Origin: Nitrospira lenta
GTDB taxonomy: Bacteria; Nitrospirota; Nitrospiria; Nitrospirales; Nitrospiraceae
Direction of reading: 5' to 3'
DNA: 64,000 bases
Assembly: GCF_900403705.1 (NCBI RefSeq)
Contig: NZ_OUNR01000012.1
Location: 496,001 to 560,000 of the forward strand
The first letter of the stretch is position 1. Each line of letters starts with the position of its first letter. Positions 1 through 64,000 of the stretch are shown one piece after another. The position numbers and the translations under genes were made by a program. The notes under the pieces were generated by a model, which saw only the letters and a program-made list of their open reading frames with translations, made no database searches and was not told the DNA's origin.

Positions 1-2
1 GT

Positions 3-350
3 GGAATGAGTCGGTGCGAATCCCACCGACTGGGGAGCCCGGGCCAGCGCAGCCAACTCTTGCTGAGTGATCCGGTTGGAGGAGCCTATCCTCCGGGTGC
101 GTCGGTCGAGGTGCGTAATCGGGTGGCGTACTACACCCGGGTTGATGACCGAGATCGTACGCAGCTGATGCGGCAGATTGATGGAGGCGCCGGAGTGTTG
201 ATCGGCGATTTGCAGTCGGTGCGTTTGTCGTACTGGGATGAGTGGGGGAAGGCTGGCGCAGGAATCGGCCGGATTATTCGTGTTGCAGTGGAACTCTCGA
301 TGATTGGCGGTGACCCCAAGGTTATTCGAGACGTCACGGTGCGCTCCTAG
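3..350 (+). CDS. Minor pseudopilin (PilW/GspJ-like), C-terminal part
   Basis: The frame is open from base 3 to the TAG at 348-350, so this is the last ~115 residues of a gene that starts before the window. The visible part has the feel of a PilW/GspJ C-terminal domain (RVAYYTRVDDRDRTQLMRQI, then a segment predicted as strands ending in RDVTVRS). The hydrophobic N-terminal helix that would prove this lies outside the window. It is followed 27 bp later by a PilX-like gene and then a GspE-type ATPase, which supports a role in a type IV pilus or type II secretion pseudopilus. The ATG at 6 is very unlikely to be the true start. Confidence 0.6.
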   Translation, partial: GMSRCESHRLGSPGQRSQLLLSDPVGGAYPPGASVEVRNRVAYYTRVDDRDRTQLMRQIDGGAGVLIGDLQSVRLSYWDEWGKAGAGIGRIIRVAVELSMIGGDPKVIRDVTVRS

Positions 351-377
351 CGCATTTGATGAAAGGAGTCAGAGGCC

Positions 378-1850
378 ATGAAGACGGTTCAACCACACGC
401 ATCACCTGAACAGGGGATCGCGCTGTTAGGGGTCATCATTCTTGCGTTGGTACTGGCGTTGGTGGGCGCGGCGCTGCTCGATCTGGCAGGGCAAGAGGCG
501 TCCAGTGCCTCGGGCGCAGCCGATGTTGCCGTGGCCCAGGCTGTTGCCGATGCGGCACAGGATCTGGTCATTGCCTGGTTTCATAGTCCGCACACCAGCC
601 CATCGACATTGGCGGCACTTCTGACCAAGCTGCAATCGACTTCAGATGGAAGCCCCTCATTTTTTGACCAGGCCGGCCGGTCTCAATTTATCGGGACCGT
701 CGATCACCCTGATCTGCTGCTTGATGCTTCACGAGGTGTAGACCAACAACTGTTGAACGATGCAGGTGCAGGAATGTTTCGACTTCTGAAGGATCTTGGT
801 TCTGTGCAAGAGGTGAAGGTTTATGCACCGAGCACGCCCGGGTTGCTCTGTACGGTAGACGCGACGGTCACGACGGCGAGTTCATCCACGAGACATGCTG
901 TCTCGATACAACTTGGCGCTCTTGAAATTCCGGCCCTGCGAGCGGGGATCCAGGTTGGAGGAAATCTTGGCCTGCCGCAGATCGCGCCGGAGTCAGGCGC
1001 GCTGGTGCATTGGGGAGATCTGATCGTCGGCGGTGATCTGGCTGTGCAGCGGGTAGAAGACCTCCCCTCACAGAGTGACAGCGCACCGGTGACAGCCGTG
1101 AGTTATCGCGATATGTCTCATCGCGAAGACCGATGGCTATCGATGTGGATAGGGGGACCGGTTCATCTCATGCAACTTTCACCGGGCCAGAGCAGTAATG
1201 GCGTGCTTCCCCTCAATGTCCATGCGAATCGGTATCCGGCTCCCGGGGTGCGGCGAGATCACTGGGGGTACGAACAGCTTAAGCAACTGGCCAAACAACA
1301 TGGCACCTATTTGGCAATCGATCGGGATGGCCTTCTGTATGCGGGTGGGGCAGTAGAGCCGGGCCATGGTGTGCTGCCAGACGAGTATCTTCGGTCACGC
1401 AGTGTTGGCGAGGCTCGTGGGCTCATCTTTATCGACACGCTGGATCAGAAGGCTCCACGGGCTGACAATCTTGGGGTGGTGCGGTTGAGCGTGGGCTATC
1501 TTGAAGCGGTCCTTGTTGTACAAGGCCATGTTGTGGCAGGGCCTGCTGGGTCTGGGCAGCCCCTCTCTATATTGAGCCCTCCTGCGGCAGGCAACGGGGT
1601 GGCTGGGAGCAGGACTGCCGTTCAACTCTCGGATATTCATTTGAACGGGGTGCTCTATGCCGCCGGGAATATCACTCTCGATCGCTCCATGCGGGTCTTT
1701 GGGGCTGTAGCGGCGGAAGGTACGATTGCGACTGCTCGTCCTGGTATGACCCTGGAGCTGTGGTACGACCATGAGATGGGGCGAGGACTGTTTCGTGGGG
1801 TTCCGGTTGTCATGCGAGCGCCCGGGACCTGGATGGTCCGATATGAATGA
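378..1850 (+). CDS. PilX-like pilus assembly protein with long C-terminal domain
   Basis: 490 residues. Residues 12-38 form a hydrophobic helix (QGIALLGVIILALVLALVGA) of the kind found at the start of PilX/GspK-type proteins, preceded by a short polar leader. It lacks a clear G/F-T-L-E prepilin cleavage motif, as PilX-type proteins often do. The remaining ~450 residues are rich in Gly, Val and Leu and look like an extended beta-structured periplasmic domain; I recognise no named domain there. A Shine-Dalgarno (AAAGGAG) lies upstream of ATG 378. It ends inside the start of the ATPase gene (8 bp overlap), so the two are probably co-translated. Likely an inner-membrane pilus or pseudopilus component. 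Confidence 0.65.
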   Translation: MKTVQPHASPEQGIALLGVIILALVLALVGAALLDLAGQEASSASGAADVAVAQAVADAAQDLVIAWFHSPHTSPSTLAALLTKLQSTSDGSPSFFDQAGRSQFIGTVDHPDLLLDASRGVDQQLLNDAGAGMFRLLKDLGSVQEVKVYAPSTPGLLCTVDATVTTASSSTRHAVSIQLGALEIPALRAGIQVGGNLGLPQIAPESGALVHWGDLIVGGDLAVQRVEDLPSQSDSAPVTAVSYRDMSHREDRWLSMWIGGPVHLMQLSPGQSSNGVLPLNVHANRYPAPGVRRDHWGYEQLKQLAKQHGTYLAIDRDGLLYAGGAVEPGHGVLPDEYLRSRSVGEARGLIFIDTLDQKAPRADNLGVVRLSVGYLEAVLVVQGHVVAGPAGSGQPLSILSPPAAGNGVAGSRTAVQLSDIHLNGVLYAAGNITLDRSMRVFGAVAAEGTIATARPGMTLELWYDHEMGRGLFRGVPVVMRAPGTWMVRYE

Positions 1851-3690
1851 CGAAGGAGAGGCGAAAGGGAAAGAGCTGATGGAGAGTCCAAGCGGAAAAA
1901 TTTCTGAGGTGGTTTCCCCTGAGATCGTTCAACGTCCGTTGCGCAAGTCTTCGTCTGCTCGCATGGATCGGGAGCGCCGTCTCCTTGCGCTGTTGGAGAC
2001 TCGCGGTGTGCTCAGTCGAGATGAGGCAGAAGCCGCGCTTGAGGCGATACAGGCGGAAGGCGTCGACCTAGAAGCGCTCCTTCTCGACACCCATCACGTT
2101 GCCAAGTCTGACTTTGGTGCCGTGCTCAGCGAGTATTATAGCTGTCCGTTTCTTGCGTATGATGAACGCGCCGTCCTAGAGGTGGCGCTCCTCAAAAATC
2201 TTCGCATTGAGTACCTTCGGAAAAGCGCCTGGGTGCCGATCAAGCGGCAAGGAACGGTGGTGGAGATTCTGCGGACGGATCCGCAGGATCTCGATAAAGA
2301 TCCGGATATCCGGCGGGCGTTTCCCCGGTTGACGATTCGAGTCGTGGTTGGACTGCGGCGCGATCTCGAAAAGTGGTTGCTTCTGGCCACTGAGCAGTCA
2401 GCTCGCGGGGCGATCGCCGACATTCTCGGCGAACTTGTGCATGAGGTTTGGAGTGAAACCGACGGCACCGCTCAGCAGATTACGGAGCACGATTCCGCTA
2501 TTGTACGATTGGCTAACCAATTGATCGCGGAGGCAGATCGGCTGGGGGCTTCGGATATTCATATCGAGCCCTATTCGACCGGACGTGACACCGTTGTCCG
2601 CTTTCGTGTTGACGGGATCTGCTTTCCCTACATGAAGATTCCCTCCGGCTACAGGCGCGCGGTGGTGTCACGCATCAAAATCATGGCCAATCTCGATATT
2701 GCAGAGCGGCGTAAACCTCAGGACGGCAAGATTCGCTATCGTCTCGCAAAAGATCGAGACCTTGAGTTGCGTGTGGCGACGCTTCCTACAGCAGGCGAGA
2801 ACGAAGATGTGACGTTGCGACTCCTGACCGCAAAAACACCGATGCCACTGGAGGCCATGGAGTTTATGCCGGGCGTTTTGCAGTGCGTGAAGGAGTTGGC
2901 TGAGTGTCCGCAGGGCATTCTTCTCTGCGTAGGTCCGACCGGATCCGGGAAAACGACCACACTGCATGCTCTGTTGAAGCAGGTGAATACCGATGCCCGT
3001 AAGATTGTGACGGCTGAGGATCCGATCGAGCTGACCCAGGAGGGGCTCCGTCAAGTACAGGTGCATCCCAAGATAGGCTTCACCTTTGCTGCGGCCATGC
3101 GGGCGTTTCTGCGCGCCGATCCGGATGTCATCATGATCGGGGAGATGCGCGACAAAGAAACAGCGGATATCGCGATTGAGGCATCGCTGACTGGTCATCT
3201 GGTCATGAGCACGTTGCACACCAACAGTGCCGTCGAGACCGTGACGCGTCTGTTGGACATGGGGTGCGATGCGTTCAACTTTGCCGATGCGATGTTAGGC
3301 GTACTGGCGCAACGATTGTGCAAGCGCCTCTGTGTGCATTGCAAAGAGCCGTACCATCCGGATCGGCAGGAGTTTAGCGACTTGGTTCAGGCCTATGGAG
3401 TGGCTGACTGGGATCGAGTCGGCGTCACGCATTCGCCGGAGCTGTATCTCTATCGCGCACGTGGATGCGAGCGGTGCAATCAGAGTGGATTCAAAGGCCG
3501 AATGGCGCTGCATGAATTGCTGGTCGGTTCCGACGAGGTGAAGCGGTGTATTCAGTCTCGGGCTCGAACGGCGGAGATGGCCACCGTCGCGAGGCGTGAG
3601 GGCATGGTGACGCTACTTCAACATGGGATTCAGAAAATCTTCGAAGGTGCCACCACCTATAGGCAAGTTCGTGCCGTGGCCGTGAAATAA
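1843..3690 (+). CDS. GspE/PilB-family type II secretion / type IV pilus ATPase
   Basis: Cytoplasmic hexameric ATPase that powers pilin polymerisation. From ATG 1843 it has 615 residues. The N-terminal ~190 residues resemble an MshEN/T2SSE N-domain. Walker A (GPTGSGKTTT) is near residue 364, the Asp box (TAEDPIE) follows, and Walker B (IMIGEMRD) is near residue 429. A tetracysteine zinc element (CVHC near 497, CERC near 543) is typical of GspE/PilB and absent from PilT. ATG 1843 overlaps the upstream stop; ATG 1879 is an alternative start. No GspF/PilC membrane partner or PilT is present here, so it must work with parts encoded elsewhere. Confidence 0.93.
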   Translation: MNDEGEAKGKELMESPSGKISEVVSPEIVQRPLRKSSSARMDRERRLLALLETRGVLSRDEAEAALEAIQAEGVDLEALLLDTHHVAKSDFGAVLSEYYSCPFLAYDERAVLEVALLKNLRIEYLRKSAWVPIKRQGTVVEILRTDPQDLDKDPDIRRAFPRLTIRVVVGLRRDLEKWLLLATEQSARGAIADILGELVHEVWSETDGTAQQITEHDSAIVRLANQLIAEADRLGASDIHIEPYSTGRDTVVRFRVDGICFPYMKIPSGYRRAVVSRIKIMANLDIAERRKPQDGKIRYRLAKDRDLELRVATLPTAGENEDVTLRLLTAKTPMPLEAMEFMPGVLQCVKELAECPQGILLCVGPTGSGKTTTLHALLKQVNTDARKIVTAEDPIELTQEGLRQVQVHPKIGFTFAAAMRAFLRADPDVIMIGEMRDKETADIAIEASLTGHLVMSTLHTNSAVETVTRLLDMGCDAFNFADAMLGVLAQRLCKRLCVHCKEPYHPDRQEFSDLVQAYGVADWDRVGVTHSPELYLYRARGCERCNQSGFKGRMALHELLVGSDEVKRCIQSRARTAEMATVARREGMVTLLQHGIQKIFEGATTYRQVRAVAVK

Positions 3691-4048
3691 AAATCCGAGT
3701 CAGCTCTTTTTGCGTCTGTTATCCCAACGGGCCACATCCCTCATCATCACGTTGTCTTCTTATCGCTGATTACTCTCTTTTGGCGGCCTGTATGTGTCGC
3801 ATCTCCAGCCCCTTCAATCAGCCATCACTATATGCAGTGACCGTTGGGGTGCTCATGAGTTTCCCTACCTCAAATCGTAGCGACGAGCACGAGATTGTGA
3901 GAGTCCCGGCCAAAATTTGTCGGCACATTGCGCGAAAGCGCCCATCATAGGATCAAGCTTATTCTGAACAAGTATTTATAAATCAACTGGTTAAGCCGTG
4001 GTGAACGTGTCTGAGTAACGGCATGCCCCTTGCTCGGTTGTGGGTGCC
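3691..4048 (+). other. Intergenic region before the minor-pilin operon
   Basis: About 358 bases with no convincing coding frame. It is AT-richer than its surroundings near 3960-3990, where TATAAA (3977-3982) could be a -10 element, but no matching -35 lies 17 bases upstream. I checked for a sigma-54 GG/GC pair and found none at the right spacing. It probably carries the promoter and leader of the fimT-pilY1 operon. Confidence 0.4.
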
Positions 4049-4564
4049 ATGATTCACTCTAGACCAAACAGACTGAGCAAGATCCGTTTACAAGAAGGAG
4101 GATTTACTCTTCTTGAAATCATGATCGTGGTCGTCATTGTTGGAATTGCTGCCGCACTGGCCGTTCCCAATCTGACATTCATGTATGCCAAGTACGAGCT
4201 CTATCAAACGACCACGACGCTGTATAACCGCCTTCTCATGGCTCGCACTGCTGCCATCAGTCGGAACGCCATGATCGTGGCCATGCCGGTCAATATTCCA
4301 TTGGGTCAAGATCGGGTGACGTTTACGGCGCCCCTTGGAGCTGAAACGTTTCCTCTCAATGTGAAACTTGTCTTGCCGTTGCCGGTCAATCCGATCGGGT
4401 ATACGCCAAGAGGACTAAGCACGTCGCCTTTGGCGGTTCAGACGATTCAGTTGCAAAGCGTACGCAATCCCAGTCTGATTTATACGATCTCGCTCGCGCC
4501 TTCGGGGAAGGTGACGTGGTGTCGGCAGGCCATCAACCCCTGTGTGCTGAACGCCACATCATGA
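4049..4564 (+). CDS. FimT/GspH-like prepilin
   Basis: 171 residues from ATG 4049; an in-frame GTG at 4040 would add three. A basic leader ends in the prepilin peptidase motif GGFTLLEIMIVVVIVGIAAA: cleavage after Gly, Phe+1 and Glu+5, then the hydrophobic N-terminal helix. The C-terminal globular part (SRNAMIVAMPV, LAPSGKVTWC) resembles the GspH/FimT family, and two cysteines near the end could form a disulfide. It is the first gene of an ordered set fimT-pilV-pilW-pilX-pilY1 that primes pilus assembly and carries PilY1 to the tip. Its stop overlaps the start of the next gene (ATGA). Confidence 0.85.
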   Translation: MIHSRPNRLSKIRLQEGGFTLLEIMIVVVIVGIAAALAVPNLTFMYAKYELYQTTTTLYNRLLMARTAAISRNAMIVAMPVNIPLGQDRVTFTAPLGAETFPLNVKLVLPLPVNPIGYTPRGLSTSPLAVQTIQLQSVRNPSLIYTISLAPSGKVTWCRQAINPCVLNATS

Positions 4565-5112
4565 ACAAAGGAGCAGGCGAAATCATCATGAAGGCATGCA
4601 ACGAAAAGGGGTTCACGCTTGTAGAGGTGCTCGTCTCGGCTGCTATTCTCGGAGTGGGAGTGATGGGCATGGCAGCCATGCAGGGCATATCGTTTACTAA
4701 AAACGTCGACGCCAACGACCTTTCCGTCATGACTAATGTTGCAGCGGACATGATGGAGCGCATTCAAGGCAATCGGCAGTATTCTTGGGCCTATAATAAT
4801 TTGGATACCGCTGGGGCTGGAAACTGTTTGGCAGGTGGTATTCCCGCTCCTAGACCGGCCTTGCCGTTCTCCTCGACCGATCCTACGCCCCCTGCCACGA
4901 GAGGGATTCAGGGCGACTGTGTGCAGTGGCGAACGTTGGTCTTGGCCTCGAACTTGTTGAATCCACGGGGCACCGTCCAAGTCCTACCGGTGTTGCCTGC
5001 CCAAAAAGATTCAAGTGCCGTCCAAGTGACGGTGCGGCTTCAATGGACCGAACGTACCTCAACGCAACGTGTGCGTACGGTGGCCTTTCAGACAGTGATT
5101 GAGCCGGAATAG
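4561..5112 (+). CDS. PilV-like minor prepilin
   Basis: 183 residues from ATG 4561, which overlaps the upstream stop as ATGA; ATG 4588, with AAAGGAG 14 bases upstream, is an alternative giving a shorter leader. The type IV prepilin motif KGFTLVEVLVSAAILGVGVM is followed by the long N-terminal helix and a segment typical of PilV (MTNVAADMMERIQGNRQ). Two later cysteines may form a disulfide. Probable minor pilin of the tip complex, processed by PilD. Confidence 0.87.
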   Translation: MNKGAGEIIMKACNEKGFTLVEVLVSAAILGVGVMGMAAMQGISFTKNVDANDLSVMTNVAADMMERIQGNRQYSWAYNNLDTAGAGNCLAGGIPAPRPALPFSSTDPTPPATRGIQGDCVQWRTLVLASNLLNPRGTVQVLPVLPAQKDSSAVQVTVRLQWTERTSTQRVRTVAFQTVIEPE

Positions 5113-5127
5113 AGGCGCCAAGTGGGT

Positions 5128-6384
5128 ATGTATAAAGTGAGAGTGCAGGGGGTACTTGTGAGACGATTGTTGGGTAGGCATGAGCAAGGCCAGAGGGGCT
5201 TTACGCTTACAGAAGTCATGGTTGCCACGATGATGACCACTGCTATTGTGGCGGCGGGGTTCAGCGCGCTTGTTGTGAGCCAAAAGAGCGCCCGTACTAC
5301 CGGACAGATCGGACAAACCCAGGCGACGGCGCGAACCGCTCTCGACATGATCACGGCAGATCTGAAGCTGGCCGGATTTGGGATGCGAGGGCTAACAACT
5401 GCTGTCGGTGGATGTCATGTCAATGGCACAGCAGCGGCTCTGATTCCTGGCGACAACAATCCTCTAGGGGCAGACTTCGGATCTGACACCATCTCCATGG
5501 TGGTTCCGATGACGAATTCGATCATGGCTGTGGGGCCACTTTGGCAGGTTTTCCTTCCGCCCGGGGGGATTATCGGTGGGTTAGGCGGATTGATTACGAA
5601 TATACCGATGCCAGCCAACGCGACGACCGCGATGGCCAACGTGATTCCTGGCGGCGCGGCTGCTCTTCTTGGAATGCCGGTATCGATCGGAGGAGTTTAT
5701 GGTTCGGTCATTCAGGCGGTGAATGCCGGAGGGCTGACACTGAATCCGGCTATTCCCGGGCCCATTGCATTCGGTGGGGGTGCTCAAGTCTATCTGTTGC
5801 AATGCATTACCTATCAAGTGATTCCTCCGCCTGACGCGCTGAACCTTTGCCAGGGGGCTGCGCCATGTCTGGTGCGTGGGGCTGTTCCGATCGCGCTGGT
5901 GGGACCGGGTGGACCGCCGAACTGTAACCAGAAAAATTCAGGCTGCATTCCCATCATGGACGGCGTGGAAGATCTTCAGCTGGCCTATGCCTGCGACGGC
6001 TGTGATCCTCGGGTGAATACGGCGATTCCCGACTTGCACCCGGATGATTTGGATCTGTCCAATCAGTTCGATCAGGCCGATTTCATTACCAATCGGAATT
6101 GGTTCGGTACGGCTGGACCCTATGGCACCTATATGACCCCGAGGAAAATTCGCTTGGTGCAAGTCAACATCGTGGCCCGCGAAACCCGAGTCGATCAAGG
6201 TATAGGGGAAGCCAATTCAACCCCGGTGCACAGCACCGTGATTCCGGTTGTCAGTGATCACAATCATGCAACCGGTGTCTTTGCGCTTGGGGACAACACC
6301 ACTCCCGCACAGCAAGCGGCGTATTTCCAGTTTCGTCGTCGTATCCTGACTCGGACCGTCGAACTCCGTAACCAAAGGTTCTAA
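5128..6384 (+). CDS. pilW: PilW-like minor prepilin
   Basis: 418 residues from ATG 5128; a GTG at 5122 is possible. A basic leader ends in QRGFTLTEVMVATMMTTAIV (Gly before the cleavage site, Phe+1, Glu+5). The next part, QTQATARTALDMITADLKLAGFGMRG, shown here only in outline, is characteristic of PilW. A long Gly/Pro-rich middle section carries paired cysteines. The C-terminal segment has the usual PilW ending (RRRILTRTVELRN). It follows pilV by 15 bp and precedes the pilX gene by 2 bp. Confidence 0.88.
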   Translation: MYKVRVQGVLVRRLLGRHEQGQRGFTLTEVMVATMMTTAIVAAGFSALVVSQKSARTTGQIGQTQATARTALDMITADLKLAGFGMRGLTTAVGGCHVNGTAAALIPGDNNPLGADFGSDTISMVVPMTNSIMAVGPLWQVFLPPGGIIGGLGGLITNIPMPANATTAMANVIPGGAAALLGMPVSIGGVYGSVIQAVNAGGLTLNPAIPGPIAFGGGAQVYLLQCITYQVIPPPDALNLCQGAAPCLVRGAVPIALVGPGGPPNCNQKNSGCIPIMDGVEDLQLAYACDGCDPRVNTAIPDLHPDDLDLSNQFDQADFITNRNWFGTAGPYGTYMTPRKIRLVQVNIVARETRVDQGIGEANSTPVHSTVIPVVSDHNHATGVFALGDNTTPAQQAAYFQFRRRILTRTVELRNQRF

Positions 6385-6386
6385 GT

Positions 6387-6998
6387 ATGTTGAATTGGCA
6401 TGAAGTTTTGAGAGAAGACTGGCTGTGCAGCAATGAGCGCGGGACCTCGTTCATGACAGTCATGCTATTGCTGTTGATCACCGGTTCTCTGGGTGTGGCT
6501 GCGTTAACCATGAGCGGGCTTGAAAACTCGATGGCCGGTTCTCTTCGCGTGGTCGAGGAGGGGGCCGGTGCGGCAGAGTCTTGTGTGGGGACAGCCGTTC
6601 GCGCCATTCGGTTGACAATGGACGACCCGGAGATGGACGACGACGCGCTGGTTTTGATCGCGCCACTAGGGCCGGTGCCTGCGCTCAATAAGCTCGTCTT
6701 TTCGCAGGAGATAAACGGAACAATTCGAAATAGTACCGATGTGCCGGTCGGAGCCGGCAATGCGCCGAATCTTACGATGAATGTGAATAACTATATCGTG
6801 AATGGTGATATTGATTTCCTGTATGGCAAACAACGGGCCGATAGTAATATCGCTGATCCAGAAGAATCTGTCCGGGATTTTTTCTATCGCGTGGATTGTG
6901 TGGCGGCCAATGCCTCGACTGGAGCTATGAGCCGGGTGATCGCAACCTTTGCCTGCTATAGCAAGGGTGTCGGGTGTCAGAAGAGAGGGAATACATAA
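6387..6998 (+). CDS. pilX: PilX-like minor pilin
   Basis: 203 residues. After a polar stretch there is ERGTSFMTVMLLLLITGSLG, a PilX-type N-terminal helix in which the canonical Phe/Glu pair is replaced. The region TMSGLENSMAGSLRVVEEGA resembles the PilX segment after the helix (the usual form has N-x-R/Y). Four cysteines in the globular domain may pair. Its place between pilW and pilY1 fits PilX, the adaptor linking minor pilins to PilY1. Confidence 0.82.
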   Translation: MLNWHEVLREDWLCSNERGTSFMTVMLLLLITGSLGVAALTMSGLENSMAGSLRVVEEGAGAAESCVGTAVRAIRLTMDDPEMDDDALVLIAPLGPVPALNKLVFSQEINGTIRNSTDVPVGAGNAPNLTMNVNNYIVNGDIDFLYGKQRADSNIADPEESVRDFFYRVDCVAANASTGAMSRVIATFACYSKGVGCQKRGNT

Positions 6999-7060
6999 TG
7001 GCTAAGAGCGCGCGCGGGCGTAGCATTCGTGGTTTGCAGATTTGAGGAGGCATAGGAGCC

Positions 7061-7420
7061 ATGACTGTAACAAAGCGCAAGGGAAGTTCTTTGATGCTGC
7101 GGCGATATCTGGTGGCTATAGGGGGCTGGGTGCTGCTGATGAGTATTGCAGGTGTGACAGCTCCTGCATCGAGCTATGCCGACGAGCCGTTACCAGCTGC
7201 TGCGGCGAGCTATCCGACTGGGAAAGTTACATCGGTTTATGAGACGACATTTCAAATCGATGGACGGACGGTCGGCCTCGCTCCGGAAGCCGTGCTCGTT
7301 GACCGGCATGGCGATCCGTTGCAGCCTGCGGCCTTGAGAGTCGATATCGATGTGAAATATCACATTCAAAAGGGAACGACTGACAAAATCGATTGGATGC
7401 TGCTGGTTTTGCCCGAATAA
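7061..7420 (+). CDS. Small secreted protein between pilX and pilY1
   Basis: 119 residues with a strong ribosome site (AGGAGGCATAGGAGCC) before ATG 7061. It has a signal peptide (hydrophobic residues ~16-35, cleavage probably after SSYA). The mature ~78 residues contain GKVTSVYETTFQIDGRTVGL, which resembles a small all-beta fold. I do not recognise the family. It sits exactly where PilE- or FimU-type proteins are found in other pil operons, but it lacks a prepilin motif, so it is not a pilin. A periplasmic helper for PilY1 or the minor pilins is an inference from position alone. Confidence 0.75.
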   Translation: MTVTKRKGSSLMLRRYLVAIGGWVLLMSIAGVTAPASSYADEPLPAAAASYPTGKVTSVYETTFQIDGRTVGLAPEAVLVDRHGDPLQPAALRVDIDVKYHIQKGTTDKIDWMLLVLPE

Positions 7421-7479
7421 TCATCTTGGGGATCGCAATGTTGGACGAGACGTCGCAGGGGTTGAAAATGGAGGATGCC

Positions 7480-10400
7480 ATGAAACGCCGGAATATTGCA
7501 CTTCGTGGAGCCGCCATTGCCATGTTGGCATGGTTTCTTTCTCTGATGGGGGCGAGCACCGGCTCTGCTCAAACGATGGATCAATACTATGCGGTCCCTC
7601 CGTTTGTCAGCGACCAGGTCCTTCCGAACATCATCTTGCTGCTTGATAATTCCGGCAGTATGAGCGGCCTCGCGTGCGATCGGAATGATGACGGGGATTG
7701 CGTGGATGTCGCCGATCAAGTATTTACCAATACCGCTACGTATTCAGGCTACTTCGACTCCCTTACCTGTTACACCTATGACACGACTGATACGCGGTTT
7801 GAATTCAGCGCGACCAAGGCGGCGCTGGCGACGGCTTGCACCACAACTCAGTGGGACGGAAATTTTTTGAACTGGGCAACATTTAGGCGATTCGATGCGC
7901 TGAAAAAAGCAATGATCGGAGGAGATTGTTTGGTCGCACGCGCGGCCGACGGCACTTGCCCGACTAACGGCACGCCGGCACTCAAGACTGTTCGGGCGCA
8001 AGCAGCCGGTATCAATACGGAGATGGCCTCGATTGCGTATGGCGGTGGTGCCGGGGTCAACACCTATGTCGGCAGGATGCCCTCGGCTGACTACGGCGGG
8101 ACCCCGGGGACGCTCTATATTGGGACCGATGCCGCCTATTTCTGTGTCGATAATGACAATACGTTCAACACCAACTGTGGAGACAGCTATAGCCAGAGGA
8201 AATATGAACTAAAGGTCGGGTACAGCGTTGAACCGACCGGCGTGATTCAGCAGATCGGCGCTCAGGCGAGATTCGGCTTATTCGAGTTCAAGCCGGCCGG
8301 CGATGGTGCAAGGATGCTCGTGGGAGTGGGGGCACGCCAGTCGATAGATTTCGGCGGCGGTACGGTTGAAACGTTTAATACCAACGTTGCGGCAATGGTT
8401 GATGCGGTGCAAGAATCGTTTCCTTCAACCTGGACGCCTCTCTCCGAATCGCTCTACGAGACCGTTCGATACGTCGCCCAGATCAATTCCACATACGTCC
8501 CCGGATCCTACGTGTTCCCCATCGCCTTTTCCGGCGGCATTTCCAATGGTGGGGCCTTTGCCACCAATGGGGTTGGTTCCATCGGAACATCGGAGATTTC
8601 GGCTCTGACCGGTACGGAAGTCTGCCCGGTTGGGTACATCGCCAATGCGTGCGGTCGCGATCCGTTTTTCTTCGGGAGCAACCATACGCCGCCTTGGGCT
8701 TCGACATCGACCCAGGTCACCTGCTGCAAGACGTTTGTGATTCTCGTCACAGATGGAGAGCCTACTCAAGATACGAACATCCCAACTGGGCTCAGGGATT
8801 ATGCGCATGGACAACATGGGCAGCATTGTGTAGGTGGAAACGCTACTATTCATGCGCCGAATGGGACTTGTAATACGAATCAGGCGACACCGGCGGCGAC
8901 GCTTTTGGGCGAGCACAAAACCGATTATGCCAACAGCGGCAATCACTATTTGGACGATGTGGCCTACTGGGCACACACGAATGATTTGCGCCCCTGCAGC
9001 GGGGCTGCGGATGGATCAATAGCTGTGCTCGGCGTAACCGGCCACTGTCTACCTGGTTTTCAGAACGTGACGCTCTATACCTTCTTTGCCTTTGGGAACA
9101 TTGCCGGCCGTGAAATCCTGATGCATGCGGCAAGGCTTGGTGGATTTGAAGACACCAATGGAAATAACCTTCCCGACGTGACCTCGGAGTGGGATAAGGT
9201 CATCAACGCGACGGGCGCGCCTGGAACCGACGGAATTCCGGATAACTATTTTGAGTCCTCCAACGTGGACGATCTGCAAGATCGCCTGATGGCTGCAATT
9301 ACAGCGATTATCCGTAAAAGTGCGTCGGGTACGTCGATTTCAGTGCTGGCGACATCCTCGACGGGTGAAGGATCCATCTATCAGGCCTATTTTTACACGA
9401 CCGATGTGGGTCAGGCTGGCGCGAATGTGAAATGGACGGGGTATGCCCATGCCTTGTTTGTCGATACCTACGGAAACTTCCGCGAAGATACTAATCAGGA
9501 TGGTGTGCTGACCTACGACATCGATCGGATTGTCGAGAGCCAGTATATCAATGACCCAACAAGTCCGAACTACCAAAAGGTGATGGTTCATAAGTTCGTC
9601 GACATGAATTCCGATGGCGTCGCGGATAGTGCCACACCGGTATTTACTGGCGAGCTTCGAACGATATTGCCGATATGGGAGGCGGGGAAGGAGCTGGCGT
9701 TAGGAACATCAGCTTCTCGGAAAATTTTAACGTGGGTCGACCCTGATAACGATGGGGTAGTCGATGCCGGCGAGCAAATTGCTTTTACGCCGGCCAACTG
9801 TGCGGCTCTACGGGACTATCTCAGATATGCAGGAGATGCTTGTTCAGGGTCGAGCAATGCCATGAATCTGATTAATTTCATCCGAGGCGATGAAGTAACG
9901 GGATTGCGGACGAGAATGTTAGAGGTTCCTGTTGGAAGCGGGAACTTCAAAGTCTGGAGGCTTGGAGATCCCATCCATTCGACTCCAACGGTTGTCGCCG
10001 CGCCTAAATCTCGCTATGACCTGGCCTATGGAGATTCTACGTACACCGCGTTCTATACGAAGTATCGCACAAGACGGCAGGTCGTCTATGTGGGAGCGAA
10101 CGACGGCATGCTCCATGCGTTCAACGGAGGCTACTATCACAAGGGAGATAATCCAGCAACGGGCTCAACGGTTGAGCATGGCTGGTATACGAAAAATCCG
10201 ACGGACAATTCCAGCGGCCCGAACTTAGGCGCTGAATTGTGGTCATTTATTCCACACCAGCTCTTACCGCAGTTGCAGTGGTTGGCTCGGACAGATTACA
10301 CCCATGTGTACTATGTGGATCTGAAGCCCACGATTACGGAGGCACGTGTCTTCACGCCTGATGCCGACCATCCTGGTGGATGGGGGACGATTCTCATTGG

Positions 10401-11814
10401 AGGATTCCGGATGGGTGGCAGTTGCGGGCAATGCGCATCGGGGTCCGGTGCTGCTCCGATGACTGCTACGATCGGTGGGGTCTCGCGAAACTTCTATAGC
10501 GCGTATTTTGCGTTGGATGTGACCAATCCTGAAGTGGATCCTAAGCTGTTGTGGGTATTCACCGATAGTGGACTCGGTCTGACCACGAGTTATCCGGCCG
10601 TGGCGCGCATGAATCCGACCACGAATTCATCAATCGATCCTACCAATGAGAAATGGTATGTGCTCTTTGGGTCTGGCCCGAACGGATATCAAGCCGATTT
10701 GCCGTCCACTCCAACGCAAACTGCCAGCCTCTACGCCGTTGATCTGAAATTCGGGCCGAAAGTTGCGGTGGGCGGGAGTTTGACGACAATGCCGGTGGGA
10801 ACCTATCGATCCTTCATGGGGCACGTCGTAGCCGTCGATAAAGATGGGGATTGGAGGACGGACGTCGCCTATGCTGCACGGACTCTTCACGACGGATCGT
10901 TGCCTTGGCGAGGGAAGATGTATCGCCTGACTATGGGGTGTCCTACTGCTCCTTGTGTTCCGACTAGTTGGGGGGTAGCCAATGGGGCTAATCGTGCGCC
11001 GACGGAAGTGCTGGATACATTTTGGGATGCGACAAGTTATACGACCAAAGAGATGGGGCCAACGGCCTCTTCACCGGTGGTGGCGGTCGATGATGCCGAT
11101 AAGGTCTGGGTGCTCTTTGGGACGGGGCGATACTTCGGCAATACAGACAAAGTTGACAGCACGATACAGCGCTTGTTTGGTATCAAGGATTCGGTATTAA
11201 GCGGAACGTGCACGGAAACCAGCATCACTAGTTGTTACGATGATGACCTTGTCGATGTAACCAACGCGGTCATCTGTCTCATTTGCAGCGGGGGTACCAA
11301 TCAAGTCACGGACCCCACGAATCCCGGAGTGACCTCATTTAACGGGACGGGCACGACCTCCATGATGGGCTTAGTACAGAGTAAAGATGGGTGGAGGGTG
11401 AATCTGCCAGGCCCTGTGACGTTGATCGATTCAGTGAGCGGGCTTGCGACAAATTATGCCTCTGAGCGGTCGGTGGTCAATCCGACGTTGATTGCCGGCT
11501 CGATCTTCTTTCCGACCTTTGCTCCGACGAATAACTTCTGCGCCTCTGACGGGATAAGCTATCTCTATGTGCTGTACTATAGAACGGGGACGGCCTCTAC
11601 GGTGCCAGTAATTGGAACCACGACTTCGGGTGGAAATACCGTGGTAAACGGCAAGTTTGGCAGTATCGATGGTTTGCTCTCAGCCGTGACCATACATTGT
11701 GGACAGGTGTGTAGCGCGAAAGGCCAAAGCTCTACGGGAGCTTTTACGTCGACGGGGCTAGAGCTTGAAGGAAACTACAGCCGTTTTGTTAATTGGATCC
11801 ATCAGCGGGACTAA
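7480..11814 (+). CDS. pilY1: PilY1 family type IV pilus tip adhesin
   Basis: 1444 residues from ATG 7480, chosen because GGAGG lies 5 bases upstream and a signal peptide follows (cleavage near SAQ-T). An N-terminal von Willebrand A-like domain begins with NIILLLDNSGSMSG, a complete DxSxS metal site. The C-terminal half has the PilY1 beta-propeller hallmark (VGANDGMLHAFNGG). Several Asp-rich loops look like calcium sites (DTNQDGVLTYD, DMNSDGVADS, DPDNDGVVDAGE, DKDGDWRTD). Many cysteines are present, as expected for a surface protein. PilY1 proteins sit at the pilus tip and act in adhesion, mechanosensing and control of retraction. Confidence 0.95.
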   Translation: MKRRNIALRGAAIAMLAWFLSLMGASTGSAQTMDQYYAVPPFVSDQVLPNIILLLDNSGSMSGLACDRNDDGDCVDVADQVFTNTATYSGYFDSLTCYTYDTTDTRFEFSATKAALATACTTTQWDGNFLNWATFRRFDALKKAMIGGDCLVARAADGTCPTNGTPALKTVRAQAAGINTEMASIAYGGGAGVNTYVGRMPSADYGGTPGTLYIGTDAAYFCVDNDNTFNTNCGDSYSQRKYELKVGYSVEPTGVIQQIGAQARFGLFEFKPAGDGARMLVGVGARQSIDFGGGTVETFNTNVAAMVDAVQESFPSTWTPLSESLYETVRYVAQINSTYVPGSYVFPIAFSGGISNGGAFATNGVGSIGTSEISALTGTEVCPVGYIANACGRDPFFFGSNHTPPWASTSTQVTCCKTFVILVTDGEPTQDTNIPTGLRDYAHGQHGQHCVGGNATIHAPNGTCNTNQATPAATLLGEHKTDYANSGNHYLDDVAYWAHTNDLRPCSGAADGSIAVLGVTGHCLPGFQNVTLYTFFAFGNIAGREILMHAARLGGFEDTNGNNLPDVTSEWDKVINATGAPGTDGIPDNYFESSNVDDLQDRLMAAITAIIRKSASGTSISVLATSSTGEGSIYQAYFYTTDVGQAGANVKWTGYAHALFVDTYGNFREDTNQDGVLTYDIDRIVESQYINDPTSPNYQKVMVHKFVDMNSDGVADSATPVFTGELRTILPIWEAGKELALGTSASRKILTWVDPDNDGVVDAGEQIAFTPANCAALRDYLRYAGDACSGSSNAMNLINFIRGDEVTGLRTRMLEVPVGSGNFKVWRLGDPIHSTPTVVAAPKSRYDLAYGDSTYTAFYTKYRTRRQVVYVGANDGMLHAFNGGYYHKGDNPATGSTVEHGWYTKNPTDNSSGPNLGAELWSFIPHQLLPQLQWLARTDYTHVYYVDLKPTITEARVFTPDADHPGGWGTILIGGFRMGGSCGQCASGSGAAPMTATIGGVSRNFYSAYFALDVTNPEVDPKLLWVFTDSGLGLTTSYPAVARMNPTTNSSIDPTNEKWYVLFGSGPNGYQADLPSTPTQTASLYAVDLKFGPKVAVGGSLTTMPVGTYRSFMGHVVAVDKDGDWRTDVAYAARTLHDGSLPWRGKMYRLTMGCPTAPCVPTSWGVANGANRAPTEVLDTFWDATSYTTKEMGPTASSPVVAVDDADKVWVLFGTGRYFGNTDKVDSTIQRLFGIKDSVLSGTCTETSITSCYDDDLVDVTNAVICLICSGGTNQVTDPTNPGVTSFNGTGTTSMMGLVQSKDGWRVNLPGPVTLIDSVSGLATNYASERSVVNPTLIAGSIFFPTFAPTNNFCASDGISYLYVLYYRTGTASTVPVIGTTTSGGNTVVNGKFGSIDGLLSAVTIHCGQVCSAKGQSSTGAFTSTGLELEGNYSRFVNWIHQRD

Positions 11815-11883
11815 GTTGCCGTGAGCTTTGTCATGAATATGAGGCTGAAAATGTCTTGTGTGGAAAGCAAGTATTGAGGAGAT

Positions 11884-12852
11884 ATGCGCGCTGAAAGTCA
11901 ACAGCGATTGATCATAGGGATTGGGGCCCTGAGCCTTTTACTTGGCGCTGCCTGTAGCGGTGGTAGTGCGGGCGATGTGCCTTATGCCACGGCTCAATCA
12001 AAGGGAAATCAACCCCCAGTTGTGATCTCGGCAAAAATTCTTGATGCCCCGCTATCATTGGCAGTTCCTGTTTCGGTGCAGATTCAAGCGGAGGACCCAG
12101 AGCGAGAAGCGGTCACATACCATTATCAATGGTATGTGAATGAAGCTCCTGTGGCGGGGCAAACGAATCCGACGCTGCCATCGGAAGGGCTTCGGCGAGG
12201 TCAGCGGGTTAGTGTGGAGATCATTCCTGTCGACTCTGTGCAGAAGGGCCAGCCTTACAGGACGGCAGGAGTACTTGTTGGAAACACGGCTCCCACGATT
12301 TCAGCCGTGACGTTGCGGCTTGCAGATAACGGCGTACGAGTTGAGTCGCAGGTTGAGGTCAGTGATCTCGATCATGATCGGATAGATCTCACCTATAGAT
12401 GGTTTCAGGAGGATAAGGTCATCAAGGAAGGCGAAGAGCCTTCGCTCTCCATCAAGGGTCTTAATCCACGGGTGCCTGTAGTTGTAGAGGTTCTCCCGCA
12501 GGACTCAGAAGCAACTGGGAAATCGCTTCGCTCCGTGCCCCTTCTGTTAAACAACCATCCTCCTCAAATCGTTTCGACTCCTCCTGCGCCTCCGGGTGCA
12601 GGGGGGTATGAATATCTTGTTAAGGCTGTTGATGAGGACGGTGATAAGATTTCATTTCAGTTAGAGCAGGCGCCGGCAGGCATGACCATCGATGAAACGA
12701 CGGGTCGTCTCATCTGGGCAATATCGGCTGAGCAAGTTGGTGCTGTTCACGTTAAGGTGCTTGCAAAGGATGGGCAGGGCTCTGTCGCTTATCAAGAATT
12801 TGACTTAACATTTGCAAGAGAAGCCGCCCCCGCCAAGCCTGCTGGCGTCTGA
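11884..12852 (+). CDS. Lipoprotein with Ig-like/cadherin-like repeats, pilY1-linked
   Basis: 322 residues with a strong GAGGAGAT ribosome site. The N-terminus is a lipoprotein signal: hydrophobic stretch, then LLLGAAC with Cys24 as the lipidated residue. Two related beta-sandwich segments follow (…YHYQWYVNEAPVAGQ… and …LTYRWFQEDKVIKEG…), then a putative-Ig/cadherin-type segment (VDEDGDKISFQLEQAPAGM, then TTGRLIWAIS). Such modules bind partners or calcium. It lies 69 bp after pilY1 and is probably co-transcribed, so a periplasmic or surface accessory role in the pilus is likely but unproven. Confidence 0.75.
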   Translation: MRAESQQRLIIGIGALSLLLGAACSGGSAGDVPYATAQSKGNQPPVVISAKILDAPLSLAVPVSVQIQAEDPEREAVTYHYQWYVNEAPVAGQTNPTLPSEGLRRGQRVSVEIIPVDSVQKGQPYRTAGVLVGNTAPTISAVTLRLADNGVRVESQVEVSDLDHDRIDLTYRWFQEDKVIKEGEEPSLSIKGLNPRVPVVVEVLPQDSEATGKSLRSVPLLLNNHPPQIVSTPPAPPGAGGYEYLVKAVDEDGDKISFQLEQAPAGMTIDETTGRLIWAISAEQVGAVHVKVLAKDGQGSVAYQEFDLTFAREAAPAKPAGV

Positions 12853-12865
12853 TTCACTGAACTGC

Positions 12866-12895
12866 TTGTCTCGTCTTTTCTCTCTCTGCTAGAAT
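12866..12895 (+). promoter_or_regulatory. Candidate sigma-70 promoter for phoH-ybeY-ftsY
   Basis: TTGTCT (12866-12871) and TAGAAT (12890-12895) are separated by 18 bases, 42 bp upstream of the phoH start. Spacing and -10 are good; the -35 matches 4 of 6 positions. Confidence 0.45.
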
Positions 12896-12936
12896 CAGCC
12901 TAGCTGATGTCCTAGGAGGGAGACGACCCTGCATTC

Positions 12937-14001
12937 GTGCGTAAACTAAAACTACGAGAAGGCACTAACACTGCCGCCCTCTTTGGTCACCACGACCGGC
13001 ACCTCAAGCTTATTGAGGAGGATCTCGGCGTGCGGCTGTCCGCGCGCGGTGAAGAAGTCACCCTCGATGGTCTTCCAGACGCGACTCGCCAAGCTGAACG
13101 AATCCTCTTCGAACTCGCGAATCTCACCAACGAAGGACTCGTGCTTCAAGTCGACGATGTGACGCATGCACTGACGGCGTTGCGTCAGACACCGGATGCC
13201 TCCATTAAAGAGGTGCTGACCAACGCCACGACGATCGTCACGAAGAAGCGCTTCGTTGGTCCCAAATCCCCCACGCAAAAGTCCTACATTGAGGCGATCG
13301 AGACACACGATATTGTGATTGCGATCGGGCCTGCCGGTACGGGCAAGACGTATCTGGCCATGGCGATGGCGGTCAGTGCCTTGATGAAGAAAGAAGTAAG
13401 CCGCATCATTCTGGCGCGGCCTGCAGTCGAAGCCGGCGAGAAGCTCGGCTTTCTCCCCGGCGATATGTTTGCGAAGGTGAATCCCTATTTGCGCCCGCTC
13501 TACGATGCGTTGTTCGACATGATGGATATGGAGCGAGCCAATCGCATGATTGAACGGGGGGATATCGAGATTGCACCGTTGGCGTTTATGCGTGGGCGTA
13601 CCCTGAATGACTCATTCGTGATTTTGGACGAAGCTCAGAATGCCACGGCGGAACAGATGAAAATGTTCCTCACCAGATTGGGGTTTCATTCCAAGGTGGT
13701 TGTGACCGGAGATATTACGCAGATCGATCTGCCGTCCGAGCGGGTGTCCGGTCTCATCGAAGTGAAAGAAATCTTGCGAGATATCGACGGGATCGCGTTC
13801 GTGTATTTCGATGAGAAGGATGTGGTTCGTCATCGACTGGTGCAGGACATTGTCAAGGCCTATGATCGACATCAGTCTGCAACTGGTGGCGATCCCAGGC
13901 TGTCTAAGGGGCCGGCCGCGCCGCATGTATCGCCGTCCGGGCCCAATAAGTGGTCTTCCTCTGGTTCACCGCCTCGAGGCTCCTCAGGCCAATCCCACTA
14001 G
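12937..14001 (+). CDS. phoH: PhoH family ATPase (YbeZ-like)
   Basis: 354 residues starting at GTG 12937 (AGGAGGG 17 bases upstream, so initiation may be weak). Walker A GPAGTGKTYL is near residue 131 and the Walker B region reads FVILDEAQNAT. The N-terminal part (REGTNTAALFGHHD, RGEEVTLDG) is a KH-like domain typical of YbeZ/PhoH. The last ~35 residues are Pro/Ser/Gly-rich and probably disordered. PhoH-like ATPases partner with YbeY in RNA metabolism, and ybeY follows directly, as in many genomes. Confidence 0.95.
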   Translation: MRKLKLREGTNTAALFGHHDRHLKLIEEDLGVRLSARGEEVTLDGLPDATRQAERILFELANLTNEGLVLQVDDVTHALTALRQTPDASIKEVLTNATTIVTKKRFVGPKSPTQKSYIEAIETHDIVIAIGPAGTGKTYLAMAMAVSALMKKEVSRIILARPAVEAGEKLGFLPGDMFAKVNPYLRPLYDALFDMMDMERANRMIERGDIEIAPLAFMRGRTLNDSFVILDEAQNATAEQMKMFLTRLGFHSKVVVTGDITQIDLPSERVSGLIEVKEILRDIDGIAFVYFDEKDVVRHRLVQDIVKAYDRHQSATGGDPRLSKGPAAPHVSPSGPNKWSSSGSPPRGSSGQSH

Positions 14002-14069
14002 CCGCGCGAATTCTTCATGTCTATCCATTGTTACTATTTCACGACAACATTCATGAAGAGTCTGCGCTA

Positions 14070-14570
14070 ATGACTGTGTATTTGCGTGTGCGGCTGACTC
14101 GCGTGAAGGTACGCCAGGCGGCACTGAAGCGTCTGGCAGAGCATGTGCTTGTCGTGGTCGGGGAAAAGCAGTCAGAGCTCAGTATCGATTTGGTAGGCGA
14201 TGCACGGATGCGCCGGTTGAACCACCAGTATCGGAAGAAGGATCGCACGACCGATGTCCTGGCGTTTGCCATGCGCGAGTCGGGCAGCCCGGTGTCGGCT
14301 CTGCTCGGCGATGTCGTGATCTCGGTGCCGACGGCGCAGCGACAAGCGAAAGAAGGCGGTCGATCTCTTAGTGAGGAATTGGCCTGGTTACTGGTTCATG
14401 GAGTATTGCACCTCTGCGGCTACGATCATGAGCGGAGCGACGCGGAGGCGCGCCGCATGAAGCGGCGGGAGCAAGCCGTGTTACGAGTCCTGCGGCCGAT
14501 TCCGACGTTAGCGACAGTGCCGCTGGTGAGTCGGATTCGTGCTGGCGTAACGACGACGAGGAGACGGTAG
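14070..14570 (+). CDS. ybeY: Endoribonuclease YbeY (rRNA maturation factor)
   Basis: 166 residues from ATG 14070, which begins the conserved domain. The family signature HGVLHLCGYDHE (three zinc-binding His) is near residues 110-121, and the preceding motif RKKDRTTDVLAFAM is typical. YbeY acts in 16S rRNA 3-prime processing and 70S quality control. The C-terminal ~35 residues beyond the core are rich in Arg and Thr. It lies between phoH and ftsY (2 bp from ftsY), which argues for one transcript. Confidence 0.95.
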   Translation: MTVYLRVRLTRVKVRQAALKRLAEHVLVVVGEKQSELSIDLVGDARMRRLNHQYRKKDRTTDVLAFAMRESGSPVSALLGDVVISVPTAQRQAKEGGRSLSEELAWLLVHGVLHLCGYDHERSDAEARRMKRREQAVLRVLRPIPTLATVPLVSRIRAGVTTTRRR

Positions 14571-14572
14571 CG

Positions 14573-15508
14573 ATGGGATGGTTTCAGCGGCTGAGTGATG
14601 GTCTCAGCAAGACGCGGCAGGTCGTTCGGCAATCACTGGATCGAGTCTTGGGGCGTACGCCTGATCCGGCGATGCTGGAGGAGTTGGAGGCCGCGTTGCT
14701 CACGGCAGACTTGGGTGTGCGGGTGGTCGACCGGTTAATGACCCATGTGCGGGAACATGCCAGAGGAGCGGATGCAGCCAACTCTGAGGCCTTGCAGAAT
14801 GTGTTGAGCCGGACCCTGTACGATGTTCTGGCGCCGGTGCAAGGGGCATCGCTGGAACAGCTGATTGAGAAGGGGCCGAAGCCTTTTGTGGTGTTGATGG
14901 TCGGGGTGAATGGCGTCGGGAAAACGACGACCATTGCCAAGATAGCGCAACGATTGGTGCAGGGGGGGCGCCGCCCTCTGCTCGTCGCCGGCGATACCTT
15001 TCGTGCGGCGGCAATCGATCAGTTGCAAGTGTGGGCGGATCGGGTTGGTGTGGACGTGATCCGGCATCGCCATGGGGCGGATCCGGCGGCCGTGGCGTTC
15101 GACGGCATCGTGGCCGCCAAGGCGCGCGCGGCCGATGTGGTCCTCATCGATACGGCCGGTCGGCTGCATACAAAATCTAATTTGATGGAAGAATTGCGGA
15201 AGATCCTTCGGGTGATCGGCCAGGCGCTGCCAGGGGCGCCGCATGAAATTCTGCTGGTGCTGGATGCGACGGTCGGACAGAACGCGTTAGCGCAAGCGCG
15301 ACAGTTCAAGGAAGTCGTCGGCGTGACGGGGCTGGTTCTCACCAAGCTCGATGGGACGGCGCGCGGTGGGATCGTGGTAGCCATTGCCGACGAGCTGAAG
15401 CTTCCCGTCCGTTTGATCGGTGTGGGAGAGGCAGTCGAAGATCTGCAGGACTTCAATCAGGAAGCCTTCATTGCCGCGTTATTCGGCCAACCGGCTGCTC
15501 GGTCATAA
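14573..15508 (+). CDS. ftsY: Signal recognition particle receptor FtsY
   Basis: 311 residues, a compact FtsY without the long acidic A domain. The N domain spans about 1-95. The G domain has G1 GVNGVGKTTTIAKIA near 111, the insertion-box region GDTFRAAAIDQL, DTAGR near 193, TKLDGTARGG near 257, and the closing GVGEAVEDLQDF that distinguishes FtsY from Ffh. It receives SRP-ribosome complexes at the inner membrane. An amphipathic start (MGWFQRLSDGLSKTRQ) may serve as the membrane-targeting helix. Confidence 0.97.
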   Translation: MGWFQRLSDGLSKTRQVVRQSLDRVLGRTPDPAMLEELEAALLTADLGVRVVDRLMTHVREHARGADAANSEALQNVLSRTLYDVLAPVQGASLEQLIEKGPKPFVVLMVGVNGVGKTTTIAKIAQRLVQGGRRPLLVAGDTFRAAAIDQLQVWADRVGVDVIRHRHGADPAAVAFDGIVAAKARAADVVLIDTAGRLHTKSNLMEELRKILRVIGQALPGAPHEILLVLDATVGQNALAQARQFKEVVGVTGLVLTKLDGTARGGIVVAIADELKLPVRLIGVGEAVEDLQDFNQEAFIAALFGQPAARS

Positions 15509-15614
15509 CCCGCCATTTTCTTTTCGCTCCGAACCCCCTGTGCTATGGTGATGACGTACCGCTCTGGATATTGTTGCCAATAGCATTCACCCGTGTCAGA
15601 GGCAGAGATTTCGA

Positions 15615-16400
15615 ATGATCAAGATCTTAATCGTCGACGATGACCAGATGAACTGTGATCTCCTGCAGGCCGTGTTCATGCGGCATGGGTATCAAGTGAT
15701 CACCACGACCAGCGGGCGTGAAGGGCTGAATCTGTTTCGCAAACATACCCCGCGCATTACGTTGCTCGATCTGCGCATGCCGGAGATAGACGGACTGACG
15801 GTCTTGAAAGAGATTCGGGCGATCGATCCCGAGGCGCCGGTCATTATTCTCGGCGGCGGAGCCACGGAAGTGCAGGAGAATCAGGCCCGTTCCCTGCGCG
15901 TCACCGACTTTATCCGGCGCGGGCTGTCGCTCGATATTTTGGTCGAAGCGGTGCACCGGGTGTCTCAGATGCCGGTCAAGGCCAATTCGACGCCGGTCTC
16001 CCCGATTCCCTCGTTCGCCGGGCAAGAGACAGCGGAGTCGGTGATGGTCGTCGATGACGATCCGCTGGTGCGCGATTTGCTCGTACAGTTCCTCAGTCTG
16101 CGCGGGTACCGGACATTGGGTGTGAAGGATGGATATGAAGCGTTGCGAGTCGTCGAAGAAGCGCCGCCGGATCTGCTGTTGCTCGATATGGTGATGCCCG
16201 GGCTGTCCGGGATTGATGTCCTGAAAACGCTCCGGGAGAAAGAGTATGCCGGTGGCGTGATCATCATGACTGGGAGCCACAACGAAGAGATGTTGGAAGA
16301 AGCCTGGTCGCTGGGTCCGCAAGAAGTACTGGGCAAGCCCATCGCTCTCGATCGCCTATTGACCGCCATTCAGCTTGTGCTCGTCTGTCGCGAGTGCTAA
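15615..16400 (+). CDS. Tandem-receiver (REC-REC) response regulator
   Basis: 261 residues with two receiver domains and no output domain. REC1 (about 1-120) has the acidic pair DDD and phospho-acceptor Asp in LLDLRMPEIDG, but the conserved Lys near its end is missing (FIRRGLS). REC2 (about 143-261) is complete: VDDDP, LLDMVMPGLSG, a Thr in IIMTGSHN, and GKP. REC1 may therefore be non-canonical, while REC2 should be a normal phospho-acceptor. No kinase gene is adjacent. It may act by protein-protein contact. Confidence 0.9.
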   Translation: MIKILIVDDDQMNCDLLQAVFMRHGYQVITTTSGREGLNLFRKHTPRITLLDLRMPEIDGLTVLKEIRAIDPEAPVIILGGGATEVQENQARSLRVTDFIRRGLSLDILVEAVHRVSQMPVKANSTPVSPIPSFAGQETAESVMVVDDDPLVRDLLVQFLSLRGYRTLGVKDGYEALRVVEEAPPDLLLLDMVMPGLSGIDVLKTLREKEYAGGVIIMTGSHNEEMLEEAWSLGPQEVLGKPIALDRLLTAIQLVLVCREC

Positions 16401-16410
16401 AACCCTTCCG

Positions 16411-18633
16411 ATGCCAGTCGGAAGCTCGCGCCTCAGTTACATCACTTGTCTCATCGGATTGTCGCTGTTCCTGCCCCTGTCACAGGGGTGGGCCGGCGAA
16501 CTCCCTTCGTCTCCGTCTACCATTGTCCGGCACGCACTTCGTGCGAGCATCGACCCTGACCAGCACCAGCTGACCGTGATCGATCGGATGGTCGTGCGGG
16601 TGGGTGGTTCTCAGCCGACGCTGGACTTCACCTTAGCCAAATCGTTGCGTCTTGAGACGGTGGCGCTTGTGACCAGGGTGGGGACAGAAGAGCGCCTGAC
16701 ACCTGTCCCGACGTCGTTGGGCGATGCGGCAATTGATTCCCATCTCCGCTCCCTCCTGGTCTCGCTGCCCGACCAGAGACATGAAGAGGTCACGCTGGAA
16801 TGGCGCTATCGCGGAGCCATTGATGATCTGCCGCGTGAACCACGGCATCTGCGATTCGTGACGCCGAGTGAGACGTCCGGGCATATCGGTCCGGAGGGTG
16901 TCTACATGAGCAGCGAAACAGGCTGGTATCCCGATTTGACCGGCTCGCTCGCATCCTATGCGTTGACGGTTGAGATGCCAAGTGGATGGACCACGGTGAG
17001 TCAGGGGCATGGAGGTACGGAGCAGGATTGCTCACAGCCCCGCTCTGATGGTTCGTGCGTCAGCCTGCAAACCTGGACGTCGGGAGTCACCGAAGCGCTT
17101 ACGCTGGTGGCCAACCGGTTCATGGTGAAGACGCGGGATTGGAAGAGCGCAACTGGACAAGCCGTTCAGCTGGCGACCTATCTGTTTCCCGACGATGCGG
17201 CGCTGGCGGACGAATATTTGGATGCGACCGTCAAATATCTTGACGCCTATGTTCCGCTGTTGGGGCCGTTCCCCTTCGAGCAGTTTGCCGTGGTGGAGAA
17301 CTTTTTTGCGAGCGGCTTGGGGATGCCATCCTTTACCTTGCTGGGGAGCGGCAGCATCAAGCGTCACTATACTCAGCCCTATGCCTTAGGGCACGAGATC
17401 GTCCATTCCTGGATCGGCAATGCGGTGTGGAATCGTCCCGAGAGTGGCAATTGGGTCGAGGGGCTGACGACATACCTGACGAATTATTATTGGCATGAGC
17501 TAATCCACGATGATCGGCAAGCGCGCGAGCAGCGGCGATTGATGTTGCAAGGCTACAGTCTCTATGTGACTCCGCAGCAGGATTATCCCATCGCCGAGTT
17601 TCAACGGAAGAGCGATGAGAAAGACAACGCCATCGGTTACCAAAAGGCGGCGATGGTGTTTCACCAGCTTCGCATGGAGATTGGCGATGAGGCATTCTGG
17701 CGCGCAGTGAAGCAGTTGATCGCAGAGTATTCAGGGCGGCATGCCGACTGGCGGGATCTCGAACGGATCTTTACCCAGTCCAGTGGACGAGAGTTGCGGT
17801 GGTTCTTTGAGCAATGGATCGAGCGGCCTGGCGCGCCCGCCGTCGCCATTGTCGAGGCGGCGGCCTCTCCCAGTCAGCAGCAGCCAGGGGCGTACACGTT
17901 GCGCGTCAGACTCACTCGGGAAGGCGGGGCGTTCCGGTTCATTCTACCGCTGGCCATCGCGATGAACGGATCGACAACCTCGGTGCCGGTGGCCTTGGCT
18001 GCCGAGCAACGCGACATCGAGTTGGTGGTGCCGGCTGAGCCGCTGAATGTGTCGATCGATCCCGAGTTCATGAGTCTGCAACGATTGAAGCGGGAGCAAA
18101 TGGCCCCCGTGCTGAATCTGTTTGTGACTGATCAGCGAAAAGCGGTGCTGCCGCTGTTTCCTGACAGTGCAACGCCGTTCAAGGAACTGGTCGCGCGGAT
18201 CAAGGCGCAAGATGCGCAGGATCCAACCAAGCGCACGACCGCCATCTTGCCGATGGACATCGTGGCCTTGCCTCCGTCAGGATCGGTGTTGGTCGTGGCG
18301 ACGGCAGACCGTCACGCGCAGGTGCAATCGTTGCTCGCGAAGGCGTGCGGAGATCTGGCGACAGTGGGACCGGACGGATTTCGCATTGCCGGAACCGCCT
18401 ACGAAGGCCGGCGCATGGCGGTGCTGTTATCCTGCCATCGGCCAGAGGCACCCGGTTCGGTTGTGACCCTGTTGTATGCGATGGATCCGGCGGCAGCGGC
18501 GAAGGTGGCGCGGCTCCTCTTCTTTTATGGATGGCAGAGCGCGGTGGTCTTCGACGAAGGCACCGTGACACAACGAGATATGTGGCAGGCGTTTCAGGGA
18601 ATGAAGGAGGTTCGACGTGATGAACAGCGGTAA
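16411..18633 (+). CDS. Secreted M1-family aminopeptidase
   Basis: 740 residues from ATG 16411, chosen because it gives a signal peptide (cleavage near GWA-GE); the frame also opens with TTG 16375 inside the upstream gene. The zinc site is complete: HEIVH near residues 327-331 and the third ligand Glu in NWVEGL exactly 18 residues later, the gluzincin spacing. A beta-sandwich lies before the catalytic domain. The C-terminal ~180 residues (after the WFEQWIERPGAP motif) form an extra domain that I cannot name. Probably a periplasmic peptidase. It overlaps the next gene by 14 bp. Confidence 0.88.
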   Translation: MPVGSSRLSYITCLIGLSLFLPLSQGWAGELPSSPSTIVRHALRASIDPDQHQLTVIDRMVVRVGGSQPTLDFTLAKSLRLETVALVTRVGTEERLTPVPTSLGDAAIDSHLRSLLVSLPDQRHEEVTLEWRYRGAIDDLPREPRHLRFVTPSETSGHIGPEGVYMSSETGWYPDLTGSLASYALTVEMPSGWTTVSQGHGGTEQDCSQPRSDGSCVSLQTWTSGVTEALTLVANRFMVKTRDWKSATGQAVQLATYLFPDDAALADEYLDATVKYLDAYVPLLGPFPFEQFAVVENFFASGLGMPSFTLLGSGSIKRHYTQPYALGHEIVHSWIGNAVWNRPESGNWVEGLTTYLTNYYWHELIHDDRQAREQRRLMLQGYSLYVTPQQDYPIAEFQRKSDEKDNAIGYQKAAMVFHQLRMEIGDEAFWRAVKQLIAEYSGRHADWRDLERIFTQSSGRELRWFFEQWIERPGAPAVAIVEAAASPSQQQPGAYTLRVRLTREGGAFRFILPLAIAMNGSTTSVPVALAAEQRDIELVVPAEPLNVSIDPEFMSLQRLKREQMAPVLNLFVTDQRKAVLPLFPDSATPFKELVARIKAQDAQDPTKRTTAILPMDIVALPPSGSVLVVATADRHAQVQSLLAKACGDLATVGPDGFRIAGTAYEGRRMAVLLSCHRPEAPGSVVTLLYAMDPAAAAKVARLLFFYGWQSAVVFDEGTVTQRDMWQAFQGMKEVRRDEQR

Positions 18634-19762
18634 TCGAATGCGCAGTCTGATCGTAGTTGCGATCACCATGGTCTTGTGGCCTCAGCTTGGACTGACTGCC
18701 GATCGAGCGAAAAGCGCGCCGGCCGCTAAGGCCGCCGTGTCAGGATCAAGTAGTGCCGAGCGGCATTTCAAGAATGTGAAGCAGCTCACCTTCGGCCGGC
18801 AAAATGCCGAAGCCTATTTTTCCTTCACGGGGAATAAGCTCATTTTCCAGTCGACCAACAACTGGATGAAAGACACCTACGCGGCCACCCTGAAACCGGG
18901 CGACATCCCCCTTGGCTGCTACCAGATGTATGTGATGGATCTGGAGAGCGAGAGTGTCCGCCTGGTCAGCACCGGGTCGGGCGCCACGACCTGCGGCTAC
19001 TTCTTTCCGGGCGATCGGCGGGTGCTCTACTCCTCCACCCATCTGCACGGGCCGAACTGTCCGCCTAAACCGAAGCGCGAAGGCCCCTATCGCTGGGCGC
19101 TCGACGACTATGATCTGTTTGCCGCCCGCATCGACGGGCAAGAGATGCAACGGCTGACCAATACGCCCGGCTACGACGCGGAAGCCACGGTCTCGCCGGA
19201 CGGCAAGAGCATCGTGTGGACCTCAGTTAGAGACGGCGATTTGGATATTTATGTCATGGACCTCGATGGGTCTCACCATCGCCGCTTGACCGACGATGTC
19301 GGTTACGACGGCGGAGCATTCTTTTCTCCGGACAGCAAACGCATTGTCTATCGGGCGTCCCATCCCACGGATCCGGCCGAGATCGCGCACTACAAAGAGT
19401 TGCTGGGGCAGCGGCTGGTGGAGCCGGGCCAACTGGAACTGTTCATCATGAATGCCGACGGCAGCGGCAAGTACCAAGTGACGTCGAACGGCGCATCGAA
19501 TTTCTCACCGTTTTTCCACCCGGACGGAAAGCGGATTATTTTCTCTTCCAACGTTGAAACTCGCGGCGAGGGCGGCCGGCCCAGCTTTCATCTGTATCTC
19601 GTGGGCGACGACGGCGCCGGATTGGAACGCCTGACGTTCGACGGACAGTTCAACAGCTTTCCGATGTTCTCGCCGGACGGCAAACGCGTGGTGTGGGTAT
19701 CCGACCGCAACGCGAAGCAGCCGGGCGAGTTCAATGTCTTCCTGGCAGATTGGGTGCCGTAA
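18620..19762 (+). CDS. TolB-like WD40/PD40 beta-propeller protein
   Basis: 380 residues from ATG 18620 with GGAGG nine bases upstream; it overlaps the peptidase gene. A signal peptide is present (LWPQLGLTA). Repeated PD40-type blades carry the motifs TVSPDGKSIVWTS, FSPDSKRIVYRAS, FHPDGKRIIFSS and FSPDGKRVVWVSD, separated by strands such as LDIYVMDLDGSHHRRLT. This is a periplasmic six-bladed propeller of the TolB type. It is not TolB itself, as no pal/tol genes are near. Coupling to the M1 peptidase suggests a joint role in peptide handling (inference). Confidence 0.85.
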   Translation: MNSGNRMRSLIVVAITMVLWPQLGLTADRAKSAPAAKAAVSGSSSAERHFKNVKQLTFGRQNAEAYFSFTGNKLIFQSTNNWMKDTYAATLKPGDIPLGCYQMYVMDLESESVRLVSTGSGATTCGYFFPGDRRVLYSSTHLHGPNCPPKPKREGPYRWALDDYDLFAARIDGQEMQRLTNTPGYDAEATVSPDGKSIVWTSVRDGDLDIYVMDLDGSHHRRLTDDVGYDGGAFFSPDSKRIVYRASHPTDPAEIAHYKELLGQRLVEPGQLELFIMNADGSGKYQVTSNGASNFSPFFHPDGKRIIFSSNVETRGEGGRPSFHLYLVGDDGAGLERLTFDGQFNSFPMFSPDGKRVVWVSDRNAKQPGEFNVFLADWVP

Positions 19763-19792
19763 GGCAGCGATACGTGGCGAGTGATCGGTCTC

Positions 19793-20890
19793 ATGGATAA
19801 TGCTGATCCAGTTCCTCCTGCGGGTCAGGAGCCGCGAGTCTCGTCGCTCGTGTCTCTGGCCAGTCTCTGTGCGGCTCTAGCCTGTGTCTTTTGGGGCCTG
19901 CGCCAGCTCGACGGTCCGACGGCGCGCTATCTGCGTACGATCACCACGCCGGAGGGCGGCGGGACGCTGACGGTTCCCTGGATGGCGTTCGTGAGCCATG
20001 CCGGCAACTGGATCGGAGATGGGCGGCAGTTGCTGATCGTCAGCGCGATCCTGCTGGCTGTGGGATGGATGTTGCCGGCTTCGCGTGGGCTTGCGATCGG
20101 TGTACAAACGCTGTGGGCGCATGGGCTGGCCACGGTGCTCGTTCATACGGTGAAGCATCTTGTCGGTCGGCCACGGCCGAAATTCTCTGCATCGGGAGAT
20201 TGGTCCATCGCGCCGTCACTGGCCTCCGGGTTTGACTCGTTTCCGTCCGGCCATACGACGGCGACCGTTGCGCTCGCGGTGGTCTTGAGCCGCCGCGTTC
20301 CGTCGCTGGCGGTTCTGTGCATGAGCGTCGCGGCATTCGTCGCGCTCAGCCGTGTGTTGCGCGGATCGCATTTCCCCAGCGATGTGTTCGGCGGGTGGGT
20401 ATTGGGAACGGTAAGCGGGATGGTGGCGGCCGCTCCGTGGAAGGACTGGATTCGGTCGGTTGAATCCGCTCTCTATCATGCTGCAATCGGAACGGTCTGG
20501 GGCTTTGCACTCTTCTGGTCATTGACGTATCCGGTCGAGTCCGGGCCGGAGAGCCTGTTTCTCATCGGGGTCGGTGCCTTGCTGGTCGCGGTCGGCTTCG
20601 TGGCGTACCTCCGCAAGCGGTGGCCGAGCCGCGTGGCGTTGACAACAAGTTCAACGCAAGGGCCGATCTTGGCGATGGCGCTTGGCTTATCGCTGATGTC
20701 CACGGCACCCATTGTCATGGCGTCAACCGGATTGCTCTGCGTCGCGCTCTGGCTCCGCGGAGATCAGGCCCCGAATGCGATGGAAGAATCTTGCTGGATT
20801 CCCGTGCTCAGAGAGTGCGAGTTGATCGGAGCGGTCCTGCTGAGTCTGGCCATCCTCGTGGCGGGTCGAGGTGTTCTGCCGCTGTTGTGA
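19793..20890 (+). CDS. PAP2-family membrane phosphatase
   Basis: 365 residues from ATG 19793; a GTG at 19781 would add four. It has many hydrophobic segments. The three phosphatase motifs are present: KHLVGRPRP, PSGHTTA and SRVLRGSHFPSDV (catalytic His). PAP2 enzymes act on lipid phosphates or undecaprenyl diphosphate on the periplasmic side. The C-terminal ~140 residues contain five or so further membrane segments not needed for catalysis. It runs toward a minus-strand lipid/glycan modification operon, which may or may not be related. Confidence 0.88.
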   Translation: MDNADPVPPAGQEPRVSSLVSLASLCAALACVFWGLRQLDGPTARYLRTITTPEGGGTLTVPWMAFVSHAGNWIGDGRQLLIVSAILLAVGWMLPASRGLAIGVQTLWAHGLATVLVHTVKHLVGRPRPKFSASGDWSIAPSLASGFDSFPSGHTTATVALAVVLSRRVPSLAVLCMSVAAFVALSRVLRGSHFPSDVFGGWVLGTVSGMVAAAPWKDWIRSVESALYHAAIGTVWGFALFWSLTYPVESGPESLFLIGVGALLVAVGFVAYLRKRWPSRVALTTSSTQGPILAMALGLSLMSTAPIVMASTGLLCVALWLRGDQAPNAMEESCWIPVLRECELIGAVLLSLAILVAGRGVLPLL

Positions 20891-20944
20891 AACCGTGATC
20901 CATGAATGATGGGCAGGTGTGTGTTCTCCACCCGTTCCGTCTTC

Positions 20945-22768
20945 TCAATGACCGAAGATCTTGGGTTCGAGCGCAGGCGGTGGAGGAAGGAGACCCTCTG
21001 GAATGTTCACCATCGGCTCACTGGCTAAGAGCAGATAGCCGTAGCGCTTTAAGATCGGCTGGTAGTTTTTGAGATCCCCCGGCAGTTTGTCCACAAACGA
21101 TTCCGGCAGCAGAATCATCGTGCGGCCCGGCTGGCCCAGGGCTCGGCGGAGGGTCTCTTCTTCACCCGACCCCACGAAGAGTACTTTGCGTCTGGCATAA
21201 AAGGCTGTTGAAGGTCGCGTTGCTCCGTAAGCGATCAGTTGTTCGCCCGGCGCCAGGTTCAATCCGGCCGCGTAGGCCAGCTCTTGCTGCGGCGCGACAA
21301 AATAGCGATTTGCCGCCGGCAGGACGAAGACCATCAACACGAGCACCACGCCGAACAGCGATCCGCCGGCCGCCCAGAAGGCCGCGCCGCGCCTGGTTTC
21401 AGACAGACCGAACAATCCCACCAGCCCCATGCCCACCAGCAGGACGGTGGCGGCGACATAGGGTCCGCTGCCCAGAGTGAGCTGCGTGGCCAATGGGTAT
21501 TCTTTCGTGAGTTTGCCCGCCAGTATCGTGTCGTAAATCCAAGGCAGGCAGGCCATGGCTCCCGCCAGAAGAAATCCCAGCCACATCACGACATGAACGG
21601 ACGCATTGCCGCCTCTGGTCGACGGTTCTCTCACGCAACGAGACCAATAGGAGGCGGTCAGCATCGCGGCAGCGGGAAAGAGCGGGCCGATGTAATGGGG
21701 AAGTCTCGTCGAAGAGAGCGTGAAAAACACCAAGGTCGCGAAGATCCAGGCGGCGGCGAACCAGTCTAGTTTGTCAGACTGTAAGGGAGCAGGGATCACG
21801 GGTGATGGATCTGTTCCCTCGCCAGGCGTCTCGTGCGTCACGCCTAAGGCCTTACGTTCTGCGCGCCAATTCTTGTAGGTCTGCGGCCAGGCAAAAATCA
21901 GCCAGCCGCTCCAGGGGAAAAAGCCGAGCAGCAACACTGGAAGGTAGAACAAGAATCCGAAGCTGTGTCCCTCCATCGGCTTGAGAAAGCGCCCGACGGT
22001 ATTGGCTTGCGCGGAGGCCGTGTACTCGCTGCCGTGGAGCCACCACATGCCCGCGTACCAGGGCAGCGCGATCAGGATTGTCAGCGCCGTGCCTGCGAGC
22101 GGTCGTCCCTCTTGCCAGAAGGATCGCCACTGTTTCGTGAGTGACAGATAGAGCGCCACGACGATCAGAGGAACCAGGAACCCCACCGGTCCCTTCGCCA
22201 GCGTCGCAATGCCCATGGCGGCATAATAGACCCACATCCAGGGGCGTCGCTCGCGCGTGGTCTGAAATCCCAGCCAGAAGGCGAAGAGTGAGAGCGTGGT
22301 GAAAAAAATCAACACACTGTCGGTCAGGGCCATGCGATTGAGCCCGATCATCTGGAGATTCAGCGCCAGCATCAATGCGGCAAGTAAACCCGTATTCGAG
22401 TCGCGTAGGCGCGTGAGAAACAGATAGGTCATCAGGACCAGGCCGAGCCCGAAGAAGGCCGATGGGAATCGCGCGGCGAATTCGCTGACGCCGAACGTCT
22501 TGTACGAGGCGCTCATCAGCCAGTAGACGAGTACAGGTTTCGCGTAGCGGGGTTCGTAGTTGAAGGTGGGGCTCATCCAGTCGCCGGTTTCGAGCATTTC
22601 TCGCCCGGCTTCGGCGTTGCGCCCTTCGTCGCGATCGGTCAGGCCAAGGGCGCCCAGATTCCAAAAGAATAAGATGCCGCAGAGGGCCAGTAGTAACCCG
22701 ATATGACGAATGACGGGCGAGGCATGTTCGGACGAAGGTCCGGGTATCTGCGAAGAGGACTCACTCAT
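20945..22768 (-). CDS. GT39/ArnT-type membrane glycosyltransferase
   Basis: 607 residues with about 12 membrane spans. The first periplasmic loop has the ArnT/PMT-type signature (LTDRDEGRNAEAGREM, then GDWMSPTFN and YAKPVLVYWL), which holds the acidic catalytic residue. Enzymes of this group move sugars from undecaprenyl phosphate to lipid A or proteins. The start overlaps the stop of the LAB_N gene by 4 bases (ATGA), so the two are coupled. With the upstream GT2, which would load the sugar on undecaprenyl phosphate, it forms a lipid A or surface glycan modification operon. Confidence 0.88.
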   Translation of the reverse strand: MSESSSQIPGPSSEHASPVIRHIGLLLALCGILFFWNLGALGLTDRDEGRNAEAGREMLETGDWMSPTFNYEPRYAKPVLVYWLMSASYKTFGVSEFAARFPSAFFGLGLVLMTYLFLTRLRDSNTGLLAALMLALNLQMIGLNRMALTDSVLIFFTTLSLFAFWLGFQTTRERRPWMWVYYAAMGIATLAKGPVGFLVPLIVVALYLSLTKQWRSFWQEGRPLAGTALTILIALPWYAGMWWLHGSEYTASAQANTVGRFLKPMEGHSFGFLFYLPVLLLGFFPWSGWLIFAWPQTYKNWRAERKALGVTHETPGEGTDPSPVIPAPLQSDKLDWFAAAWIFATLVFFTLSSTRLPHYIGPLFPAAAMLTASYWSRCVREPSTRGGNASVHVVMWLGFLLAGAMACLPWIYDTILAGKLTKEYPLATQLTLGSGPYVAATVLLVGMGLVGLFGLSETRRGAAFWAAGGSLFGVVLVLMVFVLPAANRYFVAPQQELAYAAGLNLAPGEQLIAYGATRPSTAFYARRKVLFVGSGEEETLRRALGQPGRTMILLPESFVDKLPGDLKNYQPILKRYGYLLLASEPMVNIPEGLLPPPPALEPKIFGH

Positions 22769-23058
22769 CCCTGATCACTCTTGGCGGGGTCGGTGTGTTT
22801 CGGGCGATAGATCAGCATGAGATTGCGCACGTAGACGACGGCGCCGATGCTCTGCCCGGCAATGAAGACAGGATCTTTCCGATAGATAGCATAGGCCAGC
22901 GTGATGAGGCCTCCGACGAGACTCAAGTACCAGAAGGAGACCGGCACTTTGCTGGACGCGCTCCGTTCCGAGGCGAGCCATTGTACGATCCAGCGGCCGA
23001 AGAACAGGCCCTGGCCGAGAAATCCCGTGACGATCCAGATGGTTTCAGTTGTGATCAT
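22765..23058 (-). CDS. Stand-alone lipid A biosynthesis N-terminal (LAB_N) protein
   Basis: 97 residues with three predicted membrane helices. The sequence fits the LAB_N family (GFLGQGLFFGRWIVQWLASE, then FWYLSLVGG, DPVFIAGQSIG, YVRNLMLI). The domain is named from the N-terminus of some LpxB proteins but often occurs alone between a GT2 and a GT39 gene, as here. Its biochemical role is unknown; a lipid-carrier or flippase role is a guess. It lies 17 bp after the GT2 stop and overlaps the GT39 start. Confidence 0.9.
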   Translation of the reverse strand: MITTETIWIVTGFLGQGLFFGRWIVQWLASERSASSKVPVSFWYLSLVGGLITLAYAIYRKDPVFIAGQSIGAVVYVRNLMLIYRPKHTDPAKSDQG

Positions 23059-23075
23059 AGAAAGAGGACTGCGAG

Positions 23076-23807
23076 TTAGTGACGTAGTGTGTACCGTAAA
23101 CAGCGATGTTGCATCCAGCGCACGGCGATCAGATCGTAGAGGCTCTTGAAGAGCCGGTTGCCGACGCCGTATTTGGAAATGCCATGCGCTCGGGGATGGT
23201 GGCTGACCGGAATTTCGGTGACGGTGAAGCCGTGCATGAGGGCTAAGGCCGGGAAAAACCGGTGCATGCCGGTGAAGAGCTGCAGCTTGTCCACGACGGC
23301 GCGCCGGAAAATTTTCAAGGAACAGCCGGTATCGTGCACGCGGTCGCCGGTCACGGCGCTGCGCACGGCGTTCGCGATGCGCGAGGAGAGCTTTCTGACG
23401 AGATTATCGTTGCGGCTGGTGCGCCACCCGCACACCAGATCGAATTTCTGTAAAAGGGGCAGCATCTTGTCGATATCGGCGGGATCATTTTGCAGATCGC
23501 CGTCCAGTGTTATGACCAGGTCACCGGTGGAATATTTGAATCCGGCGTCGAAGGCGGAAGACTGCCCGTAGTTGCGGTCGAAGTGCAGGACGCGGACGGC
23601 CGGATAGGTTTGTTTTAGCTGGTCCAGCAGTTCGCTGCTGCCGTCGCTGCTGCCGTCGTCGACGTACACCAGCTCAAACGGCGCGGTTTTGGATTCTTCG
23701 CGCGCCGACAGAACCTTGAGCACCTGTTCGGTCAGCGGCGTGAGATTGTCTCGTTCATCCTTGATGGGAATGACGACGGAGGCCCATGGGCGAGTGGAAT
23801 TGGTCAT
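23076..23807 (-). CDS. GT2 family polyprenyl-phosphate glycosyltransferase
   Basis: 243 residues from ATG 23807. A GT-A fold of the DPM1/ArnC type: SVVIPIKDERDNL at the nucleotide site, VYVDDGSSDGS, and the metal-binding DGDLQNDP. It lacks the C-terminal membrane helices of ArnC, so it resembles soluble DPM1. Likely product: a sugar linked to undecaprenyl phosphate for the downstream GT39. ATG 23807 overlaps the stop of a 51-codon frame that repeats this gene's own 5-prime end. Confidence 0.9.
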   Translation of the reverse strand: MTNSTRPWASVVIPIKDERDNLTPLTEQVLKVLSAREESKTAPFELVYVDDGSSDGSSELLDQLKQTYPAVRVLHFDRNYGQSSAFDAGFKYSTGDLVITLDGDLQNDPADIDKMLPLLQKFDLVCGWRTSRNDNLVRKLSSRIANAVRSAVTGDRVHDTGCSLKIFRRAVVDKLQLFTGMHRFFPALALMHGFTVTEIPVSHHPRAHGISKYGVGNRLFKSLYDLIAVRWMQHRCLRYTLRH

Positions 23808-23959
23808 CGTGCGTGGCGGCTCCTGCACGAACGGGGGCACAGGACTATAGTGGATTCCACACGCGCCGTGATCATCTGTTTCGTGAGCGGGGTGAGATTG
23901 TCCCGTTCATCCTTGATGGGCATGACAACGGAAGGCCACAGATGAGGTGTTGGGCTCAT
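23804..23959 (-). pseudogene. Truncated duplicate of the GT2 5-prime end (51 codons)
   Basis: A frame from ATG 23959 to TGA 23806-23804 encodes WPSVVMPIKDERDNLTPLT, nearly the same as residues 8-26 of the following GT2 (ASVVIPIKDERDNLTPLT). After that it diverges, although T-x-Q and AR-x-ES still line up, suggesting an internal deletion. At DNA level about 43 of 50 bases match between 23886-23935 and 23736-23785. Its stop overlaps the GT2 start as ATGA. It is best read as the remnant of a tandem duplication; it may still be translated and act as a coupled leader. Confidence 0.7.
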
Positions 23960-24062
23960 GAGGCGCCGCGCGGTCTTGATGAGTGTCGCAACATCGTCAC
24001 GCCGGCATTCTAACGAATGGTCCGGAGACCGTCAAACGAGGGCCGTGGCATAGCCTCACCGG

Positions 24063-25745
24063 TCATTCGACCGTGATGCGGCGATCGACATAGGAGGCAA
24101 CCGCCGGATCGGTGGTCGCGAAGATAACCGACCAGGGTTCGTCCTGGGCGCACAGCCGACGCAAAATCGTTTCGCGCAGGGAGGGATTCATGTTGTGCAG
24201 GGTGCCGTCGATGATCAGGACCTGCGGCCGGATGACAATGGCGCGGGCGAGCAGGAGGCACAGCGTCTGGCTCAACGTGAATTGATCGCGGTGGCCCGTC
24301 ACGTGCGTGGCCAGGCCGTCCGAAAAGTGTTCGATCTCTTCGTCGAGTCCCACGAAACGGAGCGCCCACAGAATATCGTTATGGGAAATGGCGGGGCGGC
24401 CCAGCGTTAGATTGTCCTCGATCGTCCCTTCGAGCAGCGTGGGCAGCGAGTCCAGCATCAAGCTGCGATAGGGATCGATCGACTCCAGGCTCACTTCGAC
24501 CAGATTGATATCGTTGTACCTCACCACGCCGCCGGTGGGCGGGAGCAGACCGGCCAGGACCTTGGCCACGGCGGTTTTTTGCACGTTAGACCGGCAGAGC
24601 AGGGCGATCTTTTCCCCGGCGACTACGTCCAAATTCAGATGCTCGAACAGTGGGGTCGCATTCGGATGGGCGAAGGAAAGATTGCGCGCGATGACCGAGA
24701 TTCCTTCCCACCCGAAGTGTCCTGCCGGGACAGTGGCCTTGGCGCCGGGCTCGTCCTGGGGCAGCGAAAAAAAGGCGTTCATTTCCCGGAAGGCTACGAA
24801 GGCGAAGAACATGTGCACCATGCGGCGCGCCAGCGTGTCCATGCTCAGGAGGAGTAAGCCTGCTTGCAATTCCGCGGCGGCAAACTGGCCCACGGTCAAT
24901 TGGCCGGCCGAGACAAGTAGGCCGGCGGTGGCGATCATGCCGGTGTGGCCGGCGACTTGCCAGAACGCCGCCGCTTTGTACTGGCGGCCGGTCAGCAGGT
25001 CGGAGCGGCGCTGCCGCACGCGCACGTAGGCCTTGGTCAAGGCGTCCGTTTTCTGCATTAGGAACGGGCTGTGTCCGGCGGCACGCAGGTGAGGGAGATT
25101 GGCGGCGATATTTTGCATCCAGTGGTAGATCTCATAATTCAGCCGCGACATTTCGAGCGTGATCAGGAAGCCGCCCCGTCCGAACAGCGTGAGCAGCGCG
25201 ACGAAACCCACGATCAGCGTGACGTTGTAGAGCAGGAAATAGGGGTGGAACAAGATGAGCATCGACATGCCGATTGTGCCCACGACGGCGACGTTGAAGA
25301 GGTCGGAGATCATGGCGACCAGGGCGCGGGTCAGCAGGTCGGCTTCTATGAAGCGGTGCGCATGCTGGGGGAGAAACGAGTCTTCTTTCAGCCGCGGCAG
25401 GGTGTCGGTAAAGGCGATGGCGATTCGGGTATAGATCCGCTGCTGGAGCGTTTCGGCGCCGCGTGCTTGGACGACTCGGAAGGCCGCGGCCCCAGTCAGG
25501 GCGCAGCCCACGACGAGGGCTAGCGTGAAGATCATGGCCGGCTCGACGGCAAAGGAAAAGGTGCTGACCAACTCCTGCACAGCGATCGGCACGCAGAGCA
25601 GGAACATGCCGATTGCCACGGCATACGAAAAGAGGAGGCTGAGCATCTTCCATTCGAGGCGGATGAGCAACCCCAATTGGATGAGGATGTCGTCGAGGAT
25701 ATTGCGGAGTTGATATTGAGGAAATGCAGGGTCCGGTGTGGCCAT
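24063..25745 (-). CDS. ABC-exporter-like protein with degenerate ATPase domain, fluoride-riboswitch controlled
   Basis: 560 residues. Residues ~30-320 form an ABC type-1 exporter-like membrane domain with about five or six helices. Residues ~345-560 align with an ABC nucleotide-binding domain, but every catalytic motif is broken. Walker A is CRSNVQKT (384-391; glycines lost). The Q-loop Gln is absent (SLMLDSLPTLLEGTIEDNL). The signature LSGGQ is LSQTL (491-495). Walker B ends in IIDG (511-514; catalytic Glu to Gly). The switch His is Thr (FATTDP). The frame is intact with no stops, so this looks like a kept pseudo-ATPase rather than decay. A fluoride riboswitch lies in its leader, so a role in fluoride tolerance is inferred. 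Confidence 0.85.
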   Translation of the reverse strand: MATPDPAFPQYQLRNILDDILIQLGLLIRLEWKMLSLLFSYAVAIGMFLLCVPIAVQELVSTFSFAVEPAMIFTLALVVGCALTGAAAFRVVQARGAETLQQRIYTRIAIAFTDTLPRLKEDSFLPQHAHRFIEADLLTRALVAMISDLFNVAVVGTIGMSMLILFHPYFLLYNVTLIVGFVALLTLFGRGGFLITLEMSRLNYEIYHWMQNIAANLPHLRAAGHSPFLMQKTDALTKAYVRVRQRRSDLLTGRQYKAAAFWQVAGHTGMIATAGLLVSAGQLTVGQFAAAELQAGLLLLSMDTLARRMVHMFFAFVAFREMNAFFSLPQDEPGAKATVPAGHFGWEGISVIARNLSFAHPNATPLFEHLNLDVVAGEKIALLCRSNVQKTAVAKVLAGLLPPTGGVVRYNDINLVEVSLESIDPYRSLMLDSLPTLLEGTIEDNLTLGRPAISHNDILWALRFVGLDEEIEHFSDGLATHVTGHRDQFTLSQTLCLLLARAIVIRPQVLIIDGTLHNMNPSLRETILRRLCAQDEPWSVIFATTDPAVASYVDRRITVE

Positions 25746-25750
25746 GACGA

Positions 25751-25777
25751 CAGCTCCTACCAGAGGGTGCGTAGGAG
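25751..25777 (-). promoter_or_regulatory. Hairpin masking the ribosome site (riboswitch expression platform)
   Basis: On the minus strand CTCCTAC (25777-25771), the 3-prime end of the aptamer, can pair with GTAGGAG (25760-25754) across a 10-base loop. GTAGGAG contains the Shine-Dalgarno AGGAG, 8 bases before the ATG at 25745. Aptamer folding would hold CTCCTAC and free the ribosome site, so fluoride should switch translation on. Confidence 0.7.
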
Positions 25778-25827
25778 TTATCAGCCCGGGTGAAAACCGC
25801 AGGCGGTTCCGGTGAACCCCATCACCG
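25771..25827 (-). promoter_or_regulatory. Fluoride riboswitch (crcB motif)
   Basis: Read on the minus strand from 25826, the leader matches the conserved parts of the fluoride aptamer in order: GGTGATGGGGTTCACC, then a short linker and AAC, then a stem GCCTG/CGGGC, then TGATAACTCCTAC. These correspond to the known GGNGAUGG-NN-UUCNCC element, the AAC joint, the variable stem and the 3-prime UGAU...CUCCUAC element. Fluoride riboswitches bind one fluoride through three magnesium ions and usually control crcB/fluc or CLC-F exporters. Here the gene controlled is an ABC-like protein instead. Confidence 0.88.
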
Positions 25828-25844
25828 TCAGGAATCTCTCAATG

Positions 25845-25873
25845 CTTATATACGCCCGTCGTCCGGCCGTCAA
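25845..25873 (-). promoter_or_regulatory. Sigma-70 promoter of the fluoride-responsive gene
   Basis: Minus strand: TTGACG (25873-25868), 17-base spacer, TATAAG (25850-25845). Both hexamers match 5 of 6 consensus bases at ideal spacing. Transcription would start near 25838, about 12 bases before the aptamer, so the aptamer lies at the very start of the mRNA. Confidence 0.72.
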
Positions 25874-25972
25874 TAAAGAGGCCGTGAGACGAGCGGGGTA
25901 TGCGCGAAATCCAGGCCGGTCTAGCGGCGTTGTCCGCACTCGCATCGTCGCGCGGGCCGCGCCCGTCGCGCA

Positions 25973-26515
25973 TTATTTGACGATCGTAAACCGCATCGTG
26001 CCGATGAGGCTCATCTCGCTCACCTGTTCGCCGGCGTGGATTTCGACTTTGTAACGCCCCGGCGTCCAGCGTTCGTTCGGCGGGAGTAGTTTTAAATACC
26101 CGCTCTCATCTTCCAAGGCCATGTGCATGGCGTCCTCACTGACGATCGTGTCCGGTTTGACGCCGGGTATCCCTTCGGGGAAGCACTGGCCGAATACCTT
26201 GAATGCTTGGTAATGCTGATGGAGAGCGAAGACGATGAAGATGGCCGGTGTCTCAGCGGCAAATCGTTCGGTCGGCTTCACTGGGACTATTTCATGCGTC
26301 TGGCGAAAGCCCAGTTCTTCCTCAAATCCCTCGGCCATCGTAATGGAACGAAACATTCCCTGCGGGGGGGCATCGAAGTCGTACGGCTTGGTATCTTCCG
26401 GCCGATTCTGAAACTCTGGGATGGGGAGATTCTTGGTGATCGGCAGTTCCCCGGCCCAGTTGGAGGCCGGTGCAGCGAGTAGGGTAGTCAGGGTAATGAG
26501 AAGGAGGCGGCTCAT
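25973..26515 (-). CDS. Secreted protein of unknown function
   Basis: 180 residues from ATG 26515, picked because it starts a clear signal peptide (MSRLLLITLTTLLAAPASNW, cleavage near NWA-GE). The mature part has acidic and proline-rich stretches. Its last ~70 residues (GYLKLLPPNERWTPGRYKVE, then MRFTIV) look like a beta-sandwich domain seen in proteins that end in such a W-x-P-G-x-Y motif. I do not recognise a family for the whole protein. It lies 100 bp before the promoter of the fluoride-riboswitch gene on the same strand, so read-through is possible. Confidence 0.72.
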   Translation of the reverse strand: MSRLLLITLTTLLAAPASNWAGELPITKNLPIPEFQNRPEDTKPYDFDAPPQGMFRSITMAEGFEEELGFRQTHEIVPVKPTERFAAETPAIFIVFALHQHYQAFKVFGQCFPEGIPGVKPDTIVSEDAMHMALEDESGYLKLLPPNERWTPGRYKVEIHAGEQVSEMSLIGTMRFTIVK

Positions 26516-26577
26516 ATGCAAGGTCTGGTACACCTCCTCAATAGTGCGAGTCAAGGTCACGCCTGGACTCTCTTCTA

Positions 26578-26615
26578 ATTTCTCCCCTGGCCCTTCCTTA
26601 CGAAGGAGGGGAAAT
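26578..26615. repeat. Dispersed palindromic repeat, copy 1
   Basis: An imperfect inverted repeat whose right arm is AAGGAGGGGAAAT (26603-26615), facing a CTTCCTT/CCCCT left arm. The core CCTTACGAAGGAGGGG is shared with copies near 28254, 33293 and 33727. It lies between two divergent genes. Confidence 0.6.
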
Positions 26616-26660
26616 CGACCGCGACGAGGCCGCATTTCCCCGATTGCGGCGCTTTCGAGC

Positions 26661-26727
26661 CGTCTGTTACAATCGCGATTCTTTACCGGGGGCTGGAATG
26701 CGTGAGCGCGTTCCAAGACGCCGCTGG
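26661..26727 (+). repeat. Degenerate upstream copy of the methyltransferase 5-prime end
   Basis: The stretch starting CGTCTGTTACAA at 26661 matches the stretch starting CGTCTGTTACAA at 26774 (offset 113). Both continue with CTGGAA, a start codon, and GAGC-CGTT-CAAGACGCCG. The upstream copy has GTG at 26702 encoding SAFQDA; the real gene has ATG 26815 encoding STLQDA. The upstream frame stops at TGA after 29 codons. Confidence 0.6.
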
Positions 26728-26814
26728 AGGAGTGATGCGTTCATCTCACGCTCACATTGTGACGATCCTCACGCGTCTGTTACAAATCTGACTTTTGCCA
26801 AGGACTGGAACCAC

Positions 26815-28230
26815 ATGAGCACGTTACAAGACGCCGATGCCTTGCCGCAGTTGATCGGGGACTACAAGCCGCTCGATCAGTGGCAAGCCCATCTCAATAC
26901 GCTGTTCTATCGCCTTCGGGGCGACCAGTTGCGGACCTATTACCAGACGTTCGCGTCGGCGGACTATCGATTAGCGCATGCGTTGGCCGCGGATTACTTC
27001 GAGAAGGTGATGAAGCGGGACAAAGCCAAAGGGGCCGCGACAGCTCCGCTCATTGTGCATGAATGGGGCCCGGGAAACGGCAATCTCGCCGCCTGTTTCT
27101 TGAGCCACCTGAAAGTGATCGACAAGGCTGGGCAGGTCTATCCGCGCGTCACGTATGTCCTGGTCGATTGGGAGCAGTCGGTTCTGGATCGGGCATTGGC
27201 GCATCCGGATCTCGCGCCGCACAACGATCGCGTGGAGGCTCAGCTGGCCACCGTCGATCATGTGTCCGGTGCGGCTGACCAATCCGTCGATCGAATTATT
27301 TGCAATGAATTGTGGAATGATCTGCCGACCAAGCTCATGGCGAAGAACGCCGGTGAGATCGAAGAAGAGTTCCTCCGTCCCAACCTGAGCGAATCGCTCC
27401 ATGCCACTATTCAGGATTGGTCGGGCTTTGTCCGGGCCTTCGAAGCTAAAGACATCGAAACGCTCAAGACCTTTCCGCCCTTCCTCGACGATTTGGTTTG
27501 GGAGAAGGAATACCGGAAGGTGGAGTGGAAAGATGTGCCCTATCGCAAGACGATCACCGAATTTCTGAAGACCATCGATGAACAGGTGCTGGTTCCAATC
27601 AATCTGGGGGCCTTTGCGACCTTGAAGGAAGCCAAGCGCTTGCTGGCTCCCGGCGCGATCGGGTTCAGTGCGTTCGATGCCGGCACGGCGGATATGCAGG
27701 TGCTCAACGATCCGGACAAGCCCTGCTATGGCCAGTTCGGCGGGCAGTACAGCTTCATGATTAATTTTGCGCTGGTCGAGGTGATGGCGAAACATCTGGG
27801 GCTAGGCGGAGTCACCATCGAGCCGCAGCGGGAGTTTATCGGCCGGTCGTTGAATACCAATGTCATTACGCTCATGGATCTTCTGGCGACCCATCCATCC
27901 GCGGGACCGAAGTTGCAGCCGTGGGAGCAGGATCGTCTGGTGCTGAAGACTATCAAGGCATTGAACGAAGCTTACGAAAGCCCCTATAGCCGCATGCTGG
28001 AGTTTCCATTGCAGCAGAACATGCCGAGGGACGAACGGGAAACGTTGAACGGGATGCTGCTTTCGCTCAAGCGCACGGGGGTGCCGGACACCGTGGCCTA
28101 TCTGACTGAGGAAGAATTGTCCGCGACGTCACGAGATTTGGAAACCGTCGGCTACGATCCCGATACGCTGAACGTGGCGCTCACCGCGCCGCCCAGCCCG
28201 ATTGAGTATCTTCATTTTCTCTGCCGGTAA
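26815..28230 (+). CDS. SAM-dependent methyltransferase (MidA/DUF185-like)
   Basis: 471 residues from ATG 26815. The Rossmann motif I reads IVHEWGPGNGNLAACFL, followed by TYVLVDWEQSVLDRAL (acidic motif II) and DRIICNELWNDLPTKL. This last element matches the SNEL-hDA/P-type motif of the MidA (NDUFAF7) family, which methylates an Arg of a complex I subunit. The C-terminal half is longer than usual. The annotation to MidA rests on these motifs; other protein methyltransferases are possible. A palindromic repeat follows the stop by 23 bp. Confidence 0.75.
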   Translation: MSTLQDADALPQLIGDYKPLDQWQAHLNTLFYRLRGDQLRTYYQTFASADYRLAHALAADYFEKVMKRDKAKGAATAPLIVHEWGPGNGNLAACFLSHLKVIDKAGQVYPRVTYVLVDWEQSVLDRALAHPDLAPHNDRVEAQLATVDHVSGAADQSVDRIICNELWNDLPTKLMAKNAGEIEEEFLRPNLSESLHATIQDWSGFVRAFEAKDIETLKTFPPFLDDLVWEKEYRKVEWKDVPYRKTITEFLKTIDEQVLVPINLGAFATLKEAKRLLAPGAIGFSAFDAGTADMQVLNDPDKPCYGQFGGQYSFMINFALVEVMAKHLGLGGVTIEPQREFIGRSLNTNVITLMDLLATHPSAGPKLQPWEQDRLVLKTIKALNEAYESPYSRMLEFPLQQNMPRDERETLNGMLLSLKRTGVPDTVAYLTEEELSATSRDLETVGYDPDTLNVALTAPPSPIEYLHFLCR

Positions 28231-28253
28231 CGAGAATTCCCGTCAGGCCTTTC

Positions 28254-28283
28254 CCTAGCCCTTCTTCCGTAAGGAGGGCTAGG
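28254..28283. repeat. Dispersed palindromic repeat, copy 2
   Basis: CCTAGCCCTTCTT (28254-28266), loop CCGT, AAGGAGGGCTAGG (28271-28283); 12 of 13 positions pair. It has no T-run, so it is a weak terminator at best. The core is related to copies 1, 3 and 4. Confidence 0.6.
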
Positions 28284-28412
28284 CTGACGCGAAACATTCC
28301 GGTCCTCGGCTCCCTTTTCTCTTCCCGTCCGCCTCTCTCCCAGAGCCCGTTCCATGAGTTTTCCCTTGACTTGCCATTGAGTTTTCTATAGCCTTCCCCG
28401 CGATTTAGGTAT

Positions 28413-28444
28413 CTCTCCCATCTTTCGTACGGGATCTGGGAGAG
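28413..28444 (+). promoter_or_regulatory. Stem-loop in the tatA leader
   Basis: CTCTCCCA (28413-28420) pairs with TGGGAGAG (28437-28444) across 16 bases, ending 45 bp before the tatA start. No T-run follows, so it is more likely an mRNA leader structure than a terminator. Confidence 0.35.
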
Positions 28445-28489
28445 CGTCGATAAAATTAGACGGACAGCGTGCGCATCGCGAGGTAAGAC

Positions 28490-28774
28490 ATGTTTGGCTC
28501 CTTCGGCTGGATGGAATTGATGCTGATCTTGATCATCGTGTTGATCATCTTCGGCGCGGGTAAATTGCCGCAACTGGGCGAGGGACTTGGCAAAGCGATC
28601 AAGGGATTTAAAAAATCAGTGCACGAAGCCGATGCGATTGATGTGACGCCGGGCGAGCAGCCTTCGATGGCGCCACCGCAAGTGCAGGCGCATGTGATGG
28701 GCCAGCCGGAAGCGGCGCCACAGCAGCCGCAGGCCGCGCCGGTCGCGCAGCCCGGACAGACGAAGCAGGGATAA
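28490..28774 (+). CDS. tatA: Twin-arginine translocase subunit TatA/TatE
   Basis: 94 residues. A short periplasmic start (MFGSFGWMELMLIL), one membrane helix, then the hinge FGAGKLPQLGEGLGKAIKGF and an amphipathic helix, as in TatA. The C-terminal tail is Gln/Pro/Ala-rich and probably disordered. TatA forms the pore-like assembly for export of folded proteins. A second TatA-like gene follows 110 bp later; no tatC lies in the window. Confidence 0.93.
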   Translation: MFGSFGWMELMLILIIVLIIFGAGKLPQLGEGLGKAIKGFKKSVHEADAIDVTPGEQPSMAPPQVQAHVMGQPEAAPQQPQAAPVAQPGQTKQG

Positions 28775-28788
28775 CGCAGACGGAACGG

Positions 28789-28873
28789 GTGACGAGTCAC
28801 GCGTGACGGGCATGGTGAGAAAAAACGGATTAACCAGAAATAGACGCGTGCCCGGTCATCCGTCGCGCGTCAC
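28789..28873. repeat. Inverted repeat between the two tat genes
   Basis: The left arm starting GTGACGAGTCACGCGTGACG at 28789 and the right arm 28845-28873 (read on the minus strand as GTGACGCGCGACGGATGACC) match over about 26 positions with a ~30-base loop. It could fold as a long hairpin between the two genes. Confidence 0.5.
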
Positions 28874-28884
28874 AGGTTTCCCAG

Positions 28885-29184
28885 ATGTTTGGATTAGGCG
28901 CCGGCGAAGTCTTAATTATCCTGGTGATCGCGTTTCTGTTATTTGGGCCCAAGCAGTTGCCTGAAGTCGGGCGTCAGGTCGGGAAGGCCGTCAAGGGGTT
29001 CAAGGAGACGGCCGAAGATCTGCGGAAGTCGGTGGAGCCCGAGATCAACATGATTCAGCAGGAAGTGAAGATGGTCGAGCAGGATTTCCAGGCGTCGATG
29101 AAAGAGGCGGAAGAGGAAATCAACGCAGCCGGCAAGCAGGCGGAGGACGGGGCCAAGTCCATCAGCCAGTCCGGACAGGCGTAA
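28885..29184 (+). CDS. TatA/TatB-family protein
   Basis: 99 residues. The N-terminal helix and hinge (MFGLGAGEVLIILVIAFLLF, GPKQLPEVGRQVGKAVKGFK) place it in the TatA/B family. The long charged helix that follows (Glu/Lys-rich, 60-95) is more TatB-like than in the first copy, though the N-terminus lacks the typical TatB Glu at position 8 context. It could be a TatB-type receptor subunit or a second TatA. Confidence 0.88.
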   Translation: MFGLGAGEVLIILVIAFLLFGPKQLPEVGRQVGKAVKGFKETAEDLRKSVEPEINMIQQEVKMVEQDFQASMKEAEEEINAAGKQAEDGAKSISQSGQA

Positions 29185-29451
29185 CCCCGAGGCATCGGAG
29201 TCTTTGGGGACCGGAGAAAGCGGAACGCGCGACGTCTGACTGAAAGTGAGAAATTGCAAGGCGAAAAATTGATGCTGTGGTAACTACATACGTAGAGCAA
29301 TGACGGAAGCGAACGGATTTGGCCATCGCGATATCGGCCGGAGTCGGTGCTAGGACATCGTCGTAGTGGAAGTAGTTGGATCTCAAGTCGGCAGCCTGTC
29401 TGTGGGAGTGGAGCCAACAGGGGCTGTTATCCAATTCACAGGAGGAACGCT

Positions 29452-31173
29452 ATGAGAAGCATCCAAGGACGGACCAGGCTGGCCAGTATGGCCACCTTCT
29501 TCAGCGCGGCCGTAATGGCGGCGGGTATGTCGGTCACGGCAGTCCCGGCCCAAGCGTCGTTTGAACTGCCCGAAGGCGAGAAGATCACGAATCTTCCTGC
29601 CATCCCCCGTGCGATTCCGCAAAAGGAAGCGTACGAACTCTACGATCCGAAGATCGGAAAGAATTTCGATCTCAAGAATTTCTGGATCCGCGCGGATGTC
29701 CGCGTGCGGCCGGAAATGCGTAACGCGGCTTGCTTCGGCAACACATTTGGCTCAGTGGCCGGTGCTTGTAACACGTTTGGAGCCACCGGTTCACCGGGAG
29801 CAAACGGTACCAGAGGACGGGCGAACGACTCGTATGTCCAACAGTGGGTGCGGTTGGGTATCGGGTACGACCTCTCGCCGGACGTGAATTTCTATATGGA
29901 ATTGATCGACTCGGCCACCTGGGGTGGCAACGGAACAGTCGCAGGCACGAACGGTGCGGCTGGCGTGGATGCGCTCAACCACAATGGATCGACTGCCAAC
30001 GGCGGCGGCAATAACGGGCGCCTCGGTGTCCGCGCTGCCTATATGTTGGTTCGGAACTTCGCCGGAGTCCAGGGCCTTAGCCTGAAGGCCGGACGCCAGT
30101 ATATTGTCTTCGGTAACCATTCATTGTTCGGTCACTTCGATTGGGCCAACACCGGTTATTCCCATGACGGTGTGATGTTGCAGTACAGCACCAAGTCCAT
30201 CGATACCTATTTGGGCTGGTTCAAGACTTCAGAGTCTGATCTTGGTCAGGCTGCCCCGGTCGGCAGTTTGGGCAACAATATTGCCGGCACGACCAACTCT
30301 GCCTCTGCTGACGGCGACATGGTGATTTTCTACAACCAAATTAAGGCCGTCCCGGGTTTCCTGATCGAACCCTATTACATTTTCTATCGGAACGGCTTGG
30401 CTTCCGGTCAAGTGACTACCGATGTCGCATTTGGCCAGGGTGCGCCGAAGCATGCGAACCAAGTCCGCCACACGGTGGGTAACCGGATCGAAATGCGCAA
30501 GGGCAATTTCGATGCGACCAACGAAATAGTGTATCAGTTCGGTTCCATGGGTGATAACGGAGCCGGCAGCGCGTTGGCTGGCGGAGCGGGTGGTTGTCAA
30601 AGCAGCGGCCGTTGCTTGAGCATCAATGCCTGGGCGACCAGAAACTGGATCGGCTACACGGCGTACGAAATGGCCTGGAAGCCGCGCTTGGCGTTCAACT
30701 TCGACTACGCCTCAGGCGATGGCCGCAACAATTGCGGTCAGGGTGGTGCCGCATCAGGGTCTTGCGGAACGGCCAACACGTTTGAAAACTTCTTCCCGAC
30801 GAACCACATCCACATGGGTTACATGGATGTCCAAGCCTGGAAGAACATGATGAGCCCCTCGGTGAACTTCCAAGCTCGCCCGAGCAAGGACGATCATGTG
30901 GAAATCTGGTACACCAACCTGAACCTCGCGAATGCCCGTGACAACTGGTATCGCGGTGCGCAGGGTGCGTACGTATTCTCGAATATCGACAACACCAAGA
31001 AGCATATCGGAGACGAAATCGACGTGGCCTGGACCCATATGATGATGGACGGCAAGCTGTCCTTCCAGGCGGCCTATGGCTACTTGTTTGCCGGCGACTA
31101 CATTCACCACAACTTGGGCGGCGCCAGCACCAATCAACAATGGGGCTACGTCCAGCTCTGGATGAACTTCTAA
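29452..31173 (+). CDS. Alginate-export-family outer-membrane porin
   Basis: 573 residues from ATG 29452 with GGAGG seven bases upstream. A signal peptide ends near VPAQA-SF. The rest is a large beta-barrel: many alternating aromatic/polar strands (VQQWVRLGIGYDLS, LKAGRQYIVFGNHSLFGHF, GVMLQYSTKSIDTYLGWF, DHVEIWYTNLNLA) and the final strand WGYVQLWMNF with the terminal Phe needed for BAM insertion. It resembles the AlgE-type alginate_exp family, common and often highly expressed in Nitrospira. The real substrate is unknown. Two strong hairpins follow the stop. Confidence 0.85.
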   Translation: MRSIQGRTRLASMATFFSAAVMAAGMSVTAVPAQASFELPEGEKITNLPAIPRAIPQKEAYELYDPKIGKNFDLKNFWIRADVRVRPEMRNAACFGNTFGSVAGACNTFGATGSPGANGTRGRANDSYVQQWVRLGIGYDLSPDVNFYMELIDSATWGGNGTVAGTNGAAGVDALNHNGSTANGGGNNGRLGVRAAYMLVRNFAGVQGLSLKAGRQYIVFGNHSLFGHFDWANTGYSHDGVMLQYSTKSIDTYLGWFKTSESDLGQAAPVGSLGNNIAGTTNSASADGDMVIFYNQIKAVPGFLIEPYYIFYRNGLASGQVTTDVAFGQGAPKHANQVRHTVGNRIEMRKGNFDATNEIVYQFGSMGDNGAGSALAGGAGGCQSSGRCLSINAWATRNWIGYTAYEMAWKPRLAFNFDYASGDGRNNCGQGGAASGSCGTANTFENFFPTNHIHMGYMDVQAWKNMMSPSVNFQARPSKDDHVEIWYTNLNLANARDNWYRGAQGAYVFSNIDNTKKHIGDEIDVAWTHMMMDGKLSFQAAYGYLFAGDYIHHNLGGASTNQQWGYVQLWMNF

Positions 31174-31196
31174 GAGAAGTTTGCAAAGCATTTGCT

Positions 31197-31220
31197 CGTG
31201 ACGCGCTGATCCGCGTCACG
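31197..31220 (+). terminator. Perfect hairpin downstream of the porin gene
   Basis: CGTGACGCG (31197-31205), loop CTGATC, CGCGTCACG (31212-31220): nine perfect pairs, no T-run. It probably protects the porin mRNA 3-prime end or aids the terminator that follows. Confidence 0.5.
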
Positions 31221-31231
31221 TAGTCAATCCA

Positions 31232-31272
31232 AGAAGCCCCGCGGGGAGATCCCCCGCGGGGCTTCTGCTTTT
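31232..31272 (+). terminator. Rho-independent terminator of the porin gene
   Basis: AGAAGCCCCGCGGGG (31232-31246), loop AGATC, CCCCGCGGGGCTTCT (31252-31266): fifteen perfect pairs followed by GCTTTT. A very stable intrinsic terminator. Confidence 0.85.
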
Positions 31273-31319
31273 CAGGGGACGGACTTCATATGCTGATTTT
31301 CATTTCTTTACGCCGCCGC

Positions 31320-31348
31320 TTGTCCATAGGCGAGCGCTCGTCTATACT
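31320..31348 (+). promoter_or_regulatory. Sigma-70 promoter of recQ
   Basis: TTGTCC (31320-31325), 17-base spacer, TATACT (31343-31348), 46 bp before the recQ start. Good spacing and a 5-of-6 -10 element. Confidence 0.6.
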
Positions 31349-31394
31349 TTGCCCGTTCCATCGGCAGGCGGATTGATTCATTCCCGAACACACC

Positions 31395-33254
31395 GTGCAC
31401 GATTTACAAAAACAGCTTCGACAGCAGTTCGGTCTTGCCCAGTTTAGGACGGGGCAAGAAGACGTTATGCGGGCCGTTCTGGCCCGTCGCGATGCGCTGG
31501 TGGTCATGCCGACAGGCCAGGGCAAATCGCTCTGCTATCAACTTCCTGCGACGTTCTTGCCCGGTTTAACTCTCGTGGTTTCTCCGCTCATCGCCTTGAT
31601 GCAGGATCAAGTCGAGAGTCTGAAGCAGCGCAAGATTTCCGCCGCCGCGTTTCATTCCGGTTTGACCGAGCAGCAACGGGATAAGGTCATCCAAGGTCTC
31701 CACCTTCAAAGTCTCAAGCTGCTCTATGTGGCGCCAGAACGGATTCAGCACGAAGGATTTCTTCGTTTGGTTCGAAAATGTTTGGTATCGCTTCTGGTGG
31801 TCGATGAAGCGCATTGCATCTCGCAGTGGGGGCATGATTTCAGACCCGATTATATGAAGCTCGGGCGCCTTCGCCAGGAGCTCAACAATCCGCCCTGCTT
31901 GGCGTTGACGGCGACGGCCACGACGCGGGTGCAGGCTGATATCTGTGAACGGTTGACCCTGCGAGACCCGTTGGCAATGGTGACGGGATTCCGTCGGGAA
32001 AATCTGGCCTTGTCCGTCCGGCTCTGCTCGTCTCTTGGAGAGAAGCTGACGGAGTTGGATCGCTTGGTTCGGAAATGCGAAACGGGCACTATTGTGATTT
32101 ATGGTGCCACCCGCCGGACGGTCGAGGACGTCGCGAGCTGGTTAGGACAAACCTATCCTTCCGTCGGCTATTACCATGCCGGGCTCTCCGATGAGGAACG
32201 GCGGCTTGTTCACAATGAGTTTCGCCAAGGACAGCTCCGTATTCTCGTCGCGACCAACGCGTTCGGTATGGGCATCGATAAATCGGATGTGCGGCTGGTT
32301 GTCCATATCGATATTCCCGGGAGTGTCGAGGCCTACTATCAAGAGGCTGGCCGCGCCGGGCGTGATGGCCTGCCGGCTGCTTGCGTGCTGTTGTTTCACG
32401 AGCGAGATCTCTCCACGCAGGAATATTTTATTCAGCAGGCTGCGAAAGATCCGGCGAGCGGCGAGCGCGCGGCTCGTATGCGGACGTTGCTTCGCGAGAT
32501 GCTGGCCTATGTGTCGATTCGCACCTGCCGCCAGCTGGCGATTCTGGACTACTTCAGCGATGCCGAGGAGCGGGCCATGGGACCCTGCGGTCTGTGTGAT
32601 CGTTGTGTGAGCGAGGTGCGCGACGTTCCGGCATCCATTCACGACGACACCGCCTGCGCGAAGGCGGTGCTGCAAACTGTCGCCTGGTGTGACGGGCGAT
32701 TCGGCCTGACGCGTGTCGTGGAGATCCTTCGCGGCAGCCAATCGAAGGTGATCCTGTCGCAAGGTGCCGAGCGCTGTGAGAGTTATGGCTTGTGCCGTGA
32801 TGCGTCAAAAACGACGGTCACGCACGCGGTGAAGGATTTGATCGAATCGGGCTATCTGGCGGTGATCGGCCAGGAGTATCCCTTGCTCGACCTGACGCGC
32901 TTGGGCCGTGAGGTGCTGAACGGGACCCGTGTTCTCGACGCACGACCGCCGGCGATCAAGGGAGCGGTCGGTGCGCGAGCGACCACGTCAGTGACTGAAC
33001 GGCGGCCGTCTCGTGCGATCGAACTCTCTGTGCCGGGTGATCCCCAGTTGTATGAGCGGCTTCGCCGGCTCAGAACGACACTGGCGGAAGAAGAGGGCGT
33101 GGCGCCGTTTGTCATTTTTCATGACAAAACATTGCGCACGATTGCCAGCCACAAGCCGGTCACCCAGGCGGCCTTACTGGAAATCCCTGGCATCGGTGAC
33201 GCAAAAGTCGAACGCTATGGCCGCCGGGTGCTGGAGATTGTAAACGGGGAGTAA
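31395..33254 (+). CDS. recQ: ATP-dependent DNA helicase RecQ
   Basis: 619 residues from GTG 31395. Helicase motifs in order: the RecQ zero motif FGLAQFRTGQEDVMRAVLA, Walker A MPTGQGKS, DEAH box VVDEAHCISQWGHDFRPDY, TATAT, and motif VI QEAGRAGRDG. The RecQ-Ct zinc site (…CGLCDRC) and winged helix follow. The C-terminal segment (YERLRRLRTTLAEEEGVAPF to the end) is an HRDC domain. It is a complete RecQ that unwinds 3-prime to 5-prime in recombination and repair. Confidence 0.96.
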   Translation: MHDLQKQLRQQFGLAQFRTGQEDVMRAVLARRDALVVMPTGQGKSLCYQLPATFLPGLTLVVSPLIALMQDQVESLKQRKISAAAFHSGLTEQQRDKVIQGLHLQSLKLLYVAPERIQHEGFLRLVRKCLVSLLVVDEAHCISQWGHDFRPDYMKLGRLRQELNNPPCLALTATATTRVQADICERLTLRDPLAMVTGFRRENLALSVRLCSSLGEKLTELDRLVRKCETGTIVIYGATRRTVEDVASWLGQTYPSVGYYHAGLSDEERRLVHNEFRQGQLRILVATNAFGMGIDKSDVRLVVHIDIPGSVEAYYQEAGRAGRDGLPAACVLLFHERDLSTQEYFIQQAAKDPASGERAARMRTLLREMLAYVSIRTCRQLAILDYFSDAEERAMGPCGLCDRCVSEVRDVPASIHDDTACAKAVLQTVAWCDGRFGLTRVVEILRGSQSKVILSQGAERCESYGLCRDASKTTVTHAVKDLIESGYLAVIGQEYPLLDLTRLGREVLNGTRVLDARPPAIKGAVGARATTSVTERRPSRAIELSVPGDPQLYERLRRLRTTLAEEEGVAPFVIFHDKTLRTIASHKPVTQAALLEIPGIGDAKVERYGRRVLEIVNGE

Positions 33255-33276
33255 GGAAGCTGTCAGCTTTCAGCCG

Positions 33277-33696
33277 TCAGTTCTCAGCTTCTATTCCCCT
33301 CCTTCGTAAGTGGGGGTGAGGGGAGGTCGAGTGTGCCGATAGTTGTTTTTGCAGGTCCTCAAGCACGCCAGCCAGATTATTCGTAACGTCGCCGTTCAGA
33401 TAACGGATGACTTGAAGGCCTAGGGAATTGAGGTATGAGTCTCGTTCCTGATCCTTCAGAATTTGCTCGGTGCCGGCATGACTGTCTCCGTCGATTTCAA
33501 GAACGAGCGACCGTTCCGGACAATAGAAGTCCACGATGTACGGCCCAATGCCGTGTTGTCGGCGGAACTTGAGCCCCTGCAATTGGCGTGATCGCAACTG
33601 TAACCACAACTGCTTCTCCGGTCCGGTCATATCGGAGCGAAGCCGGCGCTTCAGATTTAGAAATCCGGGTTGTCCTTGTTTGGTTCTAGCCATCAA
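33277..33696 (-). CDS. DUF559 (Vsr-like) endonuclease-domain protein
   Basis: 139 residues (or 138 from the second Met). DUF559 belongs to the PD-(D/E)xK/Vsr-like nucleases: SDMTGPEKQLWLQLRSRQLQ, FRRQHGIGPYIVDFYCPE, then LVLEIDGDSHAG with Asp/Glu catalytic positions, and RYLNGDV near the end. The C-terminal ~15 residues are encoded by the palindromic repeat and the stop codon lies at the edge of the left terminal repeat. Function in cells is unknown; such genes are often single and scattered. The flanking inverted repeats suggest it travels as a cassette. Confidence 0.85.
   Translation of the reverse strand: MMARTKQGQPGFLNLKRRLRSDMTGPEKQLWLQLRSRQLQGLKFRRQHGIGPYIVDFYCPERSLVLEIDGDSHAGTEQILKDQERDSYLNSLGLQVIRYLNGDVTNNLAGVLEDLQKQLSAHSTSPHPHLRRRGIEAEN
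33293..33333. repeat. Dispersed palindromic repeat, copy 3 (left end of DUF559 cassette)
   Basis: TTCCCCTCCTTCGTAAG followed by GGGGGTGAGGGGAGG can fold back on itself. It shares its core with copies 1, 2 and 4 and encodes the end of the DUF559 protein. Confidence 0.55.
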
Positions 33697-33726
33697 TCAC
33701 AATCATCTCGGCGGTCTCTACCCCAC

Positions 33727-33752
33727 CTGGCCTCCCTTTACAAAGGGGAGGA
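33727..33752. repeat. Dispersed palindromic repeat, copy 4 (right end of DUF559 cassette)
   Basis: TGGCCTCCCTTTACAAAGGGGAGGAA is a near-perfect palindrome (CCTCCCTTT / AAAGGGGAGG). It lies inside the right terminal repeat in opposite orientation to copy 3. Confidence 0.55.
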
Positions 33753-33770
33753 ATAATTAACGGCTGAAAG

Positions 33771-34388
33771 CTACACCAGATTCCCCGCCTTCGCAAACCG
33801 CTCCTGTAGTTCACTGTACGTCTGGGTCACCGGAAAGTTCGGAAACTCTTTTGGCAAGTGATCGGGCGGCCTGAAAAAGAATCCGGCGTCGGCTTCGCCA
33901 AGCATGGCCGTGTCGTTATAGGCGTCGCCGGCGGCCATGGTGAAGAAGTTCAATGACTTGAAGGCGGCGACGGAATGTTTTTTCTGATTCGGCATCCGCA
34001 TGTGATGCGCTGCGATGCGGCCGCTGCCATCGATTTCGAGCTGGTTGCAGAACAGCGTGGGATAACCCAGTTGGCGCATGAGCGGCAGCGCGAATTGATA
34101 GAACGTGTCCGAGAGAATAAGCACCTGGCAGCGCTCACGTAACCACGTGACGAAGGCGGGCGCGCCTTCCAGCGGCCCCATCTTGTCGATCACGCTCTGA
34201 ATATCGGCGATGGTCAATTTGTGCTCGTCGAGGATGGCGAGTCGCCGCTTCATCAGTTTGTCGTAGTCCGGCATTTCCCGAGTCGTAATTTTCAGCTCTT
34301 CGATCCCGGTCTTCAGGGCGACATTGATCCAAATTTCCGGCACGAGTACGCCTTCCAAATCCAAACAGGCAATCACTGGTTTCTGCAT
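33771..34388 (-). CDS. thrH: Phosphoserine phosphatase / homoserine phosphotransferase ThrH
   Basis: 205 residues from ATG 34388 with AAAGGAGA upstream. A HAD-family enzyme: motif I is CLDLEGVLVPEIW (Asp nucleophile, with Glu in place of the second Asp as in ThrH), motif II Ser in VLILSDTF, motif III Lys in NQKKHS, and motif IV GDAYNDTAML. This fits ThrH of the Pseudomonas type, which removes phosphate from phosphoserine and can pass it to homoserine. Its stop codon abuts the DUF559 cassette. Confidence 0.88.
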   Translation of the reverse strand: MQKPVIACLDLEGVLVPEIWINVALKTGIEELKITTREMPDYDKLMKRRLAILDEHKLTIADIQSVIDKMGPLEGAPAFVTWLRERCQVLILSDTFYQFALPLMRQLGYPTLFCNQLEIDGSGRIAAHHMRMPNQKKHSVAAFKSLNFFTMAAGDAYNDTAMLGEADAGFFFRPPDHLPKEFPNFPVTQTYSELQERFAKAGNLV

Positions 34389-34422
34389 TCGAGATTCTCC
34401 TTTACCGTGTTGTGTCATGTCA

Positions 34423-35193
34423 TCATTTCGGCTGAAACGCCTGGCTCAGGAACCGCCAGACTTTATCGAGTGCGCGATCGAGAATGTGGGTTCCCTGCCA
34501 GCGCGGCTGATTCTCCTGCGCGTGGCGGGCGGCCCAATCCAGCGCGGTCGCGAGAGGGATCAGCTTCGGTGGTTGTTCCGTCAGTTCTCCCCACAAGAGG
34601 CTCAGGGCCGGTCCGATCCGCACCGGCACCGGCAATGCGGCAATTGGATGTTGCATGGGGTCCTGGCACCACTCGGCCGGTGAGGTCACCAGCAATTCTC
34701 GACAGGCTGCCGGGCGGTGTTCGTAGATCGTGCAGACGTCTTGATCCAGAAAGGCGCACGGAAGGCGAAGCGCAAAGTAGGCGCGATTGATCGGTTCCAG
34801 CGCGGCGTCGTCCGGCGGGGCGGTCGATTCACCCATCGCGATCAAGTTATTCCAGAGTCCACGGGCCAGCAGGGCCGTCCGCGTGACGGCAAACCGTTGA
34901 GCCAGACGGGCGTGTTCCGCTTCCGGCAAGGTCTGCACGTAATCGCGAAGCGCAAAGGCTTCAGGGGCTGAGACCGGGACGAGCATGCGGCAGCAGGCGG
35001 CGCAGCCTTTTTGACATGAAACGGCCTGTCCCGCTTCAACGCTTCGGCGCTCTTCCAGGGCCTGGGCTTCTTCTCCCAGTCTCCGCATCATCGGGACAAT
35101 CGCCGAGACTGGTACGAAGCCGGTCGGGACCTCCACCGCACTGGTTAGTTGCCCTGCCGGTGTGTTGAGTGAAATGTCGTATCGTTCGGTCAT
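34423..35193 (-). CDS. YkgJ-family cysteine-cluster protein
   Basis: 256 residues. The cysteine cluster CQKGCAACCRMLVPVS (C-x3-C-x2-CC) followed by CAFLDQDVCTIYEHRPAACR matches the YkgJ/CxxCxxCC family, thought to bind zinc or an iron-sulfur cluster. The molecular role is unknown. A second, shorter YkgJ-type protein is encoded at 41162-41809. It lies 34 bp before thrH on the same strand and may be co-transcribed with it. Confidence 0.82.
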   Translation of the reverse strand: MTERYDISLNTPAGQLTSAVEVPTGFVPVSAIVPMMRRLGEEAQALEERRSVEAGQAVSCQKGCAACCRMLVPVSAPEAFALRDYVQTLPEAEHARLAQRFAVTRTALLARGLWNNLIAMGESTAPPDDAALEPINRAYFALRLPCAFLDQDVCTIYEHRPAACRELLVTSPAEWCQDPMQHPIAALPVPVRIGPALSLLWGELTEQPPKLIPLATALDWAARHAQENQPRWQGTHILDRALDKVWRFLSQAFQPK

Positions 35194-35281
35194 CAGCTCT
35201 CGATGGTGTCAGATTGGCGCATCATAGAGAAGCCGTTGCCGCAGGGTCAACCGCAGGGCTCTCTTGCTCCCCTTCCGTGGA

Positions 35282-35698
35282 ATGCCGATAATGGCGATTA
35301 TGCTTTCTGGTCATGTGATCGGTTTGTTGAAAGAATATATGCAGGATTTGGTGGAGCAGGCCAGGCAGGAGACCTCGGCTCAGGAGCGGTTTGGTTTTGC
35401 CGCGACGGTCTATCGGCCGGACCATGCCATTTCAGATCTGTTGGCCCTGCTTGATGACCGGATCGAATCTGAAGGCATGCAGGTGGGGTTGCCGGAAGGT
35501 TTTCTCCATGAGATCTGGAGTCTTTGCAATCAAGCCAGCGTGCATGTGGCCGATCGCGTGTATGTCGAATCCAATGTCGGATCGGAAGCGGGGAGCAAAG
35601 CAAGAACCAGAGAGCTCACGTATCGGGCGTTGCTGGCGTTTATCGAGGCTCGTGGGCGGGCGTCGGCGCAAGGTGAGCAGGGTGTAATGGAATCTTGA
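35282..35698 (+). CDS. Hypothetical protein
   Basis: 138 residues from ATG 35282; ATG 35291 and a TTG at 35264 are alternatives, and none has a strong ribosome site. The protein is mostly helical (HVIGLLKEYMQDLVEQARQE, SDLLALLDDRIESEGMQVG, ELTYRALLAFIEARGRASA). No signal peptide and no recognised family. Codon use looks like that of its neighbours. It lies between divergent ykgJ-like and convergent YdcF genes. Confidence 0.5.
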   Translation: MPIMAIMLSGHVIGLLKEYMQDLVEQARQETSAQERFGFAATVYRPDHAISDLLALLDDRIESEGMQVGLPEGFLHEIWSLCNQASVHVADRVYVESNVGSEAGSKARTRELTYRALLAFIEARGRASAQGEQGVMES

Positions 35699-35762
35699 GT
35701 CGATTCTTGATGTGGAGCCGGAGGTGGCTGGATAGCGGGTGGCAAATCGAAGCGTGCTGCGT

Positions 35763-36578
35763 TCATAGCTTCCCCGCAAGCCTATATACAGCGATGCCGG
35801 CGAGTTCTTCGATCGCTCCCGATATTTCTCGGAAGGCCCACATGGCGGGAAGGACATCGAAGACGGAAATGGTATTCCATCCGTCCAAGGCGCGATTTTT
35901 TGCATGAAATCCGCAGGGGTAAGGGATGACGGCGAATCCTTGGGCCCGGAAGAGCGCCACCGCTCTTGGCATGTGGATCGCAGCGGTGACTAAGATAATC
36001 GATGCACGGTCACCGAGCAGGTGTTTGGTTCTCGCGGCGTTCTCGTAGGTAGTCCGGGCTTGGCCTTCTATGATGATGGCCGCGGCGGGAACTCCGAGGC
36101 GAACGGCCCATTCTTTCATGACGGCCGCCTCCGTGGGCCCTGAGCCAAACACGCGGGCGTCCCCGCCGGTCACGAGGAGCGATGGGGTGATGCCGCGATG
36201 GTATAAATCTGCGCCGCAGGCTGTTTGCCGCATGGACTCTTCCGTCAGTTCGGTGCTGGGGCGTAGCGAGCCGGAGTCGCGAATGCCGCTACCTAACACC
36301 ACGATGGTGCCATTTGCGTCTGGTTCTGGAAGTCCTGATCGAAGGTGTTTCCCTTCCAGCGTGGCTACAAGCAAGTGTGCGATCAGCGGGGATGTGAGGA
36401 TGAGTAGCAGCGCAATCAGAGCGATGGAGCTCATGCGGATCCAGCGCTGTCGTGCGAGGGAGGGCGGCCGCAAGGCCAACAGCATGGTCAGCCCTGCGAG
36501 GGTCACGATCCAGGTGAGCGGGTAGACCCCATACTTGACGAGCTTATAGAGGCCGAAGAAAACGGGAGTCAGTTCCAT
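35763..36578 (-). CDS. YdcF/ElyC (DUF218) envelope protein
   Basis: 271 residues from ATG 36578. Two membrane helices at the N-terminus (about 10-30 and 45-75), then a DUF218 domain: TIVVLGSGIRDSGSLRPSTE, ADLYHRGITPSLLVTGGDA, then QARTTYENAARTKHLL and VTAAIHMPRAVALFRAQG. ElyC/YdcF proteins act in envelope biogenesis, with ElyC linked to undecaprenyl-phosphate metabolism. The catalytic role is not proven. It is divergent from the EVE gene with about 83 bp between. Confidence 0.88.
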   Translation of the reverse strand: MELTPVFFGLYKLVKYGVYPLTWIVTLAGLTMLLALRPPSLARQRWIRMSSIALIALLLILTSPLIAHLLVATLEGKHLRSGLPEPDANGTIVVLGSGIRDSGSLRPSTELTEESMRQTACGADLYHRGITPSLLVTGGDARVFGSGPTEAAVMKEWAVRLGVPAAAIIIEGQARTTYENAARTKHLLGDRASIILVTAAIHMPRAVALFRAQGFAVIPYPCGFHAKNRALDGWNTISVFDVLPAMWAFREISGAIEELAGIAVYRLAGKL

Positions 36579-36661
36579 TGACGTTCCTTGGGGATGGCGG
36601 CGGATGTTGGAGTGCGCAGCATAGCAGGAGTCGCAAAAACGACCAAGAGAGGATGCAGGGT

Positions 36662-37135
36662 ATGTCGCGATCACGGCAGTATTGGCTCATGAAATCCGAG
36701 CCGTTGGTATTCTCGATTGAGGATCTGGCGCGGGCTCCGAAGCGCACGACCTGTTGGGACGGCGTGCGGAACTATCAGGCCAGAAATTTCATGCGGGCGA
36801 TGAAGCCGGGTGACCAGGTGTTGTTTTATCACAGCAACGCGAATCCGCCGGCCATCGTGGGGATCGCGGAAGTGGCCGGTGCGGCGTATCCTGATCCAAC
36901 CCAGTTCGAGCGGAGTCACAAGCATTTTGATCCTGCCAGTGATCCCGCGGCACCGCGCTGGGACATGGTCGACATCCGCTATGTTCGAACCTTTGCTACA
37001 CCGATTTCGCTCGATTCTCTGAGGACAGAGAAGGCGCTCGTCGGTATGGCGTTGTTGCAGAAGGGGTCGCGCCTGTCGGTTCAGCCGGTGACGAACGGGG
37101 AATGGGAGTACATCCTGAAGCTGGCTACGGTGTGA
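36662..37135 (+). CDS. EVE domain-containing protein
   Basis: 157 residues from ATG 36662. It starts with the EVE/thymocyte nuclear protein signature RQYWLMKSEPLVFSIEDL, then WDGVRNYQARNFMRAMKPGD, VLFYHSNANPPAIVGIAEV, and YPDPTQF. EVE domains are related to PUA and YTH folds and are thought to bind modified bases in DNA or RNA. The gene stands alone here, which is common in bacteria; restriction partners are not seen. Confidence 0.92.
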   Translation: MSRSRQYWLMKSEPLVFSIEDLARAPKRTTCWDGVRNYQARNFMRAMKPGDQVLFYHSNANPPAIVGIAEVAGAAYPDPTQFERSHKHFDPASDPAAPRWDMVDIRYVRTFATPISLDSLRTEKALVGMALLQKGSRLSVQPVTNGEWEYILKLATV

Positions 37136-37147
37136 TGCCGTCGTGTC

Positions 37148-37396
37148 TCAGGTCCTGGCCTTGCCTTCGTCGAGATGGCGATGTTGCCAGTCGAGCCAGG
37201 CATGTCCGAGCTCGTGCGCGAGAATATAGCGGCGCCTAGTCATCGGGAGGCGCTTTCGAATATATATTGTCCGGTTGTCATCATCCCAGATGCCATCAGC
37301 GTTGGCATCGCGCTTATCCATTTCAGTGTCCGTCAGTTGGCGGATTGCAATCTGATAGCCGAAGGGAAGGACGACTCTGGTCGGGATTCGTATCAT
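37148..37396 (-). CDS. Small IrrE/ImmA-like (HExxH) metallopeptidase-domain protein
   Basis: 82 residues. It carries RRRYILAHELGHAWLDWQH, an HExxH motif followed by another His in the position seen in ImmA/IrrE (DUF955) peptidases, preceded by strands of the usual N-terminal part (NRTIYIRKRLP). A loop DKRDANADGIWDDD has the D-x-N-x-D-G pattern of a calcium site. It is shorter than typical IrrE proteins (150 or more), so it is a minimal domain or a remnant. The plus-strand frame over the same bases looks like a shadow. Confidence 0.7.
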   Translation of the reverse strand: MIRIPTRVVLPFGYQIAIRQLTDTEMDKRDANADGIWDDDNRTIYIRKRLPMTRRRYILAHELGHAWLDWQHRHLDEGKART

Positions 37397-37638
37397 GCAA
37401 GCACGGCTCCTTTATTTGCCCGCTGTGAGACCACAGCATCGGGAGAGGCGGTATTGGCCCTCTCAGGCATTCGGACGGTCAAGGTACGAATACCTTACCA
37501 CAAAGTTCGAATGCGCCGATGTCATAATAAATTTGCTATATCAATGCGTTACGATTGATTGGTCGTTCCGGTCGCTGCGCTGGAAAGACCGAGAGAGGTT
37601 CGTTTAGCAGGTTTCTCTTCAGGATGAACTCGTGTATC

Positions 37639-38403
37639 ATGCCGCCTATGCATCAGGTCACAATCGATGAGATGGTGAAGGCTTTTCCCCAATCGGTCCG
37701 GCTGACTGAAGTCAAGATCCGGGATCGCGGAGAGGTCAAAAAACTGGATGCCGGGGATTTGCATTTGCGGACCGGCGACCGAGTCTTGCTCGAAGCTGAC
37801 GGCGAAGTGACGTACGGAGTGGTCTATGCCGCGCCGTACGAGACGCCGTTCATTCCACCGATGCGCGTGCTGAAACCGATTCTCCGCAAGGCGAACGGAG
37901 AGGATGCCGCGCTGGTCTCGCGGCTGGAGCGCTTGTCTCAAGAGGCGCTGACCTATTGCCGGGCGAAGGCCTGCGAGATGAAGCTTCGGCTGAAGCTGGT
38001 GGAGGTCTATGGCGCCCTCCAGCGCCGGCAGTTGACCTTTGTGTATACCGCAGATGATCGCATCGATTTCCGTGAGCTCGTGCGTGACCTGGCCAGGCGC
38101 TTTGGCGGTCGGATCGAGATGCGCCAAGTTGGGGTGCGTGAAGAGGCGAGAAGGCTCGGTGGACTCGATACCTGCGGCCTGGTGCTCTGCTGCACCAGTT
38201 TTCTGACAGAGGTGAAGCCCGTCACCGTGAAGCAAGCCAGAACGATGGGGCTGCAAGTCGAAGATCCTCGGCTGCTCGGCGTCTGTGGACGATTGAAGTG
38301 CTGTCTCATGTTCGAAATGATGGACGCGCAGGGTGCGGTGGCGTCGCCCGTTCAGAAACTCATCACGCCCTCACGGCCGACCTCGCCAGCCCGATCTTCC
38401 TAA
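37639..38403 (+). CDS. PSP1-domain protein (RicT/YaaT-like)
   Basis: 254 residues from ATG 37639; ATG 37624 and 37648 are alternatives. PSP1 signature: GDLHLRTGDRVLLEADGEV, AYCRAKACEMKLRLKLVEVY-type segment (here YCRAKACEMKL), FVYTADDRIDFRELVRDLA, GGRIEMRQVGVREEAR, and CGLVLCCTSFL with CGRLKCCLMFE. The conserved cysteines bind iron-sulfur clusters in Bacillus RicT. In other phyla the family is linked to RNA processing and often lies by DNA polymerase delta-prime or metG; neither is seen here. Confidence 0.9.
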   Translation: MPPMHQVTIDEMVKAFPQSVRLTEVKIRDRGEVKKLDAGDLHLRTGDRVLLEADGEVTYGVVYAAPYETPFIPPMRVLKPILRKANGEDAALVSRLERLSQEALTYCRAKACEMKLRLKLVEVYGALQRRQLTFVYTADDRIDFRELVRDLARRFGGRIEMRQVGVREEARRLGGLDTCGLVLCCTSFLTEVKPVTVKQARTMGLQVEDPRLLGVCGRLKCCLMFEMMDAQGAVASPVQKLITPSRPTSPARSS

Positions 38404-38682
38404 CGGCGACGGTCTCGCTCAATCCCGTATTTCATTCCGCATGCTGCGGTGCGTTGTCTGCCGTTGGCCAGATGGGACCGGTCGTACCCGCAAGAGTATC
38501 AGGATGCCGCAAGCGATTGAGTGATTCTCGGTCGTGATCTATGCCCTATGGATCGAACTGCCCGACGAAACTATTCCGAATCCTTTTCTGCCCATTCCGC
38601 TCTCAGTAGAGTGAACGTTCAAGGAGGAGCAGCAGATCGGTTCCGTGCCGTATTCCAACCCTATATCAGGAGGTCGTACGTG

Positions 38683-39201
38683 ATGAAAAAAGGACTGTTA
38701 GTTCTGATCGCGGTGACAGCTATTGGCTGTGCCGGAGTGGCGCCCCAGAAGGCGATGAGCGGAGAGCCGAAATCACCGGTTGAAGGGTTCGACATCCACG
38801 TGCAGGCTCCTCACTTGATGCCCAACGGAGAACCCGGTGGACCGTTCCATCACTATTGCAAGGGAATCTCCGATAAGATTCTCCAATGTCTTCTATTCGA
38901 CTCCACGGATCCCAAGGCCAAGCTCGTCGCGATTGAGTATTTCGTTTCAAAAGACCTGACTCGAAAGTTGCCTGCCATTCAGTGGCACCGGCATTTCCAC
39001 GATCACAAGGTCGAGATTGCCACGGGCCGCGTCCAGATTCTTGACATGCCAGCCGATCAAGCCGCGAAAGTGGCGGAAGTCGCCGCCGGGACCGATGGCG
39101 TGATCTACCACTTGTGGCAGCACGGACAGGAATTTCCGGACGGCTCGGTGAGCTTCCCGCAGTCACTCGGGCACAGCTTCCCCGGTCATTCTGACAAGTA
39201 G
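38683..39201 (+). CDS. DUF1264 (OBAP-like) lipoprotein
   Basis: 172 residues from ATG 38683 with CAGGAGGT upstream. A lipoprotein signal ends at AIGC-AG (Cys16). The mature part has the DUF1264/OBAP-type motifs: GFDIHVQAPHLMPNGEPGG, FHHYCKGISDKILQCLLFD, AIEYFVSK, WHRHFHDHKVE, and DGVIYHLWQHGQEFPDG. The many conserved His residues suggest metal binding (inference). Bacterial members have no known role. A terminator hairpin follows 9 bp after the stop. Confidence 0.85.
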   Translation: MKKGLLVLIAVTAIGCAGVAPQKAMSGEPKSPVEGFDIHVQAPHLMPNGEPGGPFHHYCKGISDKILQCLLFDSTDPKAKLVAIEYFVSKDLTRKLPAIQWHRHFHDHKVEIATGRVQILDMPADQAAKVAEVAAGTDGVIYHLWQHGQEFPDGSVSFPQSLGHSFPGHSDK

Positions 39202-39210
39202 GCAATTGTT

Positions 39211-39261
39211 GAAGGGCCAGCTCCGTCTGTATTGACGCGGGCTGGCCCCTTCCCAAGTTTT
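39211..39261 (+). terminator. Terminator hairpin after the DUF1264 gene
   Basis: GAAGGGCCAGC (39211-39221) pairs with GCTGGCCCCTTC (39241-39252) with one bulged C, then CCAAGTTTT. A likely intrinsic terminator. Confidence 0.7.
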
Positions 39262-39304
39262 CGCCGCGCGGGCCGAATTCCATTGCGGAGGGAGAGGGAC
39301 TGTC

Positions 39305-39763
39305 ATGATGATGCCGTGTTATCGGTATTGGGTGCTGCTGGGCCTGTTTATCATGGTCATGATCGGACAAGGCCCTATCGTGGCGTCTGCGACTGAATCG
39401 GCAGTACTCAAACCCCGTGTCCCGGCCGACAAAATTGATGAAGCGAGGACCTGGTCCAACCCGTTCGAGGCGACGCCCGAGAATATCAACAAGGGACAGG
39501 CCCTGTTTCATGGCAAGGCGTTTTGTGTGACCTGTCATGGGAAAGACGGCAAGGGGTTGGGCGATATTCCGGGGCTCGTCGGAAAACTCCCGCGGAATTT
39601 CACCGACAAGATTTGGCAGGCTGCTCGTACGGACGGTGAGCTCATCTGGATTCTCAAGAATGGGAGTCCGGGTACCGATATGGCCTCATTTGTTCCGCTG
39701 GTTCTTACCGAAGAAGAAGCCTGGCATGTCCTGCTCTACGTGCGATCCTTCGGACAGCCGTAG
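39305..39763 (+). CDS. Class I c-type cytochrome
   Basis: 152 residues. A signal peptide at the N-terminus (VLLGLFIMVMIGQGPIVASA) is followed by one haem site, AFCVTCHGKDGKGLGD, near residue 75. The axial Met is probably in the MASFVPL segment, followed by the closing helix EEEAWHVLLYVRSF. A monohaem periplasmic electron carrier. The next gene, an outer-membrane barrel, overlaps its end by 38 bp. Confidence 0.9.
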   Translation: MMMPCYRYWVLLGLFIMVMIGQGPIVASATESAVLKPRVPADKIDEARTWSNPFEATPENINKGQALFHGKAFCVTCHGKDGKGLGDIPGLVGKLPRNFTDKIWQAARTDGELIWILKNGSPGTDMASFVPLVLTEEEAWHVLLYVRSFGQP

Positions 39764-40784
39764 TCTGAGCGGCCGGGCTCGGTTTCTTTCCCGCCGAGCG
39801 TGCGTCTTCGCGGTCATTTGTTTCGCTCTGCTCGGTGCTCCTGGTCGCGCGATGGCTGAATGGACGGCCACCGCTGGGACTAAAGTCCTCTATACTGACA
39901 ACGTATTCGAACTCTCGTCCTCGCGGCGCCTGGCGATGGCTGAAGATCCTAGTCAACCGGTGGTCGTGCCTGTCGATAAAGCCAGCGATGTGGTGTGGGA
40001 ACCGTCGATCGATCTTCGCCACCGCTCGCGCCCGACAAATCTTGGCGATACGGAAGTATCGGTGAAAGCCGCGGGTTTCCTATTCACAGACCATCCAATT
40101 TTCAATCACGGTAACTACCGTATCCAGCTGAAGCAGGCGCTGGATGCCGATACGTCCATTCTGATCCGATACCGGTTTGTTCCGAATCTCTTTCTCGGCC
40201 CCAATACGGAACGCCGGACTGGGCTTCGCCTTCCCGAAGAAGAGCGCGTGACCTCCCATGTGTGGCGCGTGCAGCTTGAACGGCGGTTGTCGGATACGTT
40301 AGTCGGGACGCTCGTTGGTCGGTATGGCTTGCGGCGATTTAATGACGTGTTTGCCGAGCGCGATACCGCCTTCTGGAGCGCGGGGCCGCAAGTAGAGTGG
40401 CTGGTACTGCCGCGGGTCACGCTCAGCCTGGCCTACTTGTTTGAACAGGGCCTGGCCGACGGACGCGAGCAAACCCAATTTAGAGACGACGTCTCCTATC
40501 GCCAGCATTTTACGTCGATCGGCGCTACGGTACAGATCTCTGAGCCGCTCTCTTTGGTCGTCGGGTATGCGTACCGGCGCAAAGAATTTACGAGTGAGAT
40601 TGTGGGTGATTCGAATCGCGGGGCTGTGGATACCACTCACCAAGGCTCTGCGGAGTTCCAATATCGGCTTTCTGACGCAGCGATCATGACGCTGGGCGTG
40701 CAGCGCTCACAGCGCGTGTCCAATATGGCCAGCCGAGAGTATTTCAATACCAATATCTCTCTGGGGGTACAGTATCGCTTCTAG
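39726..40784 (+). CDS. Outer-membrane beta-barrel protein
   Basis: 352 residues from ATG 39726, which overlaps the cytochrome gene; no later in-frame ATG fits the signal peptide (VFAVICFALLGAPGRAMA). The mature protein has alternating strands typical of a barrel (WTATAGTKVLYTDNVFEL, RIQLKQALDADTSILIRYRF, SLAYLFEQGLADG) and ends in SLGVQYRF, with the terminal Phe used for outer-membrane insertion. It resembles outer-membrane proteins of unknown substrate. Overlap with the cytochrome gene implies joint expression. Confidence 0.8.
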   Translation: MSCSTCDPSDSRSLSGRARFLSRRACVFAVICFALLGAPGRAMAEWTATAGTKVLYTDNVFELSSSRRLAMAEDPSQPVVVPVDKASDVVWEPSIDLRHRSRPTNLGDTEVSVKAAGFLFTDHPIFNHGNYRIQLKQALDADTSILIRYRFVPNLFLGPNTERRTGLRLPEEERVTSHVWRVQLERRLSDTLVGTLVGRYGLRRFNDVFAERDTAFWSAGPQVEWLVLPRVTLSLAYLFEQGLADGREQTQFRDDVSYRQHFTSIGATVQISEPLSLVVGYAYRRKEFTSEIVGDSNRGAVDTTHQGSAEFQYRLSDAAIMTLGVQRSQRVSNMASREYFNTNISLGVQYRF

Positions 40785-40830
40785 AGGGCAGGATGTGAGC
40801 TGTAACAGGCAAGACAGAGCCTGATCTACC

Positions 40831-40850
40831 CAAGCCGTGCCGGCGGCTTG
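40831..40850. terminator. Short hairpin between barrel and tRNA genes
   Basis: CAAGCCG (40831-40837), loop TGCCGG, CGGCTTG (40844-40850). Seven perfect pairs but no T-run on either strand; it may end transcription from both sides. Confidence 0.4.
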
Positions 40851-40899
40851 CCGACATGAAGAGCGAACAGAATAATTTGGAGAAAATCGAGAAGGGTTT

Positions 40900-40975
<76 letters not shown>

Positions 40976-41037
40976 ACCTAGGATATGTGCGATGCAGAGG
41001 TCTTTGTGCGGTCGTGTTCCTCGCCGGTGCTTGCTGA

Positions 41038-41114
41038 TGGTGCGCCTGACAGGATTTGAACCTGTGGCCCTCAGCTCCGGAGGCTGATGCTCTATCCAGC
41101 TGAGCTACAGGCGC
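41038..41114 (-). tRNA. tRNA-Arg (CCG)
   Basis: Read on the minus strand: acceptor GCGCCTG, D-arm AGCTCAGCTGGATAGAGC, anticodon stem TCAGC/GCTGA with loop CTCCGGA (anticodon CCG), T-arm ACAGGTTCAAATCCTGT, acceptor CAGGCGC, discriminator A and an encoded CCA. It decodes CGG. Confidence 0.96.
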
Positions 41115-41161
41115 TCCCGTAAGCAAGGACTGGCACCTTACCACAGGGCGAAAGTCTCTGT

Positions 41162-41809
41162 CTAGGCGGAGCGTGAAGGAGGCAGAAGGGCTTCTTGGGG
41201 GAGGAAGGCATAGGGGAGCAGGAGTTCCTCGCCCGGGCATTGCAGTTTCAGGCGGAGCGTCGTCAATTGTTGGGACTCTTCTCCTGCCAGGCGGTCTTCT
41301 TCTTCTCGAAATGGAGGGGACAGGCGAATGATTGGGACGGCAGTTTGAATGTCGCAGGCGCCTTCGACGCATCCGTCTTGCTCCGGCGGGATGCCCATGG
41401 AGCGACAGGTGAGCGGCCGAAAGGCATAGACCTCGCAATGTCCGTCTGCGCTGAGTGCGGGGCAGGGCATGTCTTGGAATTGCTCGGCCACTTGCTCGGT
41501 GAGGTGGTCGGGCCAACCGTCCAGCAGTGGTGAGCTGGTCAGGTTTGGGAATTGGCTTTCGATAGTCGCTACCTGATCTTGAGCCTTCTGTTGGATGGCC
41601 CGGCGTTGCGTGTCCGGAAGACGGACGAGTCCTTCTTGGAGATGTTGTCGATCGAGGATCGTGACGGGAAACGTGCCGATGCAGCAATGGCAACAGCCCT
41701 GACGACAGGGCAGCTGTCCTAAGAGGGCTGCCGCAGCCCGCTCGAACCAGTGCGAGGTTTTGTCGGAAAGTGAAGAGGGCCTGGTCGGCGGTGTCGGTCT
41801 GTTCGACAC
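41162..41809 (-). CDS. YkgJ-family cysteine-cluster protein
   Basis: 215 residues. The cluster CRQGCCHCCIGTFPVT (C-x3-CC-x-CC type) is followed by CPALSADGHCEVYAFRPLTCR, the second half of the YkgJ metal site. Four more cysteines occur later (CVEGACD). Role unknown. It differs from the 34423-35193 protein outside the cluster, so the two are old paralogues. The stop of the next minus gene upstream is 6 bp away, so they form one operon. Confidence 0.8.
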   Translation of the reverse strand: MSNRPTPPTRPSSLSDKTSHWFERAAAALLGQLPCRQGCCHCCIGTFPVTILDRQHLQEGLVRLPDTQRRAIQQKAQDQVATIESQFPNLTSSPLLDGWPDHLTEQVAEQFQDMPCPALSADGHCEVYAFRPLTCRSMGIPPEQDGCVEGACDIQTAVPIIRLSPPFREEEDRLAGEESQQLTTLRLKLQCPGEELLLPYAFLPQEALLPPSRSA

Positions 41810-41815
41810 AACGGT

Positions 41816-42373
41816 TTATTCTTCCGGTGGGGACATGTCGACAATGAGGTCGCCCTTGGGTGAGTAAAAACCCTGGTCGTTGATCTGGACGATGCCGTTG
41901 CACTGTTCCTGGTAGAACTCCAGAATCCAGCCGTTAAAGTCATAGCCCTCGTCGGTCATATCGTCTTTTATAAAACGGGTAGTGAGAATGAACTGCGCCC
42001 GATTGACGAATTCAAGGGCGAGCTGGGCTTCAATATCTTCATAGGCCGTCAGTAGATCCCGGAATCGTGTTTGCTCCTGCTCGAACACGTCCTGATAGGT
42101 GCCGCGATCCCGCACGCAAAATATTTGAACCGGTTTGCGGTCGCGGTGATAACCAAGCGAGATTTGGACCCAGGCCCACTCATCCAGGGCGGCGTCATCG
42201 ATGTTCTTTGGCACAATAGGAGTCTGACCGCGGGCTTTTAGGAAATCGATCAAGAGCCGGAGCGGCGGCGAATTCTCTTTCTGGCAGAATACGCGAGAAT
42301 ATACAAAGTTTTCAGCCTGTTCCGTTGAGTCTGCTTGCGCAGATGCGGGTAGAATCGGAAGTTCTCTGCCCAT
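41816..42373 (-). CDS. Hypothetical protein, YkgJ-linked
   Basis: 185 residues from ATG 42373 with AAAGGA six bases upstream (ATG 42379 is a second option). No signal peptide. Mixed alpha/beta look with conserved-like segments DEWAWVQISLGYHRDRKPVQ, RFRDLLTAYEDIEAQLALEF and a C-terminal part with YDFNGWILEFYQEQCNG. I do not recognise a family. The 6 bp gap to the YkgJ gene suggests they are translated together and act together. Confidence 0.7.
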   Translation of the reverse strand: MGRELPILPASAQADSTEQAENFVYSRVFCQKENSPPLRLLIDFLKARGQTPIVPKNIDDAALDEWAWVQISLGYHRDRKPVQIFCVRDRGTYQDVFEQEQTRFRDLLTAYEDIEAQLALEFVNRAQFILTTRFIKDDMTDEGYDFNGWILEFYQEQCNGIVQINDQGFYSPKGDLIVDMSPPEE

Positions 42374-42515
42374 GATCATCCTTTCACTGGAGCTCGTATT
42401 TCTGCGCTGTCTGGCCTCTCTGGCCGGAGGCGTTTCAGTACTTTACGCCGGGGTCTCTTTGAACTGCAAGAGGGCACTGTAGGCATTTCCCCACGCCTGG
42501 CCTGTGTTTTTCTCG
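42374..42515. other. Divergent intergenic region, left part
   Basis: With 42516-42680 this forms about 307 bp between a minus hypothetical gene and HU. A 72-codon minus frame at 42443-42661 has no ribosome site and lies over the HU promoter, so I do not call it. Apart from the promoter listed below I see no other element. Confidence 0.4.
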
Positions 42516-42544
42516 TTGACAGCCTGGGGACTCTTGGCTACACT
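42516..42544 (+). promoter_or_regulatory. Strong sigma-70 promoter of the HU gene
   Basis: TTGACA (42516-42521, perfect), 17-base spacer, TACACT (42539-42544). This would give a leader of about 130 bases before the HU start. Confidence 0.75.
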
Positions 42545-42680
42545 CTCGCGGGTTTTCATGGTGGGAGTGTTGTTGAAGGGCCTTTCGCCAGACGATTCTA
42601 CGTTTAGCGTGTTCTCAGAGAGGCGAGTCAACATTCGATTTGTGGTTTTTCTTCTTCTCACTTTCTAAGGAGGTTCCCGA

Positions 42681-42968
42681 ATGGCAAAATCAATGACGAA
42701 GTCGCAGATTGCCGACTACATGGCCCAAAAAGCAGGTTTGACCAAGAAGGCCGCTGTCCAGATGATGGACGATTTCGCCGCCTTGGCCTATCGTGAAGCG
42801 AAGAATGTCTTCACGGTACCCGGTATCGGCAAGTTGGTGTTGGCGAACCGCAAAGCCCGGATGGGCCGGAATCCGCAGACCGGTGAGCCGATCAAGATCC
42901 CGGCCAAGCGAGTGGTCAAGTTCCGCGTCGCGAAGGTGGCCAAGGACGCAATCCTCGGAAAGAAGTAA
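42681..42968 (+). CDS. HU-family DNA-binding protein
   Basis: 95 residues with AAGGAGG upstream of ATG 42681. HU/IHF fold: SQIADYMAQKAGLTKKAAVQ helical body, PGIGKLVLANRKARMGRNPQ forming the beta arm with the RNPQTGEPI tip, and ending in FRVAKVAKDAILGKK. The arm keeps the Pro in RNPQTG that intercalates into DNA. The HU/IHF signature region is slightly unusual (VPGIGKLVLAN for GFGTF). Nucleoid protein; expression is expected to be high given the promoter. Confidence 0.94.
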   Translation: MAKSMTKSQIADYMAQKAGLTKKAAVQMMDDFAALAYREAKNVFTVPGIGKLVLANRKARMGRNPQTGEPIKIPAKRVVKFRVAKVAKDAILGKK

Positions 42969-43047
42969 TCGAGGTATTTCCGTCCGGCATCGGTGCAGCG
43001 CCATGATGCTCTCAGGGGCTTCATCCGCTGCAGATGGCGACAGAAGC

Positions 43048-43090
43048 AAGGGCTGGCTTCCCTACTCGGAGGCCAGCCCTTTGTATTTTG
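43048..43090 (+). terminator. Terminator between convergent HU and MoaD-like genes
   Basis: AAGGGCTGGC (43048-43057) pairs with GCCAGCCCTT (43072-43081), then TGTATTTTG. Intrinsic terminator for HU. Confidence 0.75.
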
Positions 43091-43117
43091 GTATTTTGCG
43101 CAAGACGCAACGATGTT

Positions 43118-43393
43118 TCAGGAATGCGAGGGGGCCAGGCCGCTCCCGCCCATGCCGTCGTGGCCAACCAGTCTAATGGCGTCGCCATCTTGCACGAGCG
43201 AGTCTTCACTCGCGATGCGTTTGTTAATTGTGACCAGCACTTTCTTTTCCCGCAGCAGTTGCAGTAAATGGCGGAGTTGAAAGCCTTGGCGTTGAATAAC
43301 CTGACGGACGGTGAGTGACGTCGGAATCTCGCAGGCCATGTCTCGCTCGCCGTCGGCGGTTTGTAGTTGACCGGTCAGAGTAATGGTCACCAT
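43118..43393 (-). CDS. MoaD/ThiS-like ubiquitin-fold protein with C-terminal extension
   Basis: 91 residues from ATG 43393 with GAAGGAG upstream. Beta-grasp pattern: MVTITLTGQLQTADG, a helix TVRQVIQRQGF, then LVTINKRIASEDSLVQDGDA and IRLVGHDGMGGSG. In ThiS/MoaD the chain ends at Gly-Gly, which is activated by adenylation. Here GMGG is followed by eight residues (SGLAPSHS), so a protease would be needed to expose Gly-Gly, as for QbsE or CysO-type carriers. No adenylating enzyme or JAMM protease gene is adjacent. Confidence 0.75.
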   Translation of the reverse strand: MVTITLTGQLQTADGERDMACEIPTSLTVRQVIQRQGFQLRHLLQLLREKKVLVTINKRIASEDSLVQDGDAIRLVGHDGMGGSGLAPSHS

Positions 43394-43444
43394 CGGTGCC
43401 GCTCCTTCGTATGCTGGTGTTCAGGTGTGTCTCGCGGGTAGGCG

Positions 43445-43484
43445 TTGACTCAGTCGCGCCGCATCCCGATAATAGCGCTATTAT
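43445..43484 (+). promoter_or_regulatory. Promoter with overlapping palindromic operator
   Basis: TTGACT (43445-43450), 17-base spacer, GATAAT (43468-43473). A perfect 16-base palindrome ATAATAGCGCTATTAT (43469-43484) overlaps the -10 and the ATG at 43483. This layout fits a repressor site that blocks transcription. Confidence 0.5.
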
Positions 43485-43890
43485 GCAATCGTTGGATATC
43501 TATAATCCCGGCATGCCGGATTTGCAGTTCGTCCTGTTCGTATCGGCGCTGTGCACGTCCGATCTCCCGACGTTGAATATCCCCCAGCCTGTGAGAGACG
43601 AGCTCTTTGAGCGCTGTTGGGCGCTAGTGCATACGGGGCCGCCACCGGTCTCGAAGCGCGAGCGCGTGTTGGATCTTCGCCATGGGAACGATCTCACACT
43701 GGATGCCTGCATGGAAGCGATCCAATCGATCTTGGGCGATGCCGGGATCACCACGATTACATGGGATCATCCGCCAAGCCCGCCCACGAGGTCCAGTACG
43801 CCGGAAGCCCAGCCGTTAATCGACCGGCTTCAGCAACTGTACCCCGACCAGCCTGACGTTGTCGATCCGGATGGCGGGCATGCAGGTTAG
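43483..43890 (+). CDS. Hypothetical protein upstream of rfbC
   Basis: 135 residues from ATG 43483; ATG 43513 (MPDLQFVLFVSALC) is a good alternative because the first ATG would lie almost at the transcript start. The middle part (RERVLDLRHGNDLTLDACME, AIQSILGDAG) is helical; the C-terminus is Pro/Asp-rich. No recognised family. It overlaps the rfbC start by about 11 bp, so the two are probably co-translated. Confidence 0.6.
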   Translation: MQSLDIYNPGMPDLQFVLFVSALCTSDLPTLNIPQPVRDELFERCWALVHTGPPPVSKRERVLDLRHGNDLTLDACMEAIQSILGDAGITTITWDHPPSPPTRSSTPEAQPLIDRLQQLYPDQPDVVDPDGGHAG

Positions 43891-44437
43891 CGCGACGCCG
43901 TTGGAAGGTCTGCTGGTGATCGAGACGAAGCTCTGGCGCGATGCGCGCGGGGCTTTCGTGGAGACGTATCATCAGGAGCGCTATCGAGAGGCGGGCATCG
44001 GGGCGACATTTGTGCAGGACAATTTTTCCTGGTCGCACGCGAATGTATTGCGGGGGTTGCACTATCAGCTCAGTCGTCCCCAAGGAAAGCTGGTGATGGT
44101 GGTAGAGGGGCGGGTGTTCGATGTGGCGGTCGACATTCGAGCGGGATCGCCGACGTTCGGACAATGGCATGGGGTCGAACTGTCGGCTGAAAACGGGCGA
44201 CAGCTCTATATTCCTTCAGGCTATGCGCATGGGTTTTGCGTGTTGAGCGAGCGGGCCGGATTCATGTATCGGTGTACGGACTACTATATTCCGTCGGATG
44301 AACGGGGCATTCGTTGGAACGATCCGCAGCTGGCCATCGACTGGCCGGCCGTGAATCCTGTGGTATCCCAGAAAGATCAAGCCTACAAGACACTGGCCGA
44401 GATGCAGCTGGAGCTGCCGCAGTGGATAGCTGCGTGA
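43880..44437 (+). CDS. rfbC: dTDP-4-dehydrorhamnose 3,5-epimerase (RmlC/RfbC)
   Basis: 185 residues from ATG 43880; ATG 43871 or GTG-type starts a few codons earlier are possible. Cupin enzyme with family motifs: ETKLWRDARGAFVETYHQE, FVQDNFSWSHANVLRGLHYQ (catalytic His), GKLVMVVEGRVFDVAVDIR, and YIPSGYAHGFCVLSE, and the late WNDPQLAIDWP. It makes dTDP-4-keto-L-rhamnose for surface polysaccharide. The other rml genes are not in the window, so this copy is separate from them. Confidence 0.93.
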   Translation: MQVSATPLEGLLVIETKLWRDARGAFVETYHQERYREAGIGATFVQDNFSWSHANVLRGLHYQLSRPQGKLVMVVEGRVFDVAVDIRAGSPTFGQWHGVELSAENGRQLYIPSGYAHGFCVLSERAGFMYRCTDYYIPSDERGIRWNDPQLAIDWPAVNPVVSQKDQAYKTLAEMQLELPQWIAA

Positions 44438-44453
44438 TAAGCCGCGTCACCCG

Positions 44454-44483
44454 TTGAACCCCACGCGCGGGCTATGTTATACG
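44454..44483 (+). promoter_or_regulatory. Candidate promoter of the rubrerythrin gene
   Basis: TTGAAC (44454-44459), 18-base spacer, TATACG (44478-44483), 68 bp before the start. The -35 matches 4-5 of 6 and the -10 matches 4 of 6. Confidence 0.45.
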
Positions 44484-44551
44484 CCGTACCGTCAATGCAG
44501 AGGGTGATCATCACGAACGCTCGTAATTTGTCGTCATAGAAGGAGGACGCT

Positions 44552-44980
44552 ATGGGGAAGAGTTTAAAGGGAACCAAGAGCCACGAAAATTTGAAGGGCG
44601 CATTTGCCGGCGAATCGCAGGCCAATCGTCGCTATCTTTATTTTGCGCGCCGTGCCGATATCGAAGGCTATCCGGATGTGGGCGGGTTGTTCCGCGATAC
44701 GTCGGAGGCCGAGACCGGCCATGCGTTCGGCCATCTGGACTTCTTGAAGGAAGTCGGGGATCCGGTCACTGGAGTGCCGATCGGCAATACCGAAGACAAT
44801 CTCAAGTCGGCGATCGAAGGGGAAACCTACGAGTACACCCAGATGTATCCCGGGATGGCCAAGACCGCGCGGGATGAAGGATTTGCCGAGCTGGCCGAGT
44901 GGTTCGAGACGTTGGCCAAGGCCGAGCGCTCGCATGCCAACCGGTTCCAGAAGGGGCTCGACGGCTTGAAGCCGGTCTAA
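44552..44980 (+). CDS. Rubrerythrin-family di-iron protein without rubredoxin domain
   Basis: 142 residues with AAGGAGGA upstream. The four-helix di-iron domain is complete: [19 protein letters not shown] (Glu ligand), [19 protein letters not shown] (E-x6-H type), [13 protein letters not shown] and [12 protein letters not shown] (E-x2-H). The C-terminal rubredoxin domain of classic rubrerythrins is missing, as in sulerythrin-type proteins. It probably reduces peroxide, with electrons from another donor; the Fe-S protein downstream is the obvious candidate. Confidence 0.9.
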
Positions 44981-45000
44981 TCGGGTCATAGGTAATTGGA

Positions 45001-45045
45001 ACGAAGGGTGGGTCGGGCCGGGGCCTGATCCACCCTTCGTCTTTT
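45001..45045 (+). terminator. Terminator after rubrerythrin
   Basis: ACGAAGGGTGG (45001-45011) pairs with CCACCCTTCGT (45030-45040), with further pairing inside (GTC/GAT), then CTTTT. It may reduce read-through into the Fe-S gene 43 bp later. Confidence 0.75.
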
Positions 45046-45087
45046 CCGCCTTGTGTTCTATCCGATCAACAGGAGACAATACCCGTC

Positions 45088-46362
45088 GTGAAAGGCTTAA
45101 GTCTGATTCAGCCGGTCGATCCCGCGCAATTGGCGAAGGATACGTTGCGCGTCTATGAGATTTGCGACGGATGCCGCCGCTGCTTCAATTTGTGTCCGTC
45201 CTTTAGCACGCTTCTAGACGGAATTGATCGGCACGACGGCCAGGTAGAGCAGGTGATGTCGGCCGAGCATCAGCAGGTGGTGGACGAGTGTTACTACTGC
45301 AAGCTCTGTTACAACCACTGTCCCTATACGCCGCCGCACCAGTATGCGTTGGATTTCCCCAAGCTTATGGTGTTGTGGAAGCAGCGGTATGCTGTTGAAC
45401 GGGGGGTGCGCTGGCGGGATTGGCTGTTGATCCAGACCGATTTCATCGGGCGACTCTCGACGATCTCTGCCCGGCTGTCCAATTGGGCATTGGGACTGAA
45501 GAGCGTGCGCCGGGTGATGGAGATTGTGGTGGGAGTCCATCGCGATCGGAAGATCATGCATTTCTCCACCGAGACATTCCCGCGATGGTTTCAGCGCCGC
45601 CCGCAACCGGCGCCGGCGAAAGCGCCTCAGAAGAAAGTGGCGCTGTTCGCCAGTTGCCTGGTGAACTACCAGGCGTCGGATGTCGGGAAGGCGACGGTGC
45701 AGGTCTTGGAAAAGAATGGCGTTCACGTGGTGGTGCCTGAGCAGCAATGTTGCGGGATGCCCTCGTTCGATATCGGAGATACCGGCGCCATGCAGAAAGC
45801 CGCCCAGGCGAACCTTCGCTCTCTGCTGCCCTGGGTCGAGCAGGGGTATGATGTTGTGGTGCCCGTGCCGAGTTGCAGTTTGATGCTCAAACGGGAGTAT
45901 CCAGAATTGCTCGGCGGCGACGCGCCACAAAAAGTGAGTTCAAAGACGTTCGATGTCTGCGAGTATCTGATGAAGCTCAAGCGGGAAGGCGTGCTCGCCA
46001 CTGATTTTGTGAACAAGCCAGGCCGGGTGGCGTATCAGATCCCTTGCCATCTCCGCGATCAGAATATCGGTTTCAAATCAAAAGAGTTGATGGAGTGTGC
46101 CGGGGCGCAGGTCGAGGTCATCGAAAAATGCTCCGGCCATGACGGATCCTGGTCGGCTAAAACGGAATTTTTCCCGCTCTCGATGATCGTTGCCAAGAAA
46201 GCGGTGCAGGCCATCGAGCAGGTGCCGGCCGATCTCGTGGCGTCCGACTGTCCGTTGGCCGGTCTTCAGCTGGATCAGGCCGGAGCGCCGGCGCATGTGG
46301 GCGGGAAAGCGACGAAGCATCCGATACAGATTGTCCGCGATGCTTATGGGTTGTCGTCATGA
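45088..46362 (+). CDS. GlpC/HdrB-like Fe-S oxidoreductase
   Basis: 424 residues from GTG 45088 with AGGAG 12 bases upstream. Two 4Fe-4S ferredoxin motifs lie at the N-terminus: CDGCRRCFNLCP and CYYCKLCYNHCP. Two CCG-type cysteine domains follow (ASCLVNYQ…QQCCGMP and IPCHLRDQ…KCSGHDG, then SDCPLAG), the pattern of GlpC, HdrB and related heterodisulfide-type subunits. It forms a cluster with rubrerythrin and DUF3501 and likely passes electrons between a carrier and rubrerythrin. Confidence 0.88.
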   Translation: MKGLSLIQPVDPAQLAKDTLRVYEICDGCRRCFNLCPSFSTLLDGIDRHDGQVEQVMSAEHQQVVDECYYCKLCYNHCPYTPPHQYALDFPKLMVLWKQRYAVERGVRWRDWLLIQTDFIGRLSTISARLSNWALGLKSVRRVMEIVVGVHRDRKIMHFSTETFPRWFQRRPQPAPAKAPQKKVALFASCLVNYQASDVGKATVQVLEKNGVHVVVPEQQCCGMPSFDIGDTGAMQKAAQANLRSLLPWVEQGYDVVVPVPSCSLMLKREYPELLGGDAPQKVSSKTFDVCEYLMKLKREGVLATDFVNKPGRVAYQIPCHLRDQNIGFKSKELMECAGAQVEVIEKCSGHDGSWSAKTEFFPLSMIVAKKAVQAIEQVPADLVASDCPLAGLQLDQAGAPAHVGGKATKHPIQIVRDAYGLSS

Positions 46363-46946
46363 ATGCGTTGATGTTCAGCGATATTCTTCCCTATGCCGAC
46401 TACGAGCGGCAACGCGAAGGGTATCGTGCCCGCATCATCGAATTGAAGAAACGCCGCCGGATCTCAATCGGACCGCTGATCACGCTGGTGTTCGAAAATC
46501 GGGAGACGCTGCTGTTTCAGATTCAGGAGATGGTGCGTGTCGAGCAAATCTTTGATCCGGCCAAGGTGCAAGAAGAGTTGGATGTCTACAGTGCGTTGCT
46601 TCCGACGGTAGGTGAATTGAGCGCGACGTTGTTGATCGAAATCACCGATGACGCCAGAATGAAAGAATGGCTTGATGCCTTCATGGGGCTGGATCATGGA
46701 CAGAAGGTGGCTCTCACGGTTGGGAGTGAGCGTCTGTATGCCGAGTTCGAAGGCGGTCATAGCCACGAGACGAAGATCAGCGCCGTACATTTTGTCCGCT
46801 TCCAGGTGCCGCCATCGGTAAAGGATTTGCTGGCGGATTTGCGCGTGCCGGTGATGCTGTCCGTGCACCATGGCGTATATCAGGCGGACGCGCCGGTTCC
46901 CGGCAGTATGCGAGAAGAATGGTTGAAGGATCTCACAGTCCGCTGA
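46359..46946 (+). CDS. DUF3501 family protein
   Basis: 195 residues. It fits DUF3501: FSDILPYADYERQREGYRAR, KKRRRISIGPLITLVFENRE, FQIQEMVRVEQIFD, LDVYSALLPTVGELSATLLI and SAVHFVRFQVPPSV. The family has no known reaction. Its start overlaps the Fe-S gene stop by 4 bases (ATGA), so the two are translationally coupled. The order rubrerythrin, Fe-S protein, DUF3501 recurs in other bacteria, implying a shared redox role (established context; function inferred). Confidence 0.88.
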   Translation: MNALMFSDILPYADYERQREGYRARIIELKKRRRISIGPLITLVFENRETLLFQIQEMVRVEQIFDPAKVQEELDVYSALLPTVGELSATLLIEITDDARMKEWLDAFMGLDHGQKVALTVGSERLYAEFEGGHSHETKISAVHFVRFQVPPSVKDLLADLRVPVMLSVHHGVYQADAPVPGSMREEWLKDLTVR

Positions 46947-47026
46947 AAAGGACCGTCAGCAGCCTTGCCGAACGACCTTTGGAACCAGTCTGGAAGAAAT
47001 GACGAGCCTCGCATGAAGGATGAACC

Positions 47027-47779
47027 ATGGCGAATGTCCAGCTGACCAAACGCATCGAGTTTTCGTCCTCTCACCGCTATATCAAGCCGGAGTGGGATGA
47101 GGCGAAGAATCGCGCCGTCTTTGGCCCCTGCTATAACGCGCCCGCCCATGGGCACAATTACATGCTCGAAGTCACCGTGTCCGGCGAAGTGGATCCCCAA
47201 ACCGGCATGGTCATCAACTTATTCGATCTCAAGCAGGTGCTGCTTGCGGTGATCGAAGAGTTCGATCACATGAATTTCAATCTCGATCTGCCCTATTTCC
47301 GCGACCGGATTCCGACATCAGAAAACATCGCGTGCGTCCTCTGGACCAAACTGGTTGCTCAATCGGATATCGGCACGTTAGACACGATCCGTCTCTATGA
47401 AGATGAGGACCTTTACGCGGAGGTCACGGCGGCCGGAGGGCTGGATGTGGCCAGCGTCACTCGGCGCTACTCGTTCACGGCGTTGCTTGATAGCCGTCAG
47501 GGGCATACGTGGGATTGTTTTGTGTCGGTGCACGGCGCGATCGATCCGATTACCGGCATGGTGACGGACATCGGGGCTCTGGATCGTCTGGTGCAGGAAC
47601 AGGTTCTCCGGGTACTCGATCGACAGGATCTCCGCGAGGTCCTGAAGGCGGCTTCGATCAGTGGGGCGAATCTAGCCGAGTTTATCTGGAACGCGTTGGT
47701 GTCCCGGCTCTCATCCGGGGCCTTGAAGAATATTCGGATCATACAGTCTCGCGATCTTTCCTTCGACTACAACGGGTAG
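47027..47779 (+). CDS. Double PTPS/QueD-like protein
   Basis: 250 residues, two 6-pyruvoyltetrahydropterin-synthase-like halves. The first half (1-125) keeps the zinc ligands: FSSSHRYIKPEW, then PAHGHNYMLEVTVSGEVDPQ, MVINLFDLKQVL, and FDHMNFNLD, and TSENIACVLW. The second half (about 142-250) repeats the plan (RRYSFTALLDSRQGHTWDCF, DPITGMVTDIGALDRLVQEQ) but lacks the first His and has only one His of the HGH pair, so it is probably not catalytic. Likely a queuosine/pterin pathway enzyme with a structural second half. Confidence 0.87.
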   Translation: MANVQLTKRIEFSSSHRYIKPEWDEAKNRAVFGPCYNAPAHGHNYMLEVTVSGEVDPQTGMVINLFDLKQVLLAVIEEFDHMNFNLDLPYFRDRIPTSENIACVLWTKLVAQSDIGTLDTIRLYEDEDLYAEVTAAGGLDVASVTRRYSFTALLDSRQGHTWDCFVSVHGAIDPITGMVTDIGALDRLVQEQVLRVLDRQDLREVLKAASISGANLAEFIWNALVSRLSSGALKNIRIIQSRDLSFDYNG

Positions 47780-47785
47780 GTTCGT

Positions 47786-48265
47786 ATGGGATCCCTGCCG
47801 CTGCGGATTATTCTGCTTGCCGTCTTGCTCGGGTGGAGTCTGTCCGCATGGGCCGGGCAAGATGAAGAGGCTGTTCAGCGCACGATCACGCAGGCGGTCG
47901 CCGGTACCGCGACCTTTTCAGAGTCACGAGACAAGCAGTCGGTGTTGATGCTGTATACGGACGACTATATGGGGACTCAGGATGGCCAGGCGGAGACCAA
48001 AGCGGCGATCGAACAATGGTTGAGCGAGTATGAGTCAGAGTTGAAGCAGGGCAATCGATTGCGGTTTATCGGGACAGTGTCGAATCTCAAGACTGGTCTG
48101 GAGGGGGCGACGGCCTGGGCGATCTACGACTATGTGTTTCAAGCCATCAGAGATGGCGAGATCGAAGGCCAGGATGCCGGGACCTGTACCAGTTTACTGC
48201 GGAAAGAGCAGTCGGCCTGGCGCATTTTTCATGATCACTGTTCGAAATCGAAGGCCGTGCAGTAG
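47786..48265 (+). CDS. Secreted SnoaL/NTF2-like protein (DUF4440 type)
   Basis: 159 residues. Signal peptide (RIILLAVLLGWSLSAWA-GQ). The mature part fits a small NTF2-like domain: an opening helix EEAVQRTITQAVAG, a segment LMLYTDDYMGTQDGQAETKA, then IEQWLSEYESELKQ, and strands ending in TSLLRKEQSAWRIFHDHCSK. Such proteins are often ligand-binding, with unclear roles. It lies 6 bp after the PTPS gene and may be co-transcribed with it. Confidence 0.78.
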   Translation: MGSLPLRIILLAVLLGWSLSAWAGQDEEAVQRTITQAVAGTATFSESRDKQSVLMLYTDDYMGTQDGQAETKAAIEQWLSEYESELKQGNRLRFIGTVSNLKTGLEGATAWAIYDYVFQAIRDGEIEGQDAGTCTSLLRKEQSAWRIFHDHCSKSKAVQ

Positions 48266-48359
48266 CGGCCATACCGGTTGGTCGTTTCACAATGGCGAGT
48301 CGTGAAGGCGCTGAGATATCTACGGTGAGCGCTAGCGAAGACTCGAAGTCAGGGGGAGA

Positions 48360-48692
48360 TTACTTCACAAGGTGGTCTGAAATCAGCGCGGCAAGTTCAG
48401 CCGGTTCGACTACGCCTTCGCGGGTGAGAATGAGCGTGCCGTTCGCGAAGAAGTGTGTCGTGGGGTAGGTTTCAAACGTGTGGGTTTTCTTAATCTCGCG
48501 GCAGCGGCCGGGGACGTGCATCTTGGCCTTGCCGACTTTGATGCCCGGAAATTTTGCCGCGGTTTCTTCGAGAATAGGGTCGTAGGTCTTGCAGGGTTCG
48601 CATGTGGCGAGACCATAGGCGACGACGGCACCGGGACTGTCGGTGAACTCTTTGTAGTTCTCATCTCGGACATCTTCGACGGTTCCTGCCAT
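48360..48692 (-). CDS. Thioredoxin-fold protein (CEPC)
   Basis: 110 residues from ATG 48692 with GGGAG upstream. A thioredoxin fold with AYGLATCEPCKTYDPILEE as the active site (C-x-x-C, here CEPC, with Glu-Pro as in glutaredoxin- or thioredoxin-like variants). The cis-Pro is in TYPTTHFF. The usual Trp before the first Cys is Thr. A likely reductant for the peroxiredoxin 70 bp upstream on the same strand. Confidence 0.87.
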   Translation of the reverse strand: MAGTVEDVRDENYKEFTDSPGAVVAYGLATCEPCKTYDPILEETAAKFPGIKVGKAKMHVPGRCREIKKTHTFETYPTTHFFANGTLILTREGVVEPAELAALISDHLVK

Positions 48693-48710
48693 GTGCGTGT
48701 CTCCCAATAT

Positions 48711-48749
48711 GAAGGGGGGAGGGTTCTCTTGAAGACCCCCTCCCCCTTC
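48711..48749 (-). terminator. Hairpin between peroxiredoxin and thioredoxin genes
   Basis: GAAGGGGGGAGGG (48711-48723) and CCCCCTCCCCCTTC (48736-48749) can pair over about 12 positions. It lies between two minus genes and could uncouple their levels. No clear T-run on the minus strand. Confidence 0.55.
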
Positions 48750-48761
48750 TTTGTCAGATGC

Positions 48762-49232
48762 TTAACCGAGTTTCGCCAGTGCTTCGAGGATGTCTTTATC
48801 CTCGCGGGCAACCTTGATCTCTTGCACTTTTGCGTAGGCCACCTTGCCGTTCTTGTCGACAATGACGGTGGCGCGCTTGGAACAGTTCAATGGCTCAAAA
48901 TAGAGGCCGTAGGCTTTTGCCGTGGTCCGATGCATGTCGGCCAACAACCGGTGCTTGAGATCCATGGAATCCGCCCAGGCCTTGTGCGAGAAGAAGCTGT
49001 CGCAACTGATGCCGAAGAGTTCGGCATTGGCGTTCTGAAACTTGGGGAAGTCATCGGTCAAGCACTTGTTCTCCCCTTGGCACACCGGGCTCCAGTCCAA
49101 CGGATAAAAGGCGAGAACGACGTTTTTCTTGCCGCGATAATCGCTCAGCTTCACATCCTTCTGGTCCTGGTCCTTCAGGTTAAAATCCGGGGCGGTATCG
49201 CCAACCTTAATTTCTGCCGCTACATCACTCAT
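48762..49232 (-). CDS. Peroxiredoxin (AhpC/TSA family)
   Basis: 156 residues with AAGGAGG upstream. Active-site region [14 protein letters not shown] holds the peroxidatic Cys near residue 51 in the (S/T)-x-x-C context. A second cysteine in [10 protein letters not shown] and another in FGISCDSFF could act as resolving residues (atypical 2-Cys or AhpE/BCP-like class). It detoxifies peroxides. Paired with the thioredoxin-like gene downstream. Confidence 0.92.
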
Positions 49233-49319
49233 TGCTATGCCTCCTTATGAACATATCGCTACCTGTGGGCGTATTTGAGGTCTCAGATTGAGAGAACCCC
49301 TCTGTGGAAACCTTTGAAC

Positions 49320-49349
49320 TTTGTACCTCGTGGTTTGAAAGGTTGTCAA
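49320..49349 (-). promoter_or_regulatory. Promoter of the peroxiredoxin gene
   Basis: Minus strand: TTGACA (49349-49344, perfect), 18-base spacer, TACAAA (49325-49320, 4 of 6). The leader would be about 80 bases. Confidence 0.6.
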
Positions 49350-49412
49350 CGGCCCTAAAGGCCTATCGTCATAGGCAATGGGCGGCAACCTGCTGAATTA
49401 CAAGAACTTTGC

Positions 49413-50162
49413 CTATCCCTGGAGCTCGCGGAACCCGATCATTCGGCCGGTAGGAGCTGCGGTGCGGTAGTTGACGATCCGGATGGTCCGACCCAGCAGT
49501 GGGAGACGGAAGGCGGTGCCGACTTTGGGGGATTGCCCGACGCGGAGCAGCTCTGTCGCGGACTCAGTCAGTAAGTCTTTGGCCGCGCTTTCCGGAAGCC
49601 CTTTACCGTAGAACGTTTCGATTTCATCCAGGCCGAATTTGCTCAGACCCATCGTGTGACACCAGATGTGGTCCGGTTTGGTCTGGTCGTCGTGCACGAT
49701 GGCGACATGATCGTCGGCCAGGAAGCTGGTCATTGTTCGATTCTGCCAGTCCGAGGGGTTCACGTAGGCTTGCGTGGTGACGTCATAGGCCGTGCCCTGC
49801 GTCAGCAGCGTGAGGCCGCGCGCGAGGCGGGCTGCGAATAAGACCAAGTCAGGCATATCTCGATTGGGCATGAGTGTGGGGGCGATGGCTCCCATCTGAT
49901 CGTGTTCCCAGGCCAGGTTCTTCATGATATCGGCAGTGTGCGTGGCCGGCAGCGGCATCACGACATGGGCGGACCAGGGGCCATGGTTGGCCTGCCAAGA
50001 CTCCGGTGCTCCGGCCTCCGGTTGAATCGTCAGGGGCCCGCCGTACTCGCGGTTGTACCAAGTCGTGAGTTCATCAAAGCCGGGCGCCGTGCCTCGATAG
50101 CCGATGAAGTAGAGCGGCGGGCGTTTGGCTGAGGGTTTGGGGATCTTTTTCTTGATACGCAT
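49413..50162 (-). CDS. Hypothetical protein downstream of typA
   Basis: 249 residues from ATG 50162, 13 bp after the typA stop, so co-transcribed. A basic start (MRIKKKIPKPSAKRPPLYFI) leads to a mixed alpha/beta protein: SAHVVMPLPATHTADIMKNL, DLVLFAARLARGLTLLTQGT, TMTSFLADDHVAIVHDDQ, HTMGLSKFGLDEIETFYGKG. The DDH…HDD and HTMGLSKFG parts resemble DUF4261-type proteins; this match is tentative. No signal peptide. Function unknown. Confidence 0.68.
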   Translation of the reverse strand: MRIKKKIPKPSAKRPPLYFIGYRGTAPGFDELTTWYNREYGGPLTIQPEAGAPESWQANHGPWSAHVVMPLPATHTADIMKNLAWEHDQMGAIAPTLMPNRDMPDLVLFAARLARGLTLLTQGTAYDVTTQAYVNPSDWQNRTMTSFLADDHVAIVHDDQTKPDHIWCHTMGLSKFGLDEIETFYGKGLPESAAKDLLTESATELLRVGQSPKVGTAFRLPLLGRTIRIVNYRTAAPTGRMIGFRELQG

Positions 50163-50175
50163 GGTCAGCGACTCG

Positions 50176-52035
<1,860 letters not shown>

Positions 52036-52158
52036 GGTGGTGTGGTCTCGTGGTCAAAAAAAGGCGCCTCGACAGTGAGGCGCAATCGCGCAGTATAGCC
52101 GAAGTCTTATCTCCCGCACAAGCCACGATCTATTGAATGGAAGGTTTTCTCTTGGCGG

Positions 52159-53565
52159 CTACTTGCTGTGCCAGGATGCGGTCCTCGTCATGGCTCCCCA
52201 GGCGGCTTTCTTGCCGACCAGCCAACGATACAACCCGATCAATTTCCAGAGAGAGTTCAATTGTCGATAGCCGAAATTCTCAAAAATTGCCCCGAGCAGA
52301 AGCCGGAGCACATGTTGAGGTTTCGGATAGACATGGAACGACATCTCCTCCAAAAAAAATGCACTGACCGAGAGCAGGATGCCGAGACTGATGGCGGCCA
52401 AGAGCAAGACCAGCCAGACGTGAAAGGAGATGAAGCCCGAGATAAATCCGGCGGTCACGAATGCATAGCCGAAGACTTCGATGACCGGGCCCAGCCATTC
52501 GAACAGGGCCATGAAAGGGAACGCCAGCCAGCCCACGGCCCCGCCTTTGGGATGACATAAGAGATCAATATTTTTCATCAGGCTTTCGCAGAGGCCGCGC
52601 TGCCACCGGATGCGCTGATTTTTCAGCGTCGTGAGGTCTTCCGGGGCCTCGGTCCAGCAAACCGGGTCGGGGGCGAAGGTGATGCGATAGGGCTTCCCGG
52701 CGAGCCGCATGTGCCGGTGGAGCCGCACAACGAGTTCCATGTCTTCGCCGATCGTATCGTGGCGGTAGCCGCCGACCCCGATCACGGTGTCCTTATGGAA
52801 CAGGCCGAAGGCGCCGGAAATGATGAGCATCGCGTTGATCGGAGACCAACCGAGCCGGCCGAACAGGAAGGCGCGCAGGTATTCGACGATTTGAAACAGC
52901 GCGAGGATATTGGTCGGGAGTCCGACCTTCATTAAAAATCCGTTCTTCACCTCGCAGCCGTTGGCGACCCGCACGGTGCCGCCGCAGGCAATGGTGTGGG
53001 GGTCGTCCAGAAAGGGCTGTGCGGCCAGCCGCAGGCTGTCGCGCTGGAGAATGGAATCGGCATCGATACAGCAAAATAACGGATACAGCGAAATGTTGAT
53101 CCCCGCGTTGAGCGAGTCCGCTTTACCGCCGTTGTCTTTATCGACGACCCGCAGATTGAGTTGCGCCGGGGCATGGTAGATCGTTCGGATGTGTTGCGTG
53201 GCCAGCCGGGCGTCATAGGCTTCGGGAAAGGGAATCAGTCCGAATTCCTTGATCAGGACGTCTAACGTCTTGTCCTTCGACCCGTCGTTGATGACCACAA
53301 TTTCAAATTCCGAATAGCTCAGCTGGAGGAGAGATTTGACCGTGGTCACGATGGTCGCTTCTTCATTGAAGGCGGGAACGAGCAGCGTGATTTGCGGTTC
53401 GAATCCGGTGTAGCCATGCGGGAGGCTGTTGAGCGAACGCTCTTCCATGTAGCGCCGCAGATGAATCGCGGCGACGACATCCAACATCAAGTATCCCGCG
53501 GTCAGGCCGAGAAGGTAGAGCAAGAACAGCCATTCGGAGAGCGATATGAACGTCTCGATCCACAT
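52159..53565 (-). CDS. Processive GT2 polysaccharide synthase (PgaC/IcaA-like)
   Basis: 468 residues. Two N-terminal membrane helices, a GT-A domain with LVPAFNEEATIVTTVKSLL, VVINDGSKD, the DxD in CCIDADSILQ, TIGEDMELVVRLH and the acceptor-binding QRIRW motif, then four to five C-terminal helices. This is the synthase type that makes and exports poly-GlcNAc or cellulose-like chains. The start at 53565 lies inside the divergent frame of the next gene. With the deacetylase and TPR-barrel genes it forms an export locus like pgaABCD. Confidence 0.9.
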   Translation of the reverse strand: MWIETFISLSEWLFLLYLLGLTAGYLMLDVVAAIHLRRYMEERSLNSLPHGYTGFEPQITLLVPAFNEEATIVTTVKSLLQLSYSEFEIVVINDGSKDKTLDVLIKEFGLIPFPEAYDARLATQHIRTIYHAPAQLNLRVVDKDNGGKADSLNAGINISLYPLFCCIDADSILQRDSLRLAAQPFLDDPHTIACGGTVRVANGCEVKNGFLMKVGLPTNILALFQIVEYLRAFLFGRLGWSPINAMLIISGAFGLFHKDTVIGVGGYRHDTIGEDMELVVRLHRHMRLAGKPYRITFAPDPVCWTEAPEDLTTLKNQRIRWQRGLCESLMKNIDLLCHPKGGAVGWLAFPFMALFEWLGPVIEVFGYAFVTAGFISGFISFHVWLVLLLAAISLGILLSVSAFFLEEMSFHVYPKPQHVLRLLLGAIFENFGYRQLNSLWKLIGLYRWLVGKKAAWGAMTRTASWHSK

Positions 53566-53605
53566 CGGTCAGCGTAGGTCCATCCGCCGTCGAGCCTGCC
53601 GGTGG

Positions 53606-55225
53606 ATGGGTTCCTCTGCCCGGTGGTGGACCTGGACCCTCGTTGTCGTGTCGGTCGCGGCTCTGCCAGTCCAGGGGTACGCAGACGATGTATCGGTGCC
53701 TCTCTCCATGCTCATTCCACCTGCTGTTTCTGAGATCGAGTTGTCGTATGTCGGTGAGCGCACCACTCCCGTCGTGACGCTCAGTGGTCCGCCTGCTGCC
53801 GTACCCTCCCTTCCTTATCGACCGTTTGAGCCTATTCTTGACCTTCGCGGCGGGTTCGGCGATGCCCGTGTGTTCGGCTCCTGCCAAGACCGGAAGCCTC
53901 GGAGCCAGGACGGGATCGACCTGCAGCGGGCTGCCGGAAGCGGGCTGCGGTGCGGTCGGCGCATTCCCCTGCACCAGGCAGAAATTGCCGTGGACCTGTT
54001 GTCCTATGAGACGCTGCGGATTCGCGGTCACGCGACGGGCCGGGTCGTTGTGGCATTGGAAGATCGGGCTGCGGGGCGACGGGAAGACAATCTCCCGCTT
54101 GCGACGGTGACGGGCCCGTTCGATCTCACGCTGTCGCTCAAGGAGATCGGTCGAAAGCTGGATCTTCGGTCGCTGACTGCGCTCGTGGTCTCGACGGAGG
54201 CGGCCGGCGCGCACATCGTGTTTGACCAGATTGAGGCCGCGCAGCCGTCAGTCAGGCCCGCGAGGCCTGCCGAAATCGGATTCTGGGTGTGGACGTATCG
54301 CGAGGCGATTCGTGATCCGGATGCATTGCTGGCCACCTGTCGAAGTCAGCGCTGTTCCAGAGTGCTCATTCAAATGCCGTCCCAGGCGGATGACGACGCG
54401 CTCTGGCGTCACTATGCCAGGCTGCTGATGACACTGCAGGAGGCCGGGATTGCGGCATTTGCGTTGGACGGATATCCCGAAGCGATTCAGGAACCTCACC
54501 GACTCGCCGATAAGATACAGCGACTCCTGGCTCTGATGAAACCTGGCGGGCTGTCCGGGATTCAGCTGGATATTGAGCCCTATCTCTTGCCGGGCTTTTT
54601 GCAGGAAGAGGCCCAGCTCCGTCGCTATATCGAGACGATTGATACGCTGAAAGACGTCATTGGCGGACGGGTTCGTCTTTCAATGGTGATTCCCTTTTGG
54701 TTGGCGTCGCCGACCCTTGCCGGGCGGCCGTTGGCCTATGCGGTCATGGATCGGGTCGATGAAGTGGCGGTGATGAGTTATCGCACGGACTTGGACGAAG
54801 TGCAGGACATTGCCGAAGACATCCTGCGCTATGGCGATCTCGTCGGGACGCGGGTGTGGCTGGCGGTAGAGACGACTCCGCTCCCGGTTGAGCAGCATGT
54901 GGTGCTGCGCCGTGAGCCGGACTCTGCCCGGGCTGACGCGATGCTGGACTATGATCGGCGTCTGCTGCAGTGGATGCCCCCGGCAGGGGGAGGGGGATTG
55001 AACCTCTCGGCCCGGCGTGAATGGTTCCGCATTCATCACCGGTTTACGGTGAGGCCGGAGCGGCTCACCTTTGCGGGCCGTTCTCGCGCGGAGGTGTCCG
55101 CCGCAGTGACGCGGATTGTGGACATGACCGCGCACTCCAGTTTTTCAGGCGTGATCATTCACGACATCGATGGATTTCGAGCGCTGGTGGAGTCCGGCGG
55201 TAAGGGTGACTCAAGAAGGGAGTGA
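53606..55225 (+). CDS. Secreted glycoside-hydrolase-like protein of the exopolysaccharide locus
   Basis: 539 residues from ATG 53606, preferred because it begins a signal peptide (WTWTLVVVSVAALPVQGYA-DD); ATG 53546 would overlap the divergent synthase gene by 20 bp. The N-terminal half is beta-rich (IRGHATGRVVVALEDRA). The C-terminal half looks like a TIM barrel: AEIGFWVWTYREAIRD, GIAAFALDGYPEAIQE, GIQLDIEPYLLPGF (candidate Asp/Glu catalytic pair), RLSMVIPFWL and VAVMSYRTDLDEV. It resembles GH18-type or PgaB C-terminal-type barrels; a specific family could not be named. It may cut or trim the polymer. Confidence 0.75.
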   Translation: MGSSARWWTWTLVVVSVAALPVQGYADDVSVPLSMLIPPAVSEIELSYVGERTTPVVTLSGPPAAVPSLPYRPFEPILDLRGGFGDARVFGSCQDRKPRSQDGIDLQRAAGSGLRCGRRIPLHQAEIAVDLLSYETLRIRGHATGRVVVALEDRAAGRREDNLPLATVTGPFDLTLSLKEIGRKLDLRSLTALVVSTEAAGAHIVFDQIEAAQPSVRPARPAEIGFWVWTYREAIRDPDALLATCRSQRCSRVLIQMPSQADDDALWRHYARLLMTLQEAGIAAFALDGYPEAIQEPHRLADKIQRLLALMKPGGLSGIQLDIEPYLLPGFLQEEAQLRRYIETIDTLKDVIGGRVRLSMVIPFWLASPTLAGRPLAYAVMDRVDEVAVMSYRTDLDEVQDIAEDILRYGDLVGTRVWLAVETTPLPVEQHVVLRREPDSARADAMLDYDRRLLQWMPPAGGGGLNLSARREWFRIHHRFTVRPERLTFAGRSRAEVSAAVTRIVDMTAHSSFSGVIIHDIDGFRALVESGGKGDSRRE

Positions 55226-55236
55226 CGAGCGATTGC

Positions 55237-57084
55237 ATGTTGCGGACAGGTCAGATCAAACGTATTGCGTGCGTCGCGTTCTTGGCACTCCTTGTGACGA
55301 CCGGAATTGATGGGCTTGTCATAACTGTGCAGGCGACCAGCGCCGAGCCGTCGCCACGCCAGCTTCTGGAGCAGGGGAAGTCTCTGGAGCACCGCAAACA
55401 GTTTCCGGAGGCCATCGCGGTCTATCGCCGGTATTTGGCGGCGCGCCCGGAGAATGATGAAGCGCGTGCAAGCTTGGCGAAGCTCCTCTCCTGGCAGCAG
55501 CAATGGGACGAAGCGAGCGCGCTCTATCGGGACGTGCTATCCCGCCATCCCCTCGACGATGACAGCCGCGTTGCTCTTGGACGAATTCTCTCGTGGCAAC
55601 ATCGCTACGACGAGGCCACACATGAGTATGGCCTAGTCCTCCGCGACTATCCGCAGCATCTGGATGCGCTGACCGGGCTCGCCGATGTGCTGTTGTGGAG
55701 TGGGCATCCGGACCAGGCCATCCCGTATTATCAGCGCGTCGTCGAGGCCACGGGCGATCCAGAGCTCGCGGCGCGCCTCCATTCGCTGAAGGCTGAGGTG
55801 ACGCCGACAAGCACTCCGCCGGTTCAACATCCGACCGTTGTGCCAACTATCGTCCGGGAGACCGAGTCTGTCTCCGGCGGTGCGAGACAGATATTGGACA
55901 GCGGGCATCAGCGTGAGGTGGCGCAGCAGTACGGCGATGCGGTTGCGCTCTACCGTGAAGGCCTGCGCCGCTATCCTGACAATGATGAGGTGCGGAGCGC
56001 CTTGGCGCGTGTCCTATCGTGGCAGGGGGCTCATTCCGAAGCGACGTCGTTGTATCGCGAGGTGTTGGCGCGCCATCCGAAGGATCAGGATGTTCGCGTG
56101 GCGGTGGCGCAGGTGCTCTCGTGGCAACAACAATTTCCTGAATCCCAGACCCTGTATGAGCAGGTCGTGCGGGAGGAGCCTCATCATAAAGAGGCGCGCC
56201 GCGGGCTTGCCGAAGTGGCGCATTGGCGGGGCGATCGAACCGAGGCCTTGGCGCGGTACGAAGCGCTGGCGGCCGAGACGCACGATCCGGACATCGAGCA
56301 GCAATTGCGCAACGTGCAATCTGAGTTGCTGGTTTCGCCGCGGGCAGCCGTGGGGCAGGGGTTGGCCGGGTTGCGGCTGCCCTATCGCGACTATGCCAAG
56401 GTTGGCTACGGGTACTACACCTACACGCGGGGCCAGCCGGATGAGCGCGATCTGTTATTCGAGGTGGCTAAGCCGATCGGCGATCAAACCGTAGTGGTAC
56501 GGGCCGAACCGATCAATCGCTTTGGCTCGCACGACACGCCGTTGTCGGCCGAATTGTACAGCCCGCTCTGGAAGCGGGCCTGGGGCTACGTCGCGGCACA
56601 AGGAACCGTCAATCCGCACTTCGCCCCGAACTACTCGTTCGTCGGCGAGCTAGCGCAAGGGTTAGGCGGCGTCCATGACGCGCTGGCTCCGTTCGAAGTG
56701 TCGTTCGGCTATCGTCGCTTGAATTATAAGAAAGACGACATTGATCTCATCATGCCAGGGTTGACCATCTTCCTGCCGTTCAATCTCTGGCTGACCGAAA
56801 AGGTCTATGCCATTCCCAACACCGGAGCTATTACGTTGGCGTCGCAATTGACCTGGCGGCCGACGGAGCGGGTGCAGGTCTTTGCGTCGGGATCGTTCGG
56901 CACGTCGGGTGAGCGGATCGTAGCCGCGCAGGATTTTACCCGGGTGCAGAGCCGGACGCTCCAAGGGGGGGTGACGTTTCCCGTCACGGAGCGCTTCTCG
57001 GTTGAGGCGTCGGGCTATTACGAAGATCGCGGATTTCTCTACGTCCGCAGAGGCGGCAATCTGAACCTGCTCTATCACTGGTAG
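55237..57084 (+). CDS. TPR plus outer-membrane barrel exporter (PgaA/YaiO-like)
   Basis: 615 residues from ATG 55237 (GTG 55222 is an option). Signal peptide, then about seven to eight TPR-like repeats (EAIAVYRRYLAARPENDEAR, ALYRDVLSRHPLDDDSRVAL, ALYREGLRRYPDNDEVRSAL, SLYREVLARHPKDQDVRVAV) up to about residue 370. The last ~240 residues form a barrel of the YaiO type (GYYTYTRGQPDERDLLFEVA, EVSFGYRRLN) and end in GGNLNLLYHW. PgaA has the same plan: TPR in the periplasm, a barrel pore. The end of the upstream gene overlaps the GTG. Confidence 0.88.
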   Translation: MLRTGQIKRIACVAFLALLVTTGIDGLVITVQATSAEPSPRQLLEQGKSLEHRKQFPEAIAVYRRYLAARPENDEARASLAKLLSWQQQWDEASALYRDVLSRHPLDDDSRVALGRILSWQHRYDEATHEYGLVLRDYPQHLDALTGLADVLLWSGHPDQAIPYYQRVVEATGDPELAARLHSLKAEVTPTSTPPVQHPTVVPTIVRETESVSGGARQILDSGHQREVAQQYGDAVALYREGLRRYPDNDEVRSALARVLSWQGAHSEATSLYREVLARHPKDQDVRVAVAQVLSWQQQFPESQTLYEQVVREEPHHKEARRGLAEVAHWRGDRTEALARYEALAAETHDPDIEQQLRNVQSELLVSPRAAVGQGLAGLRLPYRDYAKVGYGYYTYTRGQPDERDLLFEVAKPIGDQTVVVRAEPINRFGSHDTPLSAELYSPLWKRAWGYVAAQGTVNPHFAPNYSFVGELAQGLGGVHDALAPFEVSFGYRRLNYKKDDIDLIMPGLTIFLPFNLWLTEKVYAIPNTGAITLASQLTWRPTERVQVFASGSFGTSGERIVAAQDFTRVQSRTLQGGVTFPVTERFSVEASGYYEDRGFLYVRRGGNLNLLYHW

Positions 57085-57087
57085 CCA

Positions 57088-58980
57088 ATGGAACGATCGA
57101 CCCTCATCCGCCTGACCGGAATGGCCACGCTCTTTCTCTCGATCGTGGCAGGATCTTGGGTATGGCTTGGTTCGCGGTCCGTTCAGCCCCTCAACATTCC
57201 TGAGCAGGACTTCCATCGGTTCCCCGGCCTGTCGGGGCCCGGTCATGCCACTGTCGTGCCGCCGCGCGTGCCGACGGCGTGGGCGACCTATGGAGAAGGC
57301 TCGAAGAGCCGCCTGGCGATCTTATTGACCGATCCGGATTCCTCCTGGCTGGGACTGGCGCATGGGCTCAAATCCATCGGCGTCCCGTTTCGCATCACGC
57401 GCGATATTCGCGAAGCCCTGACACATCAGGTGGTGTTGGTCTATCCCATGATCTCGGGGAAGGTGCTGGCGCCCGACGCGCTCCAGGCATTGGCCGAGTT
57501 TCCTAAAGCCGGCGGGACATTGATCGGGGTGCAGGTATTGGGCGGCGGGTTGAATGAGACTTTCGGTTTTCGCGAGGCGGTGGTCTCACGGCAGCGGTAC
57601 GACCTGCACCTGGCGGAATCGAACCCGCTGCTGGCGGAACTGACGGACCCGCGTGAGCGGCACTTGCGTGTAGGCATTCGGGACAAGGGCGTCGAGGTGA
57701 TGGGGACGTGTGGGTATACCGAAAGCGTCGCCCCGCTTGCCCGATTCGACGACGGCACCGCAGCTGTCACGCAGAAAACCTATGGCCAGGGCCGGGCCTA
57801 TGCCATTGGGCTCGATCTCGGGTTTTTGCTCCTCAAGGGATACAACAATCGCGGAGAGGAACTCGTTCGGACCTACGACAATCAGTTCGATCCGACCCTC
57901 GATGTCTGGTTGCGGCTGCTGAAGTCGATCTATCGCACCGCCCAGGCAGGCGCGGTCACGCTGGGCACGGTGCCCTTCGGCAAGTCGCTGTCGGTCATGC
58001 TCACGCACGATGTGGATTTTACGCAGTCCATCAAAAATGCGGTGGACTACGCGGAGTATGAGCACAGCCAGGGGCTGGTCGGCACCTACTTTATTCAGGT
58101 GAAATATATCCGCGACTACAACGATGATATTTTCTTCAACGACGAGGGGGTGCGGTATCTCGCGCGTCTCGCGGATCTCGGCATGGAGCTAGGGAGCCAC
58201 ACGATCGCGCACTCGAAAGTGTTCAACCGGTTTCCGATGGGGACGGGGCGCGAGGCCTATCCCGCCTATGCGCCGTTCGTGAAAGATCGGACGACGGCCG
58301 TGAATGCGAGCATCCTCGGAGAATTGCGCGTCAGCAAATTCTTGATCGATCACTTTTCCGGCCAGTCCATCGTGTCCTTCAGGCCGGGCGAACTCTCCAA
58401 TCCGTTCAGCCTTCCTCAGGCCTTGCTCGCTACGGGGTATCAGTACAGCTCAACGGCGACCGCCAATAATTCGCTGACTCATCTGCCCTATCAATTGAAC
58501 TACGACCGATTGACGGACAGTGAAGTCGAGCTGTTCGAGTTTCCCGTCACGATTGAAGACGAGGAGCTGCCGAAAATGGGCGACCGGCTGCCGGAGGCCC
58601 TGGAGGTCGCCCGCCAGATCAGTCGGTATGGCGGGTCAATGGTCGTGCTCATCCATCCGAACATTCTCGATCACAAGCTGGCCTTTGAGAAAGGGTTCGT
58701 CGACGGCGTGCGGCCCTACGCCTGGTTCGGGTCGGTCAGAGCGTTCGGCCGCTGGTGGGCGGCGCGCAATCAGGTGCAGCTGGATGTGGCGCACAATGAC
58801 CGAGGCGGGACCGTCACGGTTGCGACTTCAGCGGCTGTGGCCGGTTTGACGCTGGAAGTGCCCGATGGCTGGCGATTTGATCCGTCACGCTCGACGTTGA
58901 AAGGAATTGAACAGCGGGGGATGATCGTGACGCTTCCTGAGTTGACGGGGAGTCATACGCTCACGTTCGCCGCTCGGTAA
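57088..58980 (+). CDS. Polysaccharide deacetylase (NodB-like) with N-terminal accessory domain
   Basis: 630 residues, starting 3 bp after the exporter gene. One N-terminal helix (LFLSIVAGSWVWLG) serves as signal or anchor. Residues ~70-270 form a Rossmann-like domain (SRLAILLTDPDSSWLGLAHG, VLVYPMISG, GRAYAIGLDLGFLLL) resembling a glutamine-amidotransferase fold. The NodB domain follows: MLTHDVDF (metal Asp), GSHTIAHS (the two metal His), and FRPGELS. It should remove acetyl groups from the exported glycan. A C-terminal beta domain of about 90 residues closes the chain. Confidence 0.9.
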   Translation: MERSTLIRLTGMATLFLSIVAGSWVWLGSRSVQPLNIPEQDFHRFPGLSGPGHATVVPPRVPTAWATYGEGSKSRLAILLTDPDSSWLGLAHGLKSIGVPFRITRDIREALTHQVVLVYPMISGKVLAPDALQALAEFPKAGGTLIGVQVLGGGLNETFGFREAVVSRQRYDLHLAESNPLLAELTDPRERHLRVGIRDKGVEVMGTCGYTESVAPLARFDDGTAAVTQKTYGQGRAYAIGLDLGFLLLKGYNNRGEELVRTYDNQFDPTLDVWLRLLKSIYRTAQAGAVTLGTVPFGKSLSVMLTHDVDFTQSIKNAVDYAEYEHSQGLVGTYFIQVKYIRDYNDDIFFNDEGVRYLARLADLGMELGSHTIAHSKVFNRFPMGTGREAYPAYAPFVKDRTTAVNASILGELRVSKFLIDHFSGQSIVSFRPGELSNPFSLPQALLATGYQYSSTATANNSLTHLPYQLNYDRLTDSEVELFEFPVTIEDEELPKMGDRLPEALEVARQISRYGGSMVVLIHPNILDHKLAFEKGFVDGVRPYAWFGSVRAFGRWWAARNQVQLDVAHNDRGGTVTVATSAAVAGLTLEVPDGWRFDPSRSTLKGIEQRGMIVTLPELTGSHTLTFAAR

Positions 58981-58993
58981 CGCGCCCGCGCAA

Positions 58994-60103
58994 TCAGGCG
59001 GCCGACAGGCCGGGCGTGTGAGCCAGGGGCGCCTCGAACCGTTTGGCAACAAAGGGCGTCAGGATGCGGCGCTCTTCGCCCGGAGGCAGGGTTTGTACGA
59101 GCAGGGCTAACTTATCATCGGTCATTGTGGGCATGACGGACAAGGCTTCCGCGGCCCGGTAGCGCACCCACCAGTGTTCGTCGTTGAGCAATCCAATCAA
59201 GATCGCGGCATCTTCTTCCACTCCCATTTTTCCGAGTGCGGTGGCGGCTTGGACGCGGATGAACCAGGTTGAGTGGGCCGAGTACTGGCGAACGATCGGA
59301 AGATCGCGCGGGTCGCTGCATTGCCCAAAGAGTACCAGGCAACTGGCCAGCACATCTTCGTGCAGCGGTTGCCGTGTCAGCAGAGGCCGGATCAGCGGCA
59401 AGGCGCGATGACTCTTGATCGAGGGGAGAAAGCGGATGAGCCGGGCGGCAATACGCGGTTCTGCGATCACGGCGGCTTCGCCCAGTGCTTGGGCTACCTG
59501 CTCATCCCCTGCGCCCTTCAAGATCGCGAGGATTTTAAGCGGGGACCAATCGGCGCGTTGAGAGATCAATGGGACGAGCACAGGAATGGCCCTCGGGGCA
59601 TCGATGCGAACCAAGGCGCGGGCGGCCTCAAGGGAGCGAAACGCATTGGCATCATGGGCCAGGTCGACCAGGCGCGGCCAGATCGTTAGGTCTTTCAAGT
59701 GGCCGAGCGTGACGATTGCCAGGAGTTGCTGTCGCAACGTTCCTTTGGCCAAGTACTGGCGCACGACATGATCCATGCCGGTCCGCCGTATCACCGCGCA
59801 CAGCTCGTCCGACGACTCTCCTTTGATGGATTCCTGCAGATGGTTCCATAAGTAGAGAAACAACACCCGGTCACGGGGATGGATTGGTGGGAGGGCGTCA
59901 GGCGCTTCGATTAAGCTCTGGGCCAGGATCGGACGCCAGACGGCCACCATCTGTTGGCGCCGCCGGTCGGTCGAGGCGCGGAGGCGACGGATGATGAGCA
60001 TCCATCCGAGGAGAACGAGAATCAAGCCATGGATGGTGAAGGTCATCAGCCATCCCACGTCGACAATCGGCTGAGAGAGAGTCGTGTCGGTCACGCCTAT
60101 CAC
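58994..60103 (-). CDS. HEAT-repeat membrane protein
   Basis: 369 residues. One membrane helix near the N-terminus (MTFTIHGLILVLLGWMLIIR), then a cytoplasmic domain made of HEAT-like repeats: LLAIVTLGHLKDLTIWPRLV, SLEAARALVRIDAPRAIPVL, RVQAATALGKMGVEEDAAIL, and VRYRAAEALSVMPTMTDDKL. Such repeats bind proteins. It is convergent with the deacetylase gene (13 bp apart) and precedes the response-regulator genes on the same strand, so it may be a signalling partner. Confidence 0.82.
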   Translation of the reverse strand: MIGVTDTTLSQPIVDVGWLMTFTIHGLILVLLGWMLIIRRLRASTDRRRQQMVAVWRPILAQSLIEAPDALPPIHPRDRVLFLYLWNHLQESIKGESSDELCAVIRRTGMDHVVRQYLAKGTLRQQLLAIVTLGHLKDLTIWPRLVDLAHDANAFRSLEAARALVRIDAPRAIPVLVPLISQRADWSPLKILAILKGAGDEQVAQALGEAAVIAEPRIAARLIRFLPSIKSHRALPLIRPLLTRQPLHEDVLASCLVLFGQCSDPRDLPIVRQYSAHSTWFIRVQAATALGKMGVEEDAAILIGLLNDEHWWVRYRAAEALSVMPTMTDDKLALLVQTLPPGEERRILTPFVAKRFEAPLAHTPGLSAA

Positions 60104-60116
60104 TGGTTATTTTCAG

Positions 60117-60515
60117 CTAGGCCGCGACTTTGAGGAAGCGGCTCAGTCGTGCGGTCAGTTCGCGCGGGTTGAAGGGTTTCACCATGTAATCGTTCGCGCC
60201 TGTGGCCAGCGCCTGTTGAATGTCATGCTCGCTGGAATCTGCGGTGAGCATAATGATCGGAACCCGCTGCCATTCGGTCTTGTTCCGAATATACGGGAGC
60301 AGTTGCAGGCCGCTCACGTGCGGCAACATGATGTCGAGCAAGACCAGGCTCGGCGGCGCCAGCGTATCAATCAAGTGCTGCGCCTGGTGGCCATCGGACG
60401 CATGGACGACGTGGTATCCGGCGCGCTCCAGGAGAAATCTGATCAAGCTGGCGGTATCTTCCTCGTCTTCCGCCATCAGTAATGTGGGTTTCCCCGCAGG
60501 GGTTGCGTCCGTCAT
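60117..60515 (-). CDS. Single-domain response regulator (REC)
   Basis: 132 residues, one receiver domain: acidic pair AEDEED, phospho-acceptor in LLDIMLPHVSG, Thr in IIMLTADSSEHD and the Lys-Pro MVKPFNPREL. No output domain. It is one of two single receivers encoded beside an Hpt gene and a hybrid histidine kinase, which suggests a branched phosphorelay. Confidence 0.94.
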   Translation of the reverse strand: MTDATPAGKPTLLMAEDEEDTASLIRFLLERAGYHVVHASDGHQAQHLIDTLAPPSLVLLDIMLPHVSGLQLLPYIRNKTEWQRVPIIMLTADSSEHDIQQALATGANDYMVKPFNPRELTARLSRFLKVAA

Positions 60516-60551
60516 AGCCTTCCTTTCTCGCTCCGTCGTTGTGACAGCGGG

Positions 60552-60887
60552 CTAGTCGAATACCACCTGGACCTGTTCCAGATAAGTTGCGAGCAGCGCC
60601 AGCTCAGTTGCAATTGAAGCCGCCGACCCTGTCTTCGCGGCTTGTTCGATCGTCGCGGCCCTGGCGGTGACAAGGTCGAATCCAAAACTGCCGCCCGCGC
60701 CCTTCATGCCATGGGCGACTTTTCGCACCGTGTCAAAATCTTGCCGGGCCAGGGCCTCGCTCATCGTGACCACCTCACGCTTGCGGTTCGTCATGAACTT
60801 TGGCAGCAGGGGTTCGAAATCCTGCTCCACATGGACGATCGGCAGATCGGGGTGCGCAATGGGCTGGTCGGGAAAGGTCTGGTTCAT
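60552..60887 (-). CDS. Histidine phosphotransfer (Hpt) protein
   Basis: 111 residues. Hpt helices with the phospho-accepting His59 in VRKVAHGMKGAGGSFGFD. It would pass phosphate from the hybrid kinase's receivers to the two REC proteins. It lies 3 bp downstream of the second REC gene and 36 bp upstream of the first, so all three are probably co-transcribed. Confidence 0.93.
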   Translation of the reverse strand: MNQTFPDQPIAHPDLPIVHVEQDFEPLLPKFMTNRKREVVTMSEALARQDFDTVRKVAHGMKGAGGSFGFDLVTARAATIEQAAKTGSAASIATELALLATYLEQVQVVFD

Positions 60888-60890
60888 GCG

Positions 60891-61394
60891 TCAGGCCGCT
60901 TTCTTTCGGTTCTGGGCTCGTACTCCAGGCGGTCGCATCGACGGGCGTTGACGCGCCCGCTTCATCCGGAGGGGTCCGGGGCTGGCTCCAGCAGGGACGG
61001 CTGGGGTCTGCTTGGCGGCCGAAGGGGGAACGAGGATGCGGTTCAGTGTCTGGAGGAGCTCCTGAAATCCTTGTCGTTTGACGACATAGCCCGTGGCGCC
61101 ACCAGTGAGTGCGCGTTGAATGTCCGGTTCGTAGGAATCGGCGCTGAGCATGATGATCGGGATATGTTTCCAGTCGGGATTGGCGCGCAATCCTGCCAGC
61201 AGCTCAAACCCATTGACGTAGGGCACGACAATATCCAGCAAAATCAATGCGGGAGGGAGCATCGTCTCTATGAGGCAGATGGCCTGGCGGCCGTCGGCGG
61301 CCCGCACGACGTGATAGCCTTCGCGATCGAGGAGCGCTTGCAGAAGATCGCCGGTGTCTTGTTCGTCTTCAACGCATAAAATCGTGTGAGACAT
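60891..61394 (-). CDS. Receiver protein with basic C-terminal tail
   Basis: 167 residues from ATG 61394, with GGAGG upstream. REC domain (1-125): CVEDEQD, LLDIVVPYVNG, IIMLSADSYEPD; the Lys at the end is kept but the usual Pro after it is Arg (VVKRQGF). After residue ~130 comes a Pro/Arg/Lys-rich tail (RMKRARQRPSMRPPG, RAQNRKKAA), likely disordered and DNA- or RNA-attracting, not found in the sister regulator. Its output is unknown. Confidence 0.9.
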   Translation of the reverse strand: MSHTILCVEDEQDTGDLLQALLDREGYHVVRAADGRQAICLIETMLPPALILLDIVVPYVNGFELLAGLRANPDWKHIPIIMLSADSYEPDIQRALTGGATGYVVKRQGFQELLQTLNRILVPPSAAKQTPAVPAGASPGPLRMKRARQRPSMRPPGVRAQNRKKAA

Positions 61395-61691
61395 AGGAGC
61401 CTCCTCGTGGATTCCGAAACCGGGACAGCCGAGACTCATCGACTTCTGTGATGGCACCGATTTTGTGGCGGCTCCTCTCATTTAGGAGCGTACGTCGTAG
61501 CGAATATTGGGCCGCGCCGCCGGTAGGCTGCCTGGATCCCAGTCGAACAGGGGTGACCGCACAGATAGGTTCCAGCAGGCCCCTGTCCTTTATCGGTTGA
61601 ATCAGAGGTTTAGTACAGTCCGCTCGCCGCAATTCGTGTTGGGGACGTGGCGCTATCACGGAGCGCTCCCATGAGCTGTGTTTGAGCCTTC
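61395..61691. other. Intergenic region between the hybrid kinase and receiver genes
   Basis: About 297 bases. I see no coding frame with a ribosome site and no good promoter pair on the minus strand. GGAGCGCTCC near 61662-61671 is a perfect 10-base palindrome of unknown role. The longer minus frame that starts at 61481 lacks a ribosome site. Confidence 0.4.
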
Positions 61692-64000
61692 TCAGGCGGC
61701 CTCCTGCTTCAGCGGTGTTTGTGTATAGGTGCGGATGGCGTCCAGTAGTGTTTTCTTTCTGATCGGTTTGGTGAGATGGGCGGTGCATCCTGCCGCCAGG
61801 CTGTTCGCCACTTCCTCTACCAGCGCGTTGGCTGACAGCGCCAAGATCGGCGTCGGCGGACGTTGTTGGCGGCACTCCCACTCACGGATGGCGGCTGTAG
61901 CGGCATAGCCGTCCATGACCGGCATTTGCATATCCATCAGCACCAGATCGAACGGTCTTGACTGAAAATAGTCGACGGCCACGGCGCCGTTTTCGGCATA
62001 CACCAGTTCGTAGGCAGTTCCTTTCAGGAACAGGGCGAGGAGCTCTCGATTGTCTTCGAGGTCTTCAACCAGCAGGATTCGCTTTGGAGCAAGTGGTTCG
62101 GTTTGCCGGCAGGACTCCAGCGCCGTCGTTGCCGGGATGGGGATGACCGGTTGGTTCGGCAGGAGGCGGCCGTTGCTGAGCGCGGTCTCGACGAGGTTGA
62201 GCAGGGCGGCTTGGCGGATGGGTTTATTGATGTGCCTCATACTTCCCAACGCCTTTGCGCGCGCGGCATTCCCGTTCCTGCTGTCCGATGTGAGTATGAC
62301 GATGGGGGTGTCGGCGAAGTGGGGAGCCGCCTGGATCGCCTCTGCGATGGAGACGCTGTCCATCGTGGGTCTGTAACAGTCGAGAATCACGAGGTGCATC
62401 GGGGCCCCGTTGCTGTAGGCGGCCTGCAACGCGGCCAGGGCGGCAGGACCGTCGGAGGCTTCAACGATCCGCGCACCCGATCCACTGAGGATGTCGCGGC
62501 AGACAAGACGTTGGGCCTCGTGATCGTCGATCACCAAGATCCGCGTTCCGGTCAAGAGCGCAGCAGGTTCGTCCGCTACGGCCGTGTCCGGCACGACCTG
62601 CGGAAGGCATAGGATGACATGCATGGTGCTTCCTGCGCCCAGCGTGCTTTCGGCCCAGATCCGTCCGCCCATCAGTTCGGCGAGACGTCGGCAAATGCTG
62701 AGCCCAAGGCCGGAGCCGCCGTACTTTCTCGTGGTGGAGGAATCGACTTGTATGAAGTTCTCGAAAATCGTATCCAACTTGTCTTTCGGAATTCCGATCC
62801 CGCTGTCCGTCACACTGAGGTGGAGCTGATCCTTCGAATCGGGGCCGTGGCGTTGTACGTGGAGAGTGACGTCGCCGTGATGGGTAAACTTGATGGCATT
62901 GCCGAGAAGATTGATCAGAATTTGTCGGAGGCGTGTCGGGTCGCCGTTCACGAGGCGCGGAACATCGGAGTCGATGCGGATGATGAGTTCGAGGCCTTTG
63001 GTATGCGCGCGCTCCGCCATGAGCTCCCCCGTGGTTTCCGCGAGCTCTCGAAGATCAAACGGGATATCTTCCAGCTTGAGATGGCCGGACTCGATTTTCG
63101 AAATGTCCAGGATGTCGTTGATCAGATTCAGCAAGGCATGTATCGCGCGGTTAAAGCGGTGAACGTACTCGGTCTGTTCTTCCGTCAGCTGTGTTTCCAA
63201 GAGCAGCTCGGACATGCCCATGATGGCGTTCATAGGCGTGCGGATTTCATGACTCATGGTCGCCAGGAAGGCGCTCTTGGCGTGAGTCGCCGCTAACGCC
63301 TGGTCCCGCGCCTGTTCCAGTTCGTGGTTTTTCGATTCAAGATGGTCGGCGGCGAGGCGCAGCGCTTCTTCAGATTTCTTGCGGGCCGTGATGTCCCGGA
63401 CAAATCCGGTAAAGAACCGGCTGTCGGCGAGCCGGACTTCGCTGACGGTGAGATCGATCGGAAAGACGGTGCCGTCTTTCTTGACCCCGGCGACTTCGAC
63501 TTCTTTCCCAATGACGTTGGCGTGACCGGTCTGGCGATAGTGTTGGAGATAGCCGTCATGGGCTGATTGGTACGGCTCCGGCATGAGGCGGGAGATGTTG
63601 GTGTGAATGATCTCGTCGGCGGTGTAGCCGAAAATCCGTCCCGCCGCGGGATTGAACGAGGTGACAACGCCGCGCTCGTCGATGGTGATGATGCCGTCGG
63701 CGGCATGGTCCAGGATGGCCCGTATCCACGCGGTGTGCCGCGTCAACGCGTGCTCAGCGGTTTGTCGCTGCATCGTGTTCCGATGGGATTGCAGGATCTG
63801 ACCGCAGGTTTGAAGAAACGGGTTCAGGTAGTCGATGAATGACGCGGGATAGCCGTCCGGTCGTCCCGCCACGGCCACAATGCCGACGACCTTGTCGCCT
63901 TCCAGCAGCGGGAGGCCGAGGAATGTTCGGAATGACGAGTGGGGGGAATCATTGACCAGAACGGGCTCTCCGGTCGCCAGGATCCGTTTCAGATATTGTT
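61692..64000 (-). CDS. Hybrid sensor histidine kinase (GAF-PAS-HisKA-HATPase-REC-REC), partial
   Basis: The frame is open past the window end: the 122 bases before the GTG at 63878 encode TGEPVLVNDSPHSSFRTFLG and LEGDKVVGIVAVAG, a GAF domain, so the gene starts outside. Order from there: GAF, PAS (ILDHAADGIITIDERGVVTS, with PAC tail TGFVRDITARKKSEE), coiled linker, HisKA (FLATMSHEIRTPMNAIMG), HATPase_c (N box LLGNAIKFTH, DSGIGIP, GSGLGLSI), a first REC (VIDDHEAQR, LDCYRPTMD) and a second REC (LLVEDLEDNRELL, LMDMQMPVMDG, TKPI). REC1 is unusual at the acceptor (DCYRP for D-x-x-MP), but Lys is kept. It feeds the Hpt and REC proteins downstream. Confidence 0.93.
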   Translation of the reverse strand, partial: QYLKRILATGEPVLVNDSPHSSFRTFLGLPLLEGDKVVGIVAVAGRPDGYPASFIDYLNPFLQTCGQILQSHRNTMQRQTAEHALTRHTAWIRAILDHAADGIITIDERGVVTSFNPAAGRIFGYTADEIIHTNISRLMPEPYQSAHDGYLQHYRQTGHANVIGKEVEVAGVKKDGTVFPIDLTVSEVRLADSRFFTGFVRDITARKKSEEALRLAADHLESKNHELEQARDQALAATHAKSAFLATMSHEIRTPMNAIMGMSELLLETQLTEEQTEYVHRFNRAIHALLNLINDILDISKIESGHLKLEDIPFDLRELAETTGELMAERAHTKGLELIIRIDSDVPRLVNGDPTRLRQILINLLGNAIKFTHHGDVTLHVQRHGPDSKDQLHLSVTDSGIGIPKDKLDTIFENFIQVDSSTTRKYGGSGLGLSICRRLAELMGGRIWAESTLGAGSTMHVILCLPQVVPDTAVADEPAALLTGTRILVIDDHEAQRLVCRDILSGSGARIVEASDGPAALAALQAAYSNGAPMHLVILDCYRPTMDSVSIAEAIQAAPHFADTPIVILTSDSRNGNAARAKALGSMRHINKPIRQAALLNLVETALSNGRLLPNQPVIPIPATTALESCRQTEPLAPKRILLVEDLEDNRELLALFLKGTAYELVYAENGAVAVDYFQSRPFDLVLMDMQMPVMDGYAATAAIREWECRQQRPPTPILALSANALVEEVANSLAAGCTAHLTKPIRKKTLLDAIRTYTQTPLKQEAA

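Follow-up and report, generated by a model that had tools for sequence, protein, structure and literature searches.

The window analysed here is a 64,000-nucleotide stretch of the Nitrospira lenta genome. Its minus strand carries a predicted fluoride riboswitch and, 19 nt beyond the end of the aptamer, the start codon of an intact open reading frame for a protein related to ABC exporters, which we refer to as pseudo-ABC (Table 1). The genes that follow in the window encode a glycosyltransferase, a LAB_N protein and a PMT protein. A promoter-like site before the next gene suggests that the pseudo-ABC gene is a separate unit; two consensus promoter matches were found in the region versus 0.5 expected. 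Because of this promoter-like site, and because a glycosyltransferase gene lies downstream in many loci irrespective of the antiporter described below, the glycosyltransferase, LAB_N and PMT genes were not counted in the unit. The window also holds an adjacent, ordinary pair of TatA_B_E genes, and similar pairs were seen by eye near the locus in L062, L064, L065 and L066 (L, G and C numbers denote loci, genomes and contigs, respectively).

Table 1. Features in and around the pseudo-ABC locus, in window coordinates
Feature	Position	Strand	Basis
Promoter-like element, TTGACG-17-TATAAG	25845..25873	-	by eye
Fluoride riboswitch aptamer, RF01734	25765..25835	-	cmscan; pseudoknot strands by eye
Aptamer P1, GGUG/CACC	25826-25823 / 25814-25811	-	by eye
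Putative pseudoknot strands, GGGGUU / AACUCC	25820-25815 / 25779-25774	-	by eye, sequence only
Predicted expression platform, CUCCUAC (25777-25771) / GUAGGAG (25760-25754)	25754..25777	-	complementarity, fold
Pseudo-ABC exporter, 560 aa, predicted to be under fluoride-riboswitch control	24063..25745	-	intact ORF
Promoter-like site before next gene, TTGACG-17-TAGAAT	24007..24035	-	consensus match only
TatA_B_E genes	28490-28774 and 28885-29184	+	

The fluoride aptamer and its read-out

The preliminary description of this DNA had read a promoter, a full fluoride aptamer and a hairpin masking the Shine-Dalgarno sequence before the gene, and each of these was recovered. The covariance search that it had proposed gave a match to RF01734 of 52.9 bits (E 8.2e-12), far over the gathering score of 34 and covering the model at full length (positions 1-64). 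This is the one fluoride aptamer found by the RF01734 search in the window's genome (G000), on contig C12. A chance aptamer was ruled out by this score together with the 20 conserved leaders described below, and an aptamer acting on the upstream gene was ruled out by its position: on the same strand as that gene, it comes after the gene's stop codon and is 19 nt from the start of the ABC-like gene. The promoter-like element upstream was recognized by eye, as was the same pattern in L062, L064, L065, L066, L081 and L082; it is absent from the output of the consensus promoter scan, whose rule demands a T at the end of the second hexamer.

The 3' strand of the aptamer, CUCCUAC, is complementary to GUAGGAG, located 8 nt upstream of the ATG, and the two are paired in the minimum-free-energy fold of the window leader, within which no terminator was found on the minus strand. 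GUAGGAG can serve as a Shine-Dalgarno sequence, judging from its sequence and place. The two pseudoknot strands are likewise complementary, and since AACUCC overlaps CUCCUAC, ligand binding and Shine-Dalgarno masking should be mutually exclusive, as in a translational ON switch. Without fluoride, CUCCUAC would pair with GUAGGAG and the Shine-Dalgarno sequence would be hidden; binding of Mg and fluoride would form the GGGGUU:AACUCC pseudoknot, set GUAGGAG free and turn translation on.

The preliminary description had also raised the question of whether orthologues elsewhere sit behind the same aptamer. Homologues at E 1e-20 were detected in 66 of 98 relatives. Besides the window's own genome, five of these (G025, G029, G051, G052 and G053) have orthologues at 74-88% identity, and the remaining full-length matches are paralogues at 37-47%. 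A phylum sample of 295 genomes contributed 13 more genomes with an orthologue (59-75%), 11 of them in the sister genus g16, as well as the nearest outgroup homologue, in G241 (57%). The leaders used for comparison numbered 20, namely those of the window, L062, L064 (N. moscoviensis, NZ_CP011801), L065, L066, L081, L082 and the 13 phylum-sample loci, spanning four genera by group code plus the named records. All 20, at 59% identity or more, had an above-cut-off aptamer upstream of the orthologue, and the 3' pseudoknot strand reads AACTCC or GACTCC in every one. L033/L061 (G053) and L063 were not counted for the riboswitch, the former owing to a contig end and the latter to a run of N; partial aptamer sequence is visible in the leaders of both. 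No aptamer was found, even at a lax threshold, before the contig-fragment orthologue L067 (79%) or in G241 (L107). Paralogue loci had an aptamer in none of the 30 scanned (20 + 4 + 6 loci); the first of these scans took in 20 of the 24 loci L037-L060, and L040, L048, L051 and L060, outside it, are from genomes that have no RF01734 match.

In a tree of 62 proteins, made with a quick method and with paralogues drawn from the loci in hand rather than from all phylum-sample matches, the 20 aptamer carriers all fall to the same side of a branch that has 100% SH-aLRT support. The distribution of the aptamer on this tree is explained by one change, which is to say one gain; the fragments L067 and L068 were excluded, and L067 would add one loss. 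Contig C124 of G032 has a stretch of 61 residues (1374-1556) that matches the end of the window protein at 67% identity and is closer to it than are the full-length paralogues of G032, and is perhaps the remnant of an orthologue.

The way in which the aptamer would be read out differs among these loci. GUAGGAG is found 5-8 nt upstream of the start codon in 15 of the 20 leaders, including L097, which has a U-run too. In the remaining five, those of N. moscoviensis and four relatives (L065, L066, L094 and L106), there is a terminator-like U-run before the start, and a terminator after the aptamer would take the place of Shine-Dalgarno masking. By eye, GGUAGGAG in L064, L066 and L106 could pair with the terminator's 5' arm and so act as an antiterminator. 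This pairing did not occur in the folds of L064 and L066, in which the terminator forms both when the leader is free and when the pseudoknot strands are held unpaired; that switch must therefore be kinetic, unless otherwise explained. Pseudo-ABC is the first gene after the aptamer in all 20 loci. Judging from these leaders, the read-out appears to have been rebuilt on more than one occasion, and the variation in platform around a fixed target argues for selection on the fluoride control of the pseudo-ABC gene. With its full aptamer, 5' UTR position and predicted ON-type platforms, either Shine-Dalgarno masking or a terminator, the element resembles other RF01734 riboswitches, and putative control of the pseudo-ABC gene by fluoride is well supported at the sequence level.

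A degenerate ABC exporter homologue

The product had been described at first as an ABC-exporter-like protein. This is right as far as the 560-residue, exporter-like reading frame is concerned, but the nucleotide-binding domain (NBD) has lost its catalytic motifs. The membrane domain extends approximately over residues 1-330 and the degenerate NBD over residues 345-560. Pfam at E up to 0.01 reported ABC_tran (PF00005) alone, at 30.2 bits versus a cut-off of 25, with no match to PF02537 (Fluc/CrcB) or PF00654 (CLC). Matches in the PDB include P-glycoprotein (P-gp), HlyB and ComA. The protein is like these exporters, and like TIGR03375 and CydC, in its NBD, and its similarity to ComA, which starts at residue 101, reaches into the membrane domain. 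It is unlike them in its lost motifs and in lying far below the curated subfamily cut-offs: the NCBIfam match to TIGR03375 (type I secretion permease/ATPase) scored 125.3 bits versus 693.1, and the CydC-like similarity is also far short of its cut-off. A hydropathy scan marked only some of the six expected transmembrane segments, and an AlphaFold model from the seven-sequence alignment A1 was unusable (mean pLDDT 42.7). We infer the membrane fold, and a dimer, from the sequence.

Each of the motifs needed for hydrolysis is altered, and not in the window protein alone. The Walker A sequence of P-gp, GNSGCGKST, aligns with CRSNVQKTA of the window protein; the first and second glycines are found in none of the 62 family rows, window included, and the third in seven, all outside the riboswitch clade (copies in L108, L109, L110 and L112). 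The signature LSGGQ aligns with FTLSQ, the glycine pair occurring at the aligned place in none of the 62 rows and a single glycine in one (L051). Walker B LLLDE aligns with LIIDG, and the catalytic Glu is replaced by Gly in 62 of 62. At the place of the H-loop His, which was set by extending the P-gp alignment that ends just before it, there is Asn in 42 rows, Thr in 19, among them the window protein, and Gln in one, and His in none. A loose motif pattern flagged three rows, none of them at the aligned place; VSGGE precedes the aligned signature by a few residues in L100 and L105, and L107 has a Walker-A-like string within the membrane domain. With the Walker A glycines, the signature pair, the Walker B Glu and the H-loop His all lost, the protein probably does not hydrolyse ATP. 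All the relatives examined show decayed ATPase motifs, which makes a conventional pump powered by ATP unlikely. Of Walker A, the Lys survives in 61 of the 62 rows, so the protein may still bind nucleotides.

The protein itself is kept. Between the window gene and eight orthologues, dN/dS was 0.06-0.13 for the membrane domain and 0.12-0.33 for the NBD, which evolves faster, and values as low as 0.03 were found among the other pairs; those from the several pairs with dS above 1 are rough. Values of 0.03-0.33 across both domains indicate a working protein under purifying selection and, with the open frames, rule out a pseudogene. The pseudo-ABC gene is thus predicted to encode a maintained protein with the membrane-domain-plus-NBD layout of an ABC exporter, in which ATP hydrolysis would probably be impossible and the rest preserved by selection. 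Among the paralogues, the L037 (G015) reading frame is interrupted once by a stop codon within the membrane domain, which reflects either a broken gene or an assembly error.

Loss of the catalytic Glu and of signature and H-loop residues is shared with TAP, TmrAB, CFTR and Pdr5, and a single degenerate site is common among ABC exporters, according to the portions of PMC7756269 available. Pseudo-ABC could accordingly be half of an ATP-dependent exporter whose other half, a canonical ABC half-transporter, is encoded at another locus. Together they would move a stress-related substrate, such as a lipid or a peptide, that is needed under fluoride or acid stress. The conserved Walker A Lys, which may still allow nucleotide binding, would fit such a pairing, as would the tandem pseudo-ABC gene pairs present at six sister-genus loci (L108-L113), which are possible heterodimers in their own right; at least one copy in each of L108, L109, L110 and L112 has the Walker A GK. 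However, TAP, TmrAB, CFTR and Pdr5 keep one canonical site, whereas the single NBD of the pseudo-ABC half-transporter is degenerate in every motif. With the Walker A glycines, the signature pair and the catalytic Glu gone, both composite sites of a heterodimer would suffer; degeneration extends to all 62 homologues checked, and no canonical ABC partner was seen by eye in the neighbourhood. We therefore regard an ATP-dependent pairing of this kind as improbable.

Neighbouring genes and other fluoride-aptamer loci

In five loci (L061, L062, L065, L081 and L094) the pseudo-ABC gene is directly followed by genes for a Na_H_Exchanger-type antiporter, assigned by Pfam in L062 and L065, and a UspA protein. 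The antiporter is split in two pieces in L102, where UspA is retained, and reduced to a 59-residue remnant in L082; none was found beside the pseudo-ABC gene in the window stretch, L063, L064, L066, L095-L101 or L103-L106. Antiporters are the commonest targets of fluoride riboswitches after exporters (PMC11139923) and, like uspA, known fluoride-regulon genes (PMC11139923, PMC5533749), as far as the accessible text of these sources goes. The aptamer might then have been selected for the antiporter-UspA pair, the ABC-like gene merely lying in between. This would suit the five loci where the antiporter gene comes next. However, 16 of the 20 loci have a broken antiporter or none that could be found, and all 20 have an intact ABC-like gene in first place; this gene is under purifying selection, and in 15 leaders the putatively masked Shine-Dalgarno sequence is its own. 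A mere passenger is, in our judgement, very unlikely.

A functional link to these neighbours deserves more weight. Pseudo-ABC could be a fluoride-induced accessory protein that transports no fluoride itself and supports pH or ion homeostasis or the envelope, for example by partnering the Na+/H+ antiporter, or an HlyD/TolC-like assembly, in an ATP-insensitive manner. Its recurrent proximity to the antiporter and UspA genes speaks for this, as do the gene order antiporter-UspA-ABC in G241, which has no aptamer, and the finding that 12 of the 30 fluoride-aptamer loci examined have an antiporter as the gene driven by the aptamer. So do the paralogues: those of the window's genome and of N. moscoviensis adjoin HlyD, OEP and 4HB-sensor-like genes, which suggests that the family originated in a tripartite exporter. 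Against it, pseudo-ABC is the only gene under the switch in the window and in N. moscoviensis, and no such antiporter was found anywhere in either genome at E 1e-10. Nor was an HlyD or OEP gene recognized beside the riboswitch-controlled copies, by eye and with Pfam on some of the neighbours. An accessory role is a real if somewhat doubtful possibility.

Several gene arrangements around these loci merit description in their own right. The riboswitch-free paralogues in L077 and L078, and by eye in L079 and L080, lie with HlyD and outer-membrane efflux genes; L077 and L078 additionally have a four-helix-bundle sensor-like protein. These sets resemble tripartite systems whose ATPase is apparently inactive. 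In L095, L096, L098, L099, L101, L103 and L104 a gene for an apparently membrane-bound protein of 242-252 residues immediately precedes the riboswitch, in the same orientation but not controlled by it; the L095 copy has no Pfam match. Seven of the 30 fluoride-aptamer loci (L016, L017, L020, L027, L028, L029 and L030) have, downstream of the aptamer, a gene whose small product combines a hydrophobic stretch at the N terminus with RIGGQAGQPYDH-like repeats. No Pfam match was obtained for the copies in L020 and L028, and these proteins could make up a second family of the fluoride regulon, possibly an undescribed one. The aptamer of this gene in L029 and L030 lies about 130-160 bp from a divergent aptamer that drives an antiporter.

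The known fluoride exporters are scarce in genomes that carry the pseudo-ABC gene. Of the 20 carrier genomes tested, with those of L063, L065 and L066 outside the search, 19 had no Fluc (PF02537) and all 20 had no CLC (PF00654). By group, Fluc was found in one of six carriers within the genus and CLC in none, and neither was found in the 14 carriers of other genera, G241 included, in which the positive controls matched in 10 and 12 of the 14 genomes. The single Fluc carrier is the window's own genome, with one Fluc gene on contig C21 that has no riboswitch. The association within the genus is weak (one of six carriers vs 34 of 53 non-carriers; Fisher p 0.036, uncorrected for descent). Moreover, Fluc is present in six of 20 in-genus genomes with any fluoride riboswitch vs 29 of 39 without (p 0.0018); riboswitch genomes in general thus tend to be without Fluc, and its scarcity is not special to the pseudo-ABC gene.

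A possible role in fluoride tolerance

Membership of the predicted fluoride regulon is well supported at the sequence level, which makes a part for pseudo-ABC in coping with fluoride likely. Our favoured reading, held tentatively, places an ABC-exporter homologue devoid of catalytic activity under a fluoride-ON riboswitch and gives it a part in the fluoride tolerance of the Nitrospiraceae. The protein would act without turning over ATP; its most likely form is a dimeric pathway across the membrane, powered by ion gradients or the membrane potential, along which fluoride might leave as F- or together with H+ from cells that are mostly without Fluc and CLC. We infer both the independence from ATP and the movement of fluoride.

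Among the ABC proteins named above, CFTR is an anion channel. A precedent can be derived from LmrA, whose membrane domains without the NBD carry out proton-coupled chloride transport; the transport of chloride driven by delta-pH requires E314 of TM6, according to the parts of PMC2704374 available. LmrA differs in being an ATP-dependent exporter, and the substrate in the same text was not fluoride. Pseudo-ABC has an acid, E292, where TM6 is expected (22 of 22 proteins of the riboswitch clade and 30 of 40 others), and can be likened to E314 by expected region only; no anion-binding site was identified in the protein. In its boldest form, the proposal would add a third class to the fluoride exporters. 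An ABC exporter would have given up ATP hydrolysis, turned into a path for fluoride, gradient-driven or passive, that replaces Fluc/CLC-F in Nitrospiraceae, and been kept under a riboswitch with an apparently rebuilt read-out. We consider this version rather unlikely.

The riboswitch itself is already known; what is new, within the open-access literature searched and the portions of it available, is pseudo-ABC as its conserved target. The RF01734 targets named there are Fluc, CLC-F, enolase, pyrophosphatase, uspA and the antiporter, whereas here an ABC-exporter homologue would be controlled. The fluoride operon of Enterobacter cloacae FRM is alike in having a fluoride riboswitch before several genes including uspA, and differs in that crcB is present and an ABC gene absent, according to the available part of PMC5533749. 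Pseudo-ABC was not found as a fluoride-riboswitch target in the titles or abstract beginnings of the open-access matches listed, nor in the accessible portions of PMC8071458, PMC11139923, PMC9495176, PMC7266159, PMC2864571, PMC11477304, PMC5770649 and PMC7756269; Baker et al. (2012), the primary list of targets, may contain an earlier mention of an ABC gene. The word-start term 'ABC' had no matches in the available text of PMC11139923 and PMC9495176.

Identifying fluoride as a riboswitch ligand uncovered fluoride-resistance proteins, as recounted in part of PMC7266159. Pseudo-ABC, as a conserved target outside both the known exporters and the enzymes that fluoride inhibits, offers a candidate for a new tolerance protein that can be tested directly. 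As an ABC clade with decayed catalytic motifs and a preserved protein, the family should be useful for asking what ABC membrane domains do without ATP. Its hosts are environmentally central nitrifiers, mostly without Fluc and CLC in this sample, and pseudo-ABC may represent a new way of surviving fluoride.
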